A stretch of 64,000 bases of DNA from Telluria aromaticivorans (GTDB lineage: Bacteria; Pseudomonadota; Gammaproteobacteria; Burkholderiales; Burkholderiaceae_D). The DNA is taken from assembly GCF_013003915.1 (NCBI RefSeq), contig NZ_JABAIV010000003.1, positions 186,001 to 250,000 on the forward strand. Direction: 5' to 3'. Positions 1 through 64,000 of this stretch are shown piece after piece. The translations under genes were made by a program, and so were the position numbers. Below the pieces are notes generated by a model. It did no database searches, had not been told where the DNA came from, and worked only from the letters and a program-made list of their open reading frames with translations. Within the stretch, counting starts at the first letter, position 1; every line of letters starts with the position of its first letter.

Positions 1-2
1 TC

Positions 3-347
3 AGCGACACGAGCAAGGTCTCGCCCGATGGGTACACGCTCGAGGGACTGCACGTATCGCGCCCTGGCAATGCCGATATCCAGCTCGACCTCATCCTTGA
101 TTACGCGTCAAACGTGCGCATGTACCCGCAATTCCAAGCGTACTTCCGCAAGCATCAGCCTCCACTGCTTGCGGTTTGGGGAAAGAATGATCCGTACTTC
201 CTTCCTGCCGGCGCTCAGGCTTGGAAACGGGACATTCCCAAGGCCGAGGTGCACTTCTACGATACGGGACATTTCGCGCTGGAGACTCATGCCGCAGAAA
301 TCATCCCGGTCGTCCATGCCTTCCTACAGAAAAACGTCAGCAACTGA
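3..347 (+). CDS. alpha/beta hydrolase, C-terminal part (5' end outside the window)
   Basis: The frame is open from the first bases of the window to a TGA at 345-347, so the protein is cut by the window edge and about 114 residues are seen. The segment LLAVWGKNDPYFLPAGA followed by a HFALETH motif is the usual end of an alpha/beta hydrolase fold: the WGxxDPxF stretch carries the acid of the catalytic triad, and the H of GHFALE is the catalytic histidine. The nucleophile serine would lie upstream, outside the window. The substrate cannot be told. Haloalkane-dehalogenase-like and epoxide-hydrolase-like members have the same ending. It is followed by a tetR remnant in the opposite orientation, a common pairing of hydrolase and regulator. 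Confidence 0.8.
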   Translation, partial: SDTSKVSPDGYTLEGLHVSRPGNADIQLDLILDYASNVRMYPQFQAYFRKHQPPLLAVWGKNDPYFLPAGAQAWKRDIPKAEVHFYDTGHFALETHAAEIIPVVHAFLQKNVSN

Positions 348-465
348 CATCGCTGGCGTGGTTTGCGACGCGATCGTCCATACCAGAAGTAGTCCGACAC
401 ATTTTTGTCAGACCATAAAGGGAATACTGGAGCGCGCAGTGCGACGTCAGGTAATGACTTACGTT

Positions 466-488
466 GCAGGCAAGTCTAGCTTGCCTGC
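466..488. terminator. Hairpin between hydrolase and tetR remnant, possible bidirectional terminator
   Basis: There is a perfect 9-bp inverted repeat, GCAGGCAAG and CTTGCCTGC, around a 5-nt loop. It lies 120 bp after the hydrolase stop and overlaps the stop of the convergent tetR remnant. There is no clear T-run on either side, so termination is a guess from position. Confidence 0.4.
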
Positions 489-846
489 TGTTGCGCCCCA
501 AACCGCAGTCCGGCAATTAGTAAACTGATCATCCATTCAGTATGCATTACCGCATCGTCATCAGACAAAAATGAAAGGTTGCCAATGGCACGCAGCAAAT
601 CATAAGGGGCAATGTCCCCGCGAGTTACTCCTGCATTGGCAGCGGAAGTCAGGAGCATGGCCAGCGCCGGCTCAAAGCGGCTACGGAAATAGTCGGGCAA
701 GCTATCGTACTTCGCATCGCCCGAACGAAGCGCTGCAGCAAACCCTGTTTGGTGGCGAGGAAGCGCGTGTAACACATCAGCCAGGCAAGCGCTTCGAGCA
801 GTTCAATCGTTACGTAAAAAACCGCCAGCCAGGCTGGCGAAAACAT
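476..846 (-). pseudogene. Frameshifted and N-terminally truncated TetR-family regulator remnant
   Basis: Two overlapping minus-strand frames together read as the ligand-binding half of a TetR regulator. The upstream frame (from 846) gives LLEALAWLMCYTRFLATKQG. The downstream frame (to 476) gives GFAAALRSGDAKYDSLPDYF and ends with LLIAGLRFGAQQQAS. In TetR proteins with this C-terminal domain the two parts are continuous (pattern xFLATKRGLAAALxxGD), so a single-base frameshift near 735 breaks the gene. No helix-turn-helix is found upstream, so the DNA-binding half is missing too. A 17-bp palindrome (CGCCAGCC/GGCTGGCG) lies close to where the similarity ends. Sequencing error could explain the frameshift but not the lost N-terminus. 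Confidence 0.6.
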
Positions 847-1506
847 GCCGGGAAGGATGGACAGAGTTCAGCAAGTTAATTGAGGGCATTTGCGGCTTCA
901 TGAAGTGCTTGAAACCAGACGGCTCAATCCTCGCGGATCGGGATGCACGTAAGCTTTTCCGTCCAGTGCCCTGTTCGCGTCCATATGCAAGGGTGGTCGC
1001 GCTTATAGTGCAGGTACTTGTTTCCAGGCAGACTGCCGTTCGTCTGGCGCTACGCCGAGCTGCGAGAATTGCCGTCGCCGTCGTCTTCGTGCCAACTTCC
1101 TCTTCGAGGCAGTCGCTTAAAGCAGCTTTCAATGGACGGTCATGCAAACGTATAGACCGCTTGAGACAAATGCGCCTGAGCTGGGGCCGGCGTGGCCCCG
1201 CCTCAGGCACATGCCTACTTCGCTCCGTAGTATCCGCCGAAGTATTTGACCGGGGACCACGATGGAAGCACATATCGAAATTATATGCCGCAAGACTCGC
1301 CTCGTCTCACATTAACACGCAAGCAGTGCTCGCAGCCCGGATCACTTCCGCGCGCTTTGCGACGTTCCGAATGCACTGGTGTTCGAAGTAGGCATGTGCA
1401 AGTAAAGCGCCTACGTTCCGCAGGCCGCCCGCGCGCAAGTATGCGCGCGGCTTCGAATTCCACACGCAGGGCGAATTGTCGCCCTGCTCGTCTGCACTGC
1501 CGTAGA
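847..1506. other. Gene-less stretch of about 660 bp with several hairpins
   Basis: Open frames exist on both strands here, but none has a recognisable product, ribosome-binding site or protein-like composition. The stretch holds inverted repeats: 1174-1208 (15-nt arms with two mismatches, starting GCCTGAG), 1427-1452 (arms of about 11 nt around AGTA) and 1466-1487 (perfect 9-nt arms GCAGGGCGA/TCGCCCTGC). I read it as degraded DNA plus repeat elements. Confidence 0.5.
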
Positions 1507-1540
1507 ATGACAAAAGCCACCTTGCGGTGGCTTTTGTCAT
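1507..1540 (-). terminator. Intrinsic terminator of tRNA-Ser
   Basis: Perfect 15-bp arms (ATGACAAAAGCCACC and its complement) enclose a 4-nt loop. The hairpin starts 7 bp past the tRNA 3' end, and the arm supplies a TTTT stretch on the minus strand. Confidence 0.8.
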
Positions 1541-1546
1541 GATACT

Positions 1547-1639
1547 TGGCGGAGACGGTGGGATTCGAACCCACGATACAGGTATAAGCCGTATGCATCC
1601 TTAGCAGGGATGTGCCTTCGGCCACTCGGCCACGTCTCC
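1547..1639 (-). tRNA. tRNA-Ser (anticodon GCT)
   Basis: Read on the minus strand, the acceptor stem GGAGACG pairs with CGTCTCC, followed by discriminator G and an encoded CCA. A long variable arm typical of class II tRNAs is present. The anticodon loop CTGCTAA gives GCT (AGC/AGU codons), and the T arm is GGTTCGAATCC. It is preceded by a good promoter and followed by an intrinsic terminator, so it is a single-gene unit. Confidence 0.97.
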
Positions 1640-1677
1640 AGTCAGGACCGACTTCGCAGTCAGCGCTGAGTGCAGGC

Positions 1678-1706
1678 ATCTTAAGGTCTGGACCTCATTT
1701 GGTCAA
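1678..1706 (-). promoter_or_regulatory. Sigma-70-type promoter of tRNA-Ser
   Basis: On the minus strand there is a -35 TTGACC (1701-1706), a 17-bp spacer, and a -10-like TAAGAT (1678-1683). This places the start about 30 bp before the mature tRNA. Confidence 0.6.
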
Positions 1707-1734
1707 GATTGCACGGCAAAATTTCTAAAAATAA

Positions 1735-2982
1735 TTATGCCTGTTCGAGGTTGAATGCCTTGTGCAGCGCGCGCACGGCGAGCTCCATGTATTTCTCGTC
1801 GATCAGCACCGAAATCTTGATTTCCGAGGTCGAGATCATCAGGATGTTGATGCCCTCTTCCGACAGCGTGCGGAACATCTGCGAGGCGACGCCGACGTGG
1901 CTGCGCATGCCCACGCCCACCGCCGACACCTTCGACACCTTGGCGTCGCCCAGCACCTTGGCCGCACCCAGCGATTCGCGCTGGCCTTCCAGCACGCTCA
2001 TCGCCTTCACGTAGTCGTTGCGCGACACGGTGAAGGTGAAGTCGGTCTTGCCGTCCACCGACTGGTTCTGGATGATCATGTCAACTTCAACGTTGGCCTC
2101 GGCGATAGGGCCGAGGATATGGAAGGCGACGCCCGGCTTGTCCGGCACGCCCAGGACGGTGATCTTGGCTTCATCGCGGTTAAAGGCGATACCGGAGATG
2201 ACGGCTTGTTCCATATTGCTTTCTTCCTCAAACGAAATCAGGGTGCCGGACTTCGCTTCTTCGTCCAGCGGCATCAGGGGATCGGTCAGCGACGATAGCA
2301 CGCGCGTCGGGACCTGGTAGTTACCGGCAAACTCGACCGAGCGGGTCTGCAGCACTTTCGAGCCCAGCGAGGCAAGCTCGAGCATCTCTTCGAAGGTGAT
2401 CTTCGACAGGCGGCGCGCTTCGTCCACCACGCGCGGGTCGGTCGTATAGACGCCGTCGACATCAGTGTAGATCAGGCATTCGTCGGCTTTCAGCGCTGCC
2501 GCAATCGCGACTGCAGAAGTGTCCGAGCCGCCGCGGCCCAGGGTGGAGATATTGCCGTCTTCGTCCATGCCTTGGAAACCCGTGATGATCACGATCTTGC
2601 CTGCGCTCAGGTCGCCGCGCACGCGGGTGTCGTCGATCGACTGGATGCGCGCCTTGGTGAACGAGGAGTCGGTGCGGATGCCCGCCTGCCAGCCGGTGTA
2701 GGAGACTGCGTCCTTGCCGATCGCCAGCAGCGCCATCGCCAGCAGGCCGACCGAGACCTGCTCGCCGGTCGAGGCGATCATGTCGAGTTCGCGCGGGTCC
2801 GGCTGCGCCATGATTTCCTTGGCCAGCCCAATCAGGCGGTTGGTTTCGCCGGACATCGCCGACGGTACGACCACGACCTGGTGGCCCGCGTCGTGCCACT
2901 TGGCCACGCGGGTGGCGACATTCTTGATACGGTCCGTCGAGCCCATCGACGTCCCGCCATATTTGTGGACAATTAAAGCCAT
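1735..2982 (-). CDS. lysC: Aspartate kinase
   Basis: The product phosphorylates L-aspartate with ATP, the first step towards lysine, threonine, methionine and diaminopimelate. At 415 residues it is the usual length for the monofunctional form. The N-terminal KYGGTS motif is at residues 7-12, and LGRGGSDTS, the kinase phosphate-binding stretch, is at 148-156. Two C-terminal ACT domains (from about residue 265) are expected to bind lysine and/or threonine for feedback control; residues such as QNQSVDGKTDFTFTV belong to them. It is last in the minus-strand run cysS / glycosylase / accA / tilS / lysC. No lysine riboswitch or obvious leader is seen in the 135 bp upstream. No good Shine-Dalgarno precedes the ATG, but the N-terminus matches the family start exactly. 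Confidence 0.97.
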   Translation of the reverse strand: MALIVHKYGGTSMGSTDRIKNVATRVAKWHDAGHQVVVVPSAMSGETNRLIGLAKEIMAQPDPRELDMIASTGEQVSVGLLAMALLAIGKDAVSYTGWQAGIRTDSSFTKARIQSIDDTRVRGDLSAGKIVIITGFQGMDEDGNISTLGRGGSDTSAVAIAAALKADECLIYTDVDGVYTTDPRVVDEARRLSKITFEEMLELASLGSKVLQTRSVEFAGNYQVPTRVLSSLTDPLMPLDEEAKSGTLISFEEESNMEQAVISGIAFNRDEAKITVLGVPDKPGVAFHILGPIAEANVEVDMIIQNQSVDGKTDFTFTVSRNDYVKAMSVLEGQRESLGAAKVLGDAKVSKVSAVGVGMRSHVGVASQMFRTLSEEGINILMISTSEIKISVLIDEKYMELAVRALHKAFNLEQA

Positions 2983-3117
2983 ATCAGGAGGGTTCCAGCT
3001 TGTTGAAGGATCAAAAGGGGACCCTCACTCTAGCATGCTGCAGCGCAGTATCACAAGGCAGGGAATAGAAAAAGCTATACGAAAAGAAAATAAAGTAATA
3101 CGTTTTTCGTAGAGAAA

Positions 3118-4527
3118 CTATTCAGCTCCAGCGACCCAGCGCAGCACGATATGGCCGCCCCGCCCTGCGGTGATGTGATGGCAATCCATGCCGATGCCCG
3201 TAGCGAACAGCAGCTCGCGGCCGGCGCTGACGACCGGTGCACGCTCGCGCTCCCAGGCCGGCACGCCGAGCGACTGGTAATGAGCCTTCAGGCCGCGCGT
3301 TGGACGGTTGGCGGCCAGCTTGAGGCGCTCGCCACCCTTGCGGAAATCGATGGTGAGGGTTTGCGCGCGTAGCCAGGCCGGATCGATGCCTTCCGCTGCC
3401 TGCTCGAAATGCAGCACGCCGCCATAGGCCGGAAAGGCCAGCGATGGCTCGCCGCGCCAAACAAAGGTCTCGCCGAATTTTTCGATGACGCCTTCGTCGT
3501 CCGGGTCGCGCATGCCGGCCAAATCGGGCAGCCGCGGCGTGATGTGCAGCTTGCCGCGGTGGCGGCGGATATGGCAGGCCGGGTGCGTGACCTTGAGCTG
3601 GGCATCTTCGCGTGCAGAAAAGAGTTGGGACACCATCTCGGCCAGCCAGGCCGTCGACGGCATGGCAAGGCCGCGCAGGGCAAACAGGTGGCGCAGGAGG
3701 TTATCGACCCGGTCGCGGCTGAGCAATTGCAGACGCGCGAGATCCACGGTGTCGCCATCGAGGCAGGCAGCGAGGTCTTGCGCGGCCAGCTCGTCCAGCA
3801 TGCGCTGGGCCGATTGCACGTGCGCGGCGCCGCGGGCGAGGCGCTGCTGGAAGCCTGGGAAAGCGGCGCCCAGCGCCGGCATCACGCTATGGCGCAGGGC
3901 ATTGCGCGCATAGCGCGGGTCGCTGTTGGATTCGTCTTCCACCCATGCCAGGTTCTCAAGCTGCGCATACGCTTCCAGCTCCGCGCGCGACAGCGGCAGC
4001 AAGGGCCGCGCCATGACGAGATCGGGATCGTCCAGCAGCTCGGGCGCATGGTTGGAAGTGTCCATGCCAGACAGGCCGGCCGGGCCCGAGCCGCGCAGCA
4101 ATTGCAGCAGCACGGTTTCGGCCTGGTCGTCGAGGTGGTGGGCAGTGAGCAGGAGCGGCACGCCGTGCGTGACGCACATCTCGCCCAGCGCCCGGTAGCG
4201 CAGCTTGCGTGCAGCTGCTTCGGTACCGTCCTTGCCCTTGACGACGTCCACGCGGCGGTGGTCGAAGGCGATGCCCAGTGTTGCGCAGGCTTGCTCGCAA
4301 TGCGCCAACCAGGCATCGGCATTCGGGCTCAGCCCGTGGTGGACGTGGAAGACGTGCAGTGCAATGCCCTGGCCGGCTGCCCAGTCGTGGGCGAGCCGCA
4401 GCAGCGCCATCGAATCGAGGCCGCCGCTGCAGGCGATTGCAATGGGTGTGGGGGAAGATGCGGTGCGCAGGCCGGCCATGGCCTGCGCAAAGGCTGCCGG
4501 AACCTGTCCGGCTTTGGTGCGGCTCAA
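3118..4527 (-). CDS. tilS: tRNA(Ile)-lysidine synthetase
   Basis: TilS attaches lysine to C34 of tRNA-Ile(CAU), changing the anticodon to read AUA and the charging identity from Met to Ile; it is essential in most bacteria. The PP-loop motif SGGLDS is at residues 34-39 and the N-type ATP pyrophosphatase domain fills the first half. The HHLDDQAETVLLQLLRGSG stretch is the classical TilS signature. The C-terminal part (RKGGERLKLAANRPTRGLK onward) is the tRNA-binding TilS_C domain. Length is 469 residues, normal for proteobacteria. It starts 10 bp after the accA stop, so the two are surely cotranscribed. Confidence 0.96.
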   Translation of the reverse strand: MSRTKAGQVPAAFAQAMAGLRTASSPTPIAIACSGGLDSMALLRLAHDWAAGQGIALHVFHVHHGLSPNADAWLAHCEQACATLGIAFDHRRVDVVKGKDGTEAAARKLRYRALGEMCVTHGVPLLLTAHHLDDQAETVLLQLLRGSGPAGLSGMDTSNHAPELLDDPDLVMARPLLPLSRAELEAYAQLENLAWVEDESNSDPRYARNALRHSVMPALGAAFPGFQQRLARGAAHVQSAQRMLDELAAQDLAACLDGDTVDLARLQLLSRDRVDNLLRHLFALRGLAMPSTAWLAEMVSQLFSAREDAQLKVTHPACHIRRHRGKLHITPRLPDLAGMRDPDDEGVIEKFGETFVWRGEPSLAFPAYGGVLHFEQAAEGIDPAWLRAQTLTIDFRKGGERLKLAANRPTRGLKAHYQSLGVPAWERERAPVVSAGRELLFATGIGMDCHHITAGRGGHIVLRWVAGAE

Positions 4528-4537
4528 GGTTTGAAGC

Positions 4538-5515
4538 TCAGTCTTCGCGCGGCAGCGTTTCCTTGAACTTGCCGTAGCTCATCAGCTTCTGGTGACGGGC
4601 TTCGAGCAGGTCCTTGGTCTTGACGCCTGTGAACTGGCGCAGGGTATCGGCCAGTGCGCGCTTGAGCATCTGCGCCATGCCTTTCGGATCGCGGTGCGCG
4701 CCGCCCAGCGGCTCGCTGACGATCTTGTCGATCAGGCCGTTGGCTTTCAGGCGATGCGCGGTTAGGCCCAGTGCGTCGGCAGCGTCGGAGGCGCGCTCCG
4801 AGGTCTTCCACAGGATCGAGGCGCAGCCTTCCGGCGAGATCACCGAATAGGTGGCGTATTGCAGCATCAGCACCGCGTCGCCCACGGCAATCGCCAGCGC
4901 GCCGCCGGAACCGCCTTCGCCGATGATGGTGGCGATCAGCGGCACTTTCAGTTCGGCCATGACATACAGGTTGTGGCCGATCGCTTCCGATTGGCCACGC
5001 TCTTCGGCGTCGATGCCGGGGAAGGCGCCCGGGGTGTCGACGAAGGTGAAGATCGGCAGGCCGAATTTCTCGGCGACCTTCATCAGGCGCATGGCCTTGC
5101 GGTAGCCTTCCGGACGCGGCATGCCGAAGTTGCGCATCGCGCGCTCCTTGGTGTCGCGGCCCTTCTGGTGGCCGATGACCATGCAGGCCTGGCCGTTGAA
5201 ACGGGCCAGGCCGCCGATGATCGACTGGTCGTCGGCGAAGCTGCGGTCGCCGTGCAGTTCGTGGAAGTCGGTGAAGATCTCGTTCACGTAGTCCATGGTG
5301 TATGGACGTTGCGGGTGACGCGCGATCTGCGACACCTGCCACGGCGTCAGCTTGGCGTAGATGTCCTTGGTGAGCTGCTGGCTCTTCTTGGCCAGGCGGT
5401 CGATCTCTTCGGAGATGTCGACGGCGGAATCGTCCTGCACGAAGCGCAGCTCTTCAATCTTGGAATCGAGCTCGGCGATTGGCTGCTCAAAATTGAGGAA
5501 AGTTGTTTTAGTCAT
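4538..5515 (-). CDS. accA: Acetyl-CoA carboxylase carboxyltransferase subunit alpha
   Basis: With AccD this subunit transfers the carboxyl group from biotin carboxyl carrier protein to acetyl-CoA to make malonyl-CoA, the first committed step of fatty acid synthesis in the cytoplasm. The 325-residue protein has the standard start [20 protein letters not shown] and the carboxyltransferase core with [26 protein letters not shown] and the oxyanion-hole stretch [12 protein letters not shown]. It lies between the DNA glycosylase and tilS in the same direction. A 113-bp gap separates it from the upstream gene, so it may have its own promoter. Confidence 0.97.
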
Positions 5516-5628
5516 TGTACCTCCGGATTATTTCGTGGCCACAGCGTCCGTCTGCGCGGCACGCTCCTGGCCTGCTTTAGCCTGATTTTGGGCGCTATTC
5601 TACCGTACCCGTGCCCGGCGAGGAACGC

Positions 5629-6297
5629 CTAAACCGGGTCTAGGCTGCGCCACAGGTACCAGGTGGCGACCGTGCGCCATGGTTCCCAGTTGGCGGCGAC
5701 CTCGCGTGCATCGCTGCGCGAAACAGGTTCGCCAGAGAAATAATTCTGGCTGATGCCCTGGATCAGGCCGGCGTCGTCGAGCGGCAGGACGTTTGGCCGG
5801 AGCAGATTAAATATCAAAAACATCTCCGCTGTCCAGCGGCTGATGCCGCGGATCTGGACCAGTTCGGCGATCACGGCCTCGTCGTCCATCTGCGACCACA
5901 GGTCGGCATGGACGCGCTTGGCCTTGAAATGGTCGGCCAGGTCGAGGATGTATTCGGTCTTGCGCTTGGACAGCCCGCAACCGGCCAGCTCCGGCGCGCC
6001 GGCCTTCAGCACCTGGGCCGGGGACAGCTTCGGGCAGATCGCCAGCAGCTTGCCCCAGGCCAGGTCGGCCGCCTTGGGCGTGACCTGCTGGCCGACGATC
6101 GAGCGCGCCAGTGTCGTGAACGGGTCGGGATGGCCGCGCAGGTGCAGGTCACCGAACTGCGGGATCAGCTTGTTCATGATGCGGTCGCGCGCCATCAGGG
6201 CGGCCTTGGCTTCCGCCCAATAGGCGGGCACCGACAGCTCCCCCGACAGTTCGCCGGGCGACTCAGGAGCCGCCACCGGCTTGTCCTTGTCTGCCAT
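5629..6297 (-). CDS. DNA-3-methyladenine glycosylase II family protein (AlkA-like, HhH-GPD)
   Basis: This is a base-excision repair glycosylase that removes alkylated purines. The 222-residue protein has the compact HhH-GPD fold: a helix-hairpin-helix at about residues 146-165 (LVQIRGISRWTAEMFL) and the aspartate pair LPLDD at 174-175, one of which is the catalytic aspartate by analogy with AlkA. It lacks the N-terminal AlkA domain and the Ada-type module. Its ATG overlaps the stop of cysS by one base (TAATG), so translation is probably coupled. It is not an iron-sulfur EndoIII/MutY member: there is no C-terminal four-cysteine cluster. Confidence 0.9.
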   Translation of the reverse strand: MADKDKPVAAPESPGELSGELSVPAYWAEAKAALMARDRIMNKLIPQFGDLHLRGHPDPFTTLARSIVGQQVTPKAADLAWGKLLAICPKLSPAQVLKAGAPELAGCGLSKRKTEYILDLADHFKAKRVHADLWSQMDDEAVIAELVQIRGISRWTAEMFLIFNLLRPNVLPLDDAGLIQGISQNYFSGEPVSRSDAREVAANWEPWRTVATWYLWRSLDPV

Positions 6298-7685
6298 TAT
6301 GCGCGGCGCCAGGTCGTCGTTCCGTCCGGCTTGTCTTCCAGGATGATCCCGGCGGCAGTCAGTTCGGCGCGGATGGCATCCGCTTCGGCAAAATTGCGGG
6401 CTTTCTTGGCGGCGGCGCGGCGGGAAATGGCGTCGTCGACACCGGCATCGTCACCACCCTTGCTGCCGCCCTGCAGGTAAGCCTGCGGCGAACGCTCGAG
6501 CAGGCCCAGCACACCGGCCAGGGCTTTCAATTGACGCGCGGCCTCGATCGACTTGGTGCGGTTGACTTCGCTCGCCAGGTCGAACAGCTCTGCCACTGCG
6601 AGCGCGGTATTGAAATCGTCGTCCATCGCTTCGCGGAAACGCAGGGCATGGGCTTCGTCCCAGTCCACTGCCGGGGTTTCGTCACCCAGGTCGACCATCG
6701 ACAGCGCCGTGTACAGGCGCGTCAGCGCGCCCTTGGCATCGTCGATGTGCGCGTCGGAATAGTTCAGCGGGCTGCGGTAATGTGCGCGCACGATGAAGAA
6801 GCGGATCACTTCGGCATCGTACTGCTTGAGCACGTCGCGGATGGTGAAGAAATTGCCCAGCGATTTGGACATCTTCTCGTTGTCCACGCGCACGAAGCCG
6901 TTGTGGATCCAGTAATTAACCATGTTGCCGCCGAAGGCGCCTTCGGACTGGGCGATCTCGTTCTCGTGGTGCGGGAACTGCAGGTCGGCGCCGCCGCCAT
7001 GGATGTCGAAATGCTCGCCGAGCGTGGCGCAGGACATGGCCGAGCATTCGATATGCCAGCCCGGACGGCCCTTGCCCCATTTCGAATCCCATTTGGCTTC
7101 GGCGGGTTCGGATTCCTTGGCGGCTTTCCACAGCACGAAGTCGAGCGGGTCGCGCTTGCCGCTGTTGACGTCGACGCGCTCGCCGGCGCGCAGGTCGTCG
7201 AGCGATTTGCCGGACAGCTTGCCGTAACCTTCGAAGCCGCGCACGGCGTAGTTCACGTCGCCATCAATACTGCGGTAGGCCAGGCCCTTGGCTTCCAGCT
7301 GCTCGATGATCGACAGCATCTGCGGCACGTATTCGGTGGCGCGCGGGACGACGGTCGGTGGCAGCATGTTGAGCGCGGCGATGTCTTCGTCCATATAGGT
7401 GACATTGCGCGCGACCAGCTGGCTGATGGTCTCGCCGTTTTCCACGGCGCGCCGGATGATCTTGTCATCGATGTCAGTGATGTTGCGGACGTACTCCACT
7501 TCATAGCCCGACGCCATGAGCCAGCGATAAATCACATCGAAGGCCATCATCATCCGCGCATGCCCGATATGGCAGTAGTCGTAGACGGTCATGCCGCAGA
7601 CATACATGCCGACCTTGCCGGCTTCCATCGGGACAAATACCTGCTTGTCACGCGCGAGCGTGTTGTAGATCTTGAGTTGGCTCAT
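6297..7685 (-). CDS. cysS: Cysteinyl-tRNA synthetase
   Basis: This class I synthetase charges tRNA-Cys. The HIGH signature is at residues 39-42 (CHIGHARMM), the zinc ligand Cys30 sits in YVCGMTVYD, further zinc ligands lie in ECSAMS and HHENE, and KMSKS is present near residue 270 ([12 protein letters not shown]). Length is 462 residues, as usual. The last 60 residues carry the anticodon-binding domain. An insertion [14 protein letters not shown] near residue 415 is a flexible acidic linker. It opens the minus-strand block and is divergent from ppiA across a 255-bp spacer. Confidence 0.97.
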
Positions 7686-7940
7686 GGGTGTGTTCTAACG
7701 GGACGAGAAATCGGGCAATGCGGTAGCGGGACGCACGCTGGGTAAAGCGTGCGCCGGCACGGCGGGATTGCGTCGAGATCGTCTGAACCCTTGGTGTTGT
7801 TCTTCTTTGATAGAATGGGACGTTCCACGCAAAGTATAGCATTGTTAAAATCCCGGCTGGCCGCATATGGTTCAGCTTTATTTTTCGGGAAAAGACTTGA
7901 CATCGCCTTGCGCGATGTCCACCAGAGGAGACCCCAGACA

Positions 7941-8585
7941 ATGACCGCATCGTACCGCACCTTCCTGCTGCGCCGCATGGCACTGGGCGCGGGCGGCCTG
8001 CTCCTCTCTGGCGCCGCACTGGCCGATGCGCCCGTCGAAGCCGCAGCCGTGCCCGCCGCTGCTCCAGTCAATGGGCCGCAGGTGTCGATCAAGACCTCGA
8101 AGGGCGAGATCGTGCTGCAGCTCGACCAGGACAAGGCGCCGAAGACCGTGGCCAACTTCATGCAGTACGTGAAGCAGGACTTTTATAAAGGCACGATCTT
8201 CCATCGTGTGATCGAGGGCTTCATGATCCAGGCCGGTGGCATGAACGAGAAGTTCGAGGGCCGCAAGACCAACAAGCCAATCAAGAACGAATCGAACAAC
8301 GGCCTGTCGAACCAGCCGTACACCGTATCCATGGCGCGCGAAGACCACCCGGATTCGGCCACCTCGCAATTCTTCATCAACGTGGCGGACAATTCCGGCA
8401 TCGATTTCCCGAACTACAAAGGCTCTGGCTACACCGTGTTCGGCAAGGTCGTACGGGGCCAGGAAGTCGTGGACAAGATCAAGGGCGTGCTGGTGGACGA
8501 CATCAAGGGCATGCAGAACGTGCCGGTCACCCCGGTCTTCATTAAGTCGGTGACCGTGCTCAAGGGCGACAAGCTTGTAAAATAG
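7941..8585 (+). CDS. ppiA: Periplasmic peptidyl-prolyl cis-trans isomerase (cyclophilin type)
   Basis: A cyclophilin that speeds up proline isomerisation during folding of exported proteins. The chosen start (ATG 7941, after an AGAGGAGA site) gives a signal peptide, FLLRRMALGAGGLLLSGAALADA, with twin arginine-like residues but no full Tat motif, and a 214-residue product. A longer frame from 7749 has no ribosome-binding site. The cyclophilin domain starts near residue 45 (VSIKTSKGEIVLQL) with FHRVIEGFMIQAGG and TSQFFINVADN, which form the active site. It is followed 62 bp later by its cytoplasmic paralogue ppiB; this tandem is common in betaproteobacteria. Confidence 0.93.
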   Translation: MTASYRTFLLRRMALGAGGLLLSGAALADAPVEAAAVPAAAPVNGPQVSIKTSKGEIVLQLDQDKAPKTVANFMQYVKQDFYKGTIFHRVIEGFMIQAGGMNEKFEGRKTNKPIKNESNNGLSNQPYTVSMAREDHPDSATSQFFINVADNSGIDFPNYKGSGYTVFGKVVRGQEVVDKIKGVLVDDIKGMQNVPVTPVFIKSVTVLKGDKLVK

Positions 8586-8647
8586 CGCGCCGTGAAGATG
8601 AATGCCGTTTTCGCACTCTTAACAAAAACTAACTCAAAGGATTTTCG

Positions 8648-9139
8648 ATGACCAGCGTACGCATGACTACCAACATGGGCAACATCACCCTCGAACTGGA
8701 CGCCGAAAAAGCGCCGAAGACGGTTGCCAACTTTATTGACTACGTCAACAAGGGCCACTTCACCAACACCATCTTCCACCGCGTGATCAAGGACTTCATG
8801 GTCCAGGGCGGCGGTTTCGAGCCGGGCATGGCGCAGAAGGCCACCGACGTCACCGTCGAAAACGAAGGCAAGAACGGCCTGAAGAACGACAAGTACACCG
8901 TCGCCATGGCCCGCACCTCGGCGCCGCACTCGGCATCGGCCCAGTTCTTCATCAACACCAAGGACAACGCCTTCCTGAACTACCCAGGCCAGGACGGCTG
9001 GGGCTATGCCGTGTTCGGCAAGGTCACCGAAGGCCAGGACATCGTCGACCAGATGAACGCCGTCAAGACCAGCCGCACGGGCATGCATTCGGACGTGCCG
9101 GTCGACCCGATCATCATCGAAAAAGCCGAAGTCGTTTGA
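8648..9139 (+). CDS. ppiB: Cytoplasmic peptidyl-prolyl cis-trans isomerase B
   Basis: A 163-residue cyclophilin without signal peptide, so cytoplasmic. The family start VRMTTNMGNITLELD, the active-site segment FHRVIKDFMVQGGGFEPGM and SASAQFFINTKDN are all present. An AAAGGA site precedes the ATG. It resembles ppiA just upstream over its whole length, so the pair looks like an old tandem duplication with different cell location. lpxH follows 40 bp downstream. Confidence 0.96.
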   Translation: MTSVRMTTNMGNITLELDAEKAPKTVANFIDYVNKGHFTNTIFHRVIKDFMVQGGGFEPGMAQKATDVTVENEGKNGLKNDKYTVAMARTSAPHSASAQFFINTKDNAFLNYPGQDGWGYAVFGKVTEGQDIVDQMNAVKTSRTGMHSDVPVDPIIIEKAEVV

Positions 9140-9179
9140 TGGTCGCAGTGCGCCGGGCATTGAAGCACCCATCGGTCCG

Positions 9180-9926
9180 ATGACCACGCCCGCGCGCATT
9201 GCCGCGCTCTTCGTTTCCGACCTGCACCTGCAGGCGGCGCATCCGCGCACGGCCGAAGCCTTTTTCCGCTTCCTGGCCGACCGCGCGGTGCATGCCGAAC
9301 AGTTGTACCTGCTCGGCGATATCTTCGAATACTGGGCCGGCGACGACGATCTCGCCGAGCCTTTCCACCAGACTGTAATCGACGCGCTGCGCGCTGTCAG
9401 CGATGCGGGCGTGCGCGTCTATTGGCTGGCGGGGAATCGCGATTTTCTGGTTGGCCAGGGTTTTGCCGACGCCGCGGGCCTGGGCCTGCTGGCCGAACCG
9501 CATGTCATCGAGCTTGGGGGCAAGCGCATCGCGCTCGTGCACGGCGACGCCCAGTGCACCGCCGACCTCAAATACATGGCATTCCGCGCCCAGGTGCGCG
9601 ACCGCGAATGGCAGCGGCATTTCCTCGGCATGCCCCTTAGCCAGCGCAAGGCGATCATCGCCGGCCTGCGCGAAGGCAGCCGCGAGGCGCAGGCGGGGCA
9701 GTCTTACGAAATCATGGATGTGACCCCAAGCGCGGTGGATGCGCTGTTTGATGCGACCGGCGCGGACGTCATTGTTCATGGGCATACGCATAGGCCGGGG
9801 ATGCACGAGGTCGACGGCAAGGTGCGCTATGTGCTGCCGGACTGGGAGCTGGATGGGGAGCCATTGCGGGGTGGGTGGCTCGAGCTGGATGACCGGGGGC
9901 GTTTTACGCCGCGCGTAGTCGACTGA
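9180..9926 (+). CDS. lpxH: UDP-2,3-diacylglucosamine diphosphatase
   Basis: LpxH hydrolyses UDP-2,3-diacylglucosamine to lipid X and UMP at the inner membrane surface, the fourth step of lipid A synthesis. The 248-residue protein has all metallophosphoesterase signature blocks in order: DLHL, GDIFEYW, GNRDF, VHGDA and HGHTHRP. It closes the ppiA-ppiB-lpxH unit. Its stop is directly followed by a palindromic repeat element that could also end or stabilise the transcript. Confidence 0.95.
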   Translation: MTTPARIAALFVSDLHLQAAHPRTAEAFFRFLADRAVHAEQLYLLGDIFEYWAGDDDLAEPFHQTVIDALRAVSDAGVRVYWLAGNRDFLVGQGFADAAGLGLLAEPHVIELGGKRIALVHGDAQCTADLKYMAFRAQVRDREWQRHFLGMPLSQRKAIIAGLREGSREAQAGQSYEIMDVTPSAVDALFDATGADVIVHGHTHRPGMHEVDGKVRYVLPDWELDGEPLRGGWLELDDRGRFTPRVVD

Positions 9927-9928
9927 TT

Positions 9929-10041
9929 CGTAGGGTGGGCGGCTTCGCCGCCCGCGCGTTCAAATTACGGCATCGCCATACGCGGGCGCATTGGTGCGCA
10001 TACACTGGTTGAACGCGTGGGCAGAATCTGCCCACCCTACG
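9929..10041. repeat. REP/BIME-like palindromic repeat element
   Basis: The 113-bp element is bounded by a perfect 12-bp inverted repeat, CGTAGGGTGGGC and GCCCACCCTACG. Inside are a second pair, CGCGTTCAA and TTGAACGCG, and two small hairpins (GGGCGGC/GCCGCCC and TGGGCAGA/TCTGCCCA). This two-hairpin layout is that of a bacterial interspersed mosaic element, mobilised in trans if at all. It sits 3 bp past the lpxH stop. Confidence 0.7.
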
Positions 10042-10072
10042 GGGCGTGTCAATTCATGGGCCGCGACCGAGA

Positions 10073-10465
10073 TCAGCGCACTTCGTCCAGCAATTGCGGA
10101 TGCCGGCCCAGCAGCTGCAACAGCTTCACCAGCGCTACCGGCGCCTCCGCCTTCCCCGCTTCATAGCGCGCGAACTCCCCCTCCCCCTCGCCGAACATCG
10201 CATCTGCCTTGCGCTGGGTCAGCCCCAGCGCCTTGCGCATGTTGCGGATCTCGGCTGGCCCGGCTTCGTCGACCTGGCGGCGGAACTCCTTGATCAGCTC
10301 GCCATAATGCTCATGCTCGCCCATGGTGAAGATCACCTCGTCGCAGCCGGCGCAGCAGTCCGCCATGACCTCGGGGATCGTGGTGTTTTTCCCCCTGTAG
10401 CTATAGACCATCTCGCGGGTCGCATGGACCAGTGGCGACACGCCACAGTTCGGGCAATTCAACAT
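10073..10465 (-). CDS. MqsA-type antitoxin / YgiT-type zinc finger HTH protein, no toxin partner nearby
   Basis: The 130-residue protein has an N-terminal zinc finger (MLNCPNCG then CCAGCDE, two CxxC pairs) and a C-terminal Xre-type helix-turn-helix (IRNMRKALGLTQRKADAMFG). This is the domain order of MqsA, which neutralises the MqsR RNase and represses its operon. The ATG at 10465 directly starts the zinc finger and is preceded by AAGGAGAAG; the longer frame upstream has no support. No mqsR-like gene precedes it: the 200 bp upstream reach a divergent gntR gene. It could be a stand-alone regulator. Confidence 0.85.
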   Translation of the reverse strand: MLNCPNCGVSPLVHATREMVYSYRGKNTTIPEVMADCCAGCDEVIFTMGEHEHYGELIKEFRRQVDEAGPAEIRNMRKALGLTQRKADAMFGEGEGEFARYEAGKAEAPVALVKLLQLLGRHPQLLDEVR

Positions 10466-10665
10466 CGTGCTTCTCCTTGTTCCTTTGCCACGCATCCTAC
10501 CAAAGACCGCGGAAAAACCGCGCCCGCCGGGTATCCGGAAAAATCTCGCGTCTGTATGTTGACACTCACCCAACCGCTGTTATACTTCACTACAACACCA
10601 CCTCAATCAGCATCAACCGGAGGCAGCGATGCACCACAACGCGTTACGACAAAGGAGGGCTGGAC

Positions 10666-11058
10666 ATGACAGTCGGCTGGAATGACAACACCCCCATCTA
10701 CCGCCAGCTCAAGGAGCGGGTGGTGGGCATGATGCTCGATGGTTTGCTCAAGGCAGGCGACGCCCTGCCCTCGGTGCGCCAGATCGCGGCTGAATATCAA
10801 CTCAACCCGATCACCGTATCAAAGGCTTACCAGGAACTGGTCGACGAGAACTTAGTGGAAAAGCGAAGGGGAATTGGCATGTACGTCACCGAAGGAGCAA
10901 GCGAGAAACTCTTGACCACCGAACGCGAGCGCTTCGTCCGCGAGGAGTGGCCTGCCATGGTCGAACGCATCCGCCGCCTTGGCCTCGACCTCGAACAGCT
11001 GCTGCGCGCTGCCAGCCCGGCGAATGGAAACGGACTGGCGCCGGGAAGCACAGCATGA
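10666..11058 (+). CDS. GntR-family regulator (YtrA subfamily)
   Basis: A short 130-residue GntR protein with an N-terminal winged helix (PIYRQLKERVVGMMLDG, then LPSVRQIAAEYQLNPITVSKAYQEL) and only a short helical tail. This is the YtrA subtype, which lacks a large effector domain. The ATG at 10666 follows AAAGGAGG. Its stop overlaps the start of the ATP-binding gene (ATGA), so it is the first gene of its own ABC-transporter operon. YtrA-type regulators usually repress the operon they head. A degenerate repeat upstream of 10666 may be its operator, but I cannot define it. Confidence 0.92.
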   Translation: MTVGWNDNTPIYRQLKERVVGMMLDGLLKAGDALPSVRQIAAEYQLNPITVSKAYQELVDENLVEKRRGIGMYVTEGASEKLLTTERERFVREEWPAMVERIRRLGLDLEQLLRAASPANGNGLAPGSTA

Positions 11059-11927
11059 GTGCCGTTATCGAAGCACGCGGCCTGACCAAGCGCTACGGCA
11101 AGCGTACCGCCGTCGACGGCATCGATTTCGACATTCCCGCCGGCCGCATCGTCGGCCTGATCGGTCCCAACGGCTCGGGCAAGACCACCACGCTGAAAGC
11201 CGCCCTCGGCCTGATTCCCTTCGACGGCCAGCTCTCGGTGCTGGGCTTCGACCCGCGCACCCAGCGTGACGACCTGATGAAGGAAGTCTGCTTCATCGCC
11301 GACGTCGCGATCCTGCCGCGCTGGCTGCGGGTAGCAGACGCGATCGACTTCGTGGCCGGCGTGCACCCGCGCTTCGACCGCAGCAAGGCCGAGCGCTACA
11401 TCGCCAATACCAAGCTCGTCCCTGGCATGAAGGTCAAGGAGATGTCGAAGGGGATGATCGTCCAGCTGCACCTGGCGCTGGTGATGGCGATCGACGCCAG
11501 GCTGCTGGTGCTCGATGAGCCGACCCTCGGCCTGGACATCATCTACCGCAAGCAGTTCTACCAGAACCTGCTGGAAGACTACTTCGACGAAGAGAAGACC
11601 ATCGTCATCACCACCCACCAGGTCGAAGAAGTCGAGCACATTCTCACTGACCTGATGTTCATCCGCGACGGCAAGATCGTGCTGGCCGCGTCGATGGAAG
11701 AAGTCGGCGAGCGCTATACCGAAGTGATGGTCTCGGCCGACAAGCTCACCGCGGCCAATGCGCTGCAGCCGATCGACCAGCGCACGGTGTTCGGCAAGTC
11801 GGTGATGTTGTTCGACTCGGCCCGGTCGGGCGGCGTCGCACGCAGCCAGCTTGCCCTGCTGGGCGAAACCCGTAACCCCAGCGTTGCCGACCTGTTCGTC
11901 GCGACCATGAAAGGAACCTACGCATGA
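11055..11927 (+). CDS. ABC transporter ATP-binding protein (YtrB-like)
   Basis: A 290-residue ABC ATPase. Walker A GPNGSGKTT is at residues 37-45, a signature-like VKEMSKGMIVQLHL replaces the usual LSGGQ, Walker B is RLLVLDEPTLGLD, and the switch histidine is in ITTHQVEE. The altered signature is the form seen in YtrB/bacitracin-type exporters. The last 70 residues form a short extension after the nucleotide-binding domain. ATGA overlaps on both sides tie it to gntR and the permease. Substrate unknown; envelope stress, peptide antibiotics or membrane protein turnover are typical roles for GntR-ABC operons. Confidence 0.93.
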   Translation: MSAVIEARGLTKRYGKRTAVDGIDFDIPAGRIVGLIGPNGSGKTTTLKAALGLIPFDGQLSVLGFDPRTQRDDLMKEVCFIADVAILPRWLRVADAIDFVAGVHPRFDRSKAERYIANTKLVPGMKVKEMSKGMIVQLHLALVMAIDARLLVLDEPTLGLDIIYRKQFYQNLLEDYFDEEKTIVITTHQVEEVEHILTDLMFIRDGKIVLAASMEEVGERYTEVMVSADKLTAANALQPIDQRTVFGKSVMLFDSARSGGVARSQLALLGETRNPSVADLFVATMKGTYA

Positions 11928-12892
11928 AAACGATGAAATGGTTGCTCCAGCGCGAGTTCTGGGAGCACAAGGGCGCGTTCTTCTGGGCGCCGATCGCGGT
12001 GGCCGTCGCGATGGTGGTCTTCATCGGCGGCGGCTTCATGTACAGCATGGCCTTCGGTGGGAACGAAATGATCCGGATCGACGGCCAGAGCGTGGTCTCG
12101 ATCCAGGGCTTCCCGCAGGCGCTGCGCTACAAGATCGCGCACATCGCGGCTTCGAGCTACATGGGCATCGCGGCCCCGCTGTTCGTCGTGCTGCCGGTGG
12201 TGGTGTTCTTCTACTGCCTGTCTGCGCTGTATGACGACCGCCGCGACCGCAGCATCCTGTTCTGGAAGTCGCTGCCACTGTCGGACCGCGATACCGTGCT
12301 CTCGAAAGTGGTCACCGCCCTGGTAGTGGCGCCGCTGGTCACGATTGCCGTCGCCATCGCCGCTTCCCTGGTGCTGCTGGTGCTCGGCATGATCAGCGCG
12401 GCCGGCAAGGGCCTGAACCTGTTCGCACCGGTGCTGTCGGAGCCGAACCTCTACCTGAGCCCTCTCTACCTGCTGGCTTTCCTGCCGCTGTACATCCTGT
12501 GGGCGCTGCCGACCGTGGGCTGGCTGCTGATGGTGTCGAGCTGGGCGCGTTCCAAGGTCTTCCTGTGGGCGGTCGGCATTCCATTGATCACTGTGGTGCT
12601 GCTCAAGTGGTTCAACTTCCTGCTCAGCCAGGTGTCGAGCACGCTGGTCGACGTCGACTGGTTCATCGAGCAGGTGGTGGTGCGCGGCCTGGGCGGCCTG
12701 CTGCCGGGGATCTGGCTGGGCGCCGCCGACATGTCGGTCTTCGACAACGCCGAAACCGGCATCGATCCGGCCCTGCTGCTGACGCAGTCCTACCTGACCC
12801 TGGCGACGCCGGGCGTGTGGCTGGGCGTGGTAGCCGGCGTGGCGATGCTGTACGCGGCGATCCGCCTGCGCCGCTTCCGCGACGAGGGTTGA
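11924..12892 (+). CDS. ABC transporter permease
   Basis: A 322-residue integral membrane protein with about six hydrophobic segments: near residues 20-45 (FFWAPIAVAVAMVVFIGGG), 85-105 (LFVVLPVVVFFYCLSA), 130-155, 180-205, 215-235 and 290-312. It has the ABC-2 type layout, with the RSILFWKSLPLSDRDTVLSK loop that is common in such permeases. The start overlaps the ATPase stop (ATGA), and its stop TGA overlaps the next ATG. It forms the membrane part of the transporter with the preceding ATPase. Confidence 0.9.
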   Translation: MKTMKWLLQREFWEHKGAFFWAPIAVAVAMVVFIGGGFMYSMAFGGNEMIRIDGQSVVSIQGFPQALRYKIAHIAASSYMGIAAPLFVVLPVVVFFYCLSALYDDRRDRSILFWKSLPLSDRDTVLSKVVTALVVAPLVTIAVAIAASLVLLVLGMISAAGKGLNLFAPVLSEPNLYLSPLYLLAFLPLYILWALPTVGWLLMVSSWARSKVFLWAVGIPLITVVLLKWFNFLLSQVSSTLVDVDWFIEQVVVRGLGGLLPGIWLGAADMSVFDNAETGIDPALLLTQSYLTLATPGVWLGVVAGVAMLYAAIRLRRFRDEG

Positions 12893-13701
12893 TGATGCGG
12901 GCACTGAAAGCCATCGTTGCCGGCAGCCTGCTTCTCTGCGGCGCCGCCGGCGCCGCACCCGGTGCGCAGGTGAAGGAACTCGACCCGGTGCATGTAAATG
13001 CAATGCGCAACCCGGAAGTAAAGAAATACAAGGCGATCCTGGCCGGACTGGATACCTTCGACAAGTTCCACAAGCTGTCGCCTGCAGTCGAGAAGCTGGA
13101 ATTTCGTTTGAGCCCGCGTGGCAAGGATGCGATGCCGGAGCCGCTTGCAGTGCGCCTGGCAGGGGACGACGGCTTCAGGCTGCCGCTGGCCCTCGACGCC
13201 AACATGCGTTTCGTGGTGCCGCGCAGCGAGGCGGCGCTGGATGCCAAAAGCGAGCTGGAACTGAACCGGAAACGCCGTGCCTACCGCATCGAACCCGACA
13301 TCCGCACGCCGGGCCTGGGCGCCAACCAGCGCCGGCTGGGCGACCTGCGGCTGGAATGCAAGGTCATGATCGCGATCGGCAAGGAAGAGATGCCGCTCTG
13401 GGGCGTCATCCTCGTCAACGGCATCCTGTTCACGACCGACTGGTGCAGCTTCTTCGGCGATGAAAAGGATGGCGTCTACGAAGGCGTGAAAAAGGATGCG
13501 CATTTCGGCTACCGGGCCGGCCGCCCGCTCACCAGGGCGCTGCTGGTCGAGGCCAACCGCTCGGCACTCCTGAGGATCGACGGGGAAACCTTCGAAGTCC
13601 CGATCGGTAACTCGACCTGGAGCGACGACGCGATCGTCGAGCTGAGTTTCGACGAACCGCTTACTGGAACTGCTGCCGGAACGCCTCGAACTGCACCTTG
13701 A
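12892..13701 (+). CDS. Exported protein of unknown function, last gene of the gntR-ABC operon
   Basis: A 269-residue protein with a signal peptide (MMRALKAIVAGSLLLCGAAGAAPG), so periplasmic or outer-membrane facing. No domain is recognised. The mature part is soluble and alternates basic and hydrophobic residues, with single cysteines in LRLECKVMI and TTDWCSFF that could form one disulfide. The start overlaps the permease stop (TGATG), so it is part of the operon and may work with the transporter. The 3' end overlaps the convergent yceH-like gene by 41 bp. Confidence 0.8.
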   Translation: MMRALKAIVAGSLLLCGAAGAAPGAQVKELDPVHVNAMRNPEVKKYKAILAGLDTFDKFHKLSPAVEKLEFRLSPRGKDAMPEPLAVRLAGDDGFRLPLALDANMRFVVPRSEAALDAKSELELNRKRRAYRIEPDIRTPGLGANQRRLGDLRLECKVMIAIGKEEMPLWGVILVNGILFTTDWCSFFGDEKDGVYEGVKKDAHFGYRAGRPLTRALLVEANRSALLRIDGETFEVPIGNSTWSDDAIVELSFDEPLTGTAAGTPRTAP

Positions 13702-14356
13702 GGTCCTCGAGTTCGCCGCGCAAGGCGGCGACTTCCTGCTCCAGCTGGCCGACACGGCTGCCGCCACCGCCCGAGGAGCCGGCGACGGGTTCGTAGGCAT
13801 TCGCTGCGATCTCGCCGCCCAGCAGGTGGCCATAGCGCGGCTCCTTGGTGCCGGGGGCGCGTTCAAGCCGTGCTACCAGCGGCGGGTATTTATCGACCAG
13901 GAACTGCAGCGCGGTTTCCACCTCGGGCACGCTCTTGAATTCGTGCAGGCGGCCGCTGCGGGTGCGGATTTCGCCCGCGGTCTGCAGGCCGCGCAGCATC
14001 AGGATGCTGAGGACGGCCACCTTGTCCTGTTCCAGCGTCCACTTGATGCGCATGCGGTGTTCGTATTTCACGACGCGCGCGCCGGCCTGGGAAATCGCGC
14101 TGGCCAGCTTGCGCTCGATGAGGCGCTGCAGCGTGTCCTGCACGGTCTCGTCGGTCATCTGCATGATCGGATCGCGGCTCGACAACTGGTTGCAGCCGTT
14201 GACGATGGCGTTCAGCGACATTGGGTAGTTATCGGGCGTCAGCGCTTCTTTCTCGGCCAGCACCGCGAGCACGCGGATTTCAAGGGGATTGAGCACTGCG
14301 GGATCCGGCACCGCGGCGGTATCGCCGTCCTGCGCGCCAGTGGCTTCATTCGTCAT
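13661..14356 (-). CDS. YceH-family protein (DUF480/UPF0502)
   Basis: A 231-residue protein with the conserved YceH body: LNPLEIRVLAVLAEKEALTPDNYPMSLN, SSRDPIMQMTDETVQ, and LRGLQTAGEIRTRSGRLHEF. The fold is two winged helix-turn-helix domains. The biochemical role is not known; members are widespread in gammaproteobacteria and betaproteobacteria. A C-terminal coiled coil (VGQLEQEVAALRGELEDLKVQFEAFRQ) follows. It starts 8 bp after the cysE stop and may be cotranscribed with cysE. Confidence 0.92.
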   Translation of the reverse strand: MTNEATGAQDGDTAAVPDPAVLNPLEIRVLAVLAEKEALTPDNYPMSLNAIVNGCNQLSSRDPIMQMTDETVQDTLQRLIERKLASAISQAGARVVKYEHRMRIKWTLEQDKVAVLSILMLRGLQTAGEIRTRSGRLHEFKSVPEVETALQFLVDKYPPLVARLERAPGTKEPRYGHLLGGEIAANAYEPVAGSSGGGGSRVGQLEQEVAALRGELEDLKVQFEAFRQQFQ

Positions 14357-14364
14357 GCGTGTCC

Positions 14365-15102
14365 TTAATCGACCAGTCGGTTCAGTTGTTCCGAGTCGAG
14401 TTTATCACCCTCCTCCACCTTCGGACAGCACAGGCCGGCTTCGCGCATGGTGTTGGTGAGGCGCTCGATCTGCTCGTCCTGGCGTGCCACGTGGTCGATC
14501 AGCCCGCGCAGGGCTTTCGACAGCGGGTCGTCGCCGTTGGGCGTGACGCCATAGGCGGCGAACAGGTGGGCGCTGCGCGACTGGTCTTCTTTCCGGATGA
14601 TGTGGGCCGGGTTGCCGACGGCGGTGGCGCCGCCCGGCACCGGCTTGATGACCACGGCGTTGGAGCCGATCTTGGCGTATTCGCCGACGGTGAAGGCGCC
14701 CAGCACCTGGGCGCCGGCGCCGACGATGACGCCGCGCTCGAGGGTCGGGTGGCGCTTGGTGCCGGCCACCAGCGTTGTGCCGCCTAAAGTAACGCCCTGG
14801 TAGATGGTGCAGTCGTCGCCGACCACCGCGGTCTCGCCGATCACCACGCCGAAACCATGGTCGATGAACACCCGGCGGCCGATCACGGCGCCGGGGTGGA
14901 TCTCGATGCCGGTGATGACGCGCGCGACATAGGAAATGAAGCGGCCGATCCACTTCAGGTTGAGCTTCCAGCACGCGTGTGCCCAGCTGTGCATGATCAC
15001 GGCATGCAGGCCGGGGTAGCAGGTCAGGACTTCCCAGCCGTTACGGGCGGCAGGGTCGCGCTGGAGGATGTTGCGGATATCGTCGCGTAAGTTGGAAAAC
15101 AT
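14365..15102 (-). CDS. cysE: Serine O-acetyltransferase
   Basis: CysE acetylates L-serine with acetyl-CoA to give O-acetylserine for cysteine synthesis. The 245-residue protein has the helical N-terminus (MFSNLRDDIRNILQRDPAARNGWEVL) and a left-handed beta-helix of hexapeptide repeats (GAVIGRRVFIDHG, GEYAKIGSNAVV). The C-terminal tail is longer than in E. coli and has CC near residue 225 (AGLCCPKVEEGDK). The short EpsC-type N-terminus suggests a trimer rather than a dimer of trimers. The start at 15102 matches the family; no clear Shine-Dalgarno is seen. Confidence 0.93.
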   Translation of the reverse strand: MFSNLRDDIRNILQRDPAARNGWEVLTCYPGLHAVIMHSWAHACWKLNLKWIGRFISYVARVITGIEIHPGAVIGRRVFIDHGFGVVIGETAVVGDDCTIYQGVTLGGTTLVAGTKRHPTLERGVIVGAGAQVLGAFTVGEYAKIGSNAVVIKPVPGGATAVGNPAHIIRKEDQSRSAHLFAAYGVTPNGDDPLSKALRGLIDHVARQDEQIERLTNTMREAGLCCPKVEEGDKLDSEQLNRLVD

Positions 15103-15202
15103 AATAAGGATGATCGCAAACCAACTTGGATGGTAGCGTATTGTTACGAGGTTTGCTTGGGGCTGCGGGGGATGTTGATGCTGGAGGGTGCGGAACGAAA
15201 TT

Positions 15203-15235
15203 GGCGCGAACAGTGCCAGTGGCATTGTTCGCGCC
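15203..15235. repeat. Hairpin 1 of the same-apex trio
   Basis: 15-nt arms, GGCGCGAACAGTGCC and GGCATTGTTCGCGCC, enclose the loop AGT. There is one non-Watson-Crick position, which would be G-U in RNA. The apex reads GCCAGTGGC. Confidence 0.75.
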
Positions 15236-15245
15236 TTCGCCGGGA

Positions 15246-15272
15246 GTCATAGGCGCCAGTGGCGCGTATGAC
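15246..15272. repeat. Hairpin 2 of the same-apex trio
   Basis: 12-nt arms, GTCATAGGCGCC and GGCGCGTATGAC, with one mismatch around the loop AGT. The apex again reads GCCAGTGGC, while the outer arm is unrelated to hairpin 1. Confidence 0.7.
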
Positions 15273-15359
15273 GGTTCTTCGTGTGCCGGCAAGGTATTGG
15301 CGCTAGCGTTGTGCTGGCCTACCTTACACCGCTACTCTGAAGACCGTCGTCCCGGCGAA

Positions 15360-15392
15360 GGCCGATATGATGCCACTGGCATCATATCGGCC
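15360..15392. repeat. Hairpin 3 of the same-apex trio
   Basis: Perfect 15-nt arms start GGCCGATATGATGCC around the loop ACT (AGT on the other strand), so the apex is again GCCAGTGGC read on the minus strand. It begins 20 bp past the rlmB stop and may end the rnr-rlmB transcript, although no T-run follows. Confidence 0.75.
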
Positions 15393-15411
15393 AAGTTTGC
15401 GTGCGGAGGAG

Positions 15412-16155
15412 TTAAGCTTCGCGCGCGATGCGCTGGCGGCGAGCCTCATACAGGCAGACGCCCGAGGCCACCGACACGTTCAGGCTCTCGACCGAACCGA
15501 ACATCGGGATGCCGACCAGCACGTCGCAGGTTTCGCGCGTCAGGCGGCGCATGCCCTCGCCTTCCGAACCCATGACCAGCGCAGCCGGGCCGGTGAAGTC
15601 GGCTTCGTACAGGCCCTTGTCGGCGTCATCGGTGGTGCCGATGAGGAGGATGTCGCGTTCCTTCAGCTCGCGCATGGTGCGCGCCAGGTTGGTGACGGTG
15701 ATGTAGGGAACCGTCTCGGCTGCCCCGCTGGCGACCTTGGCGGCGGTGGCGTTCAGGCCAACCGCGCGGTCTTTCGGGACGATGACGGCATGCGCGCCGA
15801 CGCCATCGGCCACGCGCAGGCAGGCGCCGAGGTTGTGCGGGTCGGTGATGCCGTCGAGGATCAGCAGCAGCGGCGGGCCTTCGATGGCATCGAGCAGCTC
15901 GTCCAGGTTGCGCGCCAGCGCCAGCTGGCTGGCGAAGGCGATCACGCCCTGGTGGCGGCGGGTACCGGTGATCTTGTCGAGGCGCGCGGCATCGACCGGC
16001 ATCACGCGCACGCCGACCGATTTGGCGTTGGCGATCAGGTCGTGCATGCGGCGATCCTGGCGCGACGCGTCCACGAAGATTTCTTCCACCGACTGCGCCT
16101 CGTGGCGCAGGCGCGAAGTCACTGCGTGGAACCCGAATAACATTTTATTTTTCAT
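15412..16155 (-). CDS. rlmB: 23S rRNA (guanosine-2251-2'-O)-methyltransferase
   Basis: A SpoU-type methyltransferase that modifies G2251 in the P loop of 23S rRNA. The 247-residue protein has an N-terminal substrate-binding domain ([11 protein letters not shown]) and the trefoil-knot SPOUT domain with [32 protein letters not shown] and [23 protein letters not shown]. These are the three family motifs, including the catalytic NxGxxxR and the S-adenosylmethionine-binding knot. It starts 3 bp after the rnr stop and is cotranscribed with it, as in many proteobacteria. Confidence 0.96.
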
Positions 16156-16158
16156 TGC

Positions 16159-19100
16159 TTACTTCTTCCGGCTAGTTTTGGCAGCGGGGGTCTTGGCCTC
16201 CGCCTTGGTTTTCGGTGCGCTTGGTTTGGCGGCACTCTTGGTTGGGGTCTTGGCAGGCGCTTTGGCTGCAGTCTTGGCCGGAGCCTTGGCCTCGGTCTTC
16301 GCCGGGGCCTTCGCTGCCGTCTTGGCCGGGGCCGCGGCGGTCTTGGCCGGAGCCTTGGCGGCGGTCTTGGCCGGGGCCTTGGCGGCGGTTTTGGCCGGGG
16401 CCTTGGCGGCGGTTTTGGCCGGGGCCTTGGCGGCGGTTTTGGCCGGAGCCTTCTCGACCGGGGCCTTGGCCGGCGCCTTGGCTTTGGCCACCTTGGCCTT
16501 GACTGGCGCCTCGACCGGAGGCGCGGCCTCGGCCGGAGCCCTGGCCGGAGCCTTCGCCTTGGCCGGTGCCTTGGCTGGCTTGGCGGCCGGCGCAGCAACA
16601 GGCGTCACCGCCGTCACGGCAGGCGTGTCCGCGGCCCTGGCGGCACGGTTATCGTTGCCGGCGCCCTTGTCCGCGCTGGTGCTGGTCCTGTGATCGGCAC
16701 CGTTACCAGCGCCGGCATTGGCGTTCCGGGCGGCGGCAGCGGCCTTGCGGGCGCTGCGCGACAAGCGCTTCGATGGCGCGGCCACGGTTTGTTCGTTTCC
16801 GGTCTCGGTGTCGGTGCTCATGAAACGCGACGGCACAGCGGCAGCAGCGGCTTCAGGCGCGCGGCCCTCGCCCCTGCCTTTATTCCGGCCCCGGTCCTTG
16901 TCCCTGCCGCGGCGCGAACCCGACGACTTGTCCGATTTCTGTCCCCTCGGCTCCACGGCGTCGATGCCGGCCTGGCGGGCGCGCTCCATCGGCGCCGCGG
17001 TGTTGCCGGCACTGCCTGCACTGCCGACGTTGTCGGCCAGGACCAGGTCGATCTTGCGCGACTCGAGGTCGACCTTCGCGACCTTGACGCTGACCTTGCT
17101 GGTCAGGCCGTAGCGCTGGCCGCTACGCTCGCCGCGCAGTTCGTGGCGCGCCTCGTCGTACTGGAAATAATCGGTGCCGAGGGCGCTGATGTGCACCAGG
17201 CCTTCGACATACAGCTCGTCAAGCGTCACGAAGATGCCGAAGGCGGTCACGCCGGACACGGTGCCGGTAAAGTCTTCACCGAGCTTGTCCTGCATGAAGA
17301 AGCACTTGAGCCAGTTCTCGACGTCGCGCGAAGCTTCGTCGGCGCGGCGTTCGTTGGCCGAGCAGTGCACGCCCAGTGCGTCCCAGATGGTCAGGTCTTT
17401 CTCGCCCTTCTTCGGCTTGCCTTCCGCCTTGTCCTTGGCCGCCTGCTTGCGCGCCGAATTCGACATGGTCGTATTCAGCTTGCCCAGTTCGATGCCCTTC
17501 GGCTCGTACTTCTTGCCTTGCAGGATAGCCTTGATGGCGCGGTGGGTCAGCAGGTCGGGATAGCGGCGGATCGGGCTGGTGAAGTGGGCATAGGCCTCGT
17601 AGGCCAGGCCGAAGTGGCCGACGTTGTCCGGGCTGTAGACCGCCTGCTGCATCGAGCGCAGCAGCATGGTCTGCAGCAGCGCGGCGTCCGGGCGCTCCTT
17701 GATCTTCTGCATCGTCTCTGCATAGTCGCGCGCGGTAGGCTTGTTGCCGCCGCCGAGGTTCAGGCCGACCAGCTTCAGGAAAGTGCGCAGCTGGTTCAGC
17801 TTTTCCTCGGTCGGGGTCGCATGGATGCGGAAGGTGCCCGGATGTTTGTGGTGGATCAGCAGGTCGGCGGCGCAGACGTTCGCGGCCAGCATGCACTCCT
17901 CGATCAGGCGGTGCGCATCGTTGCGGGTGCGCGGGATGATCTTCTCGATCTTGCCGACCGGATTACAGACGATATAGGTCTCGGTGGTCTCGAAGTCGAT
18001 CGCACCGCGCTCCTGGCGCGCCTTGAGCAGCGCACGGAACACTTCGTTCAGGTGCAGCAGGTGCGGCACGATGCCCGGGCGGCGGGCGGCTTCCGGGCCG
18101 CTGGTGTTGCCGAGGATGTCGGCCACTTCGTTATAGGTCAGGCGCGCAGCCGAGTGCATCACGGCCGGATAGAACTGGTAGGCCGTGACTTCGCCGTCGA
18201 GGGTGACGACCATGTCGCATACCAGGGTGCAGCGGTCGACCGCCGGGTTCAGCGAACACAGGCCGTTGGACAGCTTCTCGGGCAGCATCGGGATCACGCG
18301 GCGTGGGAAGTAGACCGAGGTGCTGCGCTCGATCGCGTCTTCGTCCAGGGCGTCGTTCGGCTTTACGTAATGACTGACGTCGGCGATCGCCACCAGCAGG
18401 CGGTAGCCGCGGCCGGAACCAAGCTTGACCGGCTCGCAATACACCGCATCGTCGAAGTCGCGCGCGTCTTCGCCGTCGATGGTCACCAGCGGCACGTCGC
18501 GCAGGTCGACGCGATCAAGCAGGTCGGCATCGACTACTTCGTTCGGCAGGCGGTTGGCCTGCTTCAGCGCGGCCGCGGAAAACACGTGCGGCACGCCGAA
18601 TTTACGAACGGCGATTTCGATTTCCATGCCCGGGTCATCCAGTTCGCCGAGCACTTCGTGGATCCTGCCGGTCGGCTGCTGGAAGCGCGACGGCTGTTCG
18701 ATGACTTCGACGCTGACGACCTGGCCGGCCTTGGCCTTGCCCGGGCCGCCCGACACCAGGATGTCCTGGCTCATGCGGTTGTCTTCAGGCGAGACGATCC
18801 AGACGCCGCCTTCGTTCATCAGGCGCCCGATGATATGGGTATTGGCGCGCTGGATGACTTCGACGATCGTGCCCTCTAAACGCCCGCGGCGGTCGGTGCC
18901 GGTGACGCGTGCGCGCACGCGGTCGCCGTTCAGGACCTTGTTCATTTCCTTGTCGTTCAGGAACAGGTCGTCGCCGCCCTCATCCGGAATGACGAAGCCG
19001 TAGCCGTCGCGGTGCGCGCTGACGCGGCCGGTAATGAAGCTGGACTGGTCGGCCAGTGAATAGGTGCCGCTGCTATCGGAGCGAATCTGGCCATCGCGCT

Positions 19101-19254
19101 CCATCGCGTTCAGCCGGCGGCCGAGCACTTCCTGGGCGGCTGGCTTGACCTTCAGGCTACGCGCCAATTCGGCCGCATCGAGCGGGCCGGTGGCAGTACG
19201 AAAGACGGCGAGGATTTCCTCGCGGCTCGGAATGGTATGAGTAGGTTGCTTCAA
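16159..19254 (-). CDS. rnr: Ribonuclease R with extended Lys/Ala/Pro-rich C-terminal tail
   Basis: A 3'-5' exoribonuclease that degrades structured RNA and takes part in rRNA quality control and trans-translation. Domains in order: N-terminal winged helix (PSREEILAVFRTATGP), cold-shock domains, the RNB catalytic domain with DGEDARDFDDAV (the metal-binding aspartates), and an S1 domain (FTGTVSGVTAFGIFVTLDE). After about residue 780 the protein runs into a 250-residue basic low-complexity tail of APAKTAAK units and variants, giving 1031 residues against about 800 in E. coli. A basic tail is known to help RNase R unwind RNA and bind ribosomes. This one is unusually long and repetitive. Confidence 0.96.
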   Translation of the reverse strand: MKQPTHTIPSREEILAVFRTATGPLDAAELARSLKVKPAAQEVLGRRLNAMERDGQIRSDSSGTYSLADQSSFITGRVSAHRDGYGFVIPDEGGDDLFLNDKEMNKVLNGDRVRARVTGTDRRGRLEGTIVEVIQRANTHIIGRLMNEGGVWIVSPEDNRMSQDILVSGGPGKAKAGQVVSVEVIEQPSRFQQPTGRIHEVLGELDDPGMEIEIAVRKFGVPHVFSAAALKQANRLPNEVVDADLLDRVDLRDVPLVTIDGEDARDFDDAVYCEPVKLGSGRGYRLLVAIADVSHYVKPNDALDEDAIERSTSVYFPRRVIPMLPEKLSNGLCSLNPAVDRCTLVCDMVVTLDGEVTAYQFYPAVMHSAARLTYNEVADILGNTSGPEAARRPGIVPHLLHLNEVFRALLKARQERGAIDFETTETYIVCNPVGKIEKIIPRTRNDAHRLIEECMLAANVCAADLLIHHKHPGTFRIHATPTEEKLNQLRTFLKLVGLNLGGGNKPTARDYAETMQKIKERPDAALLQTMLLRSMQQAVYSPDNVGHFGLAYEAYAHFTSPIRRYPDLLTHRAIKAILQGKKYEPKGIELGKLNTTMSNSARKQAAKDKAEGKPKKGEKDLTIWDALGVHCSANERRADEASRDVENWLKCFFMQDKLGEDFTGTVSGVTAFGIFVTLDELYVEGLVHISALGTDYFQYDEARHELRGERSGQRYGLTSKVSVKVAKVDLESRKIDLVLADNVGSAGSAGNTAAPMERARQAGIDAVEPRGQKSDKSSGSRRGRDKDRGRNKGRGEGRAPEAAAAAVPSRFMSTDTETGNEQTVAAPSKRLSRSARKAAAAARNANAGAGNGADHRTSTSADKGAGNDNRAARAADTPAVTAVTPVAAPAAKPAKAPAKAKAPARAPAEAAPPVEAPVKAKVAKAKAPAKAPVEKAPAKTAAKAPAKTAAKAPAKTAAKAPAKTAAKAPAKTAAAPAKTAAKAPAKTEAKAPAKTAAKAPAKTPTKSAAKPSAPKTKAEAKTPAAKTSRKK
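16240..16470 (-). repeat. Tandem repeat coding for APAKTAAK units in RNase R
   Basis: A 24-bp unit (core GGCCGGGGCCTTGGCGGC on the plus strand) is repeated about nine times with small changes. Each copy codes for KAPAKTAA. Nearly identical neighbouring copies mark it as prone to slippage, so copy number may differ between strains. Confidence 0.8.
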
Positions 19255-19581
19255 ATCGTTTTCTTATTTCTCTTGATTGTGGGCGCCGCCATTTGCGAAG
19301 CCGGGGAATTGTGTCTGATTGACACCTTGACAGGCGTAGTGTAACGGAGGACGCGGGGATTCGCCTAACAGTTGGAGCCAAGCGTGCCCGGGGAAACTCG
19401 CCGCGGCAGGTCTTTGACTTTTGCAATCCTTCCGCTATAATCTCGGTCTCTTCAGCAAGGGGCGCAAGCCGCAGCGGGAGAGCAGGCAGTAGCAGGAGGT
19501 GGGTTTGACGCGATGACCGGCGAAAGTTGATCTAGCGAAAAATGACAAAGCCTGCTATTGTAGCAGAGTAAGCAGTTCAGT
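19255..19581. other. Intergenic region rnr / tRNA-Leu cluster
   Basis: No gene is seen in these 327 bp. They should hold the divergent promoters of rnr (minus) and of the tRNA-Leu cluster (plus). Only the latter is clear (19414-19441). The 140 bp after that promoter form an untranslated leader. Confidence 0.6.
19414..19441 (+). promoter_or_regulatory. Strong sigma-70-type promoter upstream of the tRNA-Leu cluster
   Basis: -35 TTGACT (19414-19419), 16-bp spacer, perfect -10 TATAAT (19436-19441). It lies 140 bp before the first tRNA. Confidence 0.65.
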
Positions 19582-19666
19582 GCCCACGTGGCGGAATTGG
19601 TAGACGCGCATGGTTCAGGTCCATGTGCCGCGAGGTGTGGGGGTTCGAGTCCCTCCGTGGGCACCA
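19582..19666 (+). tRNA. tRNA-Leu (anticodon CAG), copy 1
   Basis: Acceptor stem GCCCACG/CGTGGGC, discriminator A and encoded CCA, class II variable arm, anticodon loop TTCAGGT (CAG, reading CUG). Leu-CUG is expected to be the main leucine codon at this GC content. Confidence 0.97.
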
Positions 19667-19760
19667 CTCTACCGGCAGTTGTCCGTAGCAGTATCGTAGG
19701 CCCGGCGGGTTTCCGCCGGAGCGACAAAAGCAGCACCGTAGTAGCAATTGCAGCACCAAT

Positions 19761-19845
19761 GCCCACGTGGCGGAATTGGTAGACGCGCATGGTTCAGGTC
19801 CATGTGCCGCGAGGTGTGGGGGTTCGAGTCCCTCCGTGGGCACCA
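19761..19845 (+). tRNA. tRNA-Leu (anticodon CAG), copy 2
   Basis: Identical over 85 nt to copy 1. The 94-bp spacer before it begins CTCTACCGG, which is also found after this copy, so the duplicated unit includes the 3' flank. Confidence 0.97.
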
Positions 19846-19932
19846 CTCTACCGGAGATGTTTTCCGCAGAAGTTTGCAGTTGAATAAATCTTTACCGTTG
19901 TTTGTGTTTGCAGTAGCAGTAGCAGCATCAGT

Positions 19933-20017
19933 GCCCACGTGGCGGAATTGGTAGACGCGCATGGTTCAGGTCCATGTGCCGCGAGGTGTGGGGGTTCGAG
20001 TCCCTCCGTGGGCACCA
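19933..20017 (+). tRNA. tRNA-Leu (anticodon CAG), copy 3
   Basis: Identical over 85 nt to copies 1 and 2. The spacer before it is 87 bp. An intrinsic terminator follows 24 bp later, so the three genes form one transcription unit. Confidence 0.97.
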
Positions 20018-20041
20018 AACTCTACCTGGATGTAAATCCCG

Positions 20042-20083
20042 CAAAACGCCGTAAGCTTTGAAAAAGGCTTACGGCGTTTTGCG
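20042..20083 (+). terminator. Intrinsic terminator of the tRNA-Leu cluster
   Basis: Perfect 16-bp arms (GCAAAACGCCGTAAGC and complement) enclose a 10-nt A-rich loop; the right arm ends in GCGTTTTGC. It also faces the convergent cueR gene, ending 17 bp before that stop codon, and could serve both. Confidence 0.8.
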
Positions 20084-20099
20084 TTGTGCATCTCCTTTT

Positions 20100-20510
20100 C
20101 TAGTTCGCCGCGAGGTCGTCCAGGATCGGGCAACTCGAGCGCGCATCGCCATGGCAGGAAGCGGCCAACGCCACCAAGGCACGCCGCATCGCTTCCATCT
20201 CCGCGATCTTTCTATCCAGTTCGGCGATATGGCTGCGCGCCAGCGCACGCACGTCGGCGCTGGCGCGGTCCTGGTCGCGCCACAGGCCAAGCAGCTTGCC
20301 GATCTGGTCGAGGGAGAAGCCGAGCGCGCGCCCGCGGTGCACGAACTGCAGCACGCGCACGTCCTGTCCGGTGTACAGCCGGTAGCCGGCCTCGGTGCGC
20401 CTGGCTTGTTCGACCAGCCCGATTGATTCGTAGTGGCGGATCATCTTGGCCGATACGCCCGAGGCTTTGGCGGCATCCCCGATGTTTCGCAACGTTTCTC
20501 CCTGGCGCAT
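20100..20510 (-). CDS. cueR: Copper-responsive MerR-family regulator (CueR-like)
   Basis: A 136-residue MerR protein with an N-terminal winged helix (NIGDAAKASGVSAKMIRHYESIGL), the RTEAGYRLYTGQDV wing, and a dimerisation helix. The metal-binding loop reads CHGDARSSCPIL, a pair of cysteines with seven residues between them, as in CueR sensors of Cu(I), Ag(I) and Au(I). The start at 20510 follows GGAGATCACC. No copA, copZ or multicopper oxidase gene is next to it; downstream lie only convergent tRNA genes. Its own promoter has the MerR-type architecture, so it is likely autoregulated. Confidence 0.9.
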   Translation of the reverse strand: MRQGETLRNIGDAAKASGVSAKMIRHYESIGLVEQARRTEAGYRLYTGQDVRVLQFVHRGRALGFSLDQIGKLLGLWRDQDRASADVRALARSHIAELDRKIAEMEAMRRALVALAASCHGDARSSCPILDDLAAN

Positions 20511-20535
20511 GGTGATCTCCTGTCGTTTCCTCCAG

Positions 20536-20566
20536 AAGATACACCTCCCCATCATGGGAAGCTCAA
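20536..20566 (-). promoter_or_regulatory. MerR/CueR-type promoter with 19-bp spacer and operator dyad
   Basis: On the minus strand: -35 TTGAGC (20561-20566), 19-bp spacer, -10 TATCTT (20536-20541). The spacer reads TTCCCATGATGGGGAGG, a near-perfect dyad like the CueR operator. The over-long spacer is the hallmark of promoters that MerR proteins activate by DNA distortion. It drives cueR itself. Confidence 0.65.
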
Positions 20567-20611
20567 TGCGCCGCTTGACTTGCGGCACCATCGGGGTAAG
20601 CTCGACTAGCC

Positions 20612-20812
20612 ATGAAATACATTGTCCCTAGTCTCCTGATCCTCGTTCTCGCGGCGAATACCGCGCTGGCGGGCCCGGCGCCCTGGTTCCAGTGGCGCAG
20701 CAAACTCAACGGCGCGTTCGCGTGTTCGCAGACCCCGCTCGGACCGGGTTGGGAAAAATCTGCCGGCCCGTATCGGGACGCGCGTTGCGAAAAACTCATT
20801 GTTGCTAAATAA
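20612..20812 (+). CDS. Small secreted protein of unknown function
   Basis: A 66-residue product with a clear signal peptide (MKYIVPSLLILVLAANTALAG), leaving a mature peptide of about 45 residues with two cysteines (FACSQTP and DARCEKL) that could make one disulfide. It is rich in W, G and P. It is divergent from cueR with 101 bp between the starts, so the two could share control. No family recognised. Confidence 0.65.
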   Translation: MKYIVPSLLILVLAANTALAGPAPWFQWRSKLNGAFACSQTPLGPGWEKSAGPYRDARCEKLIVAK

Positions 20813-20867
20813 TGGGGTAGCAAGCGCAGCTCAAACGATCCATTCCAATCATACGGAGGAGACACCG

Positions 20868-21419
20868 ATGTTCACCAGTCCGGAGCAGTTCGCCAACGCC
20901 ACCAAGACCCTGTTCGACCTGCAGATGCAGACCTTTAACGCCCTCGCCAGCAAGACGGTGAAAGGCGTGGAACAGGTAGTGGCGCTGAACATGAATGTAG
21001 CGAAGAGCTCGATGGAAGGCTCGATTGCCGCCAGCCAGGAGATGGCCAGGGCCAGCGACCCGAAAGCGGCGATCGCGGCACTGCATGCCCGCATGCAGCC
21101 GGGCGCCGCGGGCGCCACCGAGTACCGCGAGCAGATGAAGACCATCATCGACGAGATGCACCAGGAATTCCGCCAGGCCGCCGACACCCATGTGGCCGAA
21201 GCCAGGAGCACCCTGTCGGCGCTGATCTACGACGTCACCCAGAACGTGAAACCGGGTTCCGAAAACGCCGTCGAAATCATCAAGACGGCGATCGACAATG
21301 CCTTCAAGGGCTATGAGCAGGTGACACAAGCCACCCGCCAGGCCGTCCAGACGGTCGAAGAGCAGATCGCCAAGGCCAGCTCGATGGTCCAGCCGGGAAT
21401 GGAAAAAAAGGCGGAATAG
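20868..21419 (+). CDS. Phasin family protein
   Basis: A 183-residue phasin, a protein that coats polyhydroxyalkanoate granules and limits their size. Typical features: an N-terminal MFTSPEQFANATKTLFDLQMQTFNALASK, continuous amphipathic helices, and no cysteine. The ATG at 20868 follows CGGAGGAGA; the longer frame from 20799 is not used. Phasins are common in PHB-storing Oxalobacteraceae. It is single, with no phaC or phaA in the window. Confidence 0.92.
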   Translation: MFTSPEQFANATKTLFDLQMQTFNALASKTVKGVEQVVALNMNVAKSSMEGSIAASQEMARASDPKAAIAALHARMQPGAAGATEYREQMKTIIDEMHQEFRQAADTHVAEARSTLSALIYDVTQNVKPGSENAVEIIKTAIDNAFKGYEQVTQATRQAVQTVEEQIAKASSMVQPGMEKKAE

Positions 21420-21441
21420 CCGTCGGCTAGTCCGCCTGCCC

Positions 21442-21487
21442 GTGAAAGAAAATTTCATTTTTTACGCTACATGAAATTTTCTTTCAC
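21442..21487. terminator. Long inverted repeat between phasin and tssA, possible bidirectional terminator
   Basis: Perfect 16-bp arms, GTGAAAGAAAATTTCA and its complement, around a 14-nt loop. It lies between convergent genes: 23 bp past the phasin stop and 22 bp past the tssA stop. The arms are AT-rich, which is unusual for a terminator stem here. Confidence 0.55.
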
Positions 21488-21509
21488 ATTCCTGCCTCGG
21501 TTCTCTGCT

Positions 21510-22493
21510 TCATCCTTCAGCTTCAATCCCCAGTAAATCCTCCAGCCGCGCCAGCGACGCGTCGTCCTTGATGACCGAGCGCAGCCATGCGTGCAGAGGC
21601 TGTTCGCCCCAGCGCGCGGCTCTTTCTGCCAGGTAGGCGACCGGGCTGTGCGGCTCGGTGCGGCGGAAGAATTCGGCCACGCCGCGCAGCTGCGCGAGGG
21701 CCTGTTCGCGGCTTTGCAGCGGGCCATCCAGCACCCGCATGGATATGCCAGGCGCCATCGCGACCGCAGTTCCCTGCGCTGCCGGCTGCACCTGGATCGC
21801 CGCCGCCGGGGCTGACGGCGGCGCCACCATGTCGGCCAGGTCGCGCAGGGCCGCCCTGCCCGCGCCGAAACTCGGGCCATCCGCGCCGAGCCGCTCGTCG
21901 ACCACGCGTTCGAGTTCGGCCAGCGCAGCAATGCAGTCCTCGGCGTCGAGCAGCAGCGCCTGGCGCGCAGCAGCCGGGGCCCGCGAGCGCGCCGCCTCGA
22001 GCTCGGCCACCGCGTCCAGCCCGCGCGCGCGCGCCGCTTCCCAGGCGATCATGGTGACGCCGTCGGCCACCGGGACCTCCTTGACCAGCGGCGCAATGCG
22101 CGCCGCGATCCAGGCCAGGTTGCCGATGCGGCGCTCGTGGCCATCTTCGTCCGGCAGCGGATGCGCGCCGTCCCAATAGCGTTCGCACAGGCCGGCCACC
22201 AGCCGCAGGCTGCCGGCCAGGCCGCGCAGCCCGGCCGTCCTGGCGCTCGCCTCGGCCAGCCAGACCGCCAGTTGCAGGTGCTTGCTGCGCGCCTCCAGCA
22301 GTTCGATGCAGCGCTTCGAGACGAACTTCCAGTCGGCTTCCTTCAGCGTGGTGACCCAGGCGCCCTGCTCGATCGACGGATCGTCGGCCTGGCGCGCACG
22401 GTTGATGGCGTCGACATCGGGCGAGAACGCGAGGTCCTCGCCGCAGGGCCGGTCCATGCTGATCGGGACCAGCAGTTTATCCACATTCAACAT
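21510..22493 (-). CDS. tssA: Type VI secretion protein TssA
   Basis: TssA caps the growing sheath and recruits the baseplate. The 327-residue protein has the ImpA N-terminal domain (LLVPISMDRPCGEDLAFSPD, DWKFVSKRCIELLEARSKHLQLAVWL). A central helical region ends in a short C-terminal domain (RRTEPHSPVAYLAERAARWGEQPLHAWLRSVI) of the TssA type that carries the conserved PHSPVxYL motif. It overlaps the tssH stop by 7 bp and is the last gene of the tssB-to-tssA block. Confidence 0.93.
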   Translation of the reverse strand: MLNVDKLLVPISMDRPCGEDLAFSPDVDAINRARQADDPSIEQGAWVTTLKEADWKFVSKRCIELLEARSKHLQLAVWLAEASARTAGLRGLAGSLRLVAGLCERYWDGAHPLPDEDGHERRIGNLAWIAARIAPLVKEVPVADGVTMIAWEAARARGLDAVAELEAARSRAPAAARQALLLDAEDCIAALAELERVVDERLGADGPSFGAGRAALRDLADMVAPPSAPAAAIQVQPAAQGTAVAMAPGISMRVLDGPLQSREQALAQLRGVAEFFRRTEPHSPVAYLAERAARWGEQPLHAWLRSVIKDDASLARLEDLLGIEAEG

Positions 22494-25147
22494 GCTGTCT
22501 CCTGGGTGACGTTAGCCGCATCGATCGCATACTTGAACTTCCCGGCCTTGGTCGCGCTGACCTTCACCCGTGAGATGGCGCCACCGTCCGCCATCTGCGC
22601 CAGCACGCTGTCGGCGATCTCGGGCAGCAGGGTGCCGTTCAGGATGTTGTCGACATTGCGCGCGCCCGAATCGACTTCGGTGCAGCGGCTCAGCACCGCC
22701 GACACCAGCGCCTCGTCATATTCAAAACGTGCGCGGTGGTTGTCCAGCACGCGCGCCTTGATGCGGTCCAGCTTGAGCCGGATGATCCGGGTCAAGACCT
22801 CGTCGCGGATCGGGTAGAACGGCACCACGGTCAGGCGTCCCAGGAAGGCCGGCTTGAAATGCTTCATCAACTGCGGGCGGATCAGCTCTGCCAGCTGCCC
22901 GGGGTCCGGCACTTCACTCGAGGGCTTGTTCAGGCAGGCCCCCATCATCTGGCTTGAACCCACGTTCGAGGTCAGGATGATGATGGTGTTGCGGAAGTCG
23001 ATCTGGCGTCCTTCGGCATCGTCCAGCACACCCTTGTCGAAGACCTGGAAGAAAAGCTCCAGCACGTCGGCATGGGCCTTCTCCACCTCGTCGAGCAGCA
23101 CCACGCTGTAGGGATTGCGCCGCACCGCCTCGGTCAGCACCCCGCCCTCGCCATAGCCGACATAACCCGGCGGCGAGCCTTTCAGGCTTGATACGCTGTG
23201 CGCTTCCTGGTATTCGCTCATGTTGATGGTGATGAGCTTGCGCTCGCCGCCGTACAGGATGTCGGCCAGCGCCAGCGCGGTCTCGGTCTTGCCCACGCCC
23301 GAGGTGCCGACGAACAGGAATACGCCCTTCGGCTTGTTCGGGTCGTCCAGGTTGGCGCGCGCCGTACGCACCCGCTGGGCCACCGCGCCGCTGGCCTGCG
23401 ACTGGCCCAGGATGCGCTCGTCCAGCAGCGACTGCAGGTTGACCACGGTGCGCAGTTCGTCCTTGACCATGCGGCCCAGTGGGATGCCGGTCCAGCTGGC
23501 GACGATTTCCGCGACCGTGTGGCCGTCCACCTGCACCGGCACCAGCGGGGACTCGCCCTGCAGGCCGCGCAGGGTTTCAAGGCGGGCGCGCAGTGCGGTG
23601 GCGTCTTGGGTCCTGCCCTCCTCCAGCGCGGTGCGCATCTCGCCGATTTCGGCGGCGATGCGCTGCTCCTCGTCCCAGCGGCGCTGCAGGCCGATGCGTT
23701 CGTCGTCCAGGCCAGCGCGCTGCTGGCGCAAGCCCGCGATCTTTGCCTCGTGGCAGGCGCCGGCACTGGCTTCGCGCACCAGCGACGCTACCTGCGCGTC
23801 GATGCGCTCGATCTGGCGCGTGCAGTCTTCCAGTGCCGCCGGGGTCGCGCTCTGGCCCAGTGCGACCTTGGCGCAGGCGGTGTCCAGCACGCTGATTGCC
23901 TTGTCCGGCAGCTGGCGGCCGCTGATATAACGGTGCGACAGGCGCACGGCCTCAATCACGGCCTCGTCCAGGATGCGCACGCCGAAATGGCTTTCCATCA
24001 GCGGCGCCATGGCGCGCAGCATGGCGCTGGCGGTCGGCTCGTCCGGCTCCTCGACCTTGATCACCTGGAAGCGGCGCGCCAGCGCGGCGTCCTTCTCGAA
24101 ATACTTTTTGTATTCGCTCCAGGTGGTGGCGGCGATGGTGCGCAGCTCGCCGCGTGCCAGCGCGGGTTTCAGCAAATTGGCCGCATCGTTCTGGCCGGCC
24201 GCGCCGCCCGCCCCGATCATGGTGTGGGCCTCGTCGATGAACAGGATGATCGCGTGCGGGCTGCGTTTCAGCTCGTCGATCACGTTCTTGAGGCGGTTCT
24301 CGAACTCGCCCTTGACGCTGGCGCCGGCCTGCAGCAGGCCCATGTCAAGGGTATGGATCTCGACACCGCGCAGCACTTCCGGCACGTCGCCCAGGGCGAT
24401 GCGCAGGGCCAGGCCCTCGACCACGGCGGTCTTGCCCACGCCTGCCTCGCCGGTCAGGATCGGGTTGTTCTGGCGCCGGCGCATCAGGATGTCGATGGCC
24501 TGGCGGATCTCGGGATCGCGCCCGATCACCGGATCGACCCGGCCGTCGCGTGCGCGCTGGGTCAGGCAAGTGGTGTACTGGTCGAGCGCGGGCGTGCTGC
24601 GCGCCGGTCCCGCCGCGATCTCGCCGGCCGCGTCGCCCGCGGTCTCCTGCACCTCGATGGCAACGAGCTGCGCTTCCTGCGAGCCGCGCGTGATCTTCTG
24701 GAAATCGTGCTTGAGGCGGTCGATCGGGAATTTGCGGAACAGCGGCGAAGCGCGTTGCGCGAGCTGGGCCAGCGAAGGCTCGGTGAGCAGCGCCAGCAGC
24801 ATGTGGCCGCTGCGGATCTGGTGGGGCGGCGTTCCCAGGGAGGCAATCAACCAGCCATGCTCGAACAATGCGGGCAGGTGGCGCGAGAACACCGGCGTGC
24901 GCGCGCTGCCGGTGGCGAAGCGCGCAACCTCGTTGCGCAAATCGGTCTCCAGGCCGGTCAGGCTGATGTCGCAGGCCTGGGCGATGGTGGCCAGGTCGCT
25001 GCCCGGCTGCTCGATCAGACCCAGGAACAGGTGTTCGATCTCGACTTCGTACTGTCCCAGGCCGACGCAGATGGACGCGGCGCGCGTGGCGGCGGCGCGG
25101 GTGGTGTCGTTCAGCTTGCCGATCAGGGTCTTGAGATTGATGTCCAT
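22487..25147 (-). CDS. tssH: Type VI secretion ATPase ClpV/TssH
   Basis: This AAA+ unfoldase recycles the contracted TssB-TssC sheath. The 886-residue product starts MDINLKTLIGKLNDTTRAAA, the ClpV N-domain that binds TssC. Two AAA domains follow, with Walker A sequences GEAGVGKTAVVEG and GTSGVGKTETALA. The middle coiled-coil domain (about residues 410-530) is short, as in ClpV. The start is the ATG at 25147; the frame stays open 105 bp further up without a ribosome site. It follows tssE after 52 bp, where tssF and tssG normally stand. Confidence 0.95.
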   Translation of the reverse strand: MDINLKTLIGKLNDTTRAAATRAASICVGLGQYEVEIEHLFLGLIEQPGSDLATIAQACDISLTGLETDLRNEVARFATGSARTPVFSRHLPALFEHGWLIASLGTPPHQIRSGHMLLALLTEPSLAQLAQRASPLFRKFPIDRLKHDFQKITRGSQEAQLVAIEVQETAGDAAGEIAAGPARSTPALDQYTTCLTQRARDGRVDPVIGRDPEIRQAIDILMRRRQNNPILTGEAGVGKTAVVEGLALRIALGDVPEVLRGVEIHTLDMGLLQAGASVKGEFENRLKNVIDELKRSPHAIILFIDEAHTMIGAGGAAGQNDAANLLKPALARGELRTIAATTWSEYKKYFEKDAALARRFQVIKVEEPDEPTASAMLRAMAPLMESHFGVRILDEAVIEAVRLSHRYISGRQLPDKAISVLDTACAKVALGQSATPAALEDCTRQIERIDAQVASLVREASAGACHEAKIAGLRQQRAGLDDERIGLQRRWDEEQRIAAEIGEMRTALEEGRTQDATALRARLETLRGLQGESPLVPVQVDGHTVAEIVASWTGIPLGRMVKDELRTVVNLQSLLDERILGQSQASGAVAQRVRTARANLDDPNKPKGVFLFVGTSGVGKTETALALADILYGGERKLITINMSEYQEAHSVSSLKGSPPGYVGYGEGGVLTEAVRRNPYSVVLLDEVEKAHADVLELFFQVFDKGVLDDAEGRQIDFRNTIIILTSNVGSSQMMGACLNKPSSEVPDPGQLAELIRPQLMKHFKPAFLGRLTVVPFYPIRDEVLTRIIRLKLDRIKARVLDNHRARFEYDEALVSAVLSRCTEVDSGARNVDNILNGTLLPEIADSVLAQMADGGAISRVKVSATKAGKFKYAIDAANVTQETAC

Positions 25148-25199
25148 CGTATGGTGTCCTTGGAATGATGGGTGAGCCGAAGGGTCGTCCCCTCGCGCC

Positions 25200-25661
25200 C
25201 TAACGGTTGCGCTTGACGGCGTAATGCAGCGACGACGGCTGCAGCACCGCATTGAAGTTCACCGGTTCGGCCGCAGGAGACACGGCGAGCCGGGCGTGGA
25301 TGGCGAAATTGAGCCGGTTGACGCTGCCCTGGTCGAGTTCGAGCGTGGCAGTGACGTCGCGCAGGCGCGGTTCGTGGGCTTCGATCGCGTCCTGGATGCT
25401 GGCGCAGACGGCGGCGCGGTCGATGCTGCTGGTCAGGCAGTAGCCGGCGACATCCGCCAGGCCGTAGTGCAGGAGCGAGCCGCGCGCTTCCGGATAGCCG
25501 CTCAGGATCGCCGGGTCAAAAGCCAGCCGCGTATTGAGCAGCGCCTCCAGGTCGCGTGCCACGCTGTCCTTGAGCTGCTCGCAGCCGACCGGGGCGCCGG
25601 CGGATTCAGGCGGGCGCTCGTCCATCAGGCGATCCAGCAGGCCCGGGGTAAAGCCCTTCAT
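25200..25661 (-). CDS. tssE: Type VI secretion baseplate subunit TssE
   Basis: A gp25-like baseplate wedge protein of 153 residues. Recognisable stretches are MKGFTPGLLDRLMDE, VARDLEALLNTRLAF, LLHYGLADV and LNFAIHARLAV. The start at 25661 has GGGAGG four bases upstream; a TTG four codons earlier would overlap that site. It is preceded by hcp (62 bp) and followed by tssH. The partner wedge proteins TssF and TssG are not encoded next to it. Confidence 0.9.
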   Translation of the reverse strand: MKGFTPGLLDRLMDERPPESAGAPVGCEQLKDSVARDLEALLNTRLAFDPAILSGYPEARGSLLHYGLADVAGYCLTSSIDRAAVCASIQDAIEAHEPRLRDVTATLELDQGSVNRLNFAIHARLAVSPAAEPVNFNAVLQPSSLHYAVKRNR

Positions 25662-25735
25662 GCTCCCTCCCAAAAAGAAGCGCGGCGCCGCGCTGTGAGC
25701 TGCGTGGCGCCGCGCGCAGGCGTGCTGCCGCCCGG

Positions 25736-26227
25736 TCAGACGACCTTGTTGGCCGCCAGGTCCCAGCCGCCCGAGGTATTACCGCCGGCGCCGCCGGTGA
25801 TCTTCTGCTGGGTGTACTTCCACTTGATCTTCGAGAACTTCAGGCCCACTTCTTCCTGGATGATGCTGCCCTCCTTGACGCTCGGCTGCACAGCGCCGAT
25901 CAGGACGTTTTCCAGTTCGATCTCGAAGTACTTGATGCGCTCGCCCTGGCCATCTGCGCGCATGAATTCCAGCTTGGCCTTCGGGATGGTCTTGCCGGCC
26001 GAGCAGGTTTGCAGCAGGATCGGCGAAGCCAGGTCGGCCAGCTTCTTCAGCTTGATCTCTTCGTGTTCGCAACGCTCGGCGGTGTGGCCACCGCCGGTCG
26101 AGGCAGTCGCCGAACGCGGCTGCGTCACGCCCCAGTCCACGGCAATGCACTCGATCCAGTCCTTGTGCCGGTCGTCCATCGATTCGCCCTTGATACCATC
26201 GATCTGCAGATATACGTCAATTGCCAT
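25736..26227 (-). CDS. hcp: Type VI secretion tube protein Hcp (TssD)
   Basis: Hcp forms the hexameric rings of the inner tube and can carry effectors in its lumen. The 163-residue protein has the family start MAIDVYLQIDGIKGES and the body SGGGHTAERCEHEEIKLKKLADLASP-like stretch, ending with the W-rich KWKYTQQK beta strand. It is not extended, so no effector domain is fused to it. It lies between tssC (30 bp upstream) and tssE. Confidence 0.95.
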   Translation of the reverse strand: MAIDVYLQIDGIKGESMDDRHKDWIECIAVDWGVTQPRSATASTGGGHTAERCEHEEIKLKKLADLASPILLQTCSAGKTIPKAKLEFMRADGQGERIKYFEIELENVLIGAVQPSVKEGSIIQEEVGLKFSKIKWKYTQQKITGGAGGNTSGGWDLAANKVV

Positions 26228-26257
26228 GTTCTACTCCATTCACGTTGAGAAAACTGC

Positions 26258-27751
26258 TTAAGCCTTGGTCGATTGGGGAAGCTCCGCGACCAGTCGGAGC
26301 GAAACGGACAGCTCGTCGAGCTGGAAGTGCGGACGCAGGAAGGACACCGCGCGGAAGACACCCGGGCGGCCCGGCACTTCCGACACCTGCACGCTGGCTT
26401 CGCGCAGCGGGAACTGGGCCTTCTGGTCCTGGCTCGCGTTGTCGTCCAGGAGCACGTACTGGGTCAGCCAGCGGTTCAGGTAGTCCTCGACGTTGGAGGC
26501 GGCGGCGAAGCTGCCGATCTTGTCGCGCATCATGGCCTTCATGTAGTGGGCGATGCGCGAGACCGCGAAGATGTACTGCAGCTGCGACGACAGCACGGCA
26601 TTCGCATTGGCGGCCTCGTTGTTGTACTTCTTGGCCTTCTGGGCCGACTGCGCGCCGAAGAACGCCGCATACGAGGTGTTCTTGCAATGGACCATGGAGA
26701 TGAAGCCCAGGTCCGACAGCTCCTTTTCGCGGCGGTCGGTGATCGCCAGCTCGGTCGGGCATTTGAGCGCGACTTCGCCCTCGTCGGTCTTGAAGGTATG
26801 GGCCGGCAGGTTTTCCACCAGGCCGCCGCCCTCGACCCCGCGGATCGCCGCGCACCAGCCATAGTCTTCGAAGGCCTTGGTCAGCTTCGAGGCAAACGCA
26901 TAGGCGGCGTTACACCACAGGTATTTCTGGTGGTCGCTGCCATCCACGTCTTCCACATAGTTGAAGCCCTCGGTGGCCATGCCGTCGGCCGGGTGGTAGG
27001 GCAGCCGGCCGAGGAAGCGCGGCAGGGTCAGGCCGACGTAGCGCGCGTCTTCGGATTCGCGGAAGGTCTTCCACTTGGCGTATTCGACGGTGTCGAACAC
27101 CTTGGCCAGGTCGCGCGGCTTGCCCAGGTCGCCGAAGCTGTCGACGCCGAACAGCTCGGGCGAGGCCGAGGTGATGAAAGGCGCATGGCTGGCGGCGGCC
27201 ACGTGCGACATCTGCTCGAGGAAGTAGATGTCTTCGGGCTGGCGCGAGATCTCGAAGTCGCCGATCAGGGTGCCGTAGGGGGCGCCGCCGAAGGTGCCGA
27301 ATTCTTCTTCATACACCTTCTTGAACATGGTGCTCTGGTCGAACTCCATCGCCGTCTGGAAGTCCTTCACCAGCTCGCGCTTGCTGGCGTTGAGCATGCG
27401 CACCTGCAGGTTGGCTCCCGTGGCGCTGTTCTTGACCAGGTAATTCAGGCCGGTCCAGCTGCGCTCGAGCTTCTGGAATTCGGGGGCATGCATCACCGCC
27501 GAGAGCTGTTCGGAGATCATGCGGTCGAGTTCCGCCAGGCGCGCATCGATGGTGGCCGACAGGTTGTTCGACATGATCATCGTGCCCTGCATGACCTGGG
27601 TCACCAGCTCCGAGATGATGTCGCGCGCGCGTTCGTGCTCGCTGCTGGATTTCGCCACCCGGCTCTGCTCGACGATCTGGTCGAGCAGCGAGGTTTCCAG
27701 CTCCAGCGAAGGTAGGGCCTTGCCGCTTGCGTTTTCGAGGACGGCCGCCAT
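26258..27751 (-). CDS. tssC: Type VI secretion contractile sheath large subunit TssC
   Basis: With TssB it builds the contractile sheath around the Hcp tube. The 497-residue protein has the typical blocks RSWTGLNYLVKNSATG, EEFGTFGGAPYGTLIGDFE, LPRFLGRLPYHP and CAAIRGVEGGGLVENLPAH. It starts at 27751, one base after the tssB stop, so the two are translationally coupled; the longer frame to 27793 overlaps tssB and is not needed. Confidence 0.96.
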   Translation of the reverse strand: MAAVLENASGKALPSLELETSLLDQIVEQSRVAKSSSEHERARDIISELVTQVMQGTMIMSNNLSATIDARLAELDRMISEQLSAVMHAPEFQKLERSWTGLNYLVKNSATGANLQVRMLNASKRELVKDFQTAMEFDQSTMFKKVYEEEFGTFGGAPYGTLIGDFEISRQPEDIYFLEQMSHVAAASHAPFITSASPELFGVDSFGDLGKPRDLAKVFDTVEYAKWKTFRESEDARYVGLTLPRFLGRLPYHPADGMATEGFNYVEDVDGSDHQKYLWCNAAYAFASKLTKAFEDYGWCAAIRGVEGGGLVENLPAHTFKTDEGEVALKCPTELAITDRREKELSDLGFISMVHCKNTSYAAFFGAQSAQKAKKYNNEAANANAVLSSQLQYIFAVSRIAHYMKAMMRDKIGSFAAASNVEDYLNRWLTQYVLLDDNASQDQKAQFPLREASVQVSEVPGRPGVFRAVSFLRPHFQLDELSVSLRLVAELPQSTKA

Positions 27752-27752
27752 C

Positions 27753-28265
27753 TCAGGCCTCCTTGTCTTCAGTCGCCTGCTTGCGCAGGCCATCGAGTTT
27801 CTCGGTATTGCCCAGCACCTCGCTGAGGATGTCCTCGAGCTTGTCGTTCCCTGCCAGCTTGTTGCGCAGGTCGGCCAGCTTGGTGCGGGCGTCCAGCAGG
27901 CCGCTCAGCGGTTTCACCTGCCGCACCACCGACTCCGGACGGAAATCGTCCATCGACTTGAACTGCAGTTCCACCCCGAACTGGCTGCCGTCCTGGGACA
28001 GGTGGTTGTCCACCTTGAAGCTGGCCACCGGGGCGACCGCGCCCAGCACTTCGTCGAAATTGCCGGCATCAACATTCACGAACTTGCGGTCCTTCAGGCG
28101 CTTCTTCTCGGCTGCCGGGTCGTTGCCGAAGTCACCCACCACGCCGACGACGAAGGGCAGTTCCTTGTTTTCGGTCGCGTCGCCGATCTCGACGTCGTAC
28201 GTCATTTGCACGCGCGGCGCGCGCACCTTCTGCAAGCGTTTCTGGACGCTTTCACTCTTGGCCAT
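27753..28265 (-). CDS. tssB: Type VI secretion contractile sheath small subunit TssB
   Basis: A 170-residue sheath subunit with the conserved MAKSESVQKRLQKVRAPRV start, the VQMTYDVEIGDATENKELPF strand and RKFVNVDAGNFDEVL. The long N-terminal helix inserts into TssC. It lies 53 bp after the TPR lipoprotein gene and is coupled to tssC. Confidence 0.96.
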   Translation of the reverse strand: MAKSESVQKRLQKVRAPRVQMTYDVEIGDATENKELPFVVGVVGDFGNDPAAEKKRLKDRKFVNVDAGNFDEVLGAVAPVASFKVDNHLSQDGSQFGVELQFKSMDDFRPESVVRQVKPLSGLLDARTKLADLRNKLAGNDKLEDILSEVLGNTEKLDGLRKQATEDKEA

Positions 28266-28318
28266 GTCGACTCCAGGTTGCGGGGGATGGTGATGGGCCG
28301 GCGGCGCCGGCCGTGGGA

Positions 28319-28918
28319 TTATTTGAGACCGCTGAATGGGTCCTTGTCGTTGCTGCTGCTGGTGGTATTGCTGGCGGCCTTGGTTGGGGTCACGGAGGAG
28401 TCCCGTTGGGCGCGCACACGCACCGGGGTGGTCTTCGCAGCGTCACCCTTCTTGAAGAGTTCCTGTTCGCCCAAGCTGGTGCGCAGCAGCTTGGCCAAGT
28501 CCTGCGCTTCGCTCTTCACATCGCCGTTCAGGTTGTTCTTGCGGGTCAGGTCGGCCAGCGCCTTGCTCGCCACGCGCAAGCCGCTGACGGCGACGATGCT
28601 ATGCGCTACGTGATCATCCGGATCGCGCTCCAGCGCTTCGTGCGCATTCGTGATCGCTTCGCCATAGACGCCGGCATTGAAGCGGATCTGCGCCATCTTC
28701 ACCCATGGCCGCTTGTCGACCGGGTGGGCGTCGCTGGCGGCCTTCAGCATGGCATAGGCTTTCTCTTCCTGTTTGGCCGCGATGGCCTTGTCGGCTTCGG
28801 TGAAAACCTGTTCCCCGACGGGAGCATTCGACCGGCTGCTAGCAATTTCCGGGCCGCTGGCGCACCCGGCCAGGGCGACGACTCCCACGATCAACGGCAT
28901 CAAGCGTTTCAACATCAT
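28319..28918 (-). CDS. T6SS-associated TPR-repeat lipoprotein
   Basis: A 199-residue lipoprotein with a signal peptide and lipobox (VVALAGC), then helical TPR-like repeats (EEKAYAMLKAASDAHP, RPWVKMAQIRFNAGVYGEAI, NAHEALERDPDDHVAH). A Ser/Thr/Asn-rich tail ends it. It is the first gene of the tssBC-hcp-tssE-tssH-tssA block, where many Burkholderia-type clusters also carry a lipoprotein beside tssB. A role in outer-membrane anchoring or sheath placement is an inference. Two ATGs are adjacent (MM); either could start. Confidence 0.8.
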   Translation of the reverse strand: MMLKRLMPLIVGVVALAGCASGPEIASSRSNAPVGEQVFTEADKAIAAKQEEKAYAMLKAASDAHPVDKRPWVKMAQIRFNAGVYGEAITNAHEALERDPDDHVAHSIVAVSGLRVASKALADLTRKNNLNGDVKSEAQDLAKLLRTSLGEQELFKKGDAAKTTPVRVRAQRDSSVTPTKAASNTTSSSNDKDPFSGLK

Positions 28919-29114
28919 GCTGATTCTCCACGACAGTTAAACCAGCCACCATTATTCTCATCGGCGCTTGCGCGAAATTGCGCACTGTCAATCAATGCCG
29001 AGTTCGCCTCAAAGCGGCGCGCCTTGCCTTGAGCTTGCGCGGGATCACGGCAGGCCCGCGCCAGTCCGGTTCAATCCGAGCTTGACCTCGCAGATTTGAT
29101 TAAAGGAAACGGCG
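28919..29114. promoter_or_regulatory. Divergent promoter region of two T6SS blocks
   Basis: These 196 bp separate the starts of the minus-strand block (TPR lipoprotein to tssA) and the plus-strand block (tssJ-tssK-tssL). They must hold both promoters. I see no strong sigma-70 or sigma-54 consensus that I can defend. Confidence 0.45.
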
Positions 29115-29678
29115 ATGAGAACAGGTTTTCTGCTGGCGACGCTGGTGTCGAGCGCGCTCCTGGCCGGCTGCGGCAGCAACACTCTAGCCAATGCGGCGCT
29201 CGAGGCCACCGGCTTGCGCAAGCCGCCCGAGCTGCCGGATGCACAAAAGCCGCCGCGCACCGTGTCGCTGCGCCTGCACGCGTCGAGCAAGCTGAACGTC
29301 GACAAGAACGGCCAGCCGCTGGCATTGACCGTGCGGCTGTACAAGCTGCGCCACAAGGAGGCTTTCGAGCAGGCGCCCTATGCCGCTTTCCTGAGCCCGC
29401 AGGCCGAGCGCGAGAGCCTGGGCGGCGACCTGGTCGAGGTGCGCGAAATCATGCTGGTGCCCGGCCAGCGCTACGAAGTGACGGAGAAGGTCAGCCGCGA
29501 AGCCGCCCACCTGGCCGTGGTGGCCCTGTTCCAGCGCCCGGCCGAGCGGCGCTGGCGCACCAGCTTCCCCGCGGCCGAGGCCGAACGCAATGGTCTGACG
29601 CTTGGTATGCATGCCTGCGCCATGACGGTGGGTGGCAGTTCCGAGGCATCGACGCTTTCTTCTGTGCGCTGTCAATGA
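29115..29678 (+). CDS. tssJ: Type VI secretion lipoprotein TssJ
   Basis: TssJ anchors the TssJLM membrane complex to the outer membrane. The 187-residue protein has a signal peptide with lipobox (SSALLAGC), a short helix, then the transthyretin-like beta sandwich (VSLRLHASSKLNVDKNGQPL, TVRLYKLRHKEAFEQAPY). The end is rather long (TLGMHACAMTVGGSSEAS) compared with short family members. An AAAGGAAAC site precedes the ATG. It is first in the tssJ-tssK-tssL block. Confidence 0.92.
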   Translation: MRTGFLLATLVSSALLAGCGSNTLANAALEATGLRKPPELPDAQKPPRTVSLRLHASSKLNVDKNGQPLALTVRLYKLRHKEAFEQAPYAAFLSPQAERESLGGDLVEVREIMLVPGQRYEVTEKVSREAAHLAVVALFQRPAERRWRTSFPAAEAERNGLTLGMHACAMTVGGSSEASTLSSVRCQ

Positions 29679-29745
29679 AGCGGTTGTTGTTTCCGCCAAT
29701 CTAGGAATTTCAGGGTGCATCTTGAGCACTGAAGGCGAGGTCGAT

Positions 29746-31125
29746 GTGAGCATGCCGGCGAAACTACTCTGGGGCGAAGGCCTCTTCCTGCGGCCGCAGC
29801 ATTTCCAGCAGCAGGACCGCTACCATGAGGCGCGCCTGAACCAGACCGCCTGCGCCTTGCACCCCTATGCCTGGGGGGTGCGCAAGCTGACCGTCGACCA
29901 TGACGCGCTGCGCCACGACGTGCTGCGCGTCGAGGAGTTGTCGATCCTGTTCCCCGACGGCGAAGTCTACCGGGCGCCGAGCGGCGATCCCCTGCCCCTG
30001 CAGGTGCGCCTGGGCGAACTGCCGGCCGGGCTGCAGACCGTCACCTTCCATGCCGCCCTGCCCTCGCTGAAGGCGTATGGCGAAAACTGCCAGCACGGCA
30101 GCGCGGCGGATGGCCCGGGCGAGATACATCCCGATGCGCGCTTCTCCAGCATTGATCGCGACACCCAGGACCTGTACACCGCCGCCGCCGAGGCGCCGAT
30201 TACCTACCTGCGCAAGTCGCTCAAGCTGGTGGCCGATACCGAGCCGCTCGAAGCCTACGACAGCTTCCCGCTGGTGCGGCTGCGGCGCATGGCGACCGGC
30301 GGCTTCGAGGCCGATCCGTCCTTCGTGCCGCCCAGCCTGTCGATCGACGCCGCTCCCGGCCTGCACCTGAACCTGGCGCGGCTGATGGAGAAGCTGCTGG
30401 CCAAGGTCAACGCCCTGTACGGGCATTTGCGCGAGCCGAGCAAGAACGTGATCGAGATCCGCGGCGGCGACGTCTCGGCCTTCTGGCTACTGCATACCGC
30501 CAGCACCGGCTATGCGGCGCTGTCGCACTACCTGGGCCACCGCGACCTGCATCCGGAACGCCTGTTCGGCGAGCTGCTGTCGCTAGCGGGCGGCCTGATG
30601 ACGTATTCGCGCAGCTACCGGCTGGAAGACCTCCCCGCCTACGTGCACGCTGATCCCGGCCCGCAGTTTGCGAAGCTCGATGGCATCATCCGCGACCTGC
30701 TGGACACCGTGATCTCGTCGCGCTATTTCACGATCGTCCTGAACCGCGAACGGCCTTCGTACTACCTCGGCGCGCTCGATTCTGGGCGCATCAACCTGCA
30801 GACCACGCTCTACCTGGCGGTGGCGGCCGACATGCCGGCCCTGCAGCTGGTGGACGTGGTGCCCCTGCAGTTCAAGGTGGGCGCGCCGGAAGACGTCGAC
30901 AAGTTCGTCCTGTCGGCCCTGCCCGGCGTGAAGCTGGTGCATGCGCCGCAGGTGCCTGCAGCGGTGCCGGTGCGGCCCGATACCTATTACTTCATCCTGG
31001 AGAACCGCGGCATGCTGTATGAAACGATGCTCAAAGCGCAGGCGATCTCGGTCTACGTCCCGAACGGGCATGTCCCGAACGGGATCCGCGACCTGCGCGT
31101 CGAACTGATTGCGGTGGCGGCATGA
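29746..31125 (+). CDS. tssK: Type VI secretion baseplate subunit TssK
   Basis: TssK links the baseplate to the membrane complex (cytoplasmic part of TssL and TssM). The 459-residue protein begins with the very conserved LLWGEGLFLRPQHFQQQDRY. Other family blocks are LPSLKAYGENC and FWLLHTASTGYAALSHYLG. The GTG at 29746 has GAGG five bases upstream; an ATG at 29752 would shorten it by two residues. The remaining upstream frame overlaps tssJ and is not used. It overlaps tssL by four bases (ATGA). Note that its usual partners TssF and TssG are not in this locus. Confidence 0.94.
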   Translation: MSMPAKLLWGEGLFLRPQHFQQQDRYHEARLNQTACALHPYAWGVRKLTVDHDALRHDVLRVEELSILFPDGEVYRAPSGDPLPLQVRLGELPAGLQTVTFHAALPSLKAYGENCQHGSAADGPGEIHPDARFSSIDRDTQDLYTAAAEAPITYLRKSLKLVADTEPLEAYDSFPLVRLRRMATGGFEADPSFVPPSLSIDAAPGLHLNLARLMEKLLAKVNALYGHLREPSKNVIEIRGGDVSAFWLLHTASTGYAALSHYLGHRDLHPERLFGELLSLAGGLMTYSRSYRLEDLPAYVHADPGPQFAKLDGIIRDLLDTVISSRYFTIVLNRERPSYYLGALDSGRINLQTTLYLAVAADMPALQLVDVVPLQFKVGAPEDVDKFVLSALPGVKLVHAPQVPAAVPVRPDTYYFILENRGMLYETMLKAQAISVYVPNGHVPNGIRDLRVELIAVAA

Positions 31126-31883
31126 ACGCCTTCGTCGAACGGCGCGTCGCGCCCCAGCCCGGCCAGCAGCAGGCGCGCCCGCCCCAGCGCCTGTCCGACA
31201 TCATGTACGAGGGCTTCTACGCCCTGTTCCTGCTCAAGAACGGCTGCGGCCCGCAGGACAAGGTGGCCTTTGCCGACAACATGACGGCCTTCCTGGCCGA
31301 CGTCGACCGCAACGCCAAGGCGCTCGGCATCTCGGCCGATGACGTGACCGCCGCCAAGTACGCATTCTGCTCGGCGGTAGACGAAATCATCCTGCGCTCG
31401 ACCTTCGAGGTGCGCGAAGCCTGGGAAACCCGCCCGCTGCAGTTGCGCGTGTTCGGCGACCAGCTCGCCGGCGAGCATTTTTTCCACCGGCTGGAAGACC
31501 TGCGCGCCAAGGGCCAGGTGCACGTGGAAGCGCTGGAAGTCTTCCATATGTGCCTGCTGCTCGGTTTCCAGGGCCGCTATGCGCTCGATGGCCGCGACAA
31601 GCTGGACTACCTGGTGGCGCGCCTGGGCGACGAGATCGCCCGCATGCGCGGCCGCACCCGCGGTTTCGCACCGCATGCGGAACGGCCCGACCAGGTGGTA
31701 AACCGGCTGCAGAGCGACTTGTCGCTGTGGGTACTGGGGGCGGTGTTCATGGTGGCGGGACTGGGCGCCTATCTCGGCTTCCGGACGGCGCTGTCGAACG
31801 AAACCGGGACGGCGATGGCGCAGTACAACGATTTGGTGAAGCTGCCGCCGAAGGCGGCGCATGTGACGATTACCTTGCCGTAG
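31122..31883 (+). CDS. tssL: Type VI secretion protein TssL (DotU/IcmH family), short form
   Basis: An inner-membrane component of the TssJLM complex. The 253-residue protein has the cytoplasmic DotU domain (SDIMYEGFYALFLLKNGCG, AKYAFCSAVDEIIL, HFFHRLEDLRAKG) and one transmembrane helix near the C-terminus (LSLWVLGAVFMVAGLGAYLGF). There is no peptidoglycan-binding OmpA domain after the helix. That job may fall to the separate OmpA/BON protein encoded just downstream on the other strand. Confidence 0.94.
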   Translation: MNAFVERRVAPQPGQQQARPPQRLSDIMYEGFYALFLLKNGCGPQDKVAFADNMTAFLADVDRNAKALGISADDVTAAKYAFCSAVDEIILRSTFEVREAWETRPLQLRVFGDQLAGEHFFHRLEDLRAKGQVHVEALEVFHMCLLLGFQGRYALDGRDKLDYLVARLGDEIARMRGRTRGFAPHAERPDQVVNRLQSDLSLWVLGAVFMVAGLGAYLGFRTALSNETGTAMAQYNDLVKLPPKAAHVTITLP

Positions 31884-31906
31884 TCAGTGTCGGTTGCATG
31901 CGATGC

Positions 31907-32021
31907 ACTTGGTCCCGGCCTGCGCCGGGACGACGGTTTCCAGGTCAACATAAGAACAGCGCTAAGCTTGTTTCTACCTGGGCCGGTAGTCCGTCGCTCC
32001 GGCGCAGGCCGGAACCCAAGT
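31907..32021. repeat. REP-like inverted repeat pair between tssL and the OmpA-type gene
   Basis: Imperfect 30-bp arms face each other: ACTTGGTCCCGGCCTGCG with CGCCGGGACGACGG on the left, and its near-complement ending CGGAACCCAAGT on the right. About 55 bp lie between. This is the usual look of a paired REP element placed between convergent genes. A related half copy (CCGTCGTCCCGGCGAAGG) lies near 15,345. Confidence 0.65.
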
Positions 32022-32033
32022 TCGTTGAACAGC

Positions 32034-32798
32034 CTACTGAATCACCTTGAACTCGATCCGCCGGTTCCTGTCCTTCCCCTCCGCCGTCCGGTTATCCGCC
32101 ACCGGCCGGTCCGGCCCCTCCCCCGACACCGCGATCGAGTCCGCGGCAATGCCCTTGCCGACGATGTAGGTCTTTACGGCCTCCGCGCGCGCCTGGCTGA
32201 GCGACAGGTTGCCGGCGCGCGAGCCGGCGTTGTCGGTATGCCCGATGACCTCGACCTTCACCCCTTTAAGCTTCTGCATCGCGGTGCTCATCTGGTCGAG
32301 CACCGTCATGCCGGCTTCGGTCAGCGTCGCCTTGCCAGACTCGAACTCGATGATCCGGTCCGCCAGCGCCGCGTCGAGCACGCCCTGCTGCGAGGCGGCC
32401 ACGCGCAGCCCGTTGTTGACGGTGTAGGTCGGGTTCAGGGTGGAGGCGATGTCGGTGGCGATCTGCTGGCGTTGCTCCTCGTTGACGACGTCGCCGCGCA
32501 GGCTGACGCTGTTGCCGTCGACCTTCAGCTGGCCGCGGCTGACCAGCTTCAGGTTGGGGTTGATCAGCTTGGCCACATACTCGCCCCAAGCGGCCGGCGT
32601 GGCCACGGTGCCGACCGAGAGCTGGTCGACTACCCGCGCGGCCCCGTAGACGATGCGCAGGCGCTCGAGCAGCGCGGCCTTGGTCGGTTCGTCGGCCACG
32701 GTGCCGCTGACGACAATCGGTGGCTCCTGGGCGTGGGCGGCGCCGGCGGAGAACAGGGCAGCAAGCAGCAGTGCTGCTGGTTTCACGGGTGGTCTCAC
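32034..32798 (-). CDS. OmpA-family peptidoglycan-binding protein with BON-like region, T6SS-associated
   Basis: A 254-residue exported protein: signal peptide (LLLAALFSAGAAHAQ), a BON-like part (VVSGTVADEPTKAALLERL, VSLRGDVVNEEQRQQIATDI) and a C-terminal OmpA domain. The latter has VIGHTDNAGSRAGNLSLSQARA and the peptidoglycan-binding DRNRRIEFKV end. It overlaps tagF by four bases in the tssM-tagF-ompA block. As TssL has no such domain, it may supply cell-wall anchoring to the secretion complex; that is inferred from context. Confidence 0.88.
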   Translation of the reverse strand: MRPPVKPAALLLAALFSAGAAHAQEPPIVVSGTVADEPTKAALLERLRIVYGAARVVDQLSVGTVATPAAWGEYVAKLINPNLKLVSRGQLKVDGNSVSLRGDVVNEEQRQQIATDIASTLNPTYTVNNGLRVAASQQGVLDAALADRIIEFESGKATLTEAGMTVLDQMSTAMQKLKGVKVEVIGHTDNAGSRAGNLSLSQARAEAVKTYIVGKGIAADSIAVSGEGPDRPVADNRTAEGKDRNRRIEFKVIQ

Positions 32799-33763
32799 GG
32801 CGCGGCTCCAATGAAGGTCTTCATGAACATGTCGCTCGCCAGCCCCAGCGGCAGGTCAGACTGCGCCAGGTAGCTGGCCAGCGAGCGCACATCGGTATCG
32901 ATATAGAGCTGCTCGTCGATCCAGCCGGTATCGGTCAGGCGCACCTGCTGCTCGGCCCCGACCAGCGGATCGACCAGCCCGCGCAGCGTCTCGGCCAGCG
33001 CGGCGCAAAAGCCGATCACCAGCACCGGCCTGCCCTCCTGGCGGGTAATAAAAATCGCCAGGTCGAAGCTGGCGCGGCGCAGGAAAGGCGCCACCAGCTG
33101 CAGCCAGAAAGCCGACACTGGATAGCGCGCTTGCGCATCGTTCGGCAGCGGCAGCACCAGGCTCTTGTGCAACTCGGTCGGCTGGCTGTGCATCACCGGC
33201 TGCAGCAGCAGCCCGAGTGCCAGCAGCATGCGCGCGAACTGGCGCTCGCCCAGCAGCGCGCCGAGCGAGCCGACCGTGCCGTTGGCCAGCAGGTGCGACA
33301 GGGTCGGCTCGGCATCGCCCAGCGTGATGGCGGCGTCCGCGATCGCCTGCAGGTGCGGTACGGGATCGGCTTCGCACAGCACGCGCGGGCACATCGTCTC
33401 GAGAAAAGACCACAGCGGCCCGAAGGCCAGCGGACAGCGCGTGACGAAAGCCGCAGGGTCGGTGACCTCGTGGGTGCGGGCGGCCAGGAAAGGAAAGCGC
33501 CGCCCGGATTGGTCGTGGCTGGCCAGCAGGTGCCCGGCCACCGCATGCCGGCGCGCCGGGCCCACCAGGGCGAAGCTCACCGGCGGCATGGCGTCGTAGT
33601 TGATGCGCCAGCGTGCGTCCTCGGCTAGCTGTGTCATCACCTGGGCCAGCCAGCGGTCCAGCATCGCGATCGCGGCCGGGTCGTCGGCCAGTTTGACGAA
33701 GTCGGCGCGGGCCGGGACCTTGCCGAAATAGCCGATCCGTTCCGAAGCAGGGCCGCGCATCAC
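32795..33763 (-). CDS. tagF: Type VI secretion-associated protein TagF
   Basis: TagF is a posttranslational repressor of T6SS assembly in Pseudomonas and others. The 322-residue protein has the TagF_N domain (RIGYFGKVPARADFVKL, RWRINYDAMPPVSFALVGP, FPFLAARTHEV). An alpha/beta C-terminal half follows. No PP2C (PppA) domain is fused, and no pppA/ppkA pair is found in the window. ATGA overlaps on both sides tie it to tssM and the OmpA-type gene. Confidence 0.92.
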   Translation of the reverse strand: MMRGPASERIGYFGKVPARADFVKLADDPAAIAMLDRWLAQVMTQLAEDARWRINYDAMPPVSFALVGPARRHAVAGHLLASHDQSGRRFPFLAARTHEVTDPAAFVTRCPLAFGPLWSFLETMCPRVLCEADPVPHLQAIADAAITLGDAEPTLSHLLANGTVGSLGALLGERQFARMLLALGLLLQPVMHSQPTELHKSLVLPLPNDAQARYPVSAFWLQLVAPFLRRASFDLAIFITRQEGRPVLVIGFCAALAETLRGLVDPLVGAEQQVRLTDTGWIDEQLYIDTDVRSLASYLAQSDLPLGLASDMFMKTFIGAAP

Positions 33764-36700
33764 TGGCCCCCACTGGTGGCAGCCAGCGCCGGCTGGTTCG
33801 GCGCCAGCTCGGGCGCGCGGCCGACGATGGTCGGCGGAAGGCGCAAGCCGCGGAAACCCGCGCCCTGCTCGCCGCTGCCATTGGCCGCGGCGCTGCTGAC
33901 GATTTTCAGGTCGACCGACACCGCCACGTTCTGCGCGCTCCAGCGCAGCTCGAACACGCCGCCATCCTTGCGCTTCTTCTGGGCCGCGTCGATCATGCGC
34001 TTCAGGCCCGACTGGCCAGGTTCGTTGAACAGTTCCACCGTGCGCCCGTCAAATGTGACCGCTGTGATGCGCACGCCCGCCATGCCCTGTGGCCCCGGAT
34101 GGACCATGTTGGTCCAGCTGGGGGGCGTATTCTTATAGCGCAGCTGCTGGCCATCGATGTCGAGCGTGTACTCCAGCGTGCCCGGTGCAGCCTGCGGCAG
34201 GATCTGGAACACGGTCTGCGGGCCGCTGTCGGTCGCCACGCCTTTCGACGACAGCGGCGCAACCCAGCCCGGGAAGCCCGAGACGGCCTGCGGCGCCAGC
34301 GTGATGCCGATGTCGGCCCAGGTGCGGGCCGCCAGCACGTCGCCACGGCGCACCACCAGCGGGCCCATGGCGGTATTCACGAACTTCGCCACCTCGCCCT
34401 GCGGTCCGAAGATCTGGCCGATCTCGTCCGGGGTCGCCTCGACGCTGGCGCCGGCCGCGAACGGGTATTTGCCGGCCAGGGAGCGCTGGAAGGGCTCGAC
34501 GACCTGCACCTGCCAGGTCTTGTTGATCTCGGCCTCGGAGGGCAGCACGATCATGGCGAAGGTCTGCATCAGCGGACGCACCAGCAGCGGTCGCAGGGCC
34601 CCTTTCTGCGAATCGCTCATCCCGGTCAGCATTTGCTCATCCACGTAGCGCAGCGCATCGGCCAGTTCGGAGCCGCTGCCCTCTAAAGTCTGCTGCATGA
34701 ACTGCTTGGCGCCCGGTCCCGGGTCGCCCTGGTTTTTCAGCGCATTCAGGCGGGTGCGCAGTTTCGACAGGGCGTCGAGGTAGCCGGTCATCAGGGAGGC
34801 GTCCTTCTCCTTGGCGCCGACCAGGCGCGCGACGCCGGCGAACTCGCGCCCGATCGGACCCGCGCCCTGCTGCTGCCCGAGCAGCGCCGCCGGGTCGACC
34901 ACGTTGGCCAGGGTGCGCGCGTCCGAGGGCGCGCGGCGCAGGATCTTCTCCTTGAACCAGTCGGCGAAGCCACGCTCGGTCTTGCTCAGGCCTGCGCCGA
35001 GCGCGCCCGGATTGTCCCAGATGGTTTCATCGTAGATCGTCTTCAACAGCTTGGCGATCGGCGAGGACTGCGGATCGCCCAGGCGGTTCATGGCCTGCAC
35101 GCTGGCGTCGAAGCCCTTCAGGTCGGCGATGGCCACGCCCTGCACGAATTTCAGCCACTCGCGCGCATACTCGGCCTTGTACAGGTCGATCAGCGCCTTC
35201 TGGATCTGCTCCGGGCTGCCTTCCAGCGTGAGGTCGTCCTTGGACACGGTTTTCAGCACCCAGTCGGCGCTCGATGCTTCGCTGTTGGACGCGTCCTTGA
35301 TGGCCCCCAGCACGAACTTGTTCCAGGCTTCGCGGGTAAAGGCGCCGCTGACCGCATGACTGCCGGCGACCAGGGCGTGGTCCTGTTCGCCCACGATGCG
35401 CGCGACGGTCACCGCCGGATACCGTGTGGCGGCGCGGGTCTTGATGTCGTTGTAGACCCGCTCGCGCGCCGGCGTGCCGCGCACCACCCGGCGCAGGTGC
35501 TCGCGGGTGCTGTCGAGCAGGCCGAGCTTGAGCGTCATCTGCGGCCAGGCCTGGTCATTGATCTGCGAGAGGTGGAAGGTCAGCAGCCGTTCGGCGCTGC
35601 GGATCATCTGCTCGCGCGGCATGTTGCCGCGGTTGGCTTCGAGCCAGGTGCGCCAGTAGCGCGTCAGCTGGTCGTTCAGGTGGCCCGGCTCGGCGTGATT
35701 CTTGTCGCCCAACATGAGATAGGTCTTGAGGGCGTTATAGGCGTCGGCGACGCTGGTGGCCGAGACGCTCTGGTACGGCTGGCCGGCAGCCGGCGCCGTT
35801 TGTCCTGCCGTTGCCGGAGCGCCGGCCGCCGGTCCATCCAGCTGCGCCACCGGCGCCAGCTGGGCGGCATTCGCGTTGACCTCGGCCAGCATGGCTTCCA
35901 GCGAGGTCGTCACCGGCTCCACCATCACCGCCCGCACGCCGGCAAAGTATTCGTCGCGCAGCTTGCGTTCGAGCGTCTCGCCCTGGTACAGGCCGAAGGC
36001 CAGCGCCCACGGCTTCTCCTTGCGGTATTTGTCGAGCTGCTCGATGCGGTCCTGCAGGATGTCGAGCGCTTCCAGGCGCGACTGCAGGTCGATACGCCCG
36101 GCCTGCAGCTTCGCTACCTTGGCCAGGTCCTGCTCGACGTTCGCCACCAGCTGCCGGTTGCCCATATAGGACCAGCTCCAGCCACCCAGCGCACAGCCGA
36201 GCAGGATGGTCGCCCCGAAGAAGGCCGCCACCCTCCAGCGCGCGCTGGAAGGGTTGGTATAGCGCTTGACCAGCTCGCGGTCGGCGAAGATCACCTTGCG
36301 GAACAAATCCAACAGGAAGAAGCCGGATTGCTCGGCCACTTCCCCGCCCTGCTGCTCGCGCAGCGCCAGGTCGAAGCGGCTGGCCACGCGCTTGCTCGAC
36401 AAATCCTGCACGATGCCTTCCTGCAGCGCGCTGGTGAAGTAGAACCCGCGGAAAACGGGCTTGAACTGGTAGGTGTTTTCCTCGAACAGCGTGGAGAGGA
36501 AGGCGCGCAGCGGCGTCTTGATGGCCGCGAACTCCAGCGGGAAGGTAAACACCCCGGGACGCATCTGGGTGCTGCGATTGGCGCCCATGTTAGCCAGGCT
36601 CATTTCCTTGAGTCCGTCGTACAGTTCGTCGAAATGCTCGTCGAAGAAGCCCAGCACGTCCTGGGGCGCACTGCGGCGGTTGTAGCGCAGCGTAGCGCCC

Positions 36701-37530
36701 CAGATCCGGTCGCGCTCGAGGCGCTCGGTGCCGGCGAAGAAGTCGGTGAAGCCGGCCACCAGGTCGGCCTTGGTGAACACCACATAGACCGGCGCGTGCA
36801 CGCCCAGGCGTTCGGTCAGTTCCTGCACGCGGGTGCGCAGGCTCTTGGCCAGTTCGTGCGAGGCGCTGGTGGGGCCGGCCACCAGTTCGGCCACGCTGAC
36901 GGCAATCAGGATGCCGTTGATCGGCGCCTTGTTGCGGTGTCTCTTGAGCAGGTCGAGGAAGCTGAACCACTCTTCGCGGTCGTCATCCTGCACCGAATAG
37001 CGGCCGGCGGTGTCCAGCAGGATGCCATCGGTCGTGAAGAACCAGTCGCAGTTGCGGGTCCCGCCCACGCCTTGCAGCGCCTTGTTGCCGGGAATCGGGA
37101 AGCTCAGGCCGGAGCGGGCAATCGCGCTGCTTTTGCCCGCCGCCGGGTTCCCGATGATCATGTACCAGGGCAGCTCGTAGAGCGCCGAAGCGCCGCGCGT
37201 GAGCCCGAGCTTGGAGGTCTTGATGGTGGAAATCGCCTCCAGCATGTTCTTGCGCAGGATGGCGACTTCGCCGCCGCCGGGCCCGGCCGCGGTCTTGTCT
37301 TCGCCCGGAACGATGGCGTCCCCGAGCTGCTGCGCGGCGCGGCCGCGGATATGGCGCCGGATGGCCCAGGCGATGCCCCAGCAGGCCAGCAGCGCGAGCC
37401 CTGCGATCAGGGCCCATATCAGGTCGATGCCGATCAGGTCGGCGCCGATGAGGAGGCAAGCCGCTAGCGCGGCGATGCCGATCACGACCAGCACGCGGCT
37501 GTCGGTCAGTAACTGCCAGATTCTTGCCAT
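33760..37530 (-). CDS. tssM: Type VI secretion membrane subunit TssM (IcmF)
   Basis: The largest membrane-complex subunit, spanning the inner membrane and reaching TssJ in the periplasm. The 1256-residue protein has two N-terminal transmembrane helices (VLVVIGIAALAACLLIGADL and IDLIWALIAGLALLACWGIA), a cytoplasmic GTPase-like domain with Walker A GNPAAGKSSAI, and a third helix near residue 415 (FFGATILLGCALGGWSWSYMG). A long periplasmic part ends in the DUF1215-type beta domain. The ATG at 37530 begins MARIWQLLTDSR; the frame is open for 17 codons before it. An intact Walker A is retained, unlike in some TssMs. Confidence 0.95.
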   Translation of the reverse strand: MARIWQLLTDSRVLVVIGIAALAACLLIGADLIGIDLIWALIAGLALLACWGIAWAIRRHIRGRAAQQLGDAIVPGEDKTAAGPGGGEVAILRKNMLEAISTIKTSKLGLTRGASALYELPWYMIIGNPAAGKSSAIARSGLSFPIPGNKALQGVGGTRNCDWFFTTDGILLDTAGRYSVQDDDREEWFSFLDLLKRHRNKAPINGILIAVSVAELVAGPTSASHELAKSLRTRVQELTERLGVHAPVYVVFTKADLVAGFTDFFAGTERLERDRIWGATLRYNRRSAPQDVLGFFDEHFDELYDGLKEMSLANMGANRSTQMRPGVFTFPLEFAAIKTPLRAFLSTLFEENTYQFKPVFRGFYFTSALQEGIVQDLSSKRVASRFDLALREQQGGEVAEQSGFFLLDLFRKVIFADRELVKRYTNPSSARWRVAAFFGATILLGCALGGWSWSYMGNRQLVANVEQDLAKVAKLQAGRIDLQSRLEALDILQDRIEQLDKYRKEKPWALAFGLYQGETLERKLRDEYFAGVRAVMVEPVTTSLEAMLAEVNANAAQLAPVAQLDGPAAGAPATAGQTAPAAGQPYQSVSATSVADAYNALKTYLMLGDKNHAEPGHLNDQLTRYWRTWLEANRGNMPREQMIRSAERLLTFHLSQINDQAWPQMTLKLGLLDSTREHLRRVVRGTPARERVYNDIKTRAATRYPAVTVARIVGEQDHALVAGSHAVSGAFTREAWNKFVLGAIKDASNSEASSADWVLKTVSKDDLTLEGSPEQIQKALIDLYKAEYAREWLKFVQGVAIADLKGFDASVQAMNRLGDPQSSPIAKLLKTIYDETIWDNPGALGAGLSKTERGFADWFKEKILRRAPSDARTLANVVDPAALLGQQQGAGPIGREFAGVARLVGAKEKDASLMTGYLDALSKLRTRLNALKNQGDPGPGAKQFMQQTLEGSGSELADALRYVDEQMLTGMSDSQKGALRPLLVRPLMQTFAMIVLPSEAEINKTWQVQVVEPFQRSLAGKYPFAAGASVEATPDEIGQIFGPQGEVAKFVNTAMGPLVVRRGDVLAARTWADIGITLAPQAVSGFPGWVAPLSSKGVATDSGPQTVFQILPQAAPGTLEYTLDIDGQQLRYKNTPPSWTNMVHPGPQGMAGVRITAVTFDGRTVELFNEPGQSGLKRMIDAAQKKRKDGGVFELRWSAQNVAVSVDLKIVSSAAANGSGEQGAGFRGLRLPPTIVGRAPELAPNQPALAATSGGQ

Positions 37531-37654
37531 GGGGGACCAGGAGGGTGGGTTGGAGGAGTGTTCTAAAGGAAATGCTCGCACGGCAGTGCCCTAGAACTTT
37601 TGCGACGCCTCAATAGTTGCCCGGCCAAGCGCGGCGGGGCCGAAGGGCAGCCCC

Positions 37655-38497
37655 TCAGCGCTGCATGACGCCACGCATGCGCAGCTCGGTGTGGCCAAAA
37701 TCCATCATCTTCCAGCGCCCGCCCCAGGTCAGGCCCAGCGATTCGGCCACTTCCCCATACAGCTGGTAGCCGCGCATGGCCCAAGGATCCTTTTCCGAAA
37801 TCACCAGCTTGCCGTCACGCCAGAATGCGCAGTCGGCGGCCAGGCCATACTGATGCCAGCTCTGGAAGGCGCGCGCATTGGTGACGTGGCTGCCAGCACT
37901 AGCCAGTTCGTCCTGGCGCGCCGGGCTGCGGTAGCCTTCGAGCAGCGCCATTTCGTAGCCATGCTTTTCCTTCATGATCTTGAAGGCCAGCAGCAGGCGC
38001 TGGCTGTAGTCTGGATGCAGCAGGCCCCAGTTGCGGCTGGCATTGACCAGAGTCGGCCGAACCAGCGTGACCTCGACGGTACTGAAGACGCTTGGGGGCA
38101 AGGCCACCGGCGGCACCAGGCGCTCGCCCTGCAGCAGGGCTGCCACTTGGGCATCCGGCATGGCGCTTCCCCCTTCGTACACCGGCAGCATGGCCGGGCT
38201 GCTCAAGGCCAGTGCCAGCAGCGAGGGGATCAGGACTGCCGGCACGCCGATGGCGCAGGCGATGCGGTGGCGCCGGACAAAGCGCACCAGGTTGCCGCGC
38301 GGGTCGCCCGGCATCCCGTCGCGCACGTTCCCGGCATAGCGGCTGCCCGCGACCTGCCAGCCGAGCGCGCGCTGCGACAGGCGCTGGCGCAACGCGAACA
38401 AGCCACGCGCGACAAAGGCACGGCCGTTCGGGAACAGGGCAAGCCAGATTGCACCGGATGCGAGACAAAAGTACAGAAGGGCGAGAAAAATCATCAT
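37655..38497 (-). CDS. M15-family peptidoglycan peptidase (VanY/TagX-like), T6SS-associated
   Basis: A 280-residue protein with an N-terminal membrane helix (MIFLALLYFCLASGAIWLALFP), a second hydrophobic segment near residues 80-100, and a C-terminal M15 zinc peptidase domain. The metal site is SWHQYGLAADCAF (the SxHxxGxAxD motif) together with DFGHTE. Such peptidases cleave peptide cross-links in peptidoglycan. In Acinetobacter and Burkholderia clusters a similar gene, tagX, opens the wall for the secretion apparatus. It lies 124 bp before tssM in the same direction. The start is the first ATG of a tandem pair after GGGGATAGCG. Confidence 0.88.
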   Translation of the reverse strand: MMIFLALLYFCLASGAIWLALFPNGRAFVARGLFALRQRLSQRALGWQVAGSRYAGNVRDGMPGDPRGNLVRFVRRHRIACAIGVPAVLIPSLLALALSSPAMLPVYEGGSAMPDAQVAALLQGERLVPPVALPPSVFSTVEVTLVRPTLVNASRNWGLLHPDYSQRLLLAFKIMKEKHGYEMALLEGYRSPARQDELASAGSHVTNARAFQSWHQYGLAADCAFWRDGKLVISEKDPWAMRGYQLYGEVAESLGLTWGGRWKMMDFGHTELRMRGVMQR

Positions 38498-38556
38498 CGC
38501 TATCCCCAAGATTGTTTCTAATCAGAATTGGAAGAACCAATCTTAGGAGTATCGCC

Positions 38557-39402
38557 GTGCGGCCTACAGACGAAAATCAATCACCGTCCATGCGTCCGAA
38601 CCTGATGTCGCCTCGCCGCACCTCCGGGGAGGACAGCATCCTGGCGATGCTGGAGCGCGATCCCATGCGCAAGCGCGGGACCGGCGCCGCTTCGGGCGGG
38701 CGGCTGGCATGGTATGGCGCCAGCGGCGCCGTGGCGTTCGCCCTGACCGGGATGCTGGTGTGGCTGGCGGCAGGCAATGATGGCGTGAACCTGGACGCGT
38801 CCGGGCTGCCGCTGGACCAGCCGGTGCTGGCGGGCGCGGCCCCGCCTGCCGCAGCAGGCGGCCGCAGCGATCCCCCGCCCCCCGCATTGCCCGAGGCGGC
38901 TCCTGCACTGCGCCAGGTCGCCATGGCCGCGACCACGGCGCCGCCCGTGCCGCGACCAGGCGGCGCGGCGGTCATCGTCGACCAGGAGCCTGCACATGAC
39001 GTGCCCCCGATGCGCGTGCTGAAACCGGCGCCGGCCAAGCCGGCCACGCTGCCGCCGGTGCGGGTACCAGTGCCGGTCGCAGCGCCGCGCCCGATGGCCC
39101 GGACACCGGCGTCCAAACCCGCGACACTGGCCACCGGCGAGCCGCGCCAGGCTGCCCGGCCGCTAGCCTCCCCCGCCCGTCCGCGCCCGGTAGCGGTCGC
39201 CCGCAATGCGGTCCGCCCCGCGCAGGCCAAGGCGCAGCGCCCGGCCAGCCCGGCCAAGGGCGCCGACGGCCATGTGGATGCCGACGTCGCACTGATTTCC
39301 GCGGTGATCGTGCACGCCAACGGCCACGCCCCCGAAGGTTCGCAGATGACCGAACTGCTGTGCCCGAACGGTGCCTGCAAGGCCAAACCTCAGAATCAAT
39401 AA
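38557..39402 (+). CDS. Proline/alanine-rich single-pass membrane protein of unknown function, next to T6SS
   Basis: A 281-residue protein from a GTG start that follows TAGGAG by eight bases. It has a basic cytoplasmic N-terminus (DSILAMLERDPMRKRG), one transmembrane helix (residues about 50-70, WYGASGAVAFALTGMLVWLAA) and a long periplasmic Pro/Ala/Arg-rich part without repeats or cysteines. The end is CPNGACKAK, whose cysteine pair may form a disulfide. It is divergent from the M15 peptidase by 59 bp and is the last gene of the T6SS region. TonB-like proteins share the layout, but no TonB C-terminal domain is present. Confidence 0.75.
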   Translation: MRPTDENQSPSMRPNLMSPRRTSGEDSILAMLERDPMRKRGTGAASGGRLAWYGASGAVAFALTGMLVWLAAGNDGVNLDASGLPLDQPVLAGAAPPAAAGGRSDPPPPALPEAAPALRQVAMAATTAPPVPRPGGAAVIVDQEPAHDVPPMRVLKPAPAKPATLPPVRVPVPVAAPRPMARTPASKPATLATGEPRQAARPLASPARPRPVAVARNAVRPAQAKAQRPASPAKGADGHVDADVALISAVIVHANGHAPEGSQMTELLCPNGACKAKPQNQ

Positions 39403-39474
39403 CGTGGCGAAAAGCCACCACTGCCGGCAAAAAATGGGGATATTGCTGGGTGGTTGATGCCCCGTGGAGCTATA

Positions 39475-39490
39475 CTGTACATAAGCACAG
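39475..39490 (+). promoter_or_regulatory. LexA-type SOS box upstream of the FAN1/helicase operon
   Basis: The sequence CTGTACATAAGCACAG is a perfect CTGT-N8-ACAG, the LexA half-site pair used in gammaproteobacteria and betaproteobacteria. It overlaps a TATACT (39471-39476) that could be the -10 element, so LexA bound there would block transcription. The first start codon lies 14 bp downstream. Confidence 0.75.
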
Positions 39491-39504
39491 TATGGCAGCA
39501 CGAA

Positions 39505-41151
39505 ATGATCAGGGTTCTGGAAAACGAGTTTTATTATCTGGACAATTTCCAGCGCGTCCTCGACTGGATCGGCGAGCGTTATCGCGACCTGCTCAGTGAT
39601 GACGAGCTCGCCTTCCTGTCCGCCTTCCCCGCACTGCCCCGGAATGCGCGCGCCCTGTTCGTACGCATGGTCATGCGCAAGGGGAATTTGTTCCGCTCCA
39701 GCAAACTGATCTATGCGGAAATCGGCTGTCCAGTCGAAGCTTCCAGCCACCTTCTCGCCACCGGCTGGGTCGACACCAACCCGAGCCTCACGCTCGACGA
39801 ACTGTTCGACCTGCTCTCCAAGCCGGAAGTCGCCACCGCCTTCCGCGAGCATCTGCAGCAGAAGAACGCGCGCAAGGGCGAGCAGCTCGAAGCCCTGCGC
39901 CCGGTATTCAGCGAGAACCGCCCCTTCGCCGACTGGTACCGCGACTGCACCGACGTGGCCCTGCGCATCCTGGTCAAGCCGCTGTGCGACCGCCTGCGCC
40001 TGATCTTCTTCGGCAACCTGCGCCAGGACTGGACCGAGTTCGTGCTGTCCGACCTGGGCATGTTCCGCTACGAGCAGGTCGAGATCTCGCAGGCCTCGCG
40101 CGGCTTCCGTTCGCGCGGCGACATCGACCATTACATCGTCCTGCACGGCTGCAAGGAACGCTTCTATGCCGGAGAACCGCTCGACGAGGTGGTGCGCGAC
40201 CTGCCCTCGCATGCCTTCGATAACGACTGGCTGACCAGCCGGCGCGAGAAGCTGCTGTTCCAGATCGGCCAGCAGTACGAAAAGGCCAAGGACTGGGACA
40301 ATGCCCATGCCGTGTATGCGCGCTGCCGCTTCCCCGGCGCGCGCGGGCGCGCGATCCGGGTGCTGGAAAAGCACGAGCGCTTCGACGAGGCCTATGCGCT
40401 GCTCACCCTCGCCCAGGCCGTTCCCGAGAGCGAGGCCGAACGCCAGCACCTGCTGCGCGTCGCCCCGCGCCTGGCGCGCCGCCTCGGCCACGCCAAGCTG
40501 TCGCCACGCCGCGCTCGGCTCCCCAACCGCCTCGACCTGTGCCTGCCGATGCCCGGTGGCGACTGGTGGGTCGAGGGAGTCGTGCGCGACCACCTGGCCG
40601 GCGAGGACGCACCGGTGTTCTATGTCGAGAACGCGCTGGCCAATTCCCTGTTCGGCCTGTTGTGCTGGCCTGCGATCTTCGCCGCGATTCCCGGCGCCTT
40701 CTTCCATCCCTTCCATCGCGGCCCTGCCGACCTGTACAGCCCTGACTTCCAGCACCGCCGCGAAGCGGAGTTCTCAGCCTGCCTGGCCGGCCTGGACGAC
40801 GACAGCTACCGCGACACCATCCGCCGCACTGTCCTAGAAAAGGCCGGTATCGCTTCGCCCTTCGTGCACTGGGAAGCGCTCAGCCCCGAGCTGCTCGAGC
40901 TGGCGCTGGAATGCATCCCGGCCGCGCACCTGCGCAAGTGGTGCGAGCGCATCCTGGCCGACGTCAAGTCCAACCGCACCGGCTTCCCTGACCTGATCCA
41001 GTTCTGGCCTGGCGAAAAGCGCTACACCATGATCGAAGTGAAAGGTCCGGGCGACCGGCTGCAGGACAACCAGCTGCGCTGGATCGACTACTGCGCGGCG
41101 CACGGGATGCCTGTGTCGGTGTGCTACCTGCAGTGGGAGCAAGCTGCTTGA
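39505..41151 (+). CDS. VRR-NUC domain nuclease, FAN1-like
   Basis: A 548-residue protein that matches bacterial FAN1: an N-terminal region with a helical DNA-binding part (VLENEFYYLDNFQRVLDWI, SDDELAFLSAFPALP), a middle helical repeat domain (QIGQQYEKAKDWDNAHAVYARC), and a C-terminal VRR-NUC nuclease of the PD-(D/E)XK type. Catalytic residues are visible in GFPDLIQFWP (D) and MIEVKGPGDRLQDNQ (E and K). FAN1 removes interstrand DNA cross-links and cuts 5' flaps. The ATG at 39505 is chosen because MIRVLENEFYYL is the family start; earlier codons overlap the SOS box. Its stop overlaps the TTG of the helicase. Confidence 0.9.
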   Translation: MIRVLENEFYYLDNFQRVLDWIGERYRDLLSDDELAFLSAFPALPRNARALFVRMVMRKGNLFRSSKLIYAEIGCPVEASSHLLATGWVDTNPSLTLDELFDLLSKPEVATAFREHLQQKNARKGEQLEALRPVFSENRPFADWYRDCTDVALRILVKPLCDRLRLIFFGNLRQDWTEFVLSDLGMFRYEQVEISQASRGFRSRGDIDHYIVLHGCKERFYAGEPLDEVVRDLPSHAFDNDWLTSRREKLLFQIGQQYEKAKDWDNAHAVYARCRFPGARGRAIRVLEKHERFDEAYALLTLAQAVPESEAERQHLLRVAPRLARRLGHAKLSPRRARLPNRLDLCLPMPGGDWWVEGVVRDHLAGEDAPVFYVENALANSLFGLLCWPAIFAAIPGAFFHPFHRGPADLYSPDFQHRREAEFSACLAGLDDDSYRDTIRRTVLEKAGIASPFVHWEALSPELLELALECIPAAHLRKWCERILADVKSNRTGFPDLIQFWPGEKRYTMIEVKGPGDRLQDNQLRWIDYCAAHGMPVSVCYLQWEQAA

Positions 41152-43424
41152 CTGAAGTCGGCCTGAAATACAGTGTCGCGGTACGCGCCCTGTGCGAGTT
41201 CACCGCCAAGCAGGGAGACCTCGACCTGCGCTTTACGCCCTCGCCCACCGCCCAGGAAGGCATCGCCGGGCACACCGTCGTGCAGGGCCGCCGCGGCGGC
41301 AACTACCGCACCGAAGTGTCGCTGTCCGGCGACTGGGGCGACCTGCACGTGCGTGGCCGCGCCGATGGCTACGACCCGGACGAGAACCTGGTCGAAGAGA
41401 TCAAGACGCACCGCGGCAAGTTCAGCTCCATCCCCGACAACCACCGCCACCTGCACTGGGCCCAGGTACGGGTCTACGGCCACCTGCTATGCCGGCAACT
41501 GGGCCTGGCCCAGGTGAACCTGGCCCTGGTCTATTACGACATCGGCAGCGGGATTGAGACCGTGCTGCGCGAGAGCCGCGACGCGGCCGACCTGGCGTTA
41601 CTGTTTGCGCAGCTGTGCGAGGGTTTCTCGAGCTGGGCGGAGCAGGAAGCGGCGCACCGCGCCGCGCGCGATGCGGGCCTGGGCACGTTGCGCTTTCCCC
41701 ACGCGGACTTCCGCCCGGGCCAGCGCGAGCTGGCTGAAAACGTCTACCGCGCGAATGCCAGCGGACGCTGCCTGCTGGCGCAGGCCCCGACCGGCATCGG
41801 CAAGACCATCGGTAGCCTGTTCCCTGTGCTGAAGGCGATGCCGCAGCAAAGCCTCGACAAGGTGTTCTTCCTGGCTGCGAAAACACCGGGCCGCCGCCTG
41901 GCGCTGGACGCGACCGCCAGCCTGACCAGCAGGGCGGGCATCCCGCTGCGCGTGCTCGAACTGACGGCGCGCGACAAGGCCTGCGAACATCCCGACAAGG
42001 CCTGCCAGGGCGACGCCTGCCCGCTTGCAAAAGGCTTCTACGACCGCCTGCCTGCCGCCCGTTCGGCGGCAGCCCATGTTCCGGTCCTTGACCGCGAGGC
42101 CTTGCGCGAGGTAGCGCTCGCACACGATGTCTGCCCCTATTACCTCGGCAGCGAAATGGCGCGCTGGGCCGACGTGGTGGTGGGCGACTACAACTACTAC
42201 TTCGACGGCGGTGCGATGCTGTATGCGCTCACCCTGAACAATGGCTGGCGCACCAGCGTACTGGTCGACGAAGCCCACAACATGGTGTCGCGTGCGCGCT
42301 CGATGTACAGCGCGGAGCTGGACCGCGCCAACCTGCGCATCGCGCGCGCCAACGCGCCGGAAATCGTCAGGAAGGCGCTGGAACGCGTCGGCCGCGCCTG
42401 GACCGGCGTCGACAAGGAAGCCCCGGCGCCCTACCAGGTACTGCACGAAGTCCCGCCCAAGCTGATCGACGCGCTGCAGAACGCGACCAGCACCGTCAAC
42501 GACTTCCTGCTTGATGCACCCGGGCCGCTCGAACCCGACCTGCAGCGTTTCCATTTTGACGCGCTCGGTTTCCTGCGGCTGGCCGAATCCTTCGGCGAGC
42601 ATTCGCTATGCGACCTGGCGCGCGCCGGCGTGCGCGATTCCATCATCAGCATCCGCAACGTGGTGCCGGCGCCCTTCCTCAAGCCGCGCTTCGCCATGGC
42701 GCATTCGGTCACCCTGTTCTCGGCCACGCTCAGTCCCTGGTATTATTTCTGCGACCTGCTCGGCATGCCGGCGGATACCGCCTGGGCCGACGTTGCCTCG
42801 CCGTTTACCGCCTGCCAACTGGAAGTGCACATCGCCGGCGGCATCTCGACGCGCTACCAGCATCGCGCCGCCTCGCTCGCCCCCATCGCCGACCTGATCG
42901 CGCGCCAGTACGCTTCCCGCGAAGGCAACTACCTGGCCTTCTTCAGCAGTTTCGACTACATGGAGCAAGTGCTGGCGCAGCTCGAGCAGCGCCACCCGGG
43001 CTTTCCGGCCTGGCGCCAGGAGCGGCGCATGAGCGAGCCTGAGCGCGCCGCCTTCCTCGAGCGCTTCACCCTTGGCGGGCGCGGAGTCGGTTTCGCGGTG
43101 CTCGGCGGGTCCTTCGGCGAAGGTATCGACTTACCGGGCGACCGCCTGATCGGCGCCTTTGTCGCTACGCTCGGCCTGCCGCAGGTGAACCCGGTGAACG
43201 AGCAGCTGCGCGAGCGGATGGGCGCGATGTTCGGGGCCGGCTACGACTACACCTATTTATATCCCGGCATGCAGAAGGTGGTGCAGGCGGCGGGGCGCGT
43301 GATCCGCACCGAACAGGATCGCGGCGTGGTCTGGCTGATCGACGACCGTTTCGGCAAGCCGGACGTGCGCGCCCTGCTGCCCGCATGGTGGGACGTTGAT
43401 GGCCGTACCAACGCTCAGGCCTAG
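41148..43424 (+). CDS. PD-(D/E)XK nuclease - XPD/DinG-type helicase fusion
   Basis: A 758-residue protein starting at a TTG coupled to the fan1 stop (TTGA). The N-terminal 180 residues look like a PD-(D/E)XK nuclease (RGRADGYDPDENLVEEIKTH gives the D and ExK residues). The superfamily 2 helicase follows: Walker A APTGIGKTIG near residue 211, iron-sulfur cysteines in ACEHPDKACQGDACP and DVCPYYL (about 278-328), the DEAH box VDEAHN near 371, and motif VI QAAGRVIRTEQDRG near 713. The four cysteines mark the XPD/DinG/FANCJ family. A cross-link repair or D-loop processing role is inferred from the neighbour. Confidence 0.9.
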   Translation: MTEVGLKYSVAVRALCEFTAKQGDLDLRFTPSPTAQEGIAGHTVVQGRRGGNYRTEVSLSGDWGDLHVRGRADGYDPDENLVEEIKTHRGKFSSIPDNHRHLHWAQVRVYGHLLCRQLGLAQVNLALVYYDIGSGIETVLRESRDAADLALLFAQLCEGFSSWAEQEAAHRAARDAGLGTLRFPHADFRPGQRELAENVYRANASGRCLLAQAPTGIGKTIGSLFPVLKAMPQQSLDKVFFLAAKTPGRRLALDATASLTSRAGIPLRVLELTARDKACEHPDKACQGDACPLAKGFYDRLPAARSAAAHVPVLDREALREVALAHDVCPYYLGSEMARWADVVVGDYNYYFDGGAMLYALTLNNGWRTSVLVDEAHNMVSRARSMYSAELDRANLRIARANAPEIVRKALERVGRAWTGVDKEAPAPYQVLHEVPPKLIDALQNATSTVNDFLLDAPGPLEPDLQRFHFDALGFLRLAESFGEHSLCDLARAGVRDSIISIRNVVPAPFLKPRFAMAHSVTLFSATLSPWYYFCDLLGMPADTAWADVASPFTACQLEVHIAGGISTRYQHRAASLAPIADLIARQYASREGNYLAFFSSFDYMEQVLAQLEQRHPGFPAWRQERRMSEPERAAFLERFTLGGRGVGFAVLGGSFGEGIDLPGDRLIGAFVATLGLPQVNPVNEQLRERMGAMFGAGYDYTYLYPGMQKVVQAAGRVIRTEQDRGVVWLIDDRFGKPDVRALLPAWWDVDGRTNAQA

Positions 43425-44149
43425 CGCATCAGTTCGCGCACCTTCTGGTAGCCGCTGCGGCTGATCGGCAGCTTGACACCATCCTTCAGCACGGCGCAGT
43501 AGTTATCCTTGCTGGTGGGTTCGATGCGCGCGATCGAACCGACATTCACGATATACGAGCGGTGGATGCGGATGAACACCTGCGGGTCGAGCTGGGCTTC
43601 AAGCTCGGACATGCGCTGGTTCTTGAGCCAGGCCTTGCCGGCGCTTGTGACCTGCACGTAGTCGTCCTGGGCCTCGATGTAGTCGATGCTTAACGCCGGC
43701 ACCACGTGCACACGGGTTCCGTCCTTGATCAGCACGCGTTCCAGGTAGCCGTGGCGCTGGGCCGCTTCGGCCACCGCTGCCTGCAACTGCGCCGGCGGGG
43801 TCTGGCGGCTGCGCGCATGCTCGAGCGCCTGGCCGAGGCGTTCGCGCGAGAAGGGCTTGAGCAGGTAATCGATCGCATGCACTTCGAAGGCGCGCAGCGC
43901 GAACTGGTCGTAGGCGGTGGCAAAAATATAGTGCGGCTTGCTGCCCGCCAGCTCGACCACTTCGAAGCCATCGAGCTTGGGCATCTGGATGTCCAGGAAG
44001 ACGACCTCCGGATCGAGCTCGCCGATGGCCTTCACCGCTTCGAAGCCGTTGGCGCACTCGCCGACGATCTCGACGTCGGGATGTGCGCCGAGGAATTCGC
44101 GCAGCAGTGCGCGCGCCAGGTATTCATCGTCGACGATCAGCACGCGCAT
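43421..44149 (-). CDS. LytTR-family response regulator
   Basis: A 242-residue regulator. The receiver domain has VDDEY, phosphoacceptor Asp53 in VVFLDIQMP, and the switch residues in FATAYD and YLLKPF. A LytTR DNA-binding domain follows (from about residue 135: HVVPALSIDYIEAQDDYVQV, then IRIHRSYIVNVGSIARIE). This is the AlgR/LytR type. The ATG at 44149 has GAGGGG six bases before it; an ATG seven codons upstream would lie inside the kinase gene. It is last in the four-gene envelope-sensing operon and overlaps the convergent helicase gene by four bases. Confidence 0.93.
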   Translation of the reverse strand: MRVLIVDDEYLARALLREFLGAHPDVEIVGECANGFEAVKAIGELDPEVVFLDIQMPKLDGFEVVELAGSKPHYIFATAYDQFALRAFEVHAIDYLLKPFSRERLGQALEHARSRQTPPAQLQAAVAEAAQRHGYLERVLIKDGTRVHVVPALSIDYIEAQDDYVQVTSAGKAWLKNQRMSELEAQLDPQVFIRIHRSYIVNVGSIARIEPTSKDNYCAVLKDGVKLPISRSGYQKVRELMR

Positions 44150-44159
44150 CTGTTTCCCC

Positions 44160-45233
44160 TCATTTTTCACTCATTTTCGTCTCTGCGGGCAGCACCAGGT
44201 CTACCCTGAATTTGTCGCCTTCGCGTGCCCAGTGCACGCTGCCTTCCCTGCCGTAGGCCGCTGCCAGCCGCTGGCGCACGTTGACCAGGCCGATGCCCTT
44301 GCCGCCTGCATGCGATCCCGCCTCGTCCGGATCGATGTCGTTCTCGACCCGGATGCGCAGCAGCGAACCCGCGCGTTCGGCCAATACTGCAATGGTACCG
44401 CCATCGAGCAGCTGGCCGATCCCATGCTTGACCGCATTCTCCACCAGCGGCTGCAGGATCATCGGCGGCAGCAGGCATTCGCTGGCGCCTTCGCCCACGT
44501 GATGGGCAAAGACCAGCCGCGGGCCGAAGCGCACCTGCTCGATCGCCAGGAAGCGTTCGAGCAGCGCCACTTCGTCGCTGAGTGCGACCTTGCGGTGGAC
44601 TTCGAGGCCGAGCGTCTGGCGGAAGAAGCCGGCCAGCTGCAAGGTCATGTCGCGGGCCCGTCCCGGGTCGATGCCGGTGAGCGCGCTGATCGAGTTCAGG
44701 CTGTTGAACAGGAAGTGCGGGTCGATCTGGGTGCGCAGCATGCGCAGCTCCGCGTCCTGCGCCAGCAGGCGCGATTCCAGTTCGCGGGTCTCGGCGCGGC
44801 GGGCGCGCTCGAACTCCAGCACCAGGTAGTGCGCGACCGCGGTCATCCAGTACAGCAGCATCCCGATCCCGAGCATGACTGCCACGAAGGGGCGCGTCAC
44901 CTCCACCGCTTCCGCCATCAGCAACGTGCACAGCGAAGCCCAGGCGCTGGCCGCCGCGCACCACAGCACCGCCGCGCTCAAGGCGCTGAAGAAGAACACC
45001 GACAACACCGCTCCCAGCCTGCGCTGTCCCAGCGGATAGGCGCGGCACAGGTAGTAGGCGGAGAAGCCGCAGGCGCTGGCATAGAACAGCGTCAACGGCA
45101 GCGTGAACACCAGGCTGGCGGCCGGGCCGGCGCCGGTGCCGGCGTTGACCAGGCCGGCCAGCAGCACGCCGAGCATCAGCCAGGCCAGCAGGTAGAGCGC
45201 AACGCTGCGCCGCGCCCAGGAACCGCCGTTCAT
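44160..45233 (-). CDS. LytS/AlgZ-like sensor histidine kinase
   Basis: A 357-residue inner-membrane kinase. The N-terminal half has four or more membrane helices (VALYLLAWLMLGVLLAGLV, LVFTLPLTLFYASACGFSAYYL, AVLSVFFFSALSAAVLW, FVAVMLGIGMLLYWMTAV). A short coiled linker leads to the His_kinase domain with QIDPHFLFNSLNSI (phospho-His) and an ATPase lid (ILQPLVENAVKHGIG, GKGIGLVNVRQRL). No periplasmic sensor domain is seen, so the signal is probably sensed in the membrane or through the LiaF-like partner. ATG 45233 avoids overlap with the upstream gene; a GTG at 45269 is possible. It pairs with the LytTR regulator next to it. Confidence 0.9.
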   Translation of the reverse strand: MNGGSWARRSVALYLLAWLMLGVLLAGLVNAGTGAGPAASLVFTLPLTLFYASACGFSAYYLCRAYPLGQRRLGAVLSVFFFSALSAAVLWCAAASAWASLCTLLMAEAVEVTRPFVAVMLGIGMLLYWMTAVAHYLVLEFERARRAETRELESRLLAQDAELRMLRTQIDPHFLFNSLNSISALTGIDPGRARDMTLQLAGFFRQTLGLEVHRKVALSDEVALLERFLAIEQVRFGPRLVFAHHVGEGASECLLPPMILQPLVENAVKHGIGQLLDGGTIAVLAERAGSLLRIRVENDIDPDEAGSHAGGKGIGLVNVRQRLAAAYGREGSVHWAREGDKFRVDLVLPAETKMSEK

Positions 45234-45246
45234 CGGGTCGCTGCCA

Positions 45247-45960
45247 TCAGTTGCGAATCTCCACGCCACCCATGATCGCGTAGCCGCGGACGACCAGGCG
45301 CTTGCTGTTATCCGGCGGTGCGATGGTCTTTTCCTCGAAGCCGCCCATGATCGGCGTGCCGTCCAGGATCACCGTCCAGTCGGGCGGAACCTTGAGCGTG
45401 ACGCCGCCCCAGAAGGCGAACACGTTGACCACCGCCTCGCCCTGGATCGACGAATTGCGCAGGTCGAGGGCGCAGCCCCCCATTACCGCCGTGATCTCTC
45501 CGCCGCGGAAATTCGGGGTGAAGACACGCCGGTCGAAGCCGCCCAGGATGGCGGTGATGTCCACCACGCCGTCGCCGCCGAGGTCCGCCTCGCCCTTGGC
45601 GCCGTCGATCGACATCATGCGGCGCCCGGTGCGCGCCCTGTACAGGGTGTACACACCGAAGCCGATGAAGAACAGCGGCCACAGGACGCGCCAGTTGAAA
45701 TCGATGATGTCCATCCGGTCCAGCATGATGAGCACACCAAGCCCGATGAAGCCGGTGCCCATCAGCTGGCCGCCGCGGGTCTGGGTGTCGCACAGCTTGA
45801 CGGTGCCGACAATGATGAACAGCATCGGCCAGAACGAGACGGCGCGGCGCGTGTCGAGGATGTCGAGGTTATCGAGCAGGAACAGCAGGCCTACGAAGAT
45901 GACCATCAGGCCAAGCACCACCTGGCTGGTCACGCCCTTCGGCTGGAATTTATTTTGCAT
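45247..45960 (-). CDS. LiaF-like membrane protein
   Basis: A 237-residue protein with four N-terminal membrane helices (VVLGLMVIFVGLLFLLDNL, FWPMLFIIVGTVKL, MGTGFIGLGVLIMLDRM, VLWPLFFIGFGVYTLY) and a C-terminal beta-rich cytoplasmic domain (DITAILGGFDRRVFTPNFRGGEITA, AVVNVFAFWGGVTLKVP, PIMGGFEEKT). The repeated GG(F/V) pattern is the LiaF/DUF2154 domain, which in Firmicutes inhibits the LiaS kinase. Its place before a sensor kinase gene supports an equivalent control role here. It overlaps the DUF5668 gene by 11 bp. Confidence 0.9.
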   Translation of the reverse strand: MQNKFQPKGVTSQVVLGLMVIFVGLLFLLDNLDILDTRRAVSFWPMLFIIVGTVKLCDTQTRGGQLMGTGFIGLGVLIMLDRMDIIDFNWRVLWPLFFIGFGVYTLYRARTGRRMMSIDGAKGEADLGGDGVVDITAILGGFDRRVFTPNFRGGEITAVMGGCALDLRNSSIQGEAVVNVFAFWGGVTLKVPPDWTVILDGTPIMGGFEEKTIAPPDNSKRLVVRGYAIMGGVEIRN

Positions 45961-46327
45961 GCTGGTTCTCCGTATGGTTGTGGGCGAGGCGGCGGACGAC
46001 GAATGGTTCGGCCACCATCTTCACGCCCCAGGCGAGGATGAACAGCGGCCAGCTGTTACGGAAGGTCAGGCCAAACACGTGCTCGAAGCAGGCGAACAGC
46101 CACAGGCCGATGAAGACGGTCCAGAGGCCGTTGCCGAATTCGCGCGGGCTCGGGTAGCCGATGGTCTGGTTGATGCCGACGACGACCAGCAGCAGCGGCC
46201 AGTAATGCCACAGCGAGCCGGCGTCGATATAGTACAGGCGGTCGAGCAGGACGACCGTGCCCACGACAATCAGCAGCAGGCCCCAGACCACCTGCTTGCG
46301 CCAGCGGTATGCATCTTCGTTGTACAT
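45950..46327 (-). CDS. DUF5668-type small membrane protein
   Basis: A 125-residue protein with three or four membrane helices (VVWGLLLIVVGTVVLLDRL, YWPLLLVVVGINQTI, LWTVFIGLWLFACF, WPLFILAWGVKMVAEP). The LDRLYYID and WPLLLVVVG patterns repeat those in the next protein, so the two share ancestry. The ATG at 46327 follows GAGGAG. It is the first gene of the operon DUF5668 / LiaF-like / kinase / regulator. Confidence 0.85.
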   Translation of the reverse strand: MYNEDAYRWRKQVVWGLLLIVVGTVVLLDRLYYIDAGSLWHYWPLLLVVVGINQTIGYPSPREFGNGLWTVFIGLWLFACFEHVFGLTFRNSWPLFILAWGVKMVAEPFVVRRLAHNHTENQHAK

Positions 46328-46523
46328 GGTTGCGACTCCTCGTGTGTGATCGGTATGGACACACGATACCCGGGCTGCAGGCAGGTCGAAAAGCGCCATT
46401 CGGTGAATGGCGGCGCCGGGGCGGCGAATGGCGAAGAATTCGGCGGATTGCCGGCGGCGGCGCTGGAAGGCGGCGAGCGGCGACGAAGGTCGCAAGGATG
46501 AATGGGCAAACGAAACCCGGGAC

Positions 46524-46553
46524 GAAAAAAAGCCCGCCTACAAGGAGGCGGGC
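46524..46553 (-). terminator. Intrinsic terminator after the two small genes
   Basis: 8-bp arms GCCCGCCT/AGGCGGGC followed on the minus strand by seven T. It ends 20 bp after the stop of the 57-residue gene. Confidence 0.8.
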
Positions 46554-46572
46554 CGTGCGTTCAGTGTCGCTA

Positions 46573-46746
46573 TCAGGCAGAAGCCGATTGGTCCATCTGT
46601 GGACGGCCCTTGACCTGGTTGCGGTATTTGCCGCGGGCCTCGGCCATTTTCACGGCTTCGCGCGCGATATTGGTGCGGCGGATTTCCAGGCGTTCCTGTT
46701 TGCCGCGATGTTGTGCTTCATGTTTGTTGCCGATTTTGTTGGTCAT
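46573..46746 (-). CDS. Small basic protein of unknown function (57 residues)
   Basis: ATG 46746 follows CCAGGAGACG, and the reading frame MTNKIGNKHEAQHRGKQ runs to a TGA at 46573. The peptide is strongly basic and hydrophilic (LEIRRTNIAREAVKMAEARG), likely one helix, without signal peptide. A longer frame upstream runs through another small gene and is not used. A good ribosome site and a terminator 20 bp further on support a real gene. Function unknown; nucleic-acid binding is possible from the charge. Confidence 0.7.
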   Translation of the reverse strand: MTNKIGNKHEAQHRGKQERLEIRRTNIAREAVKMAEARGKYRNQVKGRPQMDQSASA

Positions 46747-46808
46747 AAACGTCTCCTGGTGAGCACCGTCTTGCGGTGATGGCCGCCCCGTCCTGGCGCG
46801 GTATGGAA

Positions 46809-46970
46809 TTACGAGCGGTTGCTGCCCATCTTGAGATCGGCCGGCATCAGCATGCCCCAGCCAAGCTGGCGCCGGATTTCTTCCGGCGACGGTGGCGGTG
46901 CGGTATCCCGCGAGCGACGCTCGAGGTATTCGCGCACCAAGTGCTTGGGTGGGTAGGTGATCTCGGACAT
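46809..46970 (-). CDS. Small protein of unknown function (53 residues)
   Basis: ATG 46970 follows a perfect GGAGG five bases upstream. The frame reads MSEITYPPKHLVREYLERRS, then a proline-rich stretch (TAPPPSPEEIRRQLGWGM) and ends KMGSNRS. Composition is that of a real soluble protein, with a helix, a Pro linker and a second helix. It lies 62 bp before the 57-residue gene in the same direction, so the two probably share one transcript. No family recognised. Confidence 0.65.
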   Translation of the reverse strand: MSEITYPPKHLVREYLERRSRDTAPPPSPEEIRRQLGWGMLMPADLKMGSNRS

Positions 46971-47213
46971 GGCAACCTCCGCTGCTGTTTGGGGCCCTCG
47001 CCTGCGCGCCGGCCCGGATCTGGTGCCGGTCCTCGAGGCGACCGGCTAACCTGTTGAGCTGTTGGCGCCGCGGGTTTATTTCGCAGTCCCTCACTCACAC
47101 AGCTTCATCATAACGATGACCCGGAAAAGCAACCGTTAGATGGCACACACTTTTCGATAGGTGCGCTCCTACACGGCGAATGGCGGCATTGGAAGGCAGG
47201 CCGCATGCGCACG

Positions 47214-47239
47214 AAAAAAAGGGAGCCGAAGCTCCCTTT
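47214..47239 (-). terminator. Intrinsic terminator of the TonB-dependent receptor gene
   Basis: GGGAGC/GCTCCC arms extended by AAA/TTT around a CGAA tetraloop, with seven T following on the minus strand. It lies 21 bp past the stop codon. Confidence 0.85.
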
Positions 47240-47260
47240 GCAAAACGGACCTGCAGGTGA

Positions 47261-50224
47261 TCAGAAGCGATACTTCAGGTTCAGGTAGTAGATGCGGCCT
47301 GAAACATCCAGCTTCTGCTGCTCTTCTTCGCTGTAGCGGTAGTAAGCGCGCTTCACGTTGGTCAGGTTGGTCGCGTTGAAGGACAGCTGCAGGTTCGGCA
47401 TCAGGTTGTAGCTGGCGTTGAAGGCCAGCGTGGTCACCGGTGCCGCGATGGTCGGTGCGACCGGCATCAGGATGCCGTTGATGGTCGACAGGCCCTGGCT
47501 GTTGGCGTTCGGCGCCGGCGCAGTCGAGGTGTTGATGTACTCGCTGCGGTAGTTGGCGACCAGGCGGGCCGAAAGCTTGTCGTTCTCGAAGTACAGGCCC
47601 AGGTTGGCCGCGTATTCCGACGCGCCCACCATAGGACGGCCGTCGTCGACGCGGGTCCTGGACTTGCTGGCGTTCGAAGTGAAGCCGAAGCCGGTGTCGC
47701 CGAACGGCTGCTCGTACATCACTTCGATGCCGCGGATGCGGGCGCCCTGCTGCGAGGCCGAATTGACCGCGAAGTTCTTGATCTGCGAATCACGCGGGTC
47801 GAGCAGCTGCACCTGGTCCTGGCCGGCGACGCCGGTCTTCGGATAGCCGGTGATGTTCGACGCGAACAGGTTGAAGCCAAACATCGAACGGCTTCCCAGG
47901 TACCACGAATAGGACAGGTCGAGGTTCTTGGAGAACAGCGGCTCCAGGTTCGGGTTCGGGCCGGTGACCTGGCAGACGCCGTCGGTACAGGCCGGCGAGC
48001 CGTAGCCGGCGCCGAGCAGGTTGTAATTCTGGCGCGCTATGGTCTTGCTGGCGCCGAAACGCAGGATATGGTCCTTCATCAGCTCGTAGCGGATGTTCAT
48101 GCTAGGCAGCAGGTTGTTGAAGGTGCTTTCCTTGGCTTCCTTGAAATACATCACCCCCGAGTTGACCACGAATGGCACGCCGTCGTAGTACTGCACGCCG
48201 TCGCTGGCGGTGGTGATCGCGCCCGGCACCGCGGCGCAGGTGGTCACCGGCTTGCCTGGCTCGGTACGTGGGCACAAGCCGGCCGGGATCGGCGACGGCA
48301 CCGCGGCATTGATCTTGGTGCGCACATAGCGCAGGCCAAGGTCGCCCGACCAGCGGTCGCCTTCGAGGTTGGCCATGACATAGGCAGCGCTCTGGCGCTC
48401 GCGCATGTCCAGTTCGGTCGAGACGCGGCGTTCCCATTCCGCGTTGGTCGGCTTGTAGTTGGCCGTGAAGTAGGCCTTCAGCGCCTCCGGGGTCAGGGTC
48501 CAGCTGGTGTTGTCCCAGCCTGCCGGGCCGTCCAGGTCGGCGCCGAAGTCGGCCGGATACGGGATGAAGTTCGAACCGGCGACCGGCTCGTTCGCCGACA
48601 GGGCGCCGGTGCGCAGCTGCGGGAAGCGGCGCGCGCTGTCGCGACGGTGGTCGGCATGGCGTGCGCCGAAGTCGAGCGACTTCAGCAGTCCGTGGTCGAG
48701 CTTGTATTCGGCATCGAGGTTGAGGCTGGTTTCCTTGTCGGTGGTCTTCACGCCCGAGGCGGCGCGGCCGCTCAGCACGAAACCGCTGCCGTCGGCATTG
48801 CGTCCCGGGACATTGGGGCCGGTGCCGAAATACTGGACAAACGGCGCGTCACGCAGGTCGCCCAGCGCATAGCGCACGCCGGTGCCGTAGCGGGTGTAGG
48901 TCAGGCCCTGGTCGAGGCCGGTCTGGCCGGTGCCCTTGGTGCTCGACAGCAGGCCCTTGACGGTCAGGTCCTGGCTGACGCGGTACTTGACGTCGAGGTC
49001 GAGGAAGGCGCTGGTGGCCTTGGCGCCTTCACGGTAGGCGCCCTCGGTCTCGCCGATGTACTGCGGCGTGGTGCCGGCCGGGTAGACGATGTCGGCAGAC
49101 TTCAGCACCTTCAGGTCGTGGCCGTAGATGGTGCGCTCGTTGACGATGACCGGGTTCCTGATCTGCGCGTAGACGCGCTGGCCGTTCGACAGGGTTGGCG
49201 CGGCGCCGCCCTGTATGCCGCCCTGGCCGCGCAGCATGCTGAACATGGCGCCGGCGTTGAGGCGGCCGAAGTTATCGGCCTTCATCTCCGAATGGAAGCC
49301 GGTCATGATCATGTCGAGATCGGCGTTCGGCTTGAACTGGGCCGAGAACATGCCGCCCTTGCGGTCACGCACGCTCTCGACGAATTCGGTGCTCATCGAG
49401 CCCGGGATGCGCACGCCGTTCAGGTCCGAGGCCTTGTAGCCGGTGCCGGCCAGCGAGGCGTCGGTAATGCCAAGCATGGTCGAGGTATTGATCACATCCC
49501 AGCCGCTGCCGCCCGCGTAGGCGAAGCGCGAGGCCGAATCGCGGCGCACGTGGCGCTTTTCGGCGAAGCCCTGCAGGATGAAGCCAAAGGTATTCGACTC
49601 GTTCTTCCAGTTCATCGACGCGTTGGTATCGTGCGCCGCCTTGCCCGGCAGTTCCGAGTAGACGGCGCCGAGGTTGACGACGCCGGTCAGGCGCTCTTTC
49701 TGGGCCAGCGGCTTGCGGGTGCTGACGTTGATCGTGCCGGCCATGCCGCCGTCGACGATGTTGGCCTGCGAGGTCTTGTACACGATGGCCTGGTTCAGCA
49801 CCGAGGAAGGCATCAGCGAGAGGCTGGTCGAGCGGCTGCTCGAGAGCTGGTCGGCGACATACCAGTCGCCGCCCGAGACGGTGTGGCCGTTGAACAGGAT
49901 CAGGGTGTGGTCCGGGTTGGAGCCGCGCATGGCGACCTTCTCGGCTTCATCGTAGTCGGTACGCACGGCGACGCCGGCGAGGCGCTGCAGCGAATCGGCC
50001 AGGTTCTTGTCCGGCATCTTGCCGACGTCTTCGGCGGTGATCACTTCGACGTTGGCGCCCGCATCGCGCTTGACGGCCAGCGATTTCGCCATCGAGGCAC
50101 GGATGCCCGTGACTTCGACGGTCTGGATCTGGCCCGCGGGTGCATCCTGCGCCATGGCCGGCACGGCTGCCAGGCTCCATACCGCCATCGATACGGCCGC
50201 GGCGAGCGGCTTCTGCTTGAACAT
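47261..50224 (-). CDS. TonB-dependent outer-membrane receptor
   Basis: A 987-residue receptor with a signal peptide (FKQKPLAAAVSMAVWSLAAVPAMAQ) and a TonB-box-like IQTVEVTGI. A plug domain (residues about 50-170, with VITAEDVGKMPDKNLADSLQRL and DGGMAGTINVSTRKPL) leads into a 22-strand barrel ending in YLNLKYRF with the C-terminal Phe needed for outer-membrane insertion. This subclass, with GKxPDxNLADxLQR, is often linked to carbohydrate uptake in Xanthomonadales and Oxalobacteraceae. It stands alone here, with no transporter or glycosidase next to it, so the ligand is open. Start at 50224 after AGGAGACACC. Confidence 0.95.
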   Translation of the reverse strand: MFKQKPLAAAVSMAVWSLAAVPAMAQDAPAGQIQTVEVTGIRASMAKSLAVKRDAGANVEVITAEDVGKMPDKNLADSLQRLAGVAVRTDYDEAEKVAMRGSNPDHTLILFNGHTVSGGDWYVADQLSSSRSTSLSLMPSSVLNQAIVYKTSQANIVDGGMAGTINVSTRKPLAQKERLTGVVNLGAVYSELPGKAAHDTNASMNWKNESNTFGFILQGFAEKRHVRRDSASRFAYAGGSGWDVINTSTMLGITDASLAGTGYKASDLNGVRIPGSMSTEFVESVRDRKGGMFSAQFKPNADLDMIMTGFHSEMKADNFGRLNAGAMFSMLRGQGGIQGGAAPTLSNGQRVYAQIRNPVIVNERTIYGHDLKVLKSADIVYPAGTTPQYIGETEGAYREGAKATSAFLDLDVKYRVSQDLTVKGLLSSTKGTGQTGLDQGLTYTRYGTGVRYALGDLRDAPFVQYFGTGPNVPGRNADGSGFVLSGRAASGVKTTDKETSLNLDAEYKLDHGLLKSLDFGARHADHRRDSARRFPQLRTGALSANEPVAGSNFIPYPADFGADLDGPAGWDNTSWTLTPEALKAYFTANYKPTNAEWERRVSTELDMRERQSAAYVMANLEGDRWSGDLGLRYVRTKINAAVPSPIPAGLCPRTEPGKPVTTCAAVPGAITTASDGVQYYDGVPFVVNSGVMYFKEAKESTFNNLLPSMNIRYELMKDHILRFGASKTIARQNYNLLGAGYGSPACTDGVCQVTGPNPNLEPLFSKNLDLSYSWYLGSRSMFGFNLFASNITGYPKTGVAGQDQVQLLDPRDSQIKNFAVNSASQQGARIRGIEVMYEQPFGDTGFGFTSNASKSRTRVDDGRPMVGASEYAANLGLYFENDKLSARLVANYRSEYINTSTAPAPNANSQGLSTINGILMPVAPTIAAPVTTLAFNASYNLMPNLQLSFNATNLTNVKRAYYRYSEEEQQKLDVSGRIYYLNLKYRF

Positions 50225-50483
50225 TGTGGTGTCTCCTGATGATTTTGCTTTAGTTGGGTGCTGTCGGTCTGCCAAGGCAGGCGCCATCGCTGCCATTCTC
50301 GGAGTATTGATGAACTAGGCCCTTGCTGAATAATCACTTGTTTTAGACGCTATATAACTTTGAGGAATGTACATATTCAGGACATGTAAAAGTTATACTG
50401 CCTGCATAAAATTTCATTACCCGTGGCCGCGCGCGCGGGAGTAGCGTGGGCCACTCTTTACTACTTCTCCTTACTTCTTTTCG
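50225..50483. promoter_or_regulatory. Divergent promoter region, TonB receptor / DUF1460 lipoprotein
   Basis: A 259-bp AT-richer spacer between two divergent genes. An imperfect dyad TACAT...ATGTA (near 50367-50387) could be an operator. No promoter consensus can be assigned with confidence. Confidence 0.35.
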
Positions 50484-51440
50484 ATGACCATGCGCCTCGC
50501 CCTCCTGCTGCTTGCAGGCGCCGCCCTCACCGGCTGCGCCAGCGCCCCACCCCGGCATCCTGCCACGCCACCCGCCGAGCCTCCGCTCGCGGCGGTGCTG
50601 CAAAAGCAGGTCTACCAGATGACGCCGCAGGAAGCCGGCCGCTACATCGCCCACGTCCAGGCCACAGAGCCGGATTTGCGCAAGCGGATCGCCGCGATCG
50701 GTCGCAAGAACCTCGGCCAGCCCTATTCGCTGCACCTGCTGGGCGAGTTCCCGTATGAAATCCACGACAATTTGCCGCTTTTCAGCCTGAAGGAAAGCGA
50801 CTGCGTGGTATTCGCCGAGCATACCTATGCGATGGCGCTCTCCGGATCGTGGGAAGAATTCTTCTGGATGCTGCAGCGGATCCGCTACCACGATGGCGTG
50901 ATCGGCGTGGCCACCCGCAACCACTACACCGAGATGGACTGGAACGTGGCCAACCGCTGGCTGGTGACCGACATCAGCGCGGAGCTTGCGGGCCCGAATG
51001 GCCCGTCCTATGCGATGACGGTGGACCGGGCGCGATTCCTGCGCAGCCGGCACAACACCGTGCGCGACATCCCGGTGGAGAGCAGCCGCCAGGCCTTCGT
51101 ATCCAAAGAGGGCGTGGCGGACATCGCCGCGCAGCTGCAGGAAGGCGACTTCGTCAACGTGATCTCCACCCGCGACGGCGAATACTGGGCCTCGCACGTC
51201 GGACTGGTGGTACTAGGGTCGAACGGCGAACGCCACTTCCTGCACTCGCAGGCGCCGCAGGTGCGCGAAGAAACCTTCGACTCCTTCATCGCGCGCGCCG
51301 CCGAGCGCGAGGCGCGCAATGCCCGCGAGGGCAGGCGCGGCCAGGTGCTGGCCGGTTTCAAGTTCCTGCGCCTGAACGAACCGGTCACGGTGCCGCCGAT
51401 GGCGCCGCAACCTCGTCCCGGGCGCCCTCACCGCGGCTGA
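50484..51440 (+). CDS. DUF1460 family lipoprotein (NlpC/P60-like amidase fold)
   Basis: A 318-residue lipoprotein (lipobox AALTGC at residue 18) with the DUF1460 domain: PYSLHLLGEFPYE, the catalytic-type cysteine in LKESDCVVFAEHTYAMA, RYHDGVIGVATRNHYTEMDW (His) and SHVGLVVL. DUF1460 proteins are thought to be N-acetylmuramoyl-L-alanine amidases acting on peptidoglycan fragments. The C-terminus is Pro/Arg-rich. The ATG at 50484 has no good Shine-Dalgarno; an ATG two codons later is possible. Confidence 0.88.
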   Translation: MTMRLALLLLAGAALTGCASAPPRHPATPPAEPPLAAVLQKQVYQMTPQEAGRYIAHVQATEPDLRKRIAAIGRKNLGQPYSLHLLGEFPYEIHDNLPLFSLKESDCVVFAEHTYAMALSGSWEEFFWMLQRIRYHDGVIGVATRNHYTEMDWNVANRWLVTDISAELAGPNGPSYAMTVDRARFLRSRHNTVRDIPVESSRQAFVSKEGVADIAAQLQEGDFVNVISTRDGEYWASHVGLVVLGSNGERHFLHSQAPQVREETFDSFIARAAEREARNAREGRRGQVLAGFKFLRLNEPVTVPPMAPQPRPGRPHRG

Positions 51441-51875
51441 TCCCCCTTTCTTGCCGCGGCCCGCACGGTCCGGCGGCAGCTGCACCTCCCCTCCCCCTCC
51501 CGCACCCACGCCTTTTCGACGCGTGGCGCGCCCGCATCCGCCTTCCTCGCTTTTCTTCTTGTCTTATTCGAACGCAGGGCTCCTGCGGCTTAGACAACTT
51601 CACAACAGTTAAATAATTTAGGGAAATTAAATAGGCCATCTATTTCCCAATTACATTTCTCATATTTAATTCTAGCCGGTTTCGTTTTAATTCACTCTTT
51701 GCCGTTGAGTCAAGTCAAGCTCCTCACTTAGTGGACGCCAGATAATAAATTTACAAAATTTATTGAATGCCCAGCTGAACGACATTGCGGCGAGCCGATT
51801 AATTATTCCCGAATAATCTCCACGCACCAATTCATTTGCAGCGCCACTAATTTTCTTAACCACCAGCGGATCGCC
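51441..51875. other. Leader region of the exopolysaccharide locus, AT-rich in its second half
   Basis: No gene is seen in 435 bp. From about 51,590 the sequence turns markedly AT-rich (TTAAATAATTTAGGG and similar), in contrast to the GC-rich window. It probably holds the promoter of the capD-like gene, but I cannot pick -35 and -10 boxes reliably. The AT-rich composition continues into the first 400 bp of that gene. Confidence 0.55.
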
Positions 51876-53849
51876 ATGTCGAATTTTAGCTTCGATCTTT
51901 TCAGCCAGTTGTGCACCAGGATGGTGTCAATGAGCCGCACAAGCAAGATTGCCCTGATGGTCACGACCGACCTGCTGGCATTGCCGGTGTGTTTTCTGAT
52001 CGCCATGATATTGCGCGGGGGAGATTTAAAACTCGCAATGAATTACGGGCCAGCGTCTTATGTACTCGTCGCCGTGGTGACAATAGCGGCATTTTCCATA
52101 TCCGATCTTTATCGCGCGGTCATCCGCTTTATCGACCAGCGTTTATTGAGCATGACCGGTGCGGCATTAGCATTCGCCATATTATGCGTTTATGTTGTAT
52201 TAATCGTGATGAACGAACCGCGTTTTCCTCGTAGCGCACTCGCTATTTACTGGTTTGTGGTTTTTTCGTATGTGGTCATGTCGCGCATCGGCTTGCGCAA
52301 CCTGCTGCGGGCCCGCAGCGGGCGCACCACCAGCAAATCCGATGCAGTGGCCGTCTACGGTGCCGGCGAGGCTGGCGCCCGCCTGGTGCAGGCGATGCGC
52401 CATAGCGACGAATACCGCCCGGTCTGCTTTTTCGACGACAAGCGCGCCCTGAATGAACGCACCATCGCCGGCCTGCGGGTATTTAATACCACCCGCCTCG
52501 CTGAACTGGTAGCTGCCCAGGGCATCCGTACCATCGTCATCGCCCTGCCGTCGGTTCCCGCGGAGCGGTTGCGCGACATCATGCAGCGCCTTGGCCAGGC
52601 CGGCATTCCCACCAAGATCCTGAGCCGCGTGGTCGACCTGGCCGACGACCGCCCACCGGCGCGCGGCACCATCCGCGAACTCAAGTTCGAAGACCTGCTG
52701 GGCCGGCCGGCAGTGCCGCCGCGGCTCGACCTGTTCGCCCGCTGCGTGCGTGGCAAGAGCGTGCTCGTGACCGGTGCCGGCGGCTCGATCGGCAGCGAAC
52801 TGTGCCGCCAGATCGTCACGCTCACCCCGAGCGAACTGCACCTGCTCGACCACTCCGAGTATGCGCTGTACACCGTGCGCCAGGAGCTCACCACGCGCTT
52901 CCCTGCCCTGACCATCCACGCCCACCTGGGCTCGGTCTGCAACAGCGACCTGGTCGAACGGGTCCTGCGTGAAGGCAAGGTCAACACCATCTACCATGCG
53001 GCGGCCTACAAGCACGTGCCGCTGGTAGAGAAGAATATCGTCGAAGGATTGCGCAACAACGTAGTCGGCGCCCAGGTGGTGGCCAGTGCCGCCGCCAAGC
53101 AGCAGGTCGAAACCTGCGTCCTGATTTCCAGCGACAAGGCGGTGCGGCCCACCAATATCATGGGCGCCAGCAAGCGCATCGCAGAACTGATCTTCCAGGC
53201 CGCAGCCGTGCGCCACGGCGCCCACACCACCTTCTGCATGGTCCGCTTCGGCAACGTGCTCGGTTCGTCCGGCTCGGTGATCCCGCTGTTCCAGCGCCAG
53301 ATCGCCCGCGGCGGCCCGCTGACCATCACCCATCCCGAAGTGTCGCGCTACTTCATGCTCATCGCCGAAGCGGCGCAGCTGGTGATCCAGGCCGGCGCCA
53401 TGGCCAAGGGCGGCGACGTGTTCGTGCTCGACATGGGTGAACCGGTCAAGATCGTCGACCTGGCGCGCACCATGATCGCCATGTCGGGCCTGACCGAGCG
53501 CACGCCGCAGAACCCGCGCGGCGACATCGAGGTCCAGTTCGTCGGACTGTTCCCGGGCGAGAAGCTGCACGAAGAACTGCTCACCGACGGCACGGTCTTC
53601 CCCAGCGAGCACCCGCGCATCATGCGAATGAAGGAGAGCGCACTGCGCCCGAGCGTGCTCGAGACCTGCATCACCTGCCTGATGATGGCCTGCGAAACCC
53701 ACGAGCGCGGCACGATCGAATCGATGGTCAAGGCCATCGTCGCCGAATACGTGCCGACCTCGCCCGACCTGGCGCCACCCCTGGTGGCCGACATGGCCGA
53801 CACCCCGCGACCGAGCCTGATCAAGAAGTTCGTACCGTTCCGAATTTAA
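51876..53849 (+). CDS. Membrane-bound nucleotide-sugar 4,6-dehydratase (CapD/WbpM/PglF type)
   Basis: A 657-residue protein: four N-terminal membrane helices, a first Rossmann domain (VAVYGAGEAGARLVQAM), then the catalytic SDR domain with GAGGSIGSELCRQ near residue 298, YHAAAYKHVPLVE, and SSDKAVRPTNIMGASKR near 416, where Met-x3-Lys replaces the usual Tyr-x3-Lys, as in the WbpM/FlaA1 family. It converts UDP-GlcNAc to a 4-keto-6-deoxy sugar for capsule, O-antigen or exopolysaccharide. It should head an exopolysaccharide operon, but the next gene is cut after 30 codons. The first 130 codons are far more AT-rich than the rest. Confidence 0.93.
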   Translation: MSNFSFDLFSQLCTRMVSMSRTSKIALMVTTDLLALPVCFLIAMILRGGDLKLAMNYGPASYVLVAVVTIAAFSISDLYRAVIRFIDQRLLSMTGAALAFAILCVYVVLIVMNEPRFPRSALAIYWFVVFSYVVMSRIGLRNLLRARSGRTTSKSDAVAVYGAGEAGARLVQAMRHSDEYRPVCFFDDKRALNERTIAGLRVFNTTRLAELVAAQGIRTIVIALPSVPAERLRDIMQRLGQAGIPTKILSRVVDLADDRPPARGTIRELKFEDLLGRPAVPPRLDLFARCVRGKSVLVTGAGGSIGSELCRQIVTLTPSELHLLDHSEYALYTVRQELTTRFPALTIHAHLGSVCNSDLVERVLREGKVNTIYHAAAYKHVPLVEKNIVEGLRNNVVGAQVVASAAAKQQVETCVLISSDKAVRPTNIMGASKRIAELIFQAAAVRHGAHTTFCMVRFGNVLGSSGSVIPLFQRQIARGGPLTITHPEVSRYFMLIAEAAQLVIQAGAMAKGGDVFVLDMGEPVKIVDLARTMIAMSGLTERTPQNPRGDIEVQFVGLFPGEKLHEELLTDGTVFPSEHPRIMRMKESALRPSVLETCITCLMMACETHERGTIESMVKAIVAEYVPTSPDLAPPLVADMADTPRPSLIKKFVPFRI

Positions 53850-53908
53850 AGCCTGTCTTTGAAGCCTGAACCCCGCCCTACCACTGTCACTGACTGACGA
53901 GGATACCC

Positions 53909-54001
53909 ATGCGCGACGAGAACACCTCCCCTCAACTGGAGCAGCTGCTGGCCAAGCTGCAGGACCGCACCGCCGTCATCGGCATCGTCGGCCTCGGCTA
54001 A
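53909..54001 (+). pseudogene. Nucleotide-sugar dehydrogenase, first 30 codons only
   Basis: After GACGAGGA and an ATG the frame reads MRDENTSPQLEQLLAKLQD, then RTAVIGIVGLG and a TAA. RTAVIGIVGLGYVGLPL is the NAD-binding start of UDP-GlcNAc/UDP-ManNAc dehydrogenases (WbpA/WecC). The similarity stops inside the Tyr codon of GLGY. The next bases belong to the 3' part of the oppositely oriented export gene. About 400 residues are missing, so no enzyme can be made. Confidence 0.8.
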
Positions 54002-54915
54002 ACCTGGCGCGCGTCGCCGCTCAGGGGACTGATGCCGCCGGTCTCGCCAAGCGCCTCGTTGAGCGTCAGGCGGCCGTTGTGCATGGTGAGCGCTTTCGGG
54101 GTGATCACCTCGCCCGAGACGAATACCTTGCTTTCGTCACGCGAATGGACGCGGACCACGTCGCCATGCCCCAGCAGGATGGTGCCGGGGTTCACGCCCT
54201 TCTGCACCAGTTCGCGCAGGTTGACGGTGTAGCGCCGCTCTCCACGCTCGAGGACGATGCGGCTCTGGTCGGCGCTGGGCAACATACCGCCGGCCCGGTT
54301 GAGCGCTTCCACGAGTGTCATGGGAATGTCGTCGATCGCCTGCAGTCCGGGCGTGCGCACCTCGCCGTCGACGTAGACGCGCCTGCTGCGGTAGGACTGG
54401 ACGCGCAAGGTGACATTCGGTTGAGCAAGGTAGCGCGCCAGCTTTTTGGCCAGCAGTTCGCGCGCCTGCTCTTCGGTCAGGCCTTCCATGGTGAGCAGGC
54501 CGATGAGTGGGAACTGGATGCGTCCAAGGTGGTCCACCGCGAAGCCGGGCGTCGCCACATTTGGGGGCGCCGCGCTGCCGGTGGCCAGCGCGGCGGCTGT
54601 ATTCATGCCGCCCGAAGCCAGTTCGGGGTGGTCCCAGACCACGATTGACAGGATGTCGCCACGGCCGATCGTATACGGTGGCGGCTTCGCCACGAACAGG
54701 GGCGTAAGATCCTGGCGTGCGCTGCCGGCAGTGGCAGCGCGCTCGGCAGCGATCAGCCTGTCGGTAATGAGCTCGGTAGGCGGCGCGGCGCTGCCGTCCG
54801 CGCTGTCCGCTCCCACTGGGGAGTCGAAGCCGATACCGGTGGCGCATCCGGCCAGCGCCAGTACCAGCGCAGCCATGCAGCAAGCTTTTATTGCACCCGA
54901 ACAAAACAAAGCCAT
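53998..54915 (-). CDS. Wza-type polysaccharide export lipoprotein, C-terminally truncated
   Basis: A 305-residue outer-membrane polysaccharide export protein. It has a signal peptide with lipobox (LVLALAGC), the Poly_export domain (YTIGRGDILSIVVWDHPEL, VDHLGRIQFPLIGLL, YLAQPNVTLRVQSYRSRRVYV) and two SLBB domains (GEVRTPGLQAIDDIPMTLVEAL; GEVITPKALTMHNGRLTLNEAL). It ends abruptly at GGISPLSGDARQV, exactly where family members continue with YVIR and another 60-80 residues including the outer-membrane helix. The stop comes from the junction with the dehydrogenase fragment. Without its C-terminal helix it is unlikely to form a working export channel. Confidence 0.85.
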   Translation of the reverse strand: MALFCSGAIKACCMAALVLALAGCATGIGFDSPVGADSADGSAAPPTELITDRLIAAERAATAGSARQDLTPLFVAKPPPYTIGRGDILSIVVWDHPELASGGMNTAAALATGSAAPPNVATPGFAVDHLGRIQFPLIGLLTMEGLTEEQARELLAKKLARYLAQPNVTLRVQSYRSRRVYVDGEVRTPGLQAIDDIPMTLVEALNRAGGMLPSADQSRIVLERGERRYTVNLRELVQKGVNPGTILLGHGDVVRVHSRDESKVFVSGEVITPKALTMHNGRLTLNEALGETGGISPLSGDARQV

Positions 54916-55043
54916 GATTGTTGCCTATCAAAAATGGACCGTTACTTGAGCCGTTCAGCTCAGCGTACGGGGTCCATCAGGCTTGGCTTTGCACCGCATC
55001 AAAAGTCAGGCCTTGGCGGCCTTGCTAAGTGCTGATAGGGAAA

Positions 55044-56885
55044 TCAGCGCAGCTCTTCCATGAGCTTCAGGCCGTCGGCAAAGGCCCAGACCCGGCGGAT
55101 TTCGATCACGTCGAAGCGTGCGGCGACGTTCGGGGGAAAGGCCGAGTAGCGGGCATTCAGGCGCACGAAGCGGCGCACCGCGTCGTCCATATCGGGCCGG
55201 CCGCTCGAGCGCACGATGGTGACCTCGTCGATGCTGCCGTCGCTGCGCAGCGACAGGCTGACCAGCGGATCGATGCGCACCTCGCGCGACGCGAAGCGTG
55301 CGCCGCCCAGCACCGCATTGCGCTCGAGCTTCTGGCGCACGCTGTCGACATACAGGCGCAGCGGCGCGTCCCGCTCGGCGCCGCCGGCGACCACGCGGCG
55401 CGGATCCGCTTGCTGGTGGACCCGGGCCGGTGGCTCGACGCTGGGGATCGTGACTCCGCGCAGCAGTTCTCGCGCGCGGCTGCCGACGCCGCCAGCCAGC
55501 GCGCCGGCCGCGGGACGCCGAGGGCCTGCCCCGGTGCCGGGACCGGCGCCCGGGCCGGCGCCCTGACCGATAGCCGGGCCCGGCCCGCCCTGCCCATCCG
55601 GTCCGGGCAGCGCCGCGTCGGAGCGTGCAGGCGCTACGGCAGCCTGGCGCGCCGCTTCACGGGCGCGCTGCTGGGCAAGACGCTCCGCCTCGGCACGCTC
55701 ATCCGCGTCGCGGCGCGCGCGCTCTTCGGCCAGGCGGCGCCGGGCAAGTTCTTCGAGCCGCTCGCGCTCTCCCTGCTCTTGCGCCAGCCGCAGGGCTTCC
55801 TCGCGCTCGCGCTGTGCGAGCTGTTCGGCGATCCGCCGCTGGAATTCCTCCAGGTGCTGGCGCTCGAGCAACTGGGCTTCTCGCGCAGCGGTTTCCTCCA
55901 CCCGGCGCTGTTCCGCGTGGCGCGCGAGCGCCTCCTGTTCCCGCCGGCGCTGTGCCGCCGCCTCGTTGGTTGAGAGCTGGCGCTCGTTTTCTGCCCGCAG
56001 CCGGGCAGGTTCTTGCTCGACACGCGCCTGTTGGGCGAGCTGTTGCTCACCCTGCTGCGCAGCCAGCCGCTCCCTTGCCAGCAGCTCCTCAGTGGCTCGC
56101 TTCTCGAGTTGCTGCCGGGCTTGCTGCTCGGCCTGTTGCTGTGTCAGGCGCTCCTGCGCGCGCCGCGCTTCGGCCGCGCCTTGCTCCGCTGCGAGGCGCT
56201 CGCGTTCCCGCGCCAAGCGTAGTTCCGCTGCCTCGGCGGCCAGTCGCGATGCTTCGGCCTGCAAGCGATCAGCTTCCCGGATCAACGCAGCCGGGGCCGA
56301 ATTTTGCGGCTCCTGTGCCTGCTCCTCCTCGTGCAGGCTGGCTTCGGCCTCGGGTTCCGTGGCGGCATCCGCGAGCAGCCGCTCCAGCGGCGGGTCGACC
56401 TCGGGAAGCGGCACGGTGAATGCGGAGTCGGGACGCGCCTCGGCCGCGATCACCGGGGTCGTCACCGATGGCATGCGCCGCTTCGGGGTGGCCGGGCGGC
56501 TGCGCTTGGGAGGCTTGGACCTGGCCGGCTTGCTCGCTGCCGCCAATGCAGCAGCGGGCTCTGGAGCAATGGGATCGACCAGCCGAAGGCCGCCGGCCGT
56601 TGGGGCCGCAATGGGAGGTGCAGCCGGAGGCGCGACAGGCGCAGGCACAGGCGGCAATGGTGCCTGCCCAACCGGGGGCACGGGCAGCGGTTCAGCAGCA
56701 GGCGGCAGCGGCGGCGCCAGGACCACTGATAGAGGACCGCCGCTCCCGGTATCGATCCCGGGCATGCCGAACTGCAGCGACAGCAGCAAGGCGTGCAGCA
56801 GCACCGACACGGCCACCCCGGCCCCGAGGCGCCGATCCGTATGGCCGCGCGGCGGTTGTCGACTGCTTGCGTTGGCTGGAGCCAT
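55044..56885 (-). CDS. TonB/TolA-like energy-transducer protein with long coiled coil
   Basis: A 613-residue protein: short cytoplasmic N-terminus, one membrane helix (LGAGVAVSVLLHALLLSLQFG), a Pro-rich periplasmic stretch (PLPPAAEPLPVPPVGQ), then about 230 residues of Glu/Arg/Ala/Gln-rich coiled coil (residues about 195-430). The end is a TonB-type C-terminal domain (LYVDSVRQKLERNAVLGGARF, SLSLRSDGSIDEVTIVRSSGRPDMDDAVRRFV). The layout is that of TolA and of large TonB homologues. No exbB, exbD, tolQ or tolR is nearby. It lies 128 bp upstream of the truncated wza gene in the same direction. Confidence 0.85.
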   Translation of the reverse strand: MAPANASSRQPPRGHTDRRLGAGVAVSVLLHALLLSLQFGMPGIDTGSGGPLSVVLAPPLPPAAEPLPVPPVGQAPLPPVPAPVAPPAAPPIAAPTAGGLRLVDPIAPEPAAALAAASKPARSKPPKRSRPATPKRRMPSVTTPVIAAEARPDSAFTVPLPEVDPPLERLLADAATEPEAEASLHEEEQAQEPQNSAPAALIREADRLQAEASRLAAEAAELRLARERERLAAEQGAAEARRAQERLTQQQAEQQARQQLEKRATEELLARERLAAQQGEQQLAQQARVEQEPARLRAENERQLSTNEAAAQRRREQEALARHAEQRRVEETAAREAQLLERQHLEEFQRRIAEQLAQREREEALRLAQEQGERERLEELARRRLAEERARRDADERAEAERLAQQRAREAARQAAVAPARSDAALPGPDGQGGPGPAIGQGAGPGAGPGTGAGPRRPAAGALAGGVGSRARELLRGVTIPSVEPPARVHQQADPRRVVAGGAERDAPLRLYVDSVRQKLERNAVLGGARFASREVRIDPLVSLSLRSDGSIDEVTIVRSSGRPDMDDAVRRFVRLNARYSAFPPNVAARFDVIEIRRVWAFADGLKLMEELR

Positions 56886-56999
56886 GCCCGTCCCGGTGCA
56901 ACATTGTCAAGCTGGCATCTTAGCGTTTACTCAGCATTATGGCGAGGCGCGCACGATAAGAATCGCAGCGGGCGGCACGCTGCATCAATAGTCGGCCGA

Positions 57000-57962
57000 T
57001 CAACGCTGGACGGGGGCGAATTCGTAAGTTTGCCCATGCGACAGGTAGATAACGTCCTTGTCGAGGCCCGCGGCCTTGACCTCGCGGGCGAAGTCCTCGA
57101 GCGGCGACTTGAATACGTCATAATCGTTGTAATGGATCGGCACGGTCTTTTTGGGCCTGACCACCTGCATCATGCGCACGCCGTCCTTGCCGTCCATCGT
57201 CACTGTGACCACGCCGAGGATGCGCGTGCCACCAAGGTGGAGCAGCGCCAGGTCGATGCCAGGGAAGCGTTGCGGGATGGCGCTGATATCGTCGTAGACC
57301 AGCGTGTCGCCGCTGATATACATGCGGTAGTCGGGCAGCGCCGCATTGGCGCCGAAGTCGAGCACCGAACCCATGGTTTTCGGCAGCAGCACGGCAACAG
57401 CCGCAGGGCCGTGCCGGCCAGGAGCGGCAGTGATGCGCAGGCGCGCTGGCCCCTTGCTCACGTCGACGCGGTCCCAGGTACTCAGGCCGAAAGTGCGCGT
57501 GAACCCCATGCGCTTGAGCCGTTCACCCGCTTCCTTCGTGCTGATGACGGGGGTCGACCGCTTGAGGCGCTCCTGCACTTTCTTGTCGAAATGGTCGTCA
57601 TGGAAGTGCGACAGCACGACCAGGTCGATCGGCGGCAGGTCTTCAAAGCGGATGGCCGGGTTGGTCTGCCGTTCGGATGTCAGGCCATAGCCAAGATGCA
57701 CGTGCTCACCCTTGTGCAGGAAGTTCGGGTCGGTCAGGATGGTAAAGCCCTGGAAGCGGATGATCACCGTCGCGGTGCCGATGAACTGCACCGTGCCCGC
57801 GTCGTGGGCCAGTGCGTCCTGGGACGGCGCGCCCGCTGCCAGTTGCAGCGTGAAGGTTTCTCCCTGCGCCGGAGTCGCGGTGGCGTCGGCCTGCGCTGCA
57901 CCCGTCCACCCGTACAGCGCGGCAATCAGGAAACAGGTCTTGAACAATCGTGCGAAACGCAT
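57000..57962 (-). CDS. Exported metallo-beta-lactamase-fold hydrolase (UlaG/NAPE-PLD-like)
   Basis: A 320-residue protein with a signal peptide (LFKTCFLIAALYGWTGAAQA) and an MBL-fold metal site: SHFHDDHFD (His119, His121, Asp123, His124), later His in PGRHGPA, an aspartate in ISGDTLVYDD and His in IHYNDYD. The pattern resembles the NAPE-phospholipase-D / UlaG group rather than antibiotic beta-lactamases. The substrate is unknown. It is single: 114 bp to the TonB-like gene start downstream, 108 bp to the stop of the DUF5710 gene upstream. Confidence 0.9.
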   Translation of the reverse strand: MRFARLFKTCFLIAALYGWTGAAQADATATPAQGETFTLQLAAGAPSQDALAHDAGTVQFIGTATVIIRFQGFTILTDPNFLHKGEHVHLGYGLTSERQTNPAIRFEDLPPIDLVVLSHFHDDHFDKKVQERLKRSTPVISTKEAGERLKRMGFTRTFGLSTWDRVDVSKGPARLRITAAPGRHGPAAVAVLLPKTMGSVLDFGANAALPDYRMYISGDTLVYDDISAIPQRFPGIDLALLHLGGTRILGVVTVTMDGKDGVRMMQVVRPKKTVPIHYNDYDVFKSPLEDFAREVKAAGLDKDVIYLSHGQTYEFAPVQR

Positions 57963-58070
57963 GGAACGGTCTCCGGGCCGGGCGCGGCCGGGGCGGTCCG
58001 CGCTGCCGAAACGTTAACACGTCAGGTCGGAATACGCCGTCCGCTTGCCTGCCTGCGGGATCAGGGCCTG

Positions 58071-58403
58071 CTAGAGCTTGGCGACTACCCCTACAAGGTG
58101 CTGGCGCGCCTTCTCCCACGGCGTGCCGGCCAGCGTCGCGCTGCATTGGGCACAAGGCTCGAACGGATTACAGCCGTGTTCCAGCGCGACATAGTTCGTC
58201 CCGACCACGGTCTTGCCCTGGTAACTGTCGACCCGTCCGCCAGATGCCGGCGCAGCCGTATCGCCACCCTGCCCGGCCCATTTTTCGAACGCGGCAGTAG
58301 CGACGCCATCGGGAACATACCAGCGGCGTTTGGTGGGATTCCAGCGGGCGCCGAGCGCTTTCGCTTCGTCCTTTTCGGCATAGGGAACAGTCAGGAAAAG
58401 CAT
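58071..58403 (-). CDS. DUF5710 domain protein
   Basis: A 110-residue protein starting with the DUF5710 motif (LTVPYAEKDEAKALGARWNPTKRRWYVP), a small domain often fused to primases, DNA helicases or topoisomerases of plasmids. Here it is alone, followed by a short segment with three cysteines (HGCNPFEPCAQCSATL) that may bind zinc. It has no signal peptide. Its position beside two tRNA genes is a typical place for gene gain, but no other mobile features are seen. Confidence 0.8.
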   Translation of the reverse strand: MLFLTVPYAEKDEAKALGARWNPTKRRWYVPDGVATAAFEKWAGQGGDTAAPASGGRVDSYQGKTVVGTNYVALEHGCNPFEPCAQCSATLAGTPWEKARQHLVGVVAKL

Positions 58404-58541
58404 GGTGTCGGAAAGCGTCCAGGATGAGCGACCGCGGCGGGGCGCCGGGTCCGGGACCGTGATCTTACTGCAAGGAGAAGGATTCGCGAAGCCTTGGCCG
58501 GTTCCACAAGTTGTGAATGGCGCGCATGGGCGTGACGGGGA

Positions 58542-58618
<77 letters not shown>

Positions 58619-58659
58619 ATGATGGAACGCCGCTAGGCGCGCCGGTGCGGCGGTCCGAC

Positions 58660-58690
58660 AAAATAAAACGGGCTGTCAAAAGACAGCCCG
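58660..58690 (-). terminator. Intrinsic terminator after tRNA-Pro
   Basis: 9-bp arms CGGGCTGTC/GACAGCCCG around AAAA, followed on the minus strand by TTTTATTTT. It separates tRNA-Pro from tRNA-Arg, which therefore may rely on read-through or its own promoter. Confidence 0.8.
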
Positions 58691-58702
58691 CAGGGAAAAC
58701 TT

Positions 58703-58779
58703 TGGTCGGAGTACAAGGATTCGAACCTTGGACCCCCTGGTCCCAAACCAGGTGCGCTACCGGGCTGCGCTACACTCCG
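58703..58779 (-). tRNA. tRNA-Pro (anticodon TGG)
   Basis: Acceptor stem CGGAGTG with 3' strand TACTCCG, discriminator A, encoded CCA. The anticodon loop TTTGGGA gives TGG. GTAGCGCAGCC is the usual Pro D arm. Confidence 0.96.
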
Positions 58780-58789
58780 AATAAGACGC

Positions 58790-58818
58790 ATAATACTCCC
58801 CCGGAAGGGCTACGTCAA
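58790..58818 (-). promoter_or_regulatory. Sigma-70-type promoter of tRNA-Pro
   Basis: On the minus strand: -35 TTGACG (58813-58818), 17-bp spacer, -10 TATTAT (58790-58795), 10 bp before the mature tRNA. Confidence 0.75.
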
Positions 58819-58842
58819 ATCGCCTTGCAGCTCGGTGCCTCC

Positions 58843-60183
58843 TCAGGCCGCCAGCTTGTCGGCGATGCGGCGCGCCATGCTCTCGGCAAGCTCGGCTTCC
58901 TTGGCTTCGACCATGACGCGGATCAGGGGCTCGGTGCCCGATGCGCGGATCAGCACGCGGCCGGTATCGCCCAGCTCGCGCTCGACGGCCTCTTTTTCGG
59001 CCACGACGGCGCTGTTGCTGGTCCAGTCGAAGCCCGGGGCGACCTTCTTGTTGATCAGCGTCTGCGGGTACAGGGTCAGCTCGCTGCAGCATTCGGCCAG
59101 CGACTTGTTGCTGCGCTTGAGCGCCGACAGGACCTGCAGCGCCGAGACGATGCCGTCGCCGGTCGAGTGCTTGTCGAGCGCCAGCAGGTGGCCCGAACTT
59201 TCGCCACCGAACAGCCAGCCGCGTTCCTGCATGACTTCCAGCACGTAGCGGTCGCCGACCTTGGCGCGCGCAAAGCCGACGCCCATTTCCTTGAAGGCCA
59301 CTTCCAGCGCCATATTGGTCATCAGGGTGCCGACGGCGCCGGCCACCGGGCCGGTCGACATGCGGTCGCGCACCATCAGGTAGAGCAACTCGTCGCCGTT
59401 ATAGACGCGGCCGGTGGCGTCGACCATGATCAGCCGGTCGGCATCGCCATCGAGTGCGATGCCGAGGTCGGCCTTGTTGGTGACGACGGCCTCCGACAAG
59501 GCTTTCGGCGCCGTGGCGCCGACGCCGGCGTTAATATTGAAGCCGTCCGGCTGGTTGCCGATCGAGATCACCTCGGCGCCGAGTTCGTGGAACACGTGCG
59601 AGGCGATGTTATAGGCTGCGCCGTGGGCGCTGTCGACCACGATCTTCAGGCCGCGCAGGTCGAGTTCGTTCGGGAAAGTGCTCTTGCAGAATTCGATGTA
59701 GCGGCCCTGGGCGTCGCGCAGGCGGGAGGCACGGCCCAGCTTGTCGGAAGACACGCAGCCCATTGGCTGGTCGATGGCCTCTTCGATTTCCATTTCCACC
59801 GCATCGGGGAGCTTGGTGCCGTGTCCCGAGAAGAACTTGATGCCATTGTCCTGGAACGGGTTGTGCGAGGCCGAGATGACGACGCCGGCCTGCAGGCGCA
59901 GCGCGCGGGTCAGGTAGGCAATGGCCGGTGTCGGCATCGGGCCGGCCAGCATCACGTCCACGCCGGCGGCCGAAAAGCCCGCTTCCAGTGCGGCTTCCAG
60001 CATATAGCCCGAGATGCGCGTGTCCTTGCCGATCAGGACGACCGGACGGCCGCTGGTCGATTTTCCGCCCTTGGCCAGCACCGTGCCGGCCGCATAGCCG
60101 AGGCGCATGACGAAGTCGGGAGTAATCGGCGCGGTGCCCACTAAACCGCGAATGCCATCCGTACCGAAATATTTACGTGCCAT
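58843..60183 (-). CDS. glmM: Phosphoglucosamine mutase
   Basis: GlmM interconverts glucosamine-6-phosphate and glucosamine-1-phosphate on the way to UDP-GlcNAc for peptidoglycan and lipid A. The 446-residue protein starts [13 protein letters not shown]. The phosphorylated serine lies in SASHNP (Ser106), the metal-binding loop is ALDGDADRL, the sugar-binding motif is GGESSGH, and the phosphate-binding loop near the end is [13 protein letters not shown]. It follows folP in the block rlmE-ftsH-folP-glmM, a conserved order. Confidence 0.97.
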
Positions 60184-60260
60184 TCTTATTCTCTTTTCTT
60201 TTCCGTGATTATTCGCTTAGTTATTCGTGCTTGCTTGTGCTTGCACGTGCTAACTCTTGA

Positions 60261-61109
60261 TTATTCGTAATTGGCCGCATGCCATACCTTCAAGGCATCG
60301 ACCGTATCTGCTACATCATGCACACGCACGATTCTAGCGCCATGCGCTGCCGCAGCCAATGCCCCAGCGACACTGCCTGCAATACGTTGTTCAACCGGAC
60401 GGCCCGTCACGGCCCCGATCATCGACTTGCGCGACAGGCCGGCCAGCACCGGCAGGCCGACCTCGTCGCGGATGCGCTGCAAGCCGCGCAGCAAGGCAAA
60501 ATTATGTTCGACGGTCTTGCCGAAACCAAAGCCCGGGTCGATGCAGATGCGCTCGCGTGCAATGCCCTCGCGCACCATCGCCTCGACGCGAGCCTGGAGG
60601 AAGCCGATCACCTCCCCCACCACGTCGGCATAGCGGGGCGCCTGCTGCATGGTTTGCGGCGTCGCCTGCATGTGCATGACGCACAGGCCGCTATCGCTGT
60701 CGCGCACGGCATCAAGCGCGCCCGGCGCCTGGAAGGCATTGATGTCGTTGATCATGTCGGCGCCGGCAATGAGTGCTTCGCGCATCACCTCGGGCTTGCA
60801 GGTATCGACCGACAGCGCGACGTCGAGCGTGCGCAACGCATACAGCGCCGGCATCACCCGCGCCAACTCTTCGCCAAGGGGCACGCCGGGCGAACCGGGG
60901 CGCGTGGATTCGCCGCCGATGTCGATCATGGTGGCGCCCTCGCGCATCATTTCTTCCGCGTGCGACAGCGCGAATTCAAGGCCCTGGTAGCGGCCCCCAT
61001 CGGAAAAGGAATCGGGGGTGACGTTCAGGATCCCCATCACGACTGGATGGGCTGAGGCCGGGCCGTCCAGCGCGAAGCTGAACTGGCCGCATTGCAGGTT
61101 CTTTGGCAT
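60261..61109 (-). CDS. folP: Dihydropteroate synthase
   Basis: FolP joins p-aminobenzoate to dihydropterin pyrophosphate in folate synthesis and is the sulfonamide target. The 282-residue protein has the signature ILNVTPDSFSDGG (residues about 27-39), the pyrophosphate site GGESTRPG, DMINDINAF, and the late KSMIG and RVHDVADTVDAL motifs. Length and motifs are normal, so this is the chromosomal housekeeping form, not a sul-type resistance gene. It is downstream of ftsH after a terminator-like hairpin. Confidence 0.97.
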   Translation of the reverse strand: MPKNLQCGQFSFALDGPASAHPVVMGILNVTPDSFSDGGRYQGLEFALSHAEEMMREGATMIDIGGESTRPGSPGVPLGEELARVMPALYALRTLDVALSVDTCKPEVMREALIAGADMINDINAFQAPGALDAVRDSDSGLCVMHMQATPQTMQQAPRYADVVGEVIGFLQARVEAMVREGIARERICIDPGFGFGKTVEHNFALLRGLQRIRDEVGLPVLAGLSRKSMIGAVTGRPVEQRIAGSVAGALAAAAHGARIVRVHDVADTVDALKVWHAANYE

Positions 61110-61139
61110 GGCTGGAAAAAACGGGCGGCAGCGTTAACA

Positions 61140-61167
61140 AACAAAAGGCATCCGGAAGGATGCCTTT
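61140..61167 (-). terminator. Intrinsic terminator between ftsH and folP
   Basis: 10-bp arms AAAGGCATCC/GGATGCCTTT around GGAA, ending in TTTTGTTTG on the minus strand. It may partly uncouple folP-glmM from ftsH. Confidence 0.75.
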
Positions 61168-61225
61168 CGTAGGGGGTGATTCAGGCGATCAAATCAAGGA
61201 TTGAATCAAGGCTCGAATCGCGCGC

Positions 61226-63112
<1,887 letters not shown>

Positions 63113-63330
63113 GAAAACTCCTCCGATGCGCTTGCATCTCTACCGATATCAGTATCGCGATTTTAACCGCAATAAGCCGACGCTGCCACGCAACGTACGG
63201 CACTAGTGCCAAAATGCCATATTTGCATGCTCAGCAAGCAGCGCGAACCTTCGCGATGCCGGCCTTACGCGGCAAATGTGCGGTTGCCCCGCCGAATATC
63301 AAGGGCTAAAACGGCGTCATGCGTTGCTTT
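63113..63330. promoter_or_regulatory. Intergenic region rlmE-ftsH
   Basis: 218 bp without a gene. It contains a 12-bp perfect palindrome GGCACTAGTGCC (63199-63210). A separate ftsH promoter is expected here given the width, possibly heat-shock controlled, but no clear consensus can be read. Confidence 0.4.
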
Positions 63331-63978
63331 TTACGCAGCAGGATTCTTCAGGCCACGCCCAAGCAGGAAAATTTCGGACGACTTGTCGCGGCTGGCCTTG
63401 GGTTTGACCTGCTTGACCGTCTTGAATTCCTGCTTGAATTTCTCCAGTATCTGGGTAAATCCCATGTCTTTGAAGCTTTTCACCAGCAATCCGCCGGTCG
63501 GTTTCAAGTGATGTTGAGAAAACTCAATAGCAAGGTCAATCAAGTGTTCCATCCGCGCAGCATCGGCGGTCGGAATGCCGGATAGGTTGGGCGCCATGTC
63601 CGACAGCACGAGGTCGACCTGGCGCCCGTGCAGCACGACGGCGAGCTGGTCCAGCACTTCTTCCTCGCGAAAGTCGCCCTGGATGAACATCACGTCGGCA
63701 ATCGGCTCCATCGGCAGCATGTCGAGCCCGATGATGGTGCCGTGGATACCGCCGCCATCCTTGCCCGCCAGCTTGCGCCGGGTGTACTGCGCCCAGCTGC
63801 CCGGCGTGCAGCCGAGGTCGACAATGACCTGGCCCGGCTTGATCAGCTTTTCGCTTTCGTCGATTTCCTTCAGCTTGAACGCCGCGCGAGCGCGGTAGCC
63901 TTCTTTCTGGGCCAGTTTGACGTACGGATCGTTAATATGGTCGTGTAACCAGTTTTTGTTTAATTTGTTCTTGGCCAT
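63331..63978 (-). CDS. rlmE: 23S rRNA (uridine-2552-2'-O)-methyltransferase
   Basis: RlmE (FtsJ/RrmJ) methylates U2552 in the A loop of 23S rRNA, a late and heat-shock-linked step of 50S maturation. The 215-residue protein has the S-adenosylmethionine motif [13 protein letters not shown] and the K-D-K-E tetrad: Lys in YRARAAFKL, Asp in VLSDMAPN, Lys in LLVKSF and Glu in the following helix. It is the first gene of the rlmE-ftsH-folP-glmM block in the window. The ATG at 63978 lies 22 bp from the window end, so its promoter is outside. Confidence 0.96.
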
Positions 63979-64000
63979 TCGCGTAGAATACTGCTTTTAA

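Follow-up and report, generated by a model that had tools for sequence, protein, structure and literature searches.

Recurrent deletion of an exopolysaccharide cluster from a single ugd base in Massilia genomes

The truncated locus and its intact counterpart

The window—the whole stretch of 64,000 nucleotides analyzed here—corresponds to bases 186001–250000 of contig C18 (748,145 bases) of genome G000 (5.23 Mb). All that is left of an exopolysaccharide locus in this window is an epimerase gene and two 5′ stubs. The epimerase gene (51876–53849, plus strand) is intact and encodes an NDP-sugar epimerase/dehydratase (Polysacc_synt_2, Pfam PF02719, E 4e-116), presumably a PglF/WbpM-like enzyme, which lies beside ugd in the window as well as in relatives. 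The ugd stub follows at 53909–54001 on the plus strand. This open reading frame retains the beginning of a UDP-sugar dehydrogenase gene, 30 codons in all; it translates to MRDENTSPQLEQLLAKLQDRTAVIGIVGLG, ending in GLG, with TAA as the next codon. On the minus strand, the wza stub (54915–53998) encodes 305 residues of a polysaccharide export lipoprotein, identified from its reading frame and from the Pfam domains Poly_export (PF02563, E 8e-23) and SLBB (PF22461, E 4e-32), and ends in GDARQV followed by TAG. Downstream of the locus lies a gene for a TonB-domain protein (55044–56885, minus strand; Pfam).

The two stop codons overlap at 53998–54001, and the bases they have in common are TA (53999–54000). 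This dinucleotide, which belongs to neither strand in particular, is the deletion joint: it is shared by codon 31 of ugd (TAY, plus strand) and codon 307 of wza (TAY, minus strand). With ugd facing wza or wzc, this TA opens a tyrosine codon on both strands. A sequence-only reading had already described this overlap, which is confirmed here, and had placed both cuts at tyrosine codons, in ugd inside that of the family motif GLGY and in wza directly before an expected one. Relatives bear out this placement: among the fetched relatives with a long ugd–wza gap, GLGY is found in 45 of 45 and GDAR[QA][VI]Y in 45 of 46, G017 being the one mismatch to the motif.

In Massilia relatives, the gene order is epimerase (plus strand), ugd (plus strand), more polysaccharide genes, wzc (minus strand), and wza (minus strand), with polysaccharide genes filling the interval between ugd and wzc. 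Intact sister strains include Massilia sp. UMI-21 and M. alkalitolerans, and the locus of the latter (L018, genome G003) encodes proteins of 442 (Ugd), 375 (Wza), and 758 residues (Wzc). We take the cluster, with its Wza, Wzc, and UDP-sugar dehydrogenase, to be of the Wzx/Wzy type, which it resembles in the content of the ugd–wzc interval of relatives. The distance between ugd and wza is bimodal across the 62 genomes of the genus: it amounts to 14.7–26.0 kb, with both genes on one contig, in 39 genomes, versus 0–879 bp in nine. The other 14 could not be scored, as the genes lay on different contigs or one match was missing (eight genomes) or as no ugd match stood beside the epimerase gene (six genomes). 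As far as the sequences were fetched, ugd and wzc are open frames in 45 of 45 long-gap genomes each. The M. litorea genome (G037), whose chromosomal cluster is deleted, bears a complete exopolysaccharide cluster on a plasmid (L067 on G037 C2, and L340), annotated as such. There, the order is wza–wzc–epimerase–ugd on one strand, with matches to the cluster in two regions of the 158.7 kb plasmid.

The window join is a deletion. It took away ugd from codon 31 onward and wza at its 3′ end, along with wzc as a whole and the exopolysaccharide cluster. The sequence-only reading had proposed that a single recombination fused two facing genes by their 5′ parts, through a deletion, an inversion, or a chimeric assembly, and had suggested searching the genome for the missing 3′ parts. 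A search with the intact proteins in 10 genomes found the missing 3′ halves of ugd and wzc neither in the window genome nor in the other short-gap chromosomes; only distant relatives of both genes remain in these deleted chromosomes. With the missing parts not found elsewhere in the assembly, the single recombination stands as a deletion and not as an inversion. The closest relative of the window by gyrB (G063, 93.5%) carries 22.6 kb at this locus, and, hence, the loss in the window may amount to about 22.6 kb with all of wzc included.

Functionally, the ugd stub of 30 codons lacks the NAD-binding, the central, and the UDP-binding domain, which in an intact relative correspond to PF03721, PF00984, and PF03720 of the UDPG_MGDP_dh family (Pfam). 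The wza stub, stopping before Tyr307, lacks the C-terminal segment of full-length Wza—about the last 70 residues, judged by the 375-residue homologue of L018. In the solved structure of Wza, the C-terminal part forms the outer-membrane pore. The earlier expectation that export and one sugar precursor step are lost thus holds for the end of Wza and for the dehydrogenase, but understated the extent, as wzc and a cluster of 15–26 kb (by the size in relatives) are gone as well. With wzc, the cluster, and the greater part of the dehydrogenase missing and Wza left without its C-terminal part, the window strain would hardly make or export this polymer. Distant wzc-like genes elsewhere in its genome suggest that other polysaccharide systems remain.

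One ugd base in nine genomes

In all nine short-gap genomes of the 62 screened, ugd is cut at the identical base, directly after GGC TA of codon 31 (GLG|TAY). The right end varies among three positions. It lies at Tyr307 of wza in the window genome and in M. niastensis (G016), at Tyr48 of wzc in six genomes—G013 (M. agri), G005 (Massilia sp. KIM), G065 (YIM B02769), G041, G037 (M. litorea), and G055—and at Tyr218 of wzc in G050. Codon 48 of wzc encodes Phe in G050 and hence offers no TA; the cut is found at Tyr218 instead. M. niastensis shares the ugd–wza join of the window exactly at about 80% DNA identity. TA is kept at all nine joins, with a microhomology of TAC in four of them. The wza or wzc stub always stops at the join (TAG), whereas the ugd stub stops immediately in five genomes and reads through for a short stretch in G013, G065, G041, and G037. 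Genes of exactly the lengths seen in the window do exist in relatives. Intact ones would have refuted the sequence-only reading, but these owe their ends to a deletion like that of the window. The choice of TA dinucleotides is wide: a ugd gene holds 19–26 of them (seven genomes counted) and the wza–wzc stretch about 47. Were the events independent, hitting the same one of some 20 ugd TA dinucleotides nine times would have a probability near 1 in 10^10.

The assembly of the window genome consists of 24 contigs, and the join is judged from this assembly; a chimeric assembly or a faulty database copy could produce such a structure. Yet, the join sits within a contig of 748 kb, the same ugd cut occurs in single contigs of 5.2–5.8 Mb (G041, G055, G037, and G050), and stubs occur among NCBI-sourced proteins. 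The same joins recur in three public named assemblies, those of M. agri, M. niastensis, and Massilia sp. YIM B02769, which alone among 80 loci have a ugd stub beside wza. An artefact, which had been one of the options raised from the sequence, is hence scarcely credible. An invertible or excisable switch, able to revert to the intact state, was another such option. The two sites are inverted with respect to each other and share a palindromic core, which makes an inversion conceivable, and the other state is present in sister species. On the other side, the missing parts were not found in the window genome or the other short chromosomes by the protein search, the plasmid cluster of M. litorea being a separate one in another gene order, and patterns for the wzc48-type inverted product and for the wzc48-type circle junction, allowing up to two mismatches, matched in none of the 62 genus genomes each. 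With neither a reciprocal junction nor the other orientation found for the wzc48 type, we consider a switch very improbable and drop the inversion.

To look beyond the genus, a pattern of ugd codon 31 turned into a stop was applied to 392 genomes drawn from the family; it hit four, each within the genus and already counted. This pattern detects only joins with A or G as the next base. Viral contigs gave no match to the join pattern, and one weak match to a phage is located in the epimerase gene. Among plasmid records, 402 match part of a 2 kb query, none of them over 80% of the query. The match examined among them is the cluster of M. litorea itself (37% of the query at 73.6%); one further record falls in the 80–90% identity band.

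Truncated proteins of the same kind are found in protein databases, where they are known as proteins alone, so that a point mutation from a tyrosine codon to a stop would look identical. An alignment search with the Wzc stub returned 32 proteins at E≤10; 27 of them share its last residue (ending in NTL, or ATL, NIL, NTF), and five end elsewhere. The Massilia-named ones among the 27 stem from KIM (G005, already counted), M. haematophila, and AB1; the others are mostly from the sources ena, jgi, and lgn and presumably of metagenome origin. For Wza, 116 of the 120 relatives listed (the best 120 of 2756) have at least 353 residues, and the four shorter ones among these 120 all end in GDARQV: the window protein, that of M. 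niastensis (P0050), P0011, and P0018. A search with the 217-residue Wzc stub of G050 returned 41 proteins at E≤1e-20; six end before Tyr218, four before Tyr132, and 31 elsewhere, some of the latter probably cut by contig ends or frameshifts. Five of the database stubs ending at Tyr218 cover codon 48; hereby, P0153 and P0160 bear no tyrosine there, and P0154, P0155, and P0157 do. In the stubs P0154 and P0155, the last four residues ahead of Tyr218 are VGLG, which also precede the ugd cut of the window. P0151, a protein of 45 residues, fuses the N terminus of Wzc to residues 15–30 of Ugd, again ending in GLG, and is either an inverted assembly chimera or a further rearrangement. Five further Wzc proteins (P0149, P0150, P0185, P0187, and P0191) carry apparent frameshifts, which suggests that the pathway is lost by other routes, too.

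Independent events or traveling alleles

The nine identical ugd cuts are telling to the extent that they arose in independent events. The case for independence rests on the gyrB tree and on sequence similarity near the join, with contrary signs in the latter. From a gyrB tree of 58 genomes, six without the arrangement were pruned to give 52 tips. The nine short genomes are scattered among intact species on this tree, and their nine occurrences require nine state changes, while shuffled labels give a mean of 8.5 (range 6–9). The 92-nt ugd stub finds its nearest match in an intact genome in nine of nine cases. Considering the last 140 nt on the right side, the nearest match is intact for seven genomes; the exceptions are G016, tied with the short G013, and G055, for which the short G037 scores best. 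Within the 72 nt adjacent to the join, an intact genome is the nearest match for G013, G065, G041, G037, G000, and G016; G005 shows a tie, and for G055 it is again the short G037. The ugd stub of the window (53909–54000) is 98.9% identical to that of the intact genome G007, which is not among its closest gyrB relatives; this likeness hints at a past exchange of the flank.

The codons near the join point in both directions. The codon touching it is TTG in G065 and in the intact G018, a choice found in 2 of 45 intact genomes. Codon 46 of wzc is ACG in G041, G037, and G055, versus ACC in the intact relatives shown, with ACG occurring in 18 of 45 intact genomes. In five of six cases, silent changes predominate where a Wzc stub differs from the nearest intact genome, with silent/replacement counts of 15/0 for G013 (against G045), 13/3 for G065, 5/1 for G041, 13.5/8.5 for G005, and 17.7/9.3 for G055. 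The exception is G037 with 9.5/13.5, which becomes 18/5 if the next genome is taken instead. Counts for the short ugd stubs are small and mixed. Because the differences in the Wzc stubs are mostly silent, most of the deletions look young, or else the stubs are constrained for another cause. Taken together, we infer from these comparisons that the deletions are probably recent and arose separately, in as many as nine events among the genomes sampled.

In the competing account, each junction type goes back to a single old deletion allele that passed between species when their conserved flanks recombined homologously; the flanks were later homogenized with the local intact alleles. This would explain the identical ends without any special enzyme, and three observations speak for it: near the join, the six alleles of the wzc48 type lie slightly closer together than sets of six intact genomes drawn at random (fraction 0.041), the nearest neighbor of G055 there is the short G037, and ACG at codon 46 unites three short genomes. 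The tie of G016 with G013 and the excess of replacements in G037 likewise count against independent, recent deletions. But even a few old alleles would need at least three origins (wzc48, wza307, and wzc218), all at the same ugd base. Moreover, the ugd stubs are closest to intact genomes throughout, G065 has its rare join codon in common with an intact genome, the stubs differ mostly in the manner of living genes, and breakpoints of similarity among intact genomes are not piled up at ugd codon 31. We therefore disfavor the spread of old alleles and regard it as rather improbable.

Breaks at TA and their possible cause

The best reading of the recurrent deletions, at a rough probability of 0.47, is a site-specific process that breaks and joins DNA at a TA core. 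In its favor count the one left base in nine of nine genomes and the few right ends used (wzc48 six times, wza307 twice, wzc218 once) despite about 47 TA dinucleotides on that side. In such a process, the two promoter-proximal ends would carry the same self-complementary two-base TA end, as might be left by a serine-recombinase-type or a guided cut, and would then be joined; the 3′ parts would be lost after cutting, and selection for exopolysaccharide loss would keep the products. The process would share the two-base core exchange and the exact joins with excision by serine recombinases. Unlike there, no recognized recombinase, conserved arms, or (for the wzc48 type) reciprocal circle is found here, and the sites lie in conserved codons of ordinary genes.

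The search for a recognition sequence gave little. No motif beyond TA is shared across the used sites: four positions are common to all, with 2.4 expected (sd 1.4), and with the right sites flipped three, with 1.4 expected (sd 1.2). Synonymous variation at ugd codon 31 is not reduced, and the used right sites resemble the ugd site weakly, except for wzc218. A conserved sequence flanking the core is thus not seen, and recognition may be loose or guided. Inversions would be expected, too, from a recombinase acting at a palindromic TA core; that neither these nor a circle junction were found for the wzc48 type in 62 genomes counts against such an enzyme. By eye, no recombinase-like reading frame was apparent in the intact cluster of G003 or beside the window locus. 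Genes with PF00239 occur in 14 of 15 genomes searched. A small serine recombinase of the window genome was considered as the cause and rejected, being absent from seven of the nine short genomes at E≤1e-30. Cassette exchange at TA sites was likewise rejected, as changepoints of similarity among intact genomes are not piled up at ugd position 92. In wzc, 66 of 417 changepoints fall at positions 100–149, near the Tyr48 site; we put this down to the end of the variable N terminus and see no support for exchange in it.

These findings leave room for an ordinary illegitimate deletion at a structural hotspot, where local DNA structure would provoke recurrent breaks or slippage, microhomology of two to three bases would guide the joining, and selection against slime would do the rest without a dedicated enzyme. 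The TA or TAC microhomology at the nine joins fits this account, as do the missing motif and recombinase, and the frameshifted Wzc proteins suggest that the loss itself is favored. What it explains poorly is the precision: a microhomology of two bases is ubiquitous in ugd and in the wza–wzc stretch, yet one left base is used in nine of nine and one right site in six of nine genomes. We judge a hotspot of this kind to be less likely than the site-specific process. The site-specific process can be extended to the genus—tentatively, and with less confidence than the process itself. Massilia would then carry a hitherto unrecognized activity, resembling a recombinase or guided by a nucleic acid, that breaks and joins DNA at a TA core. 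It would cut out the whole exopolysaccharide cluster again and again, from a fixed ugd base to a few TA codons of wzc or wza, and the genus would possess a genus-wide one-way "slime-off," for example against slime-binding phages.

Loci for surface polysaccharides are known to suffer large spontaneous deletions under phage or laboratory selection, for example in the galU region of Pseudomonas aeruginosa. The Massilia deletions resemble these in the loss by one step, in the short microhomology at the join, and in being probably selected. They differ in the left end, which is the same base in nine species, whereas the known deletions of the galU type have scattered ends. Polysaccharide phase variation by site-specific recombination is known from the promoter inversions of Bacteroides capsules and from IS492 in the eps locus of Pseudoalteromonas. 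Here, the likeness is a recurrent, site-fixed rearrangement that turns slime off; in contrast to phase variation, neither an invertase nor repeat sites nor a reversal is seen, and the deletion removes the pathway. Literature on this deletion was not found at the level of titles and abstract openings.

The loss of surface polysaccharides as such is common. That nine scattered lineages share one base as the end of this loss, without repeats at the ends, departs from the predictions of models of illegitimate recombination. Either a previously unknown site-specific activity acts on ordinary coding sequence, or hotspots of deletion can be much more sharply defined than assumed so far, or the movement of null alleles between species exceeds what the flanks reveal.
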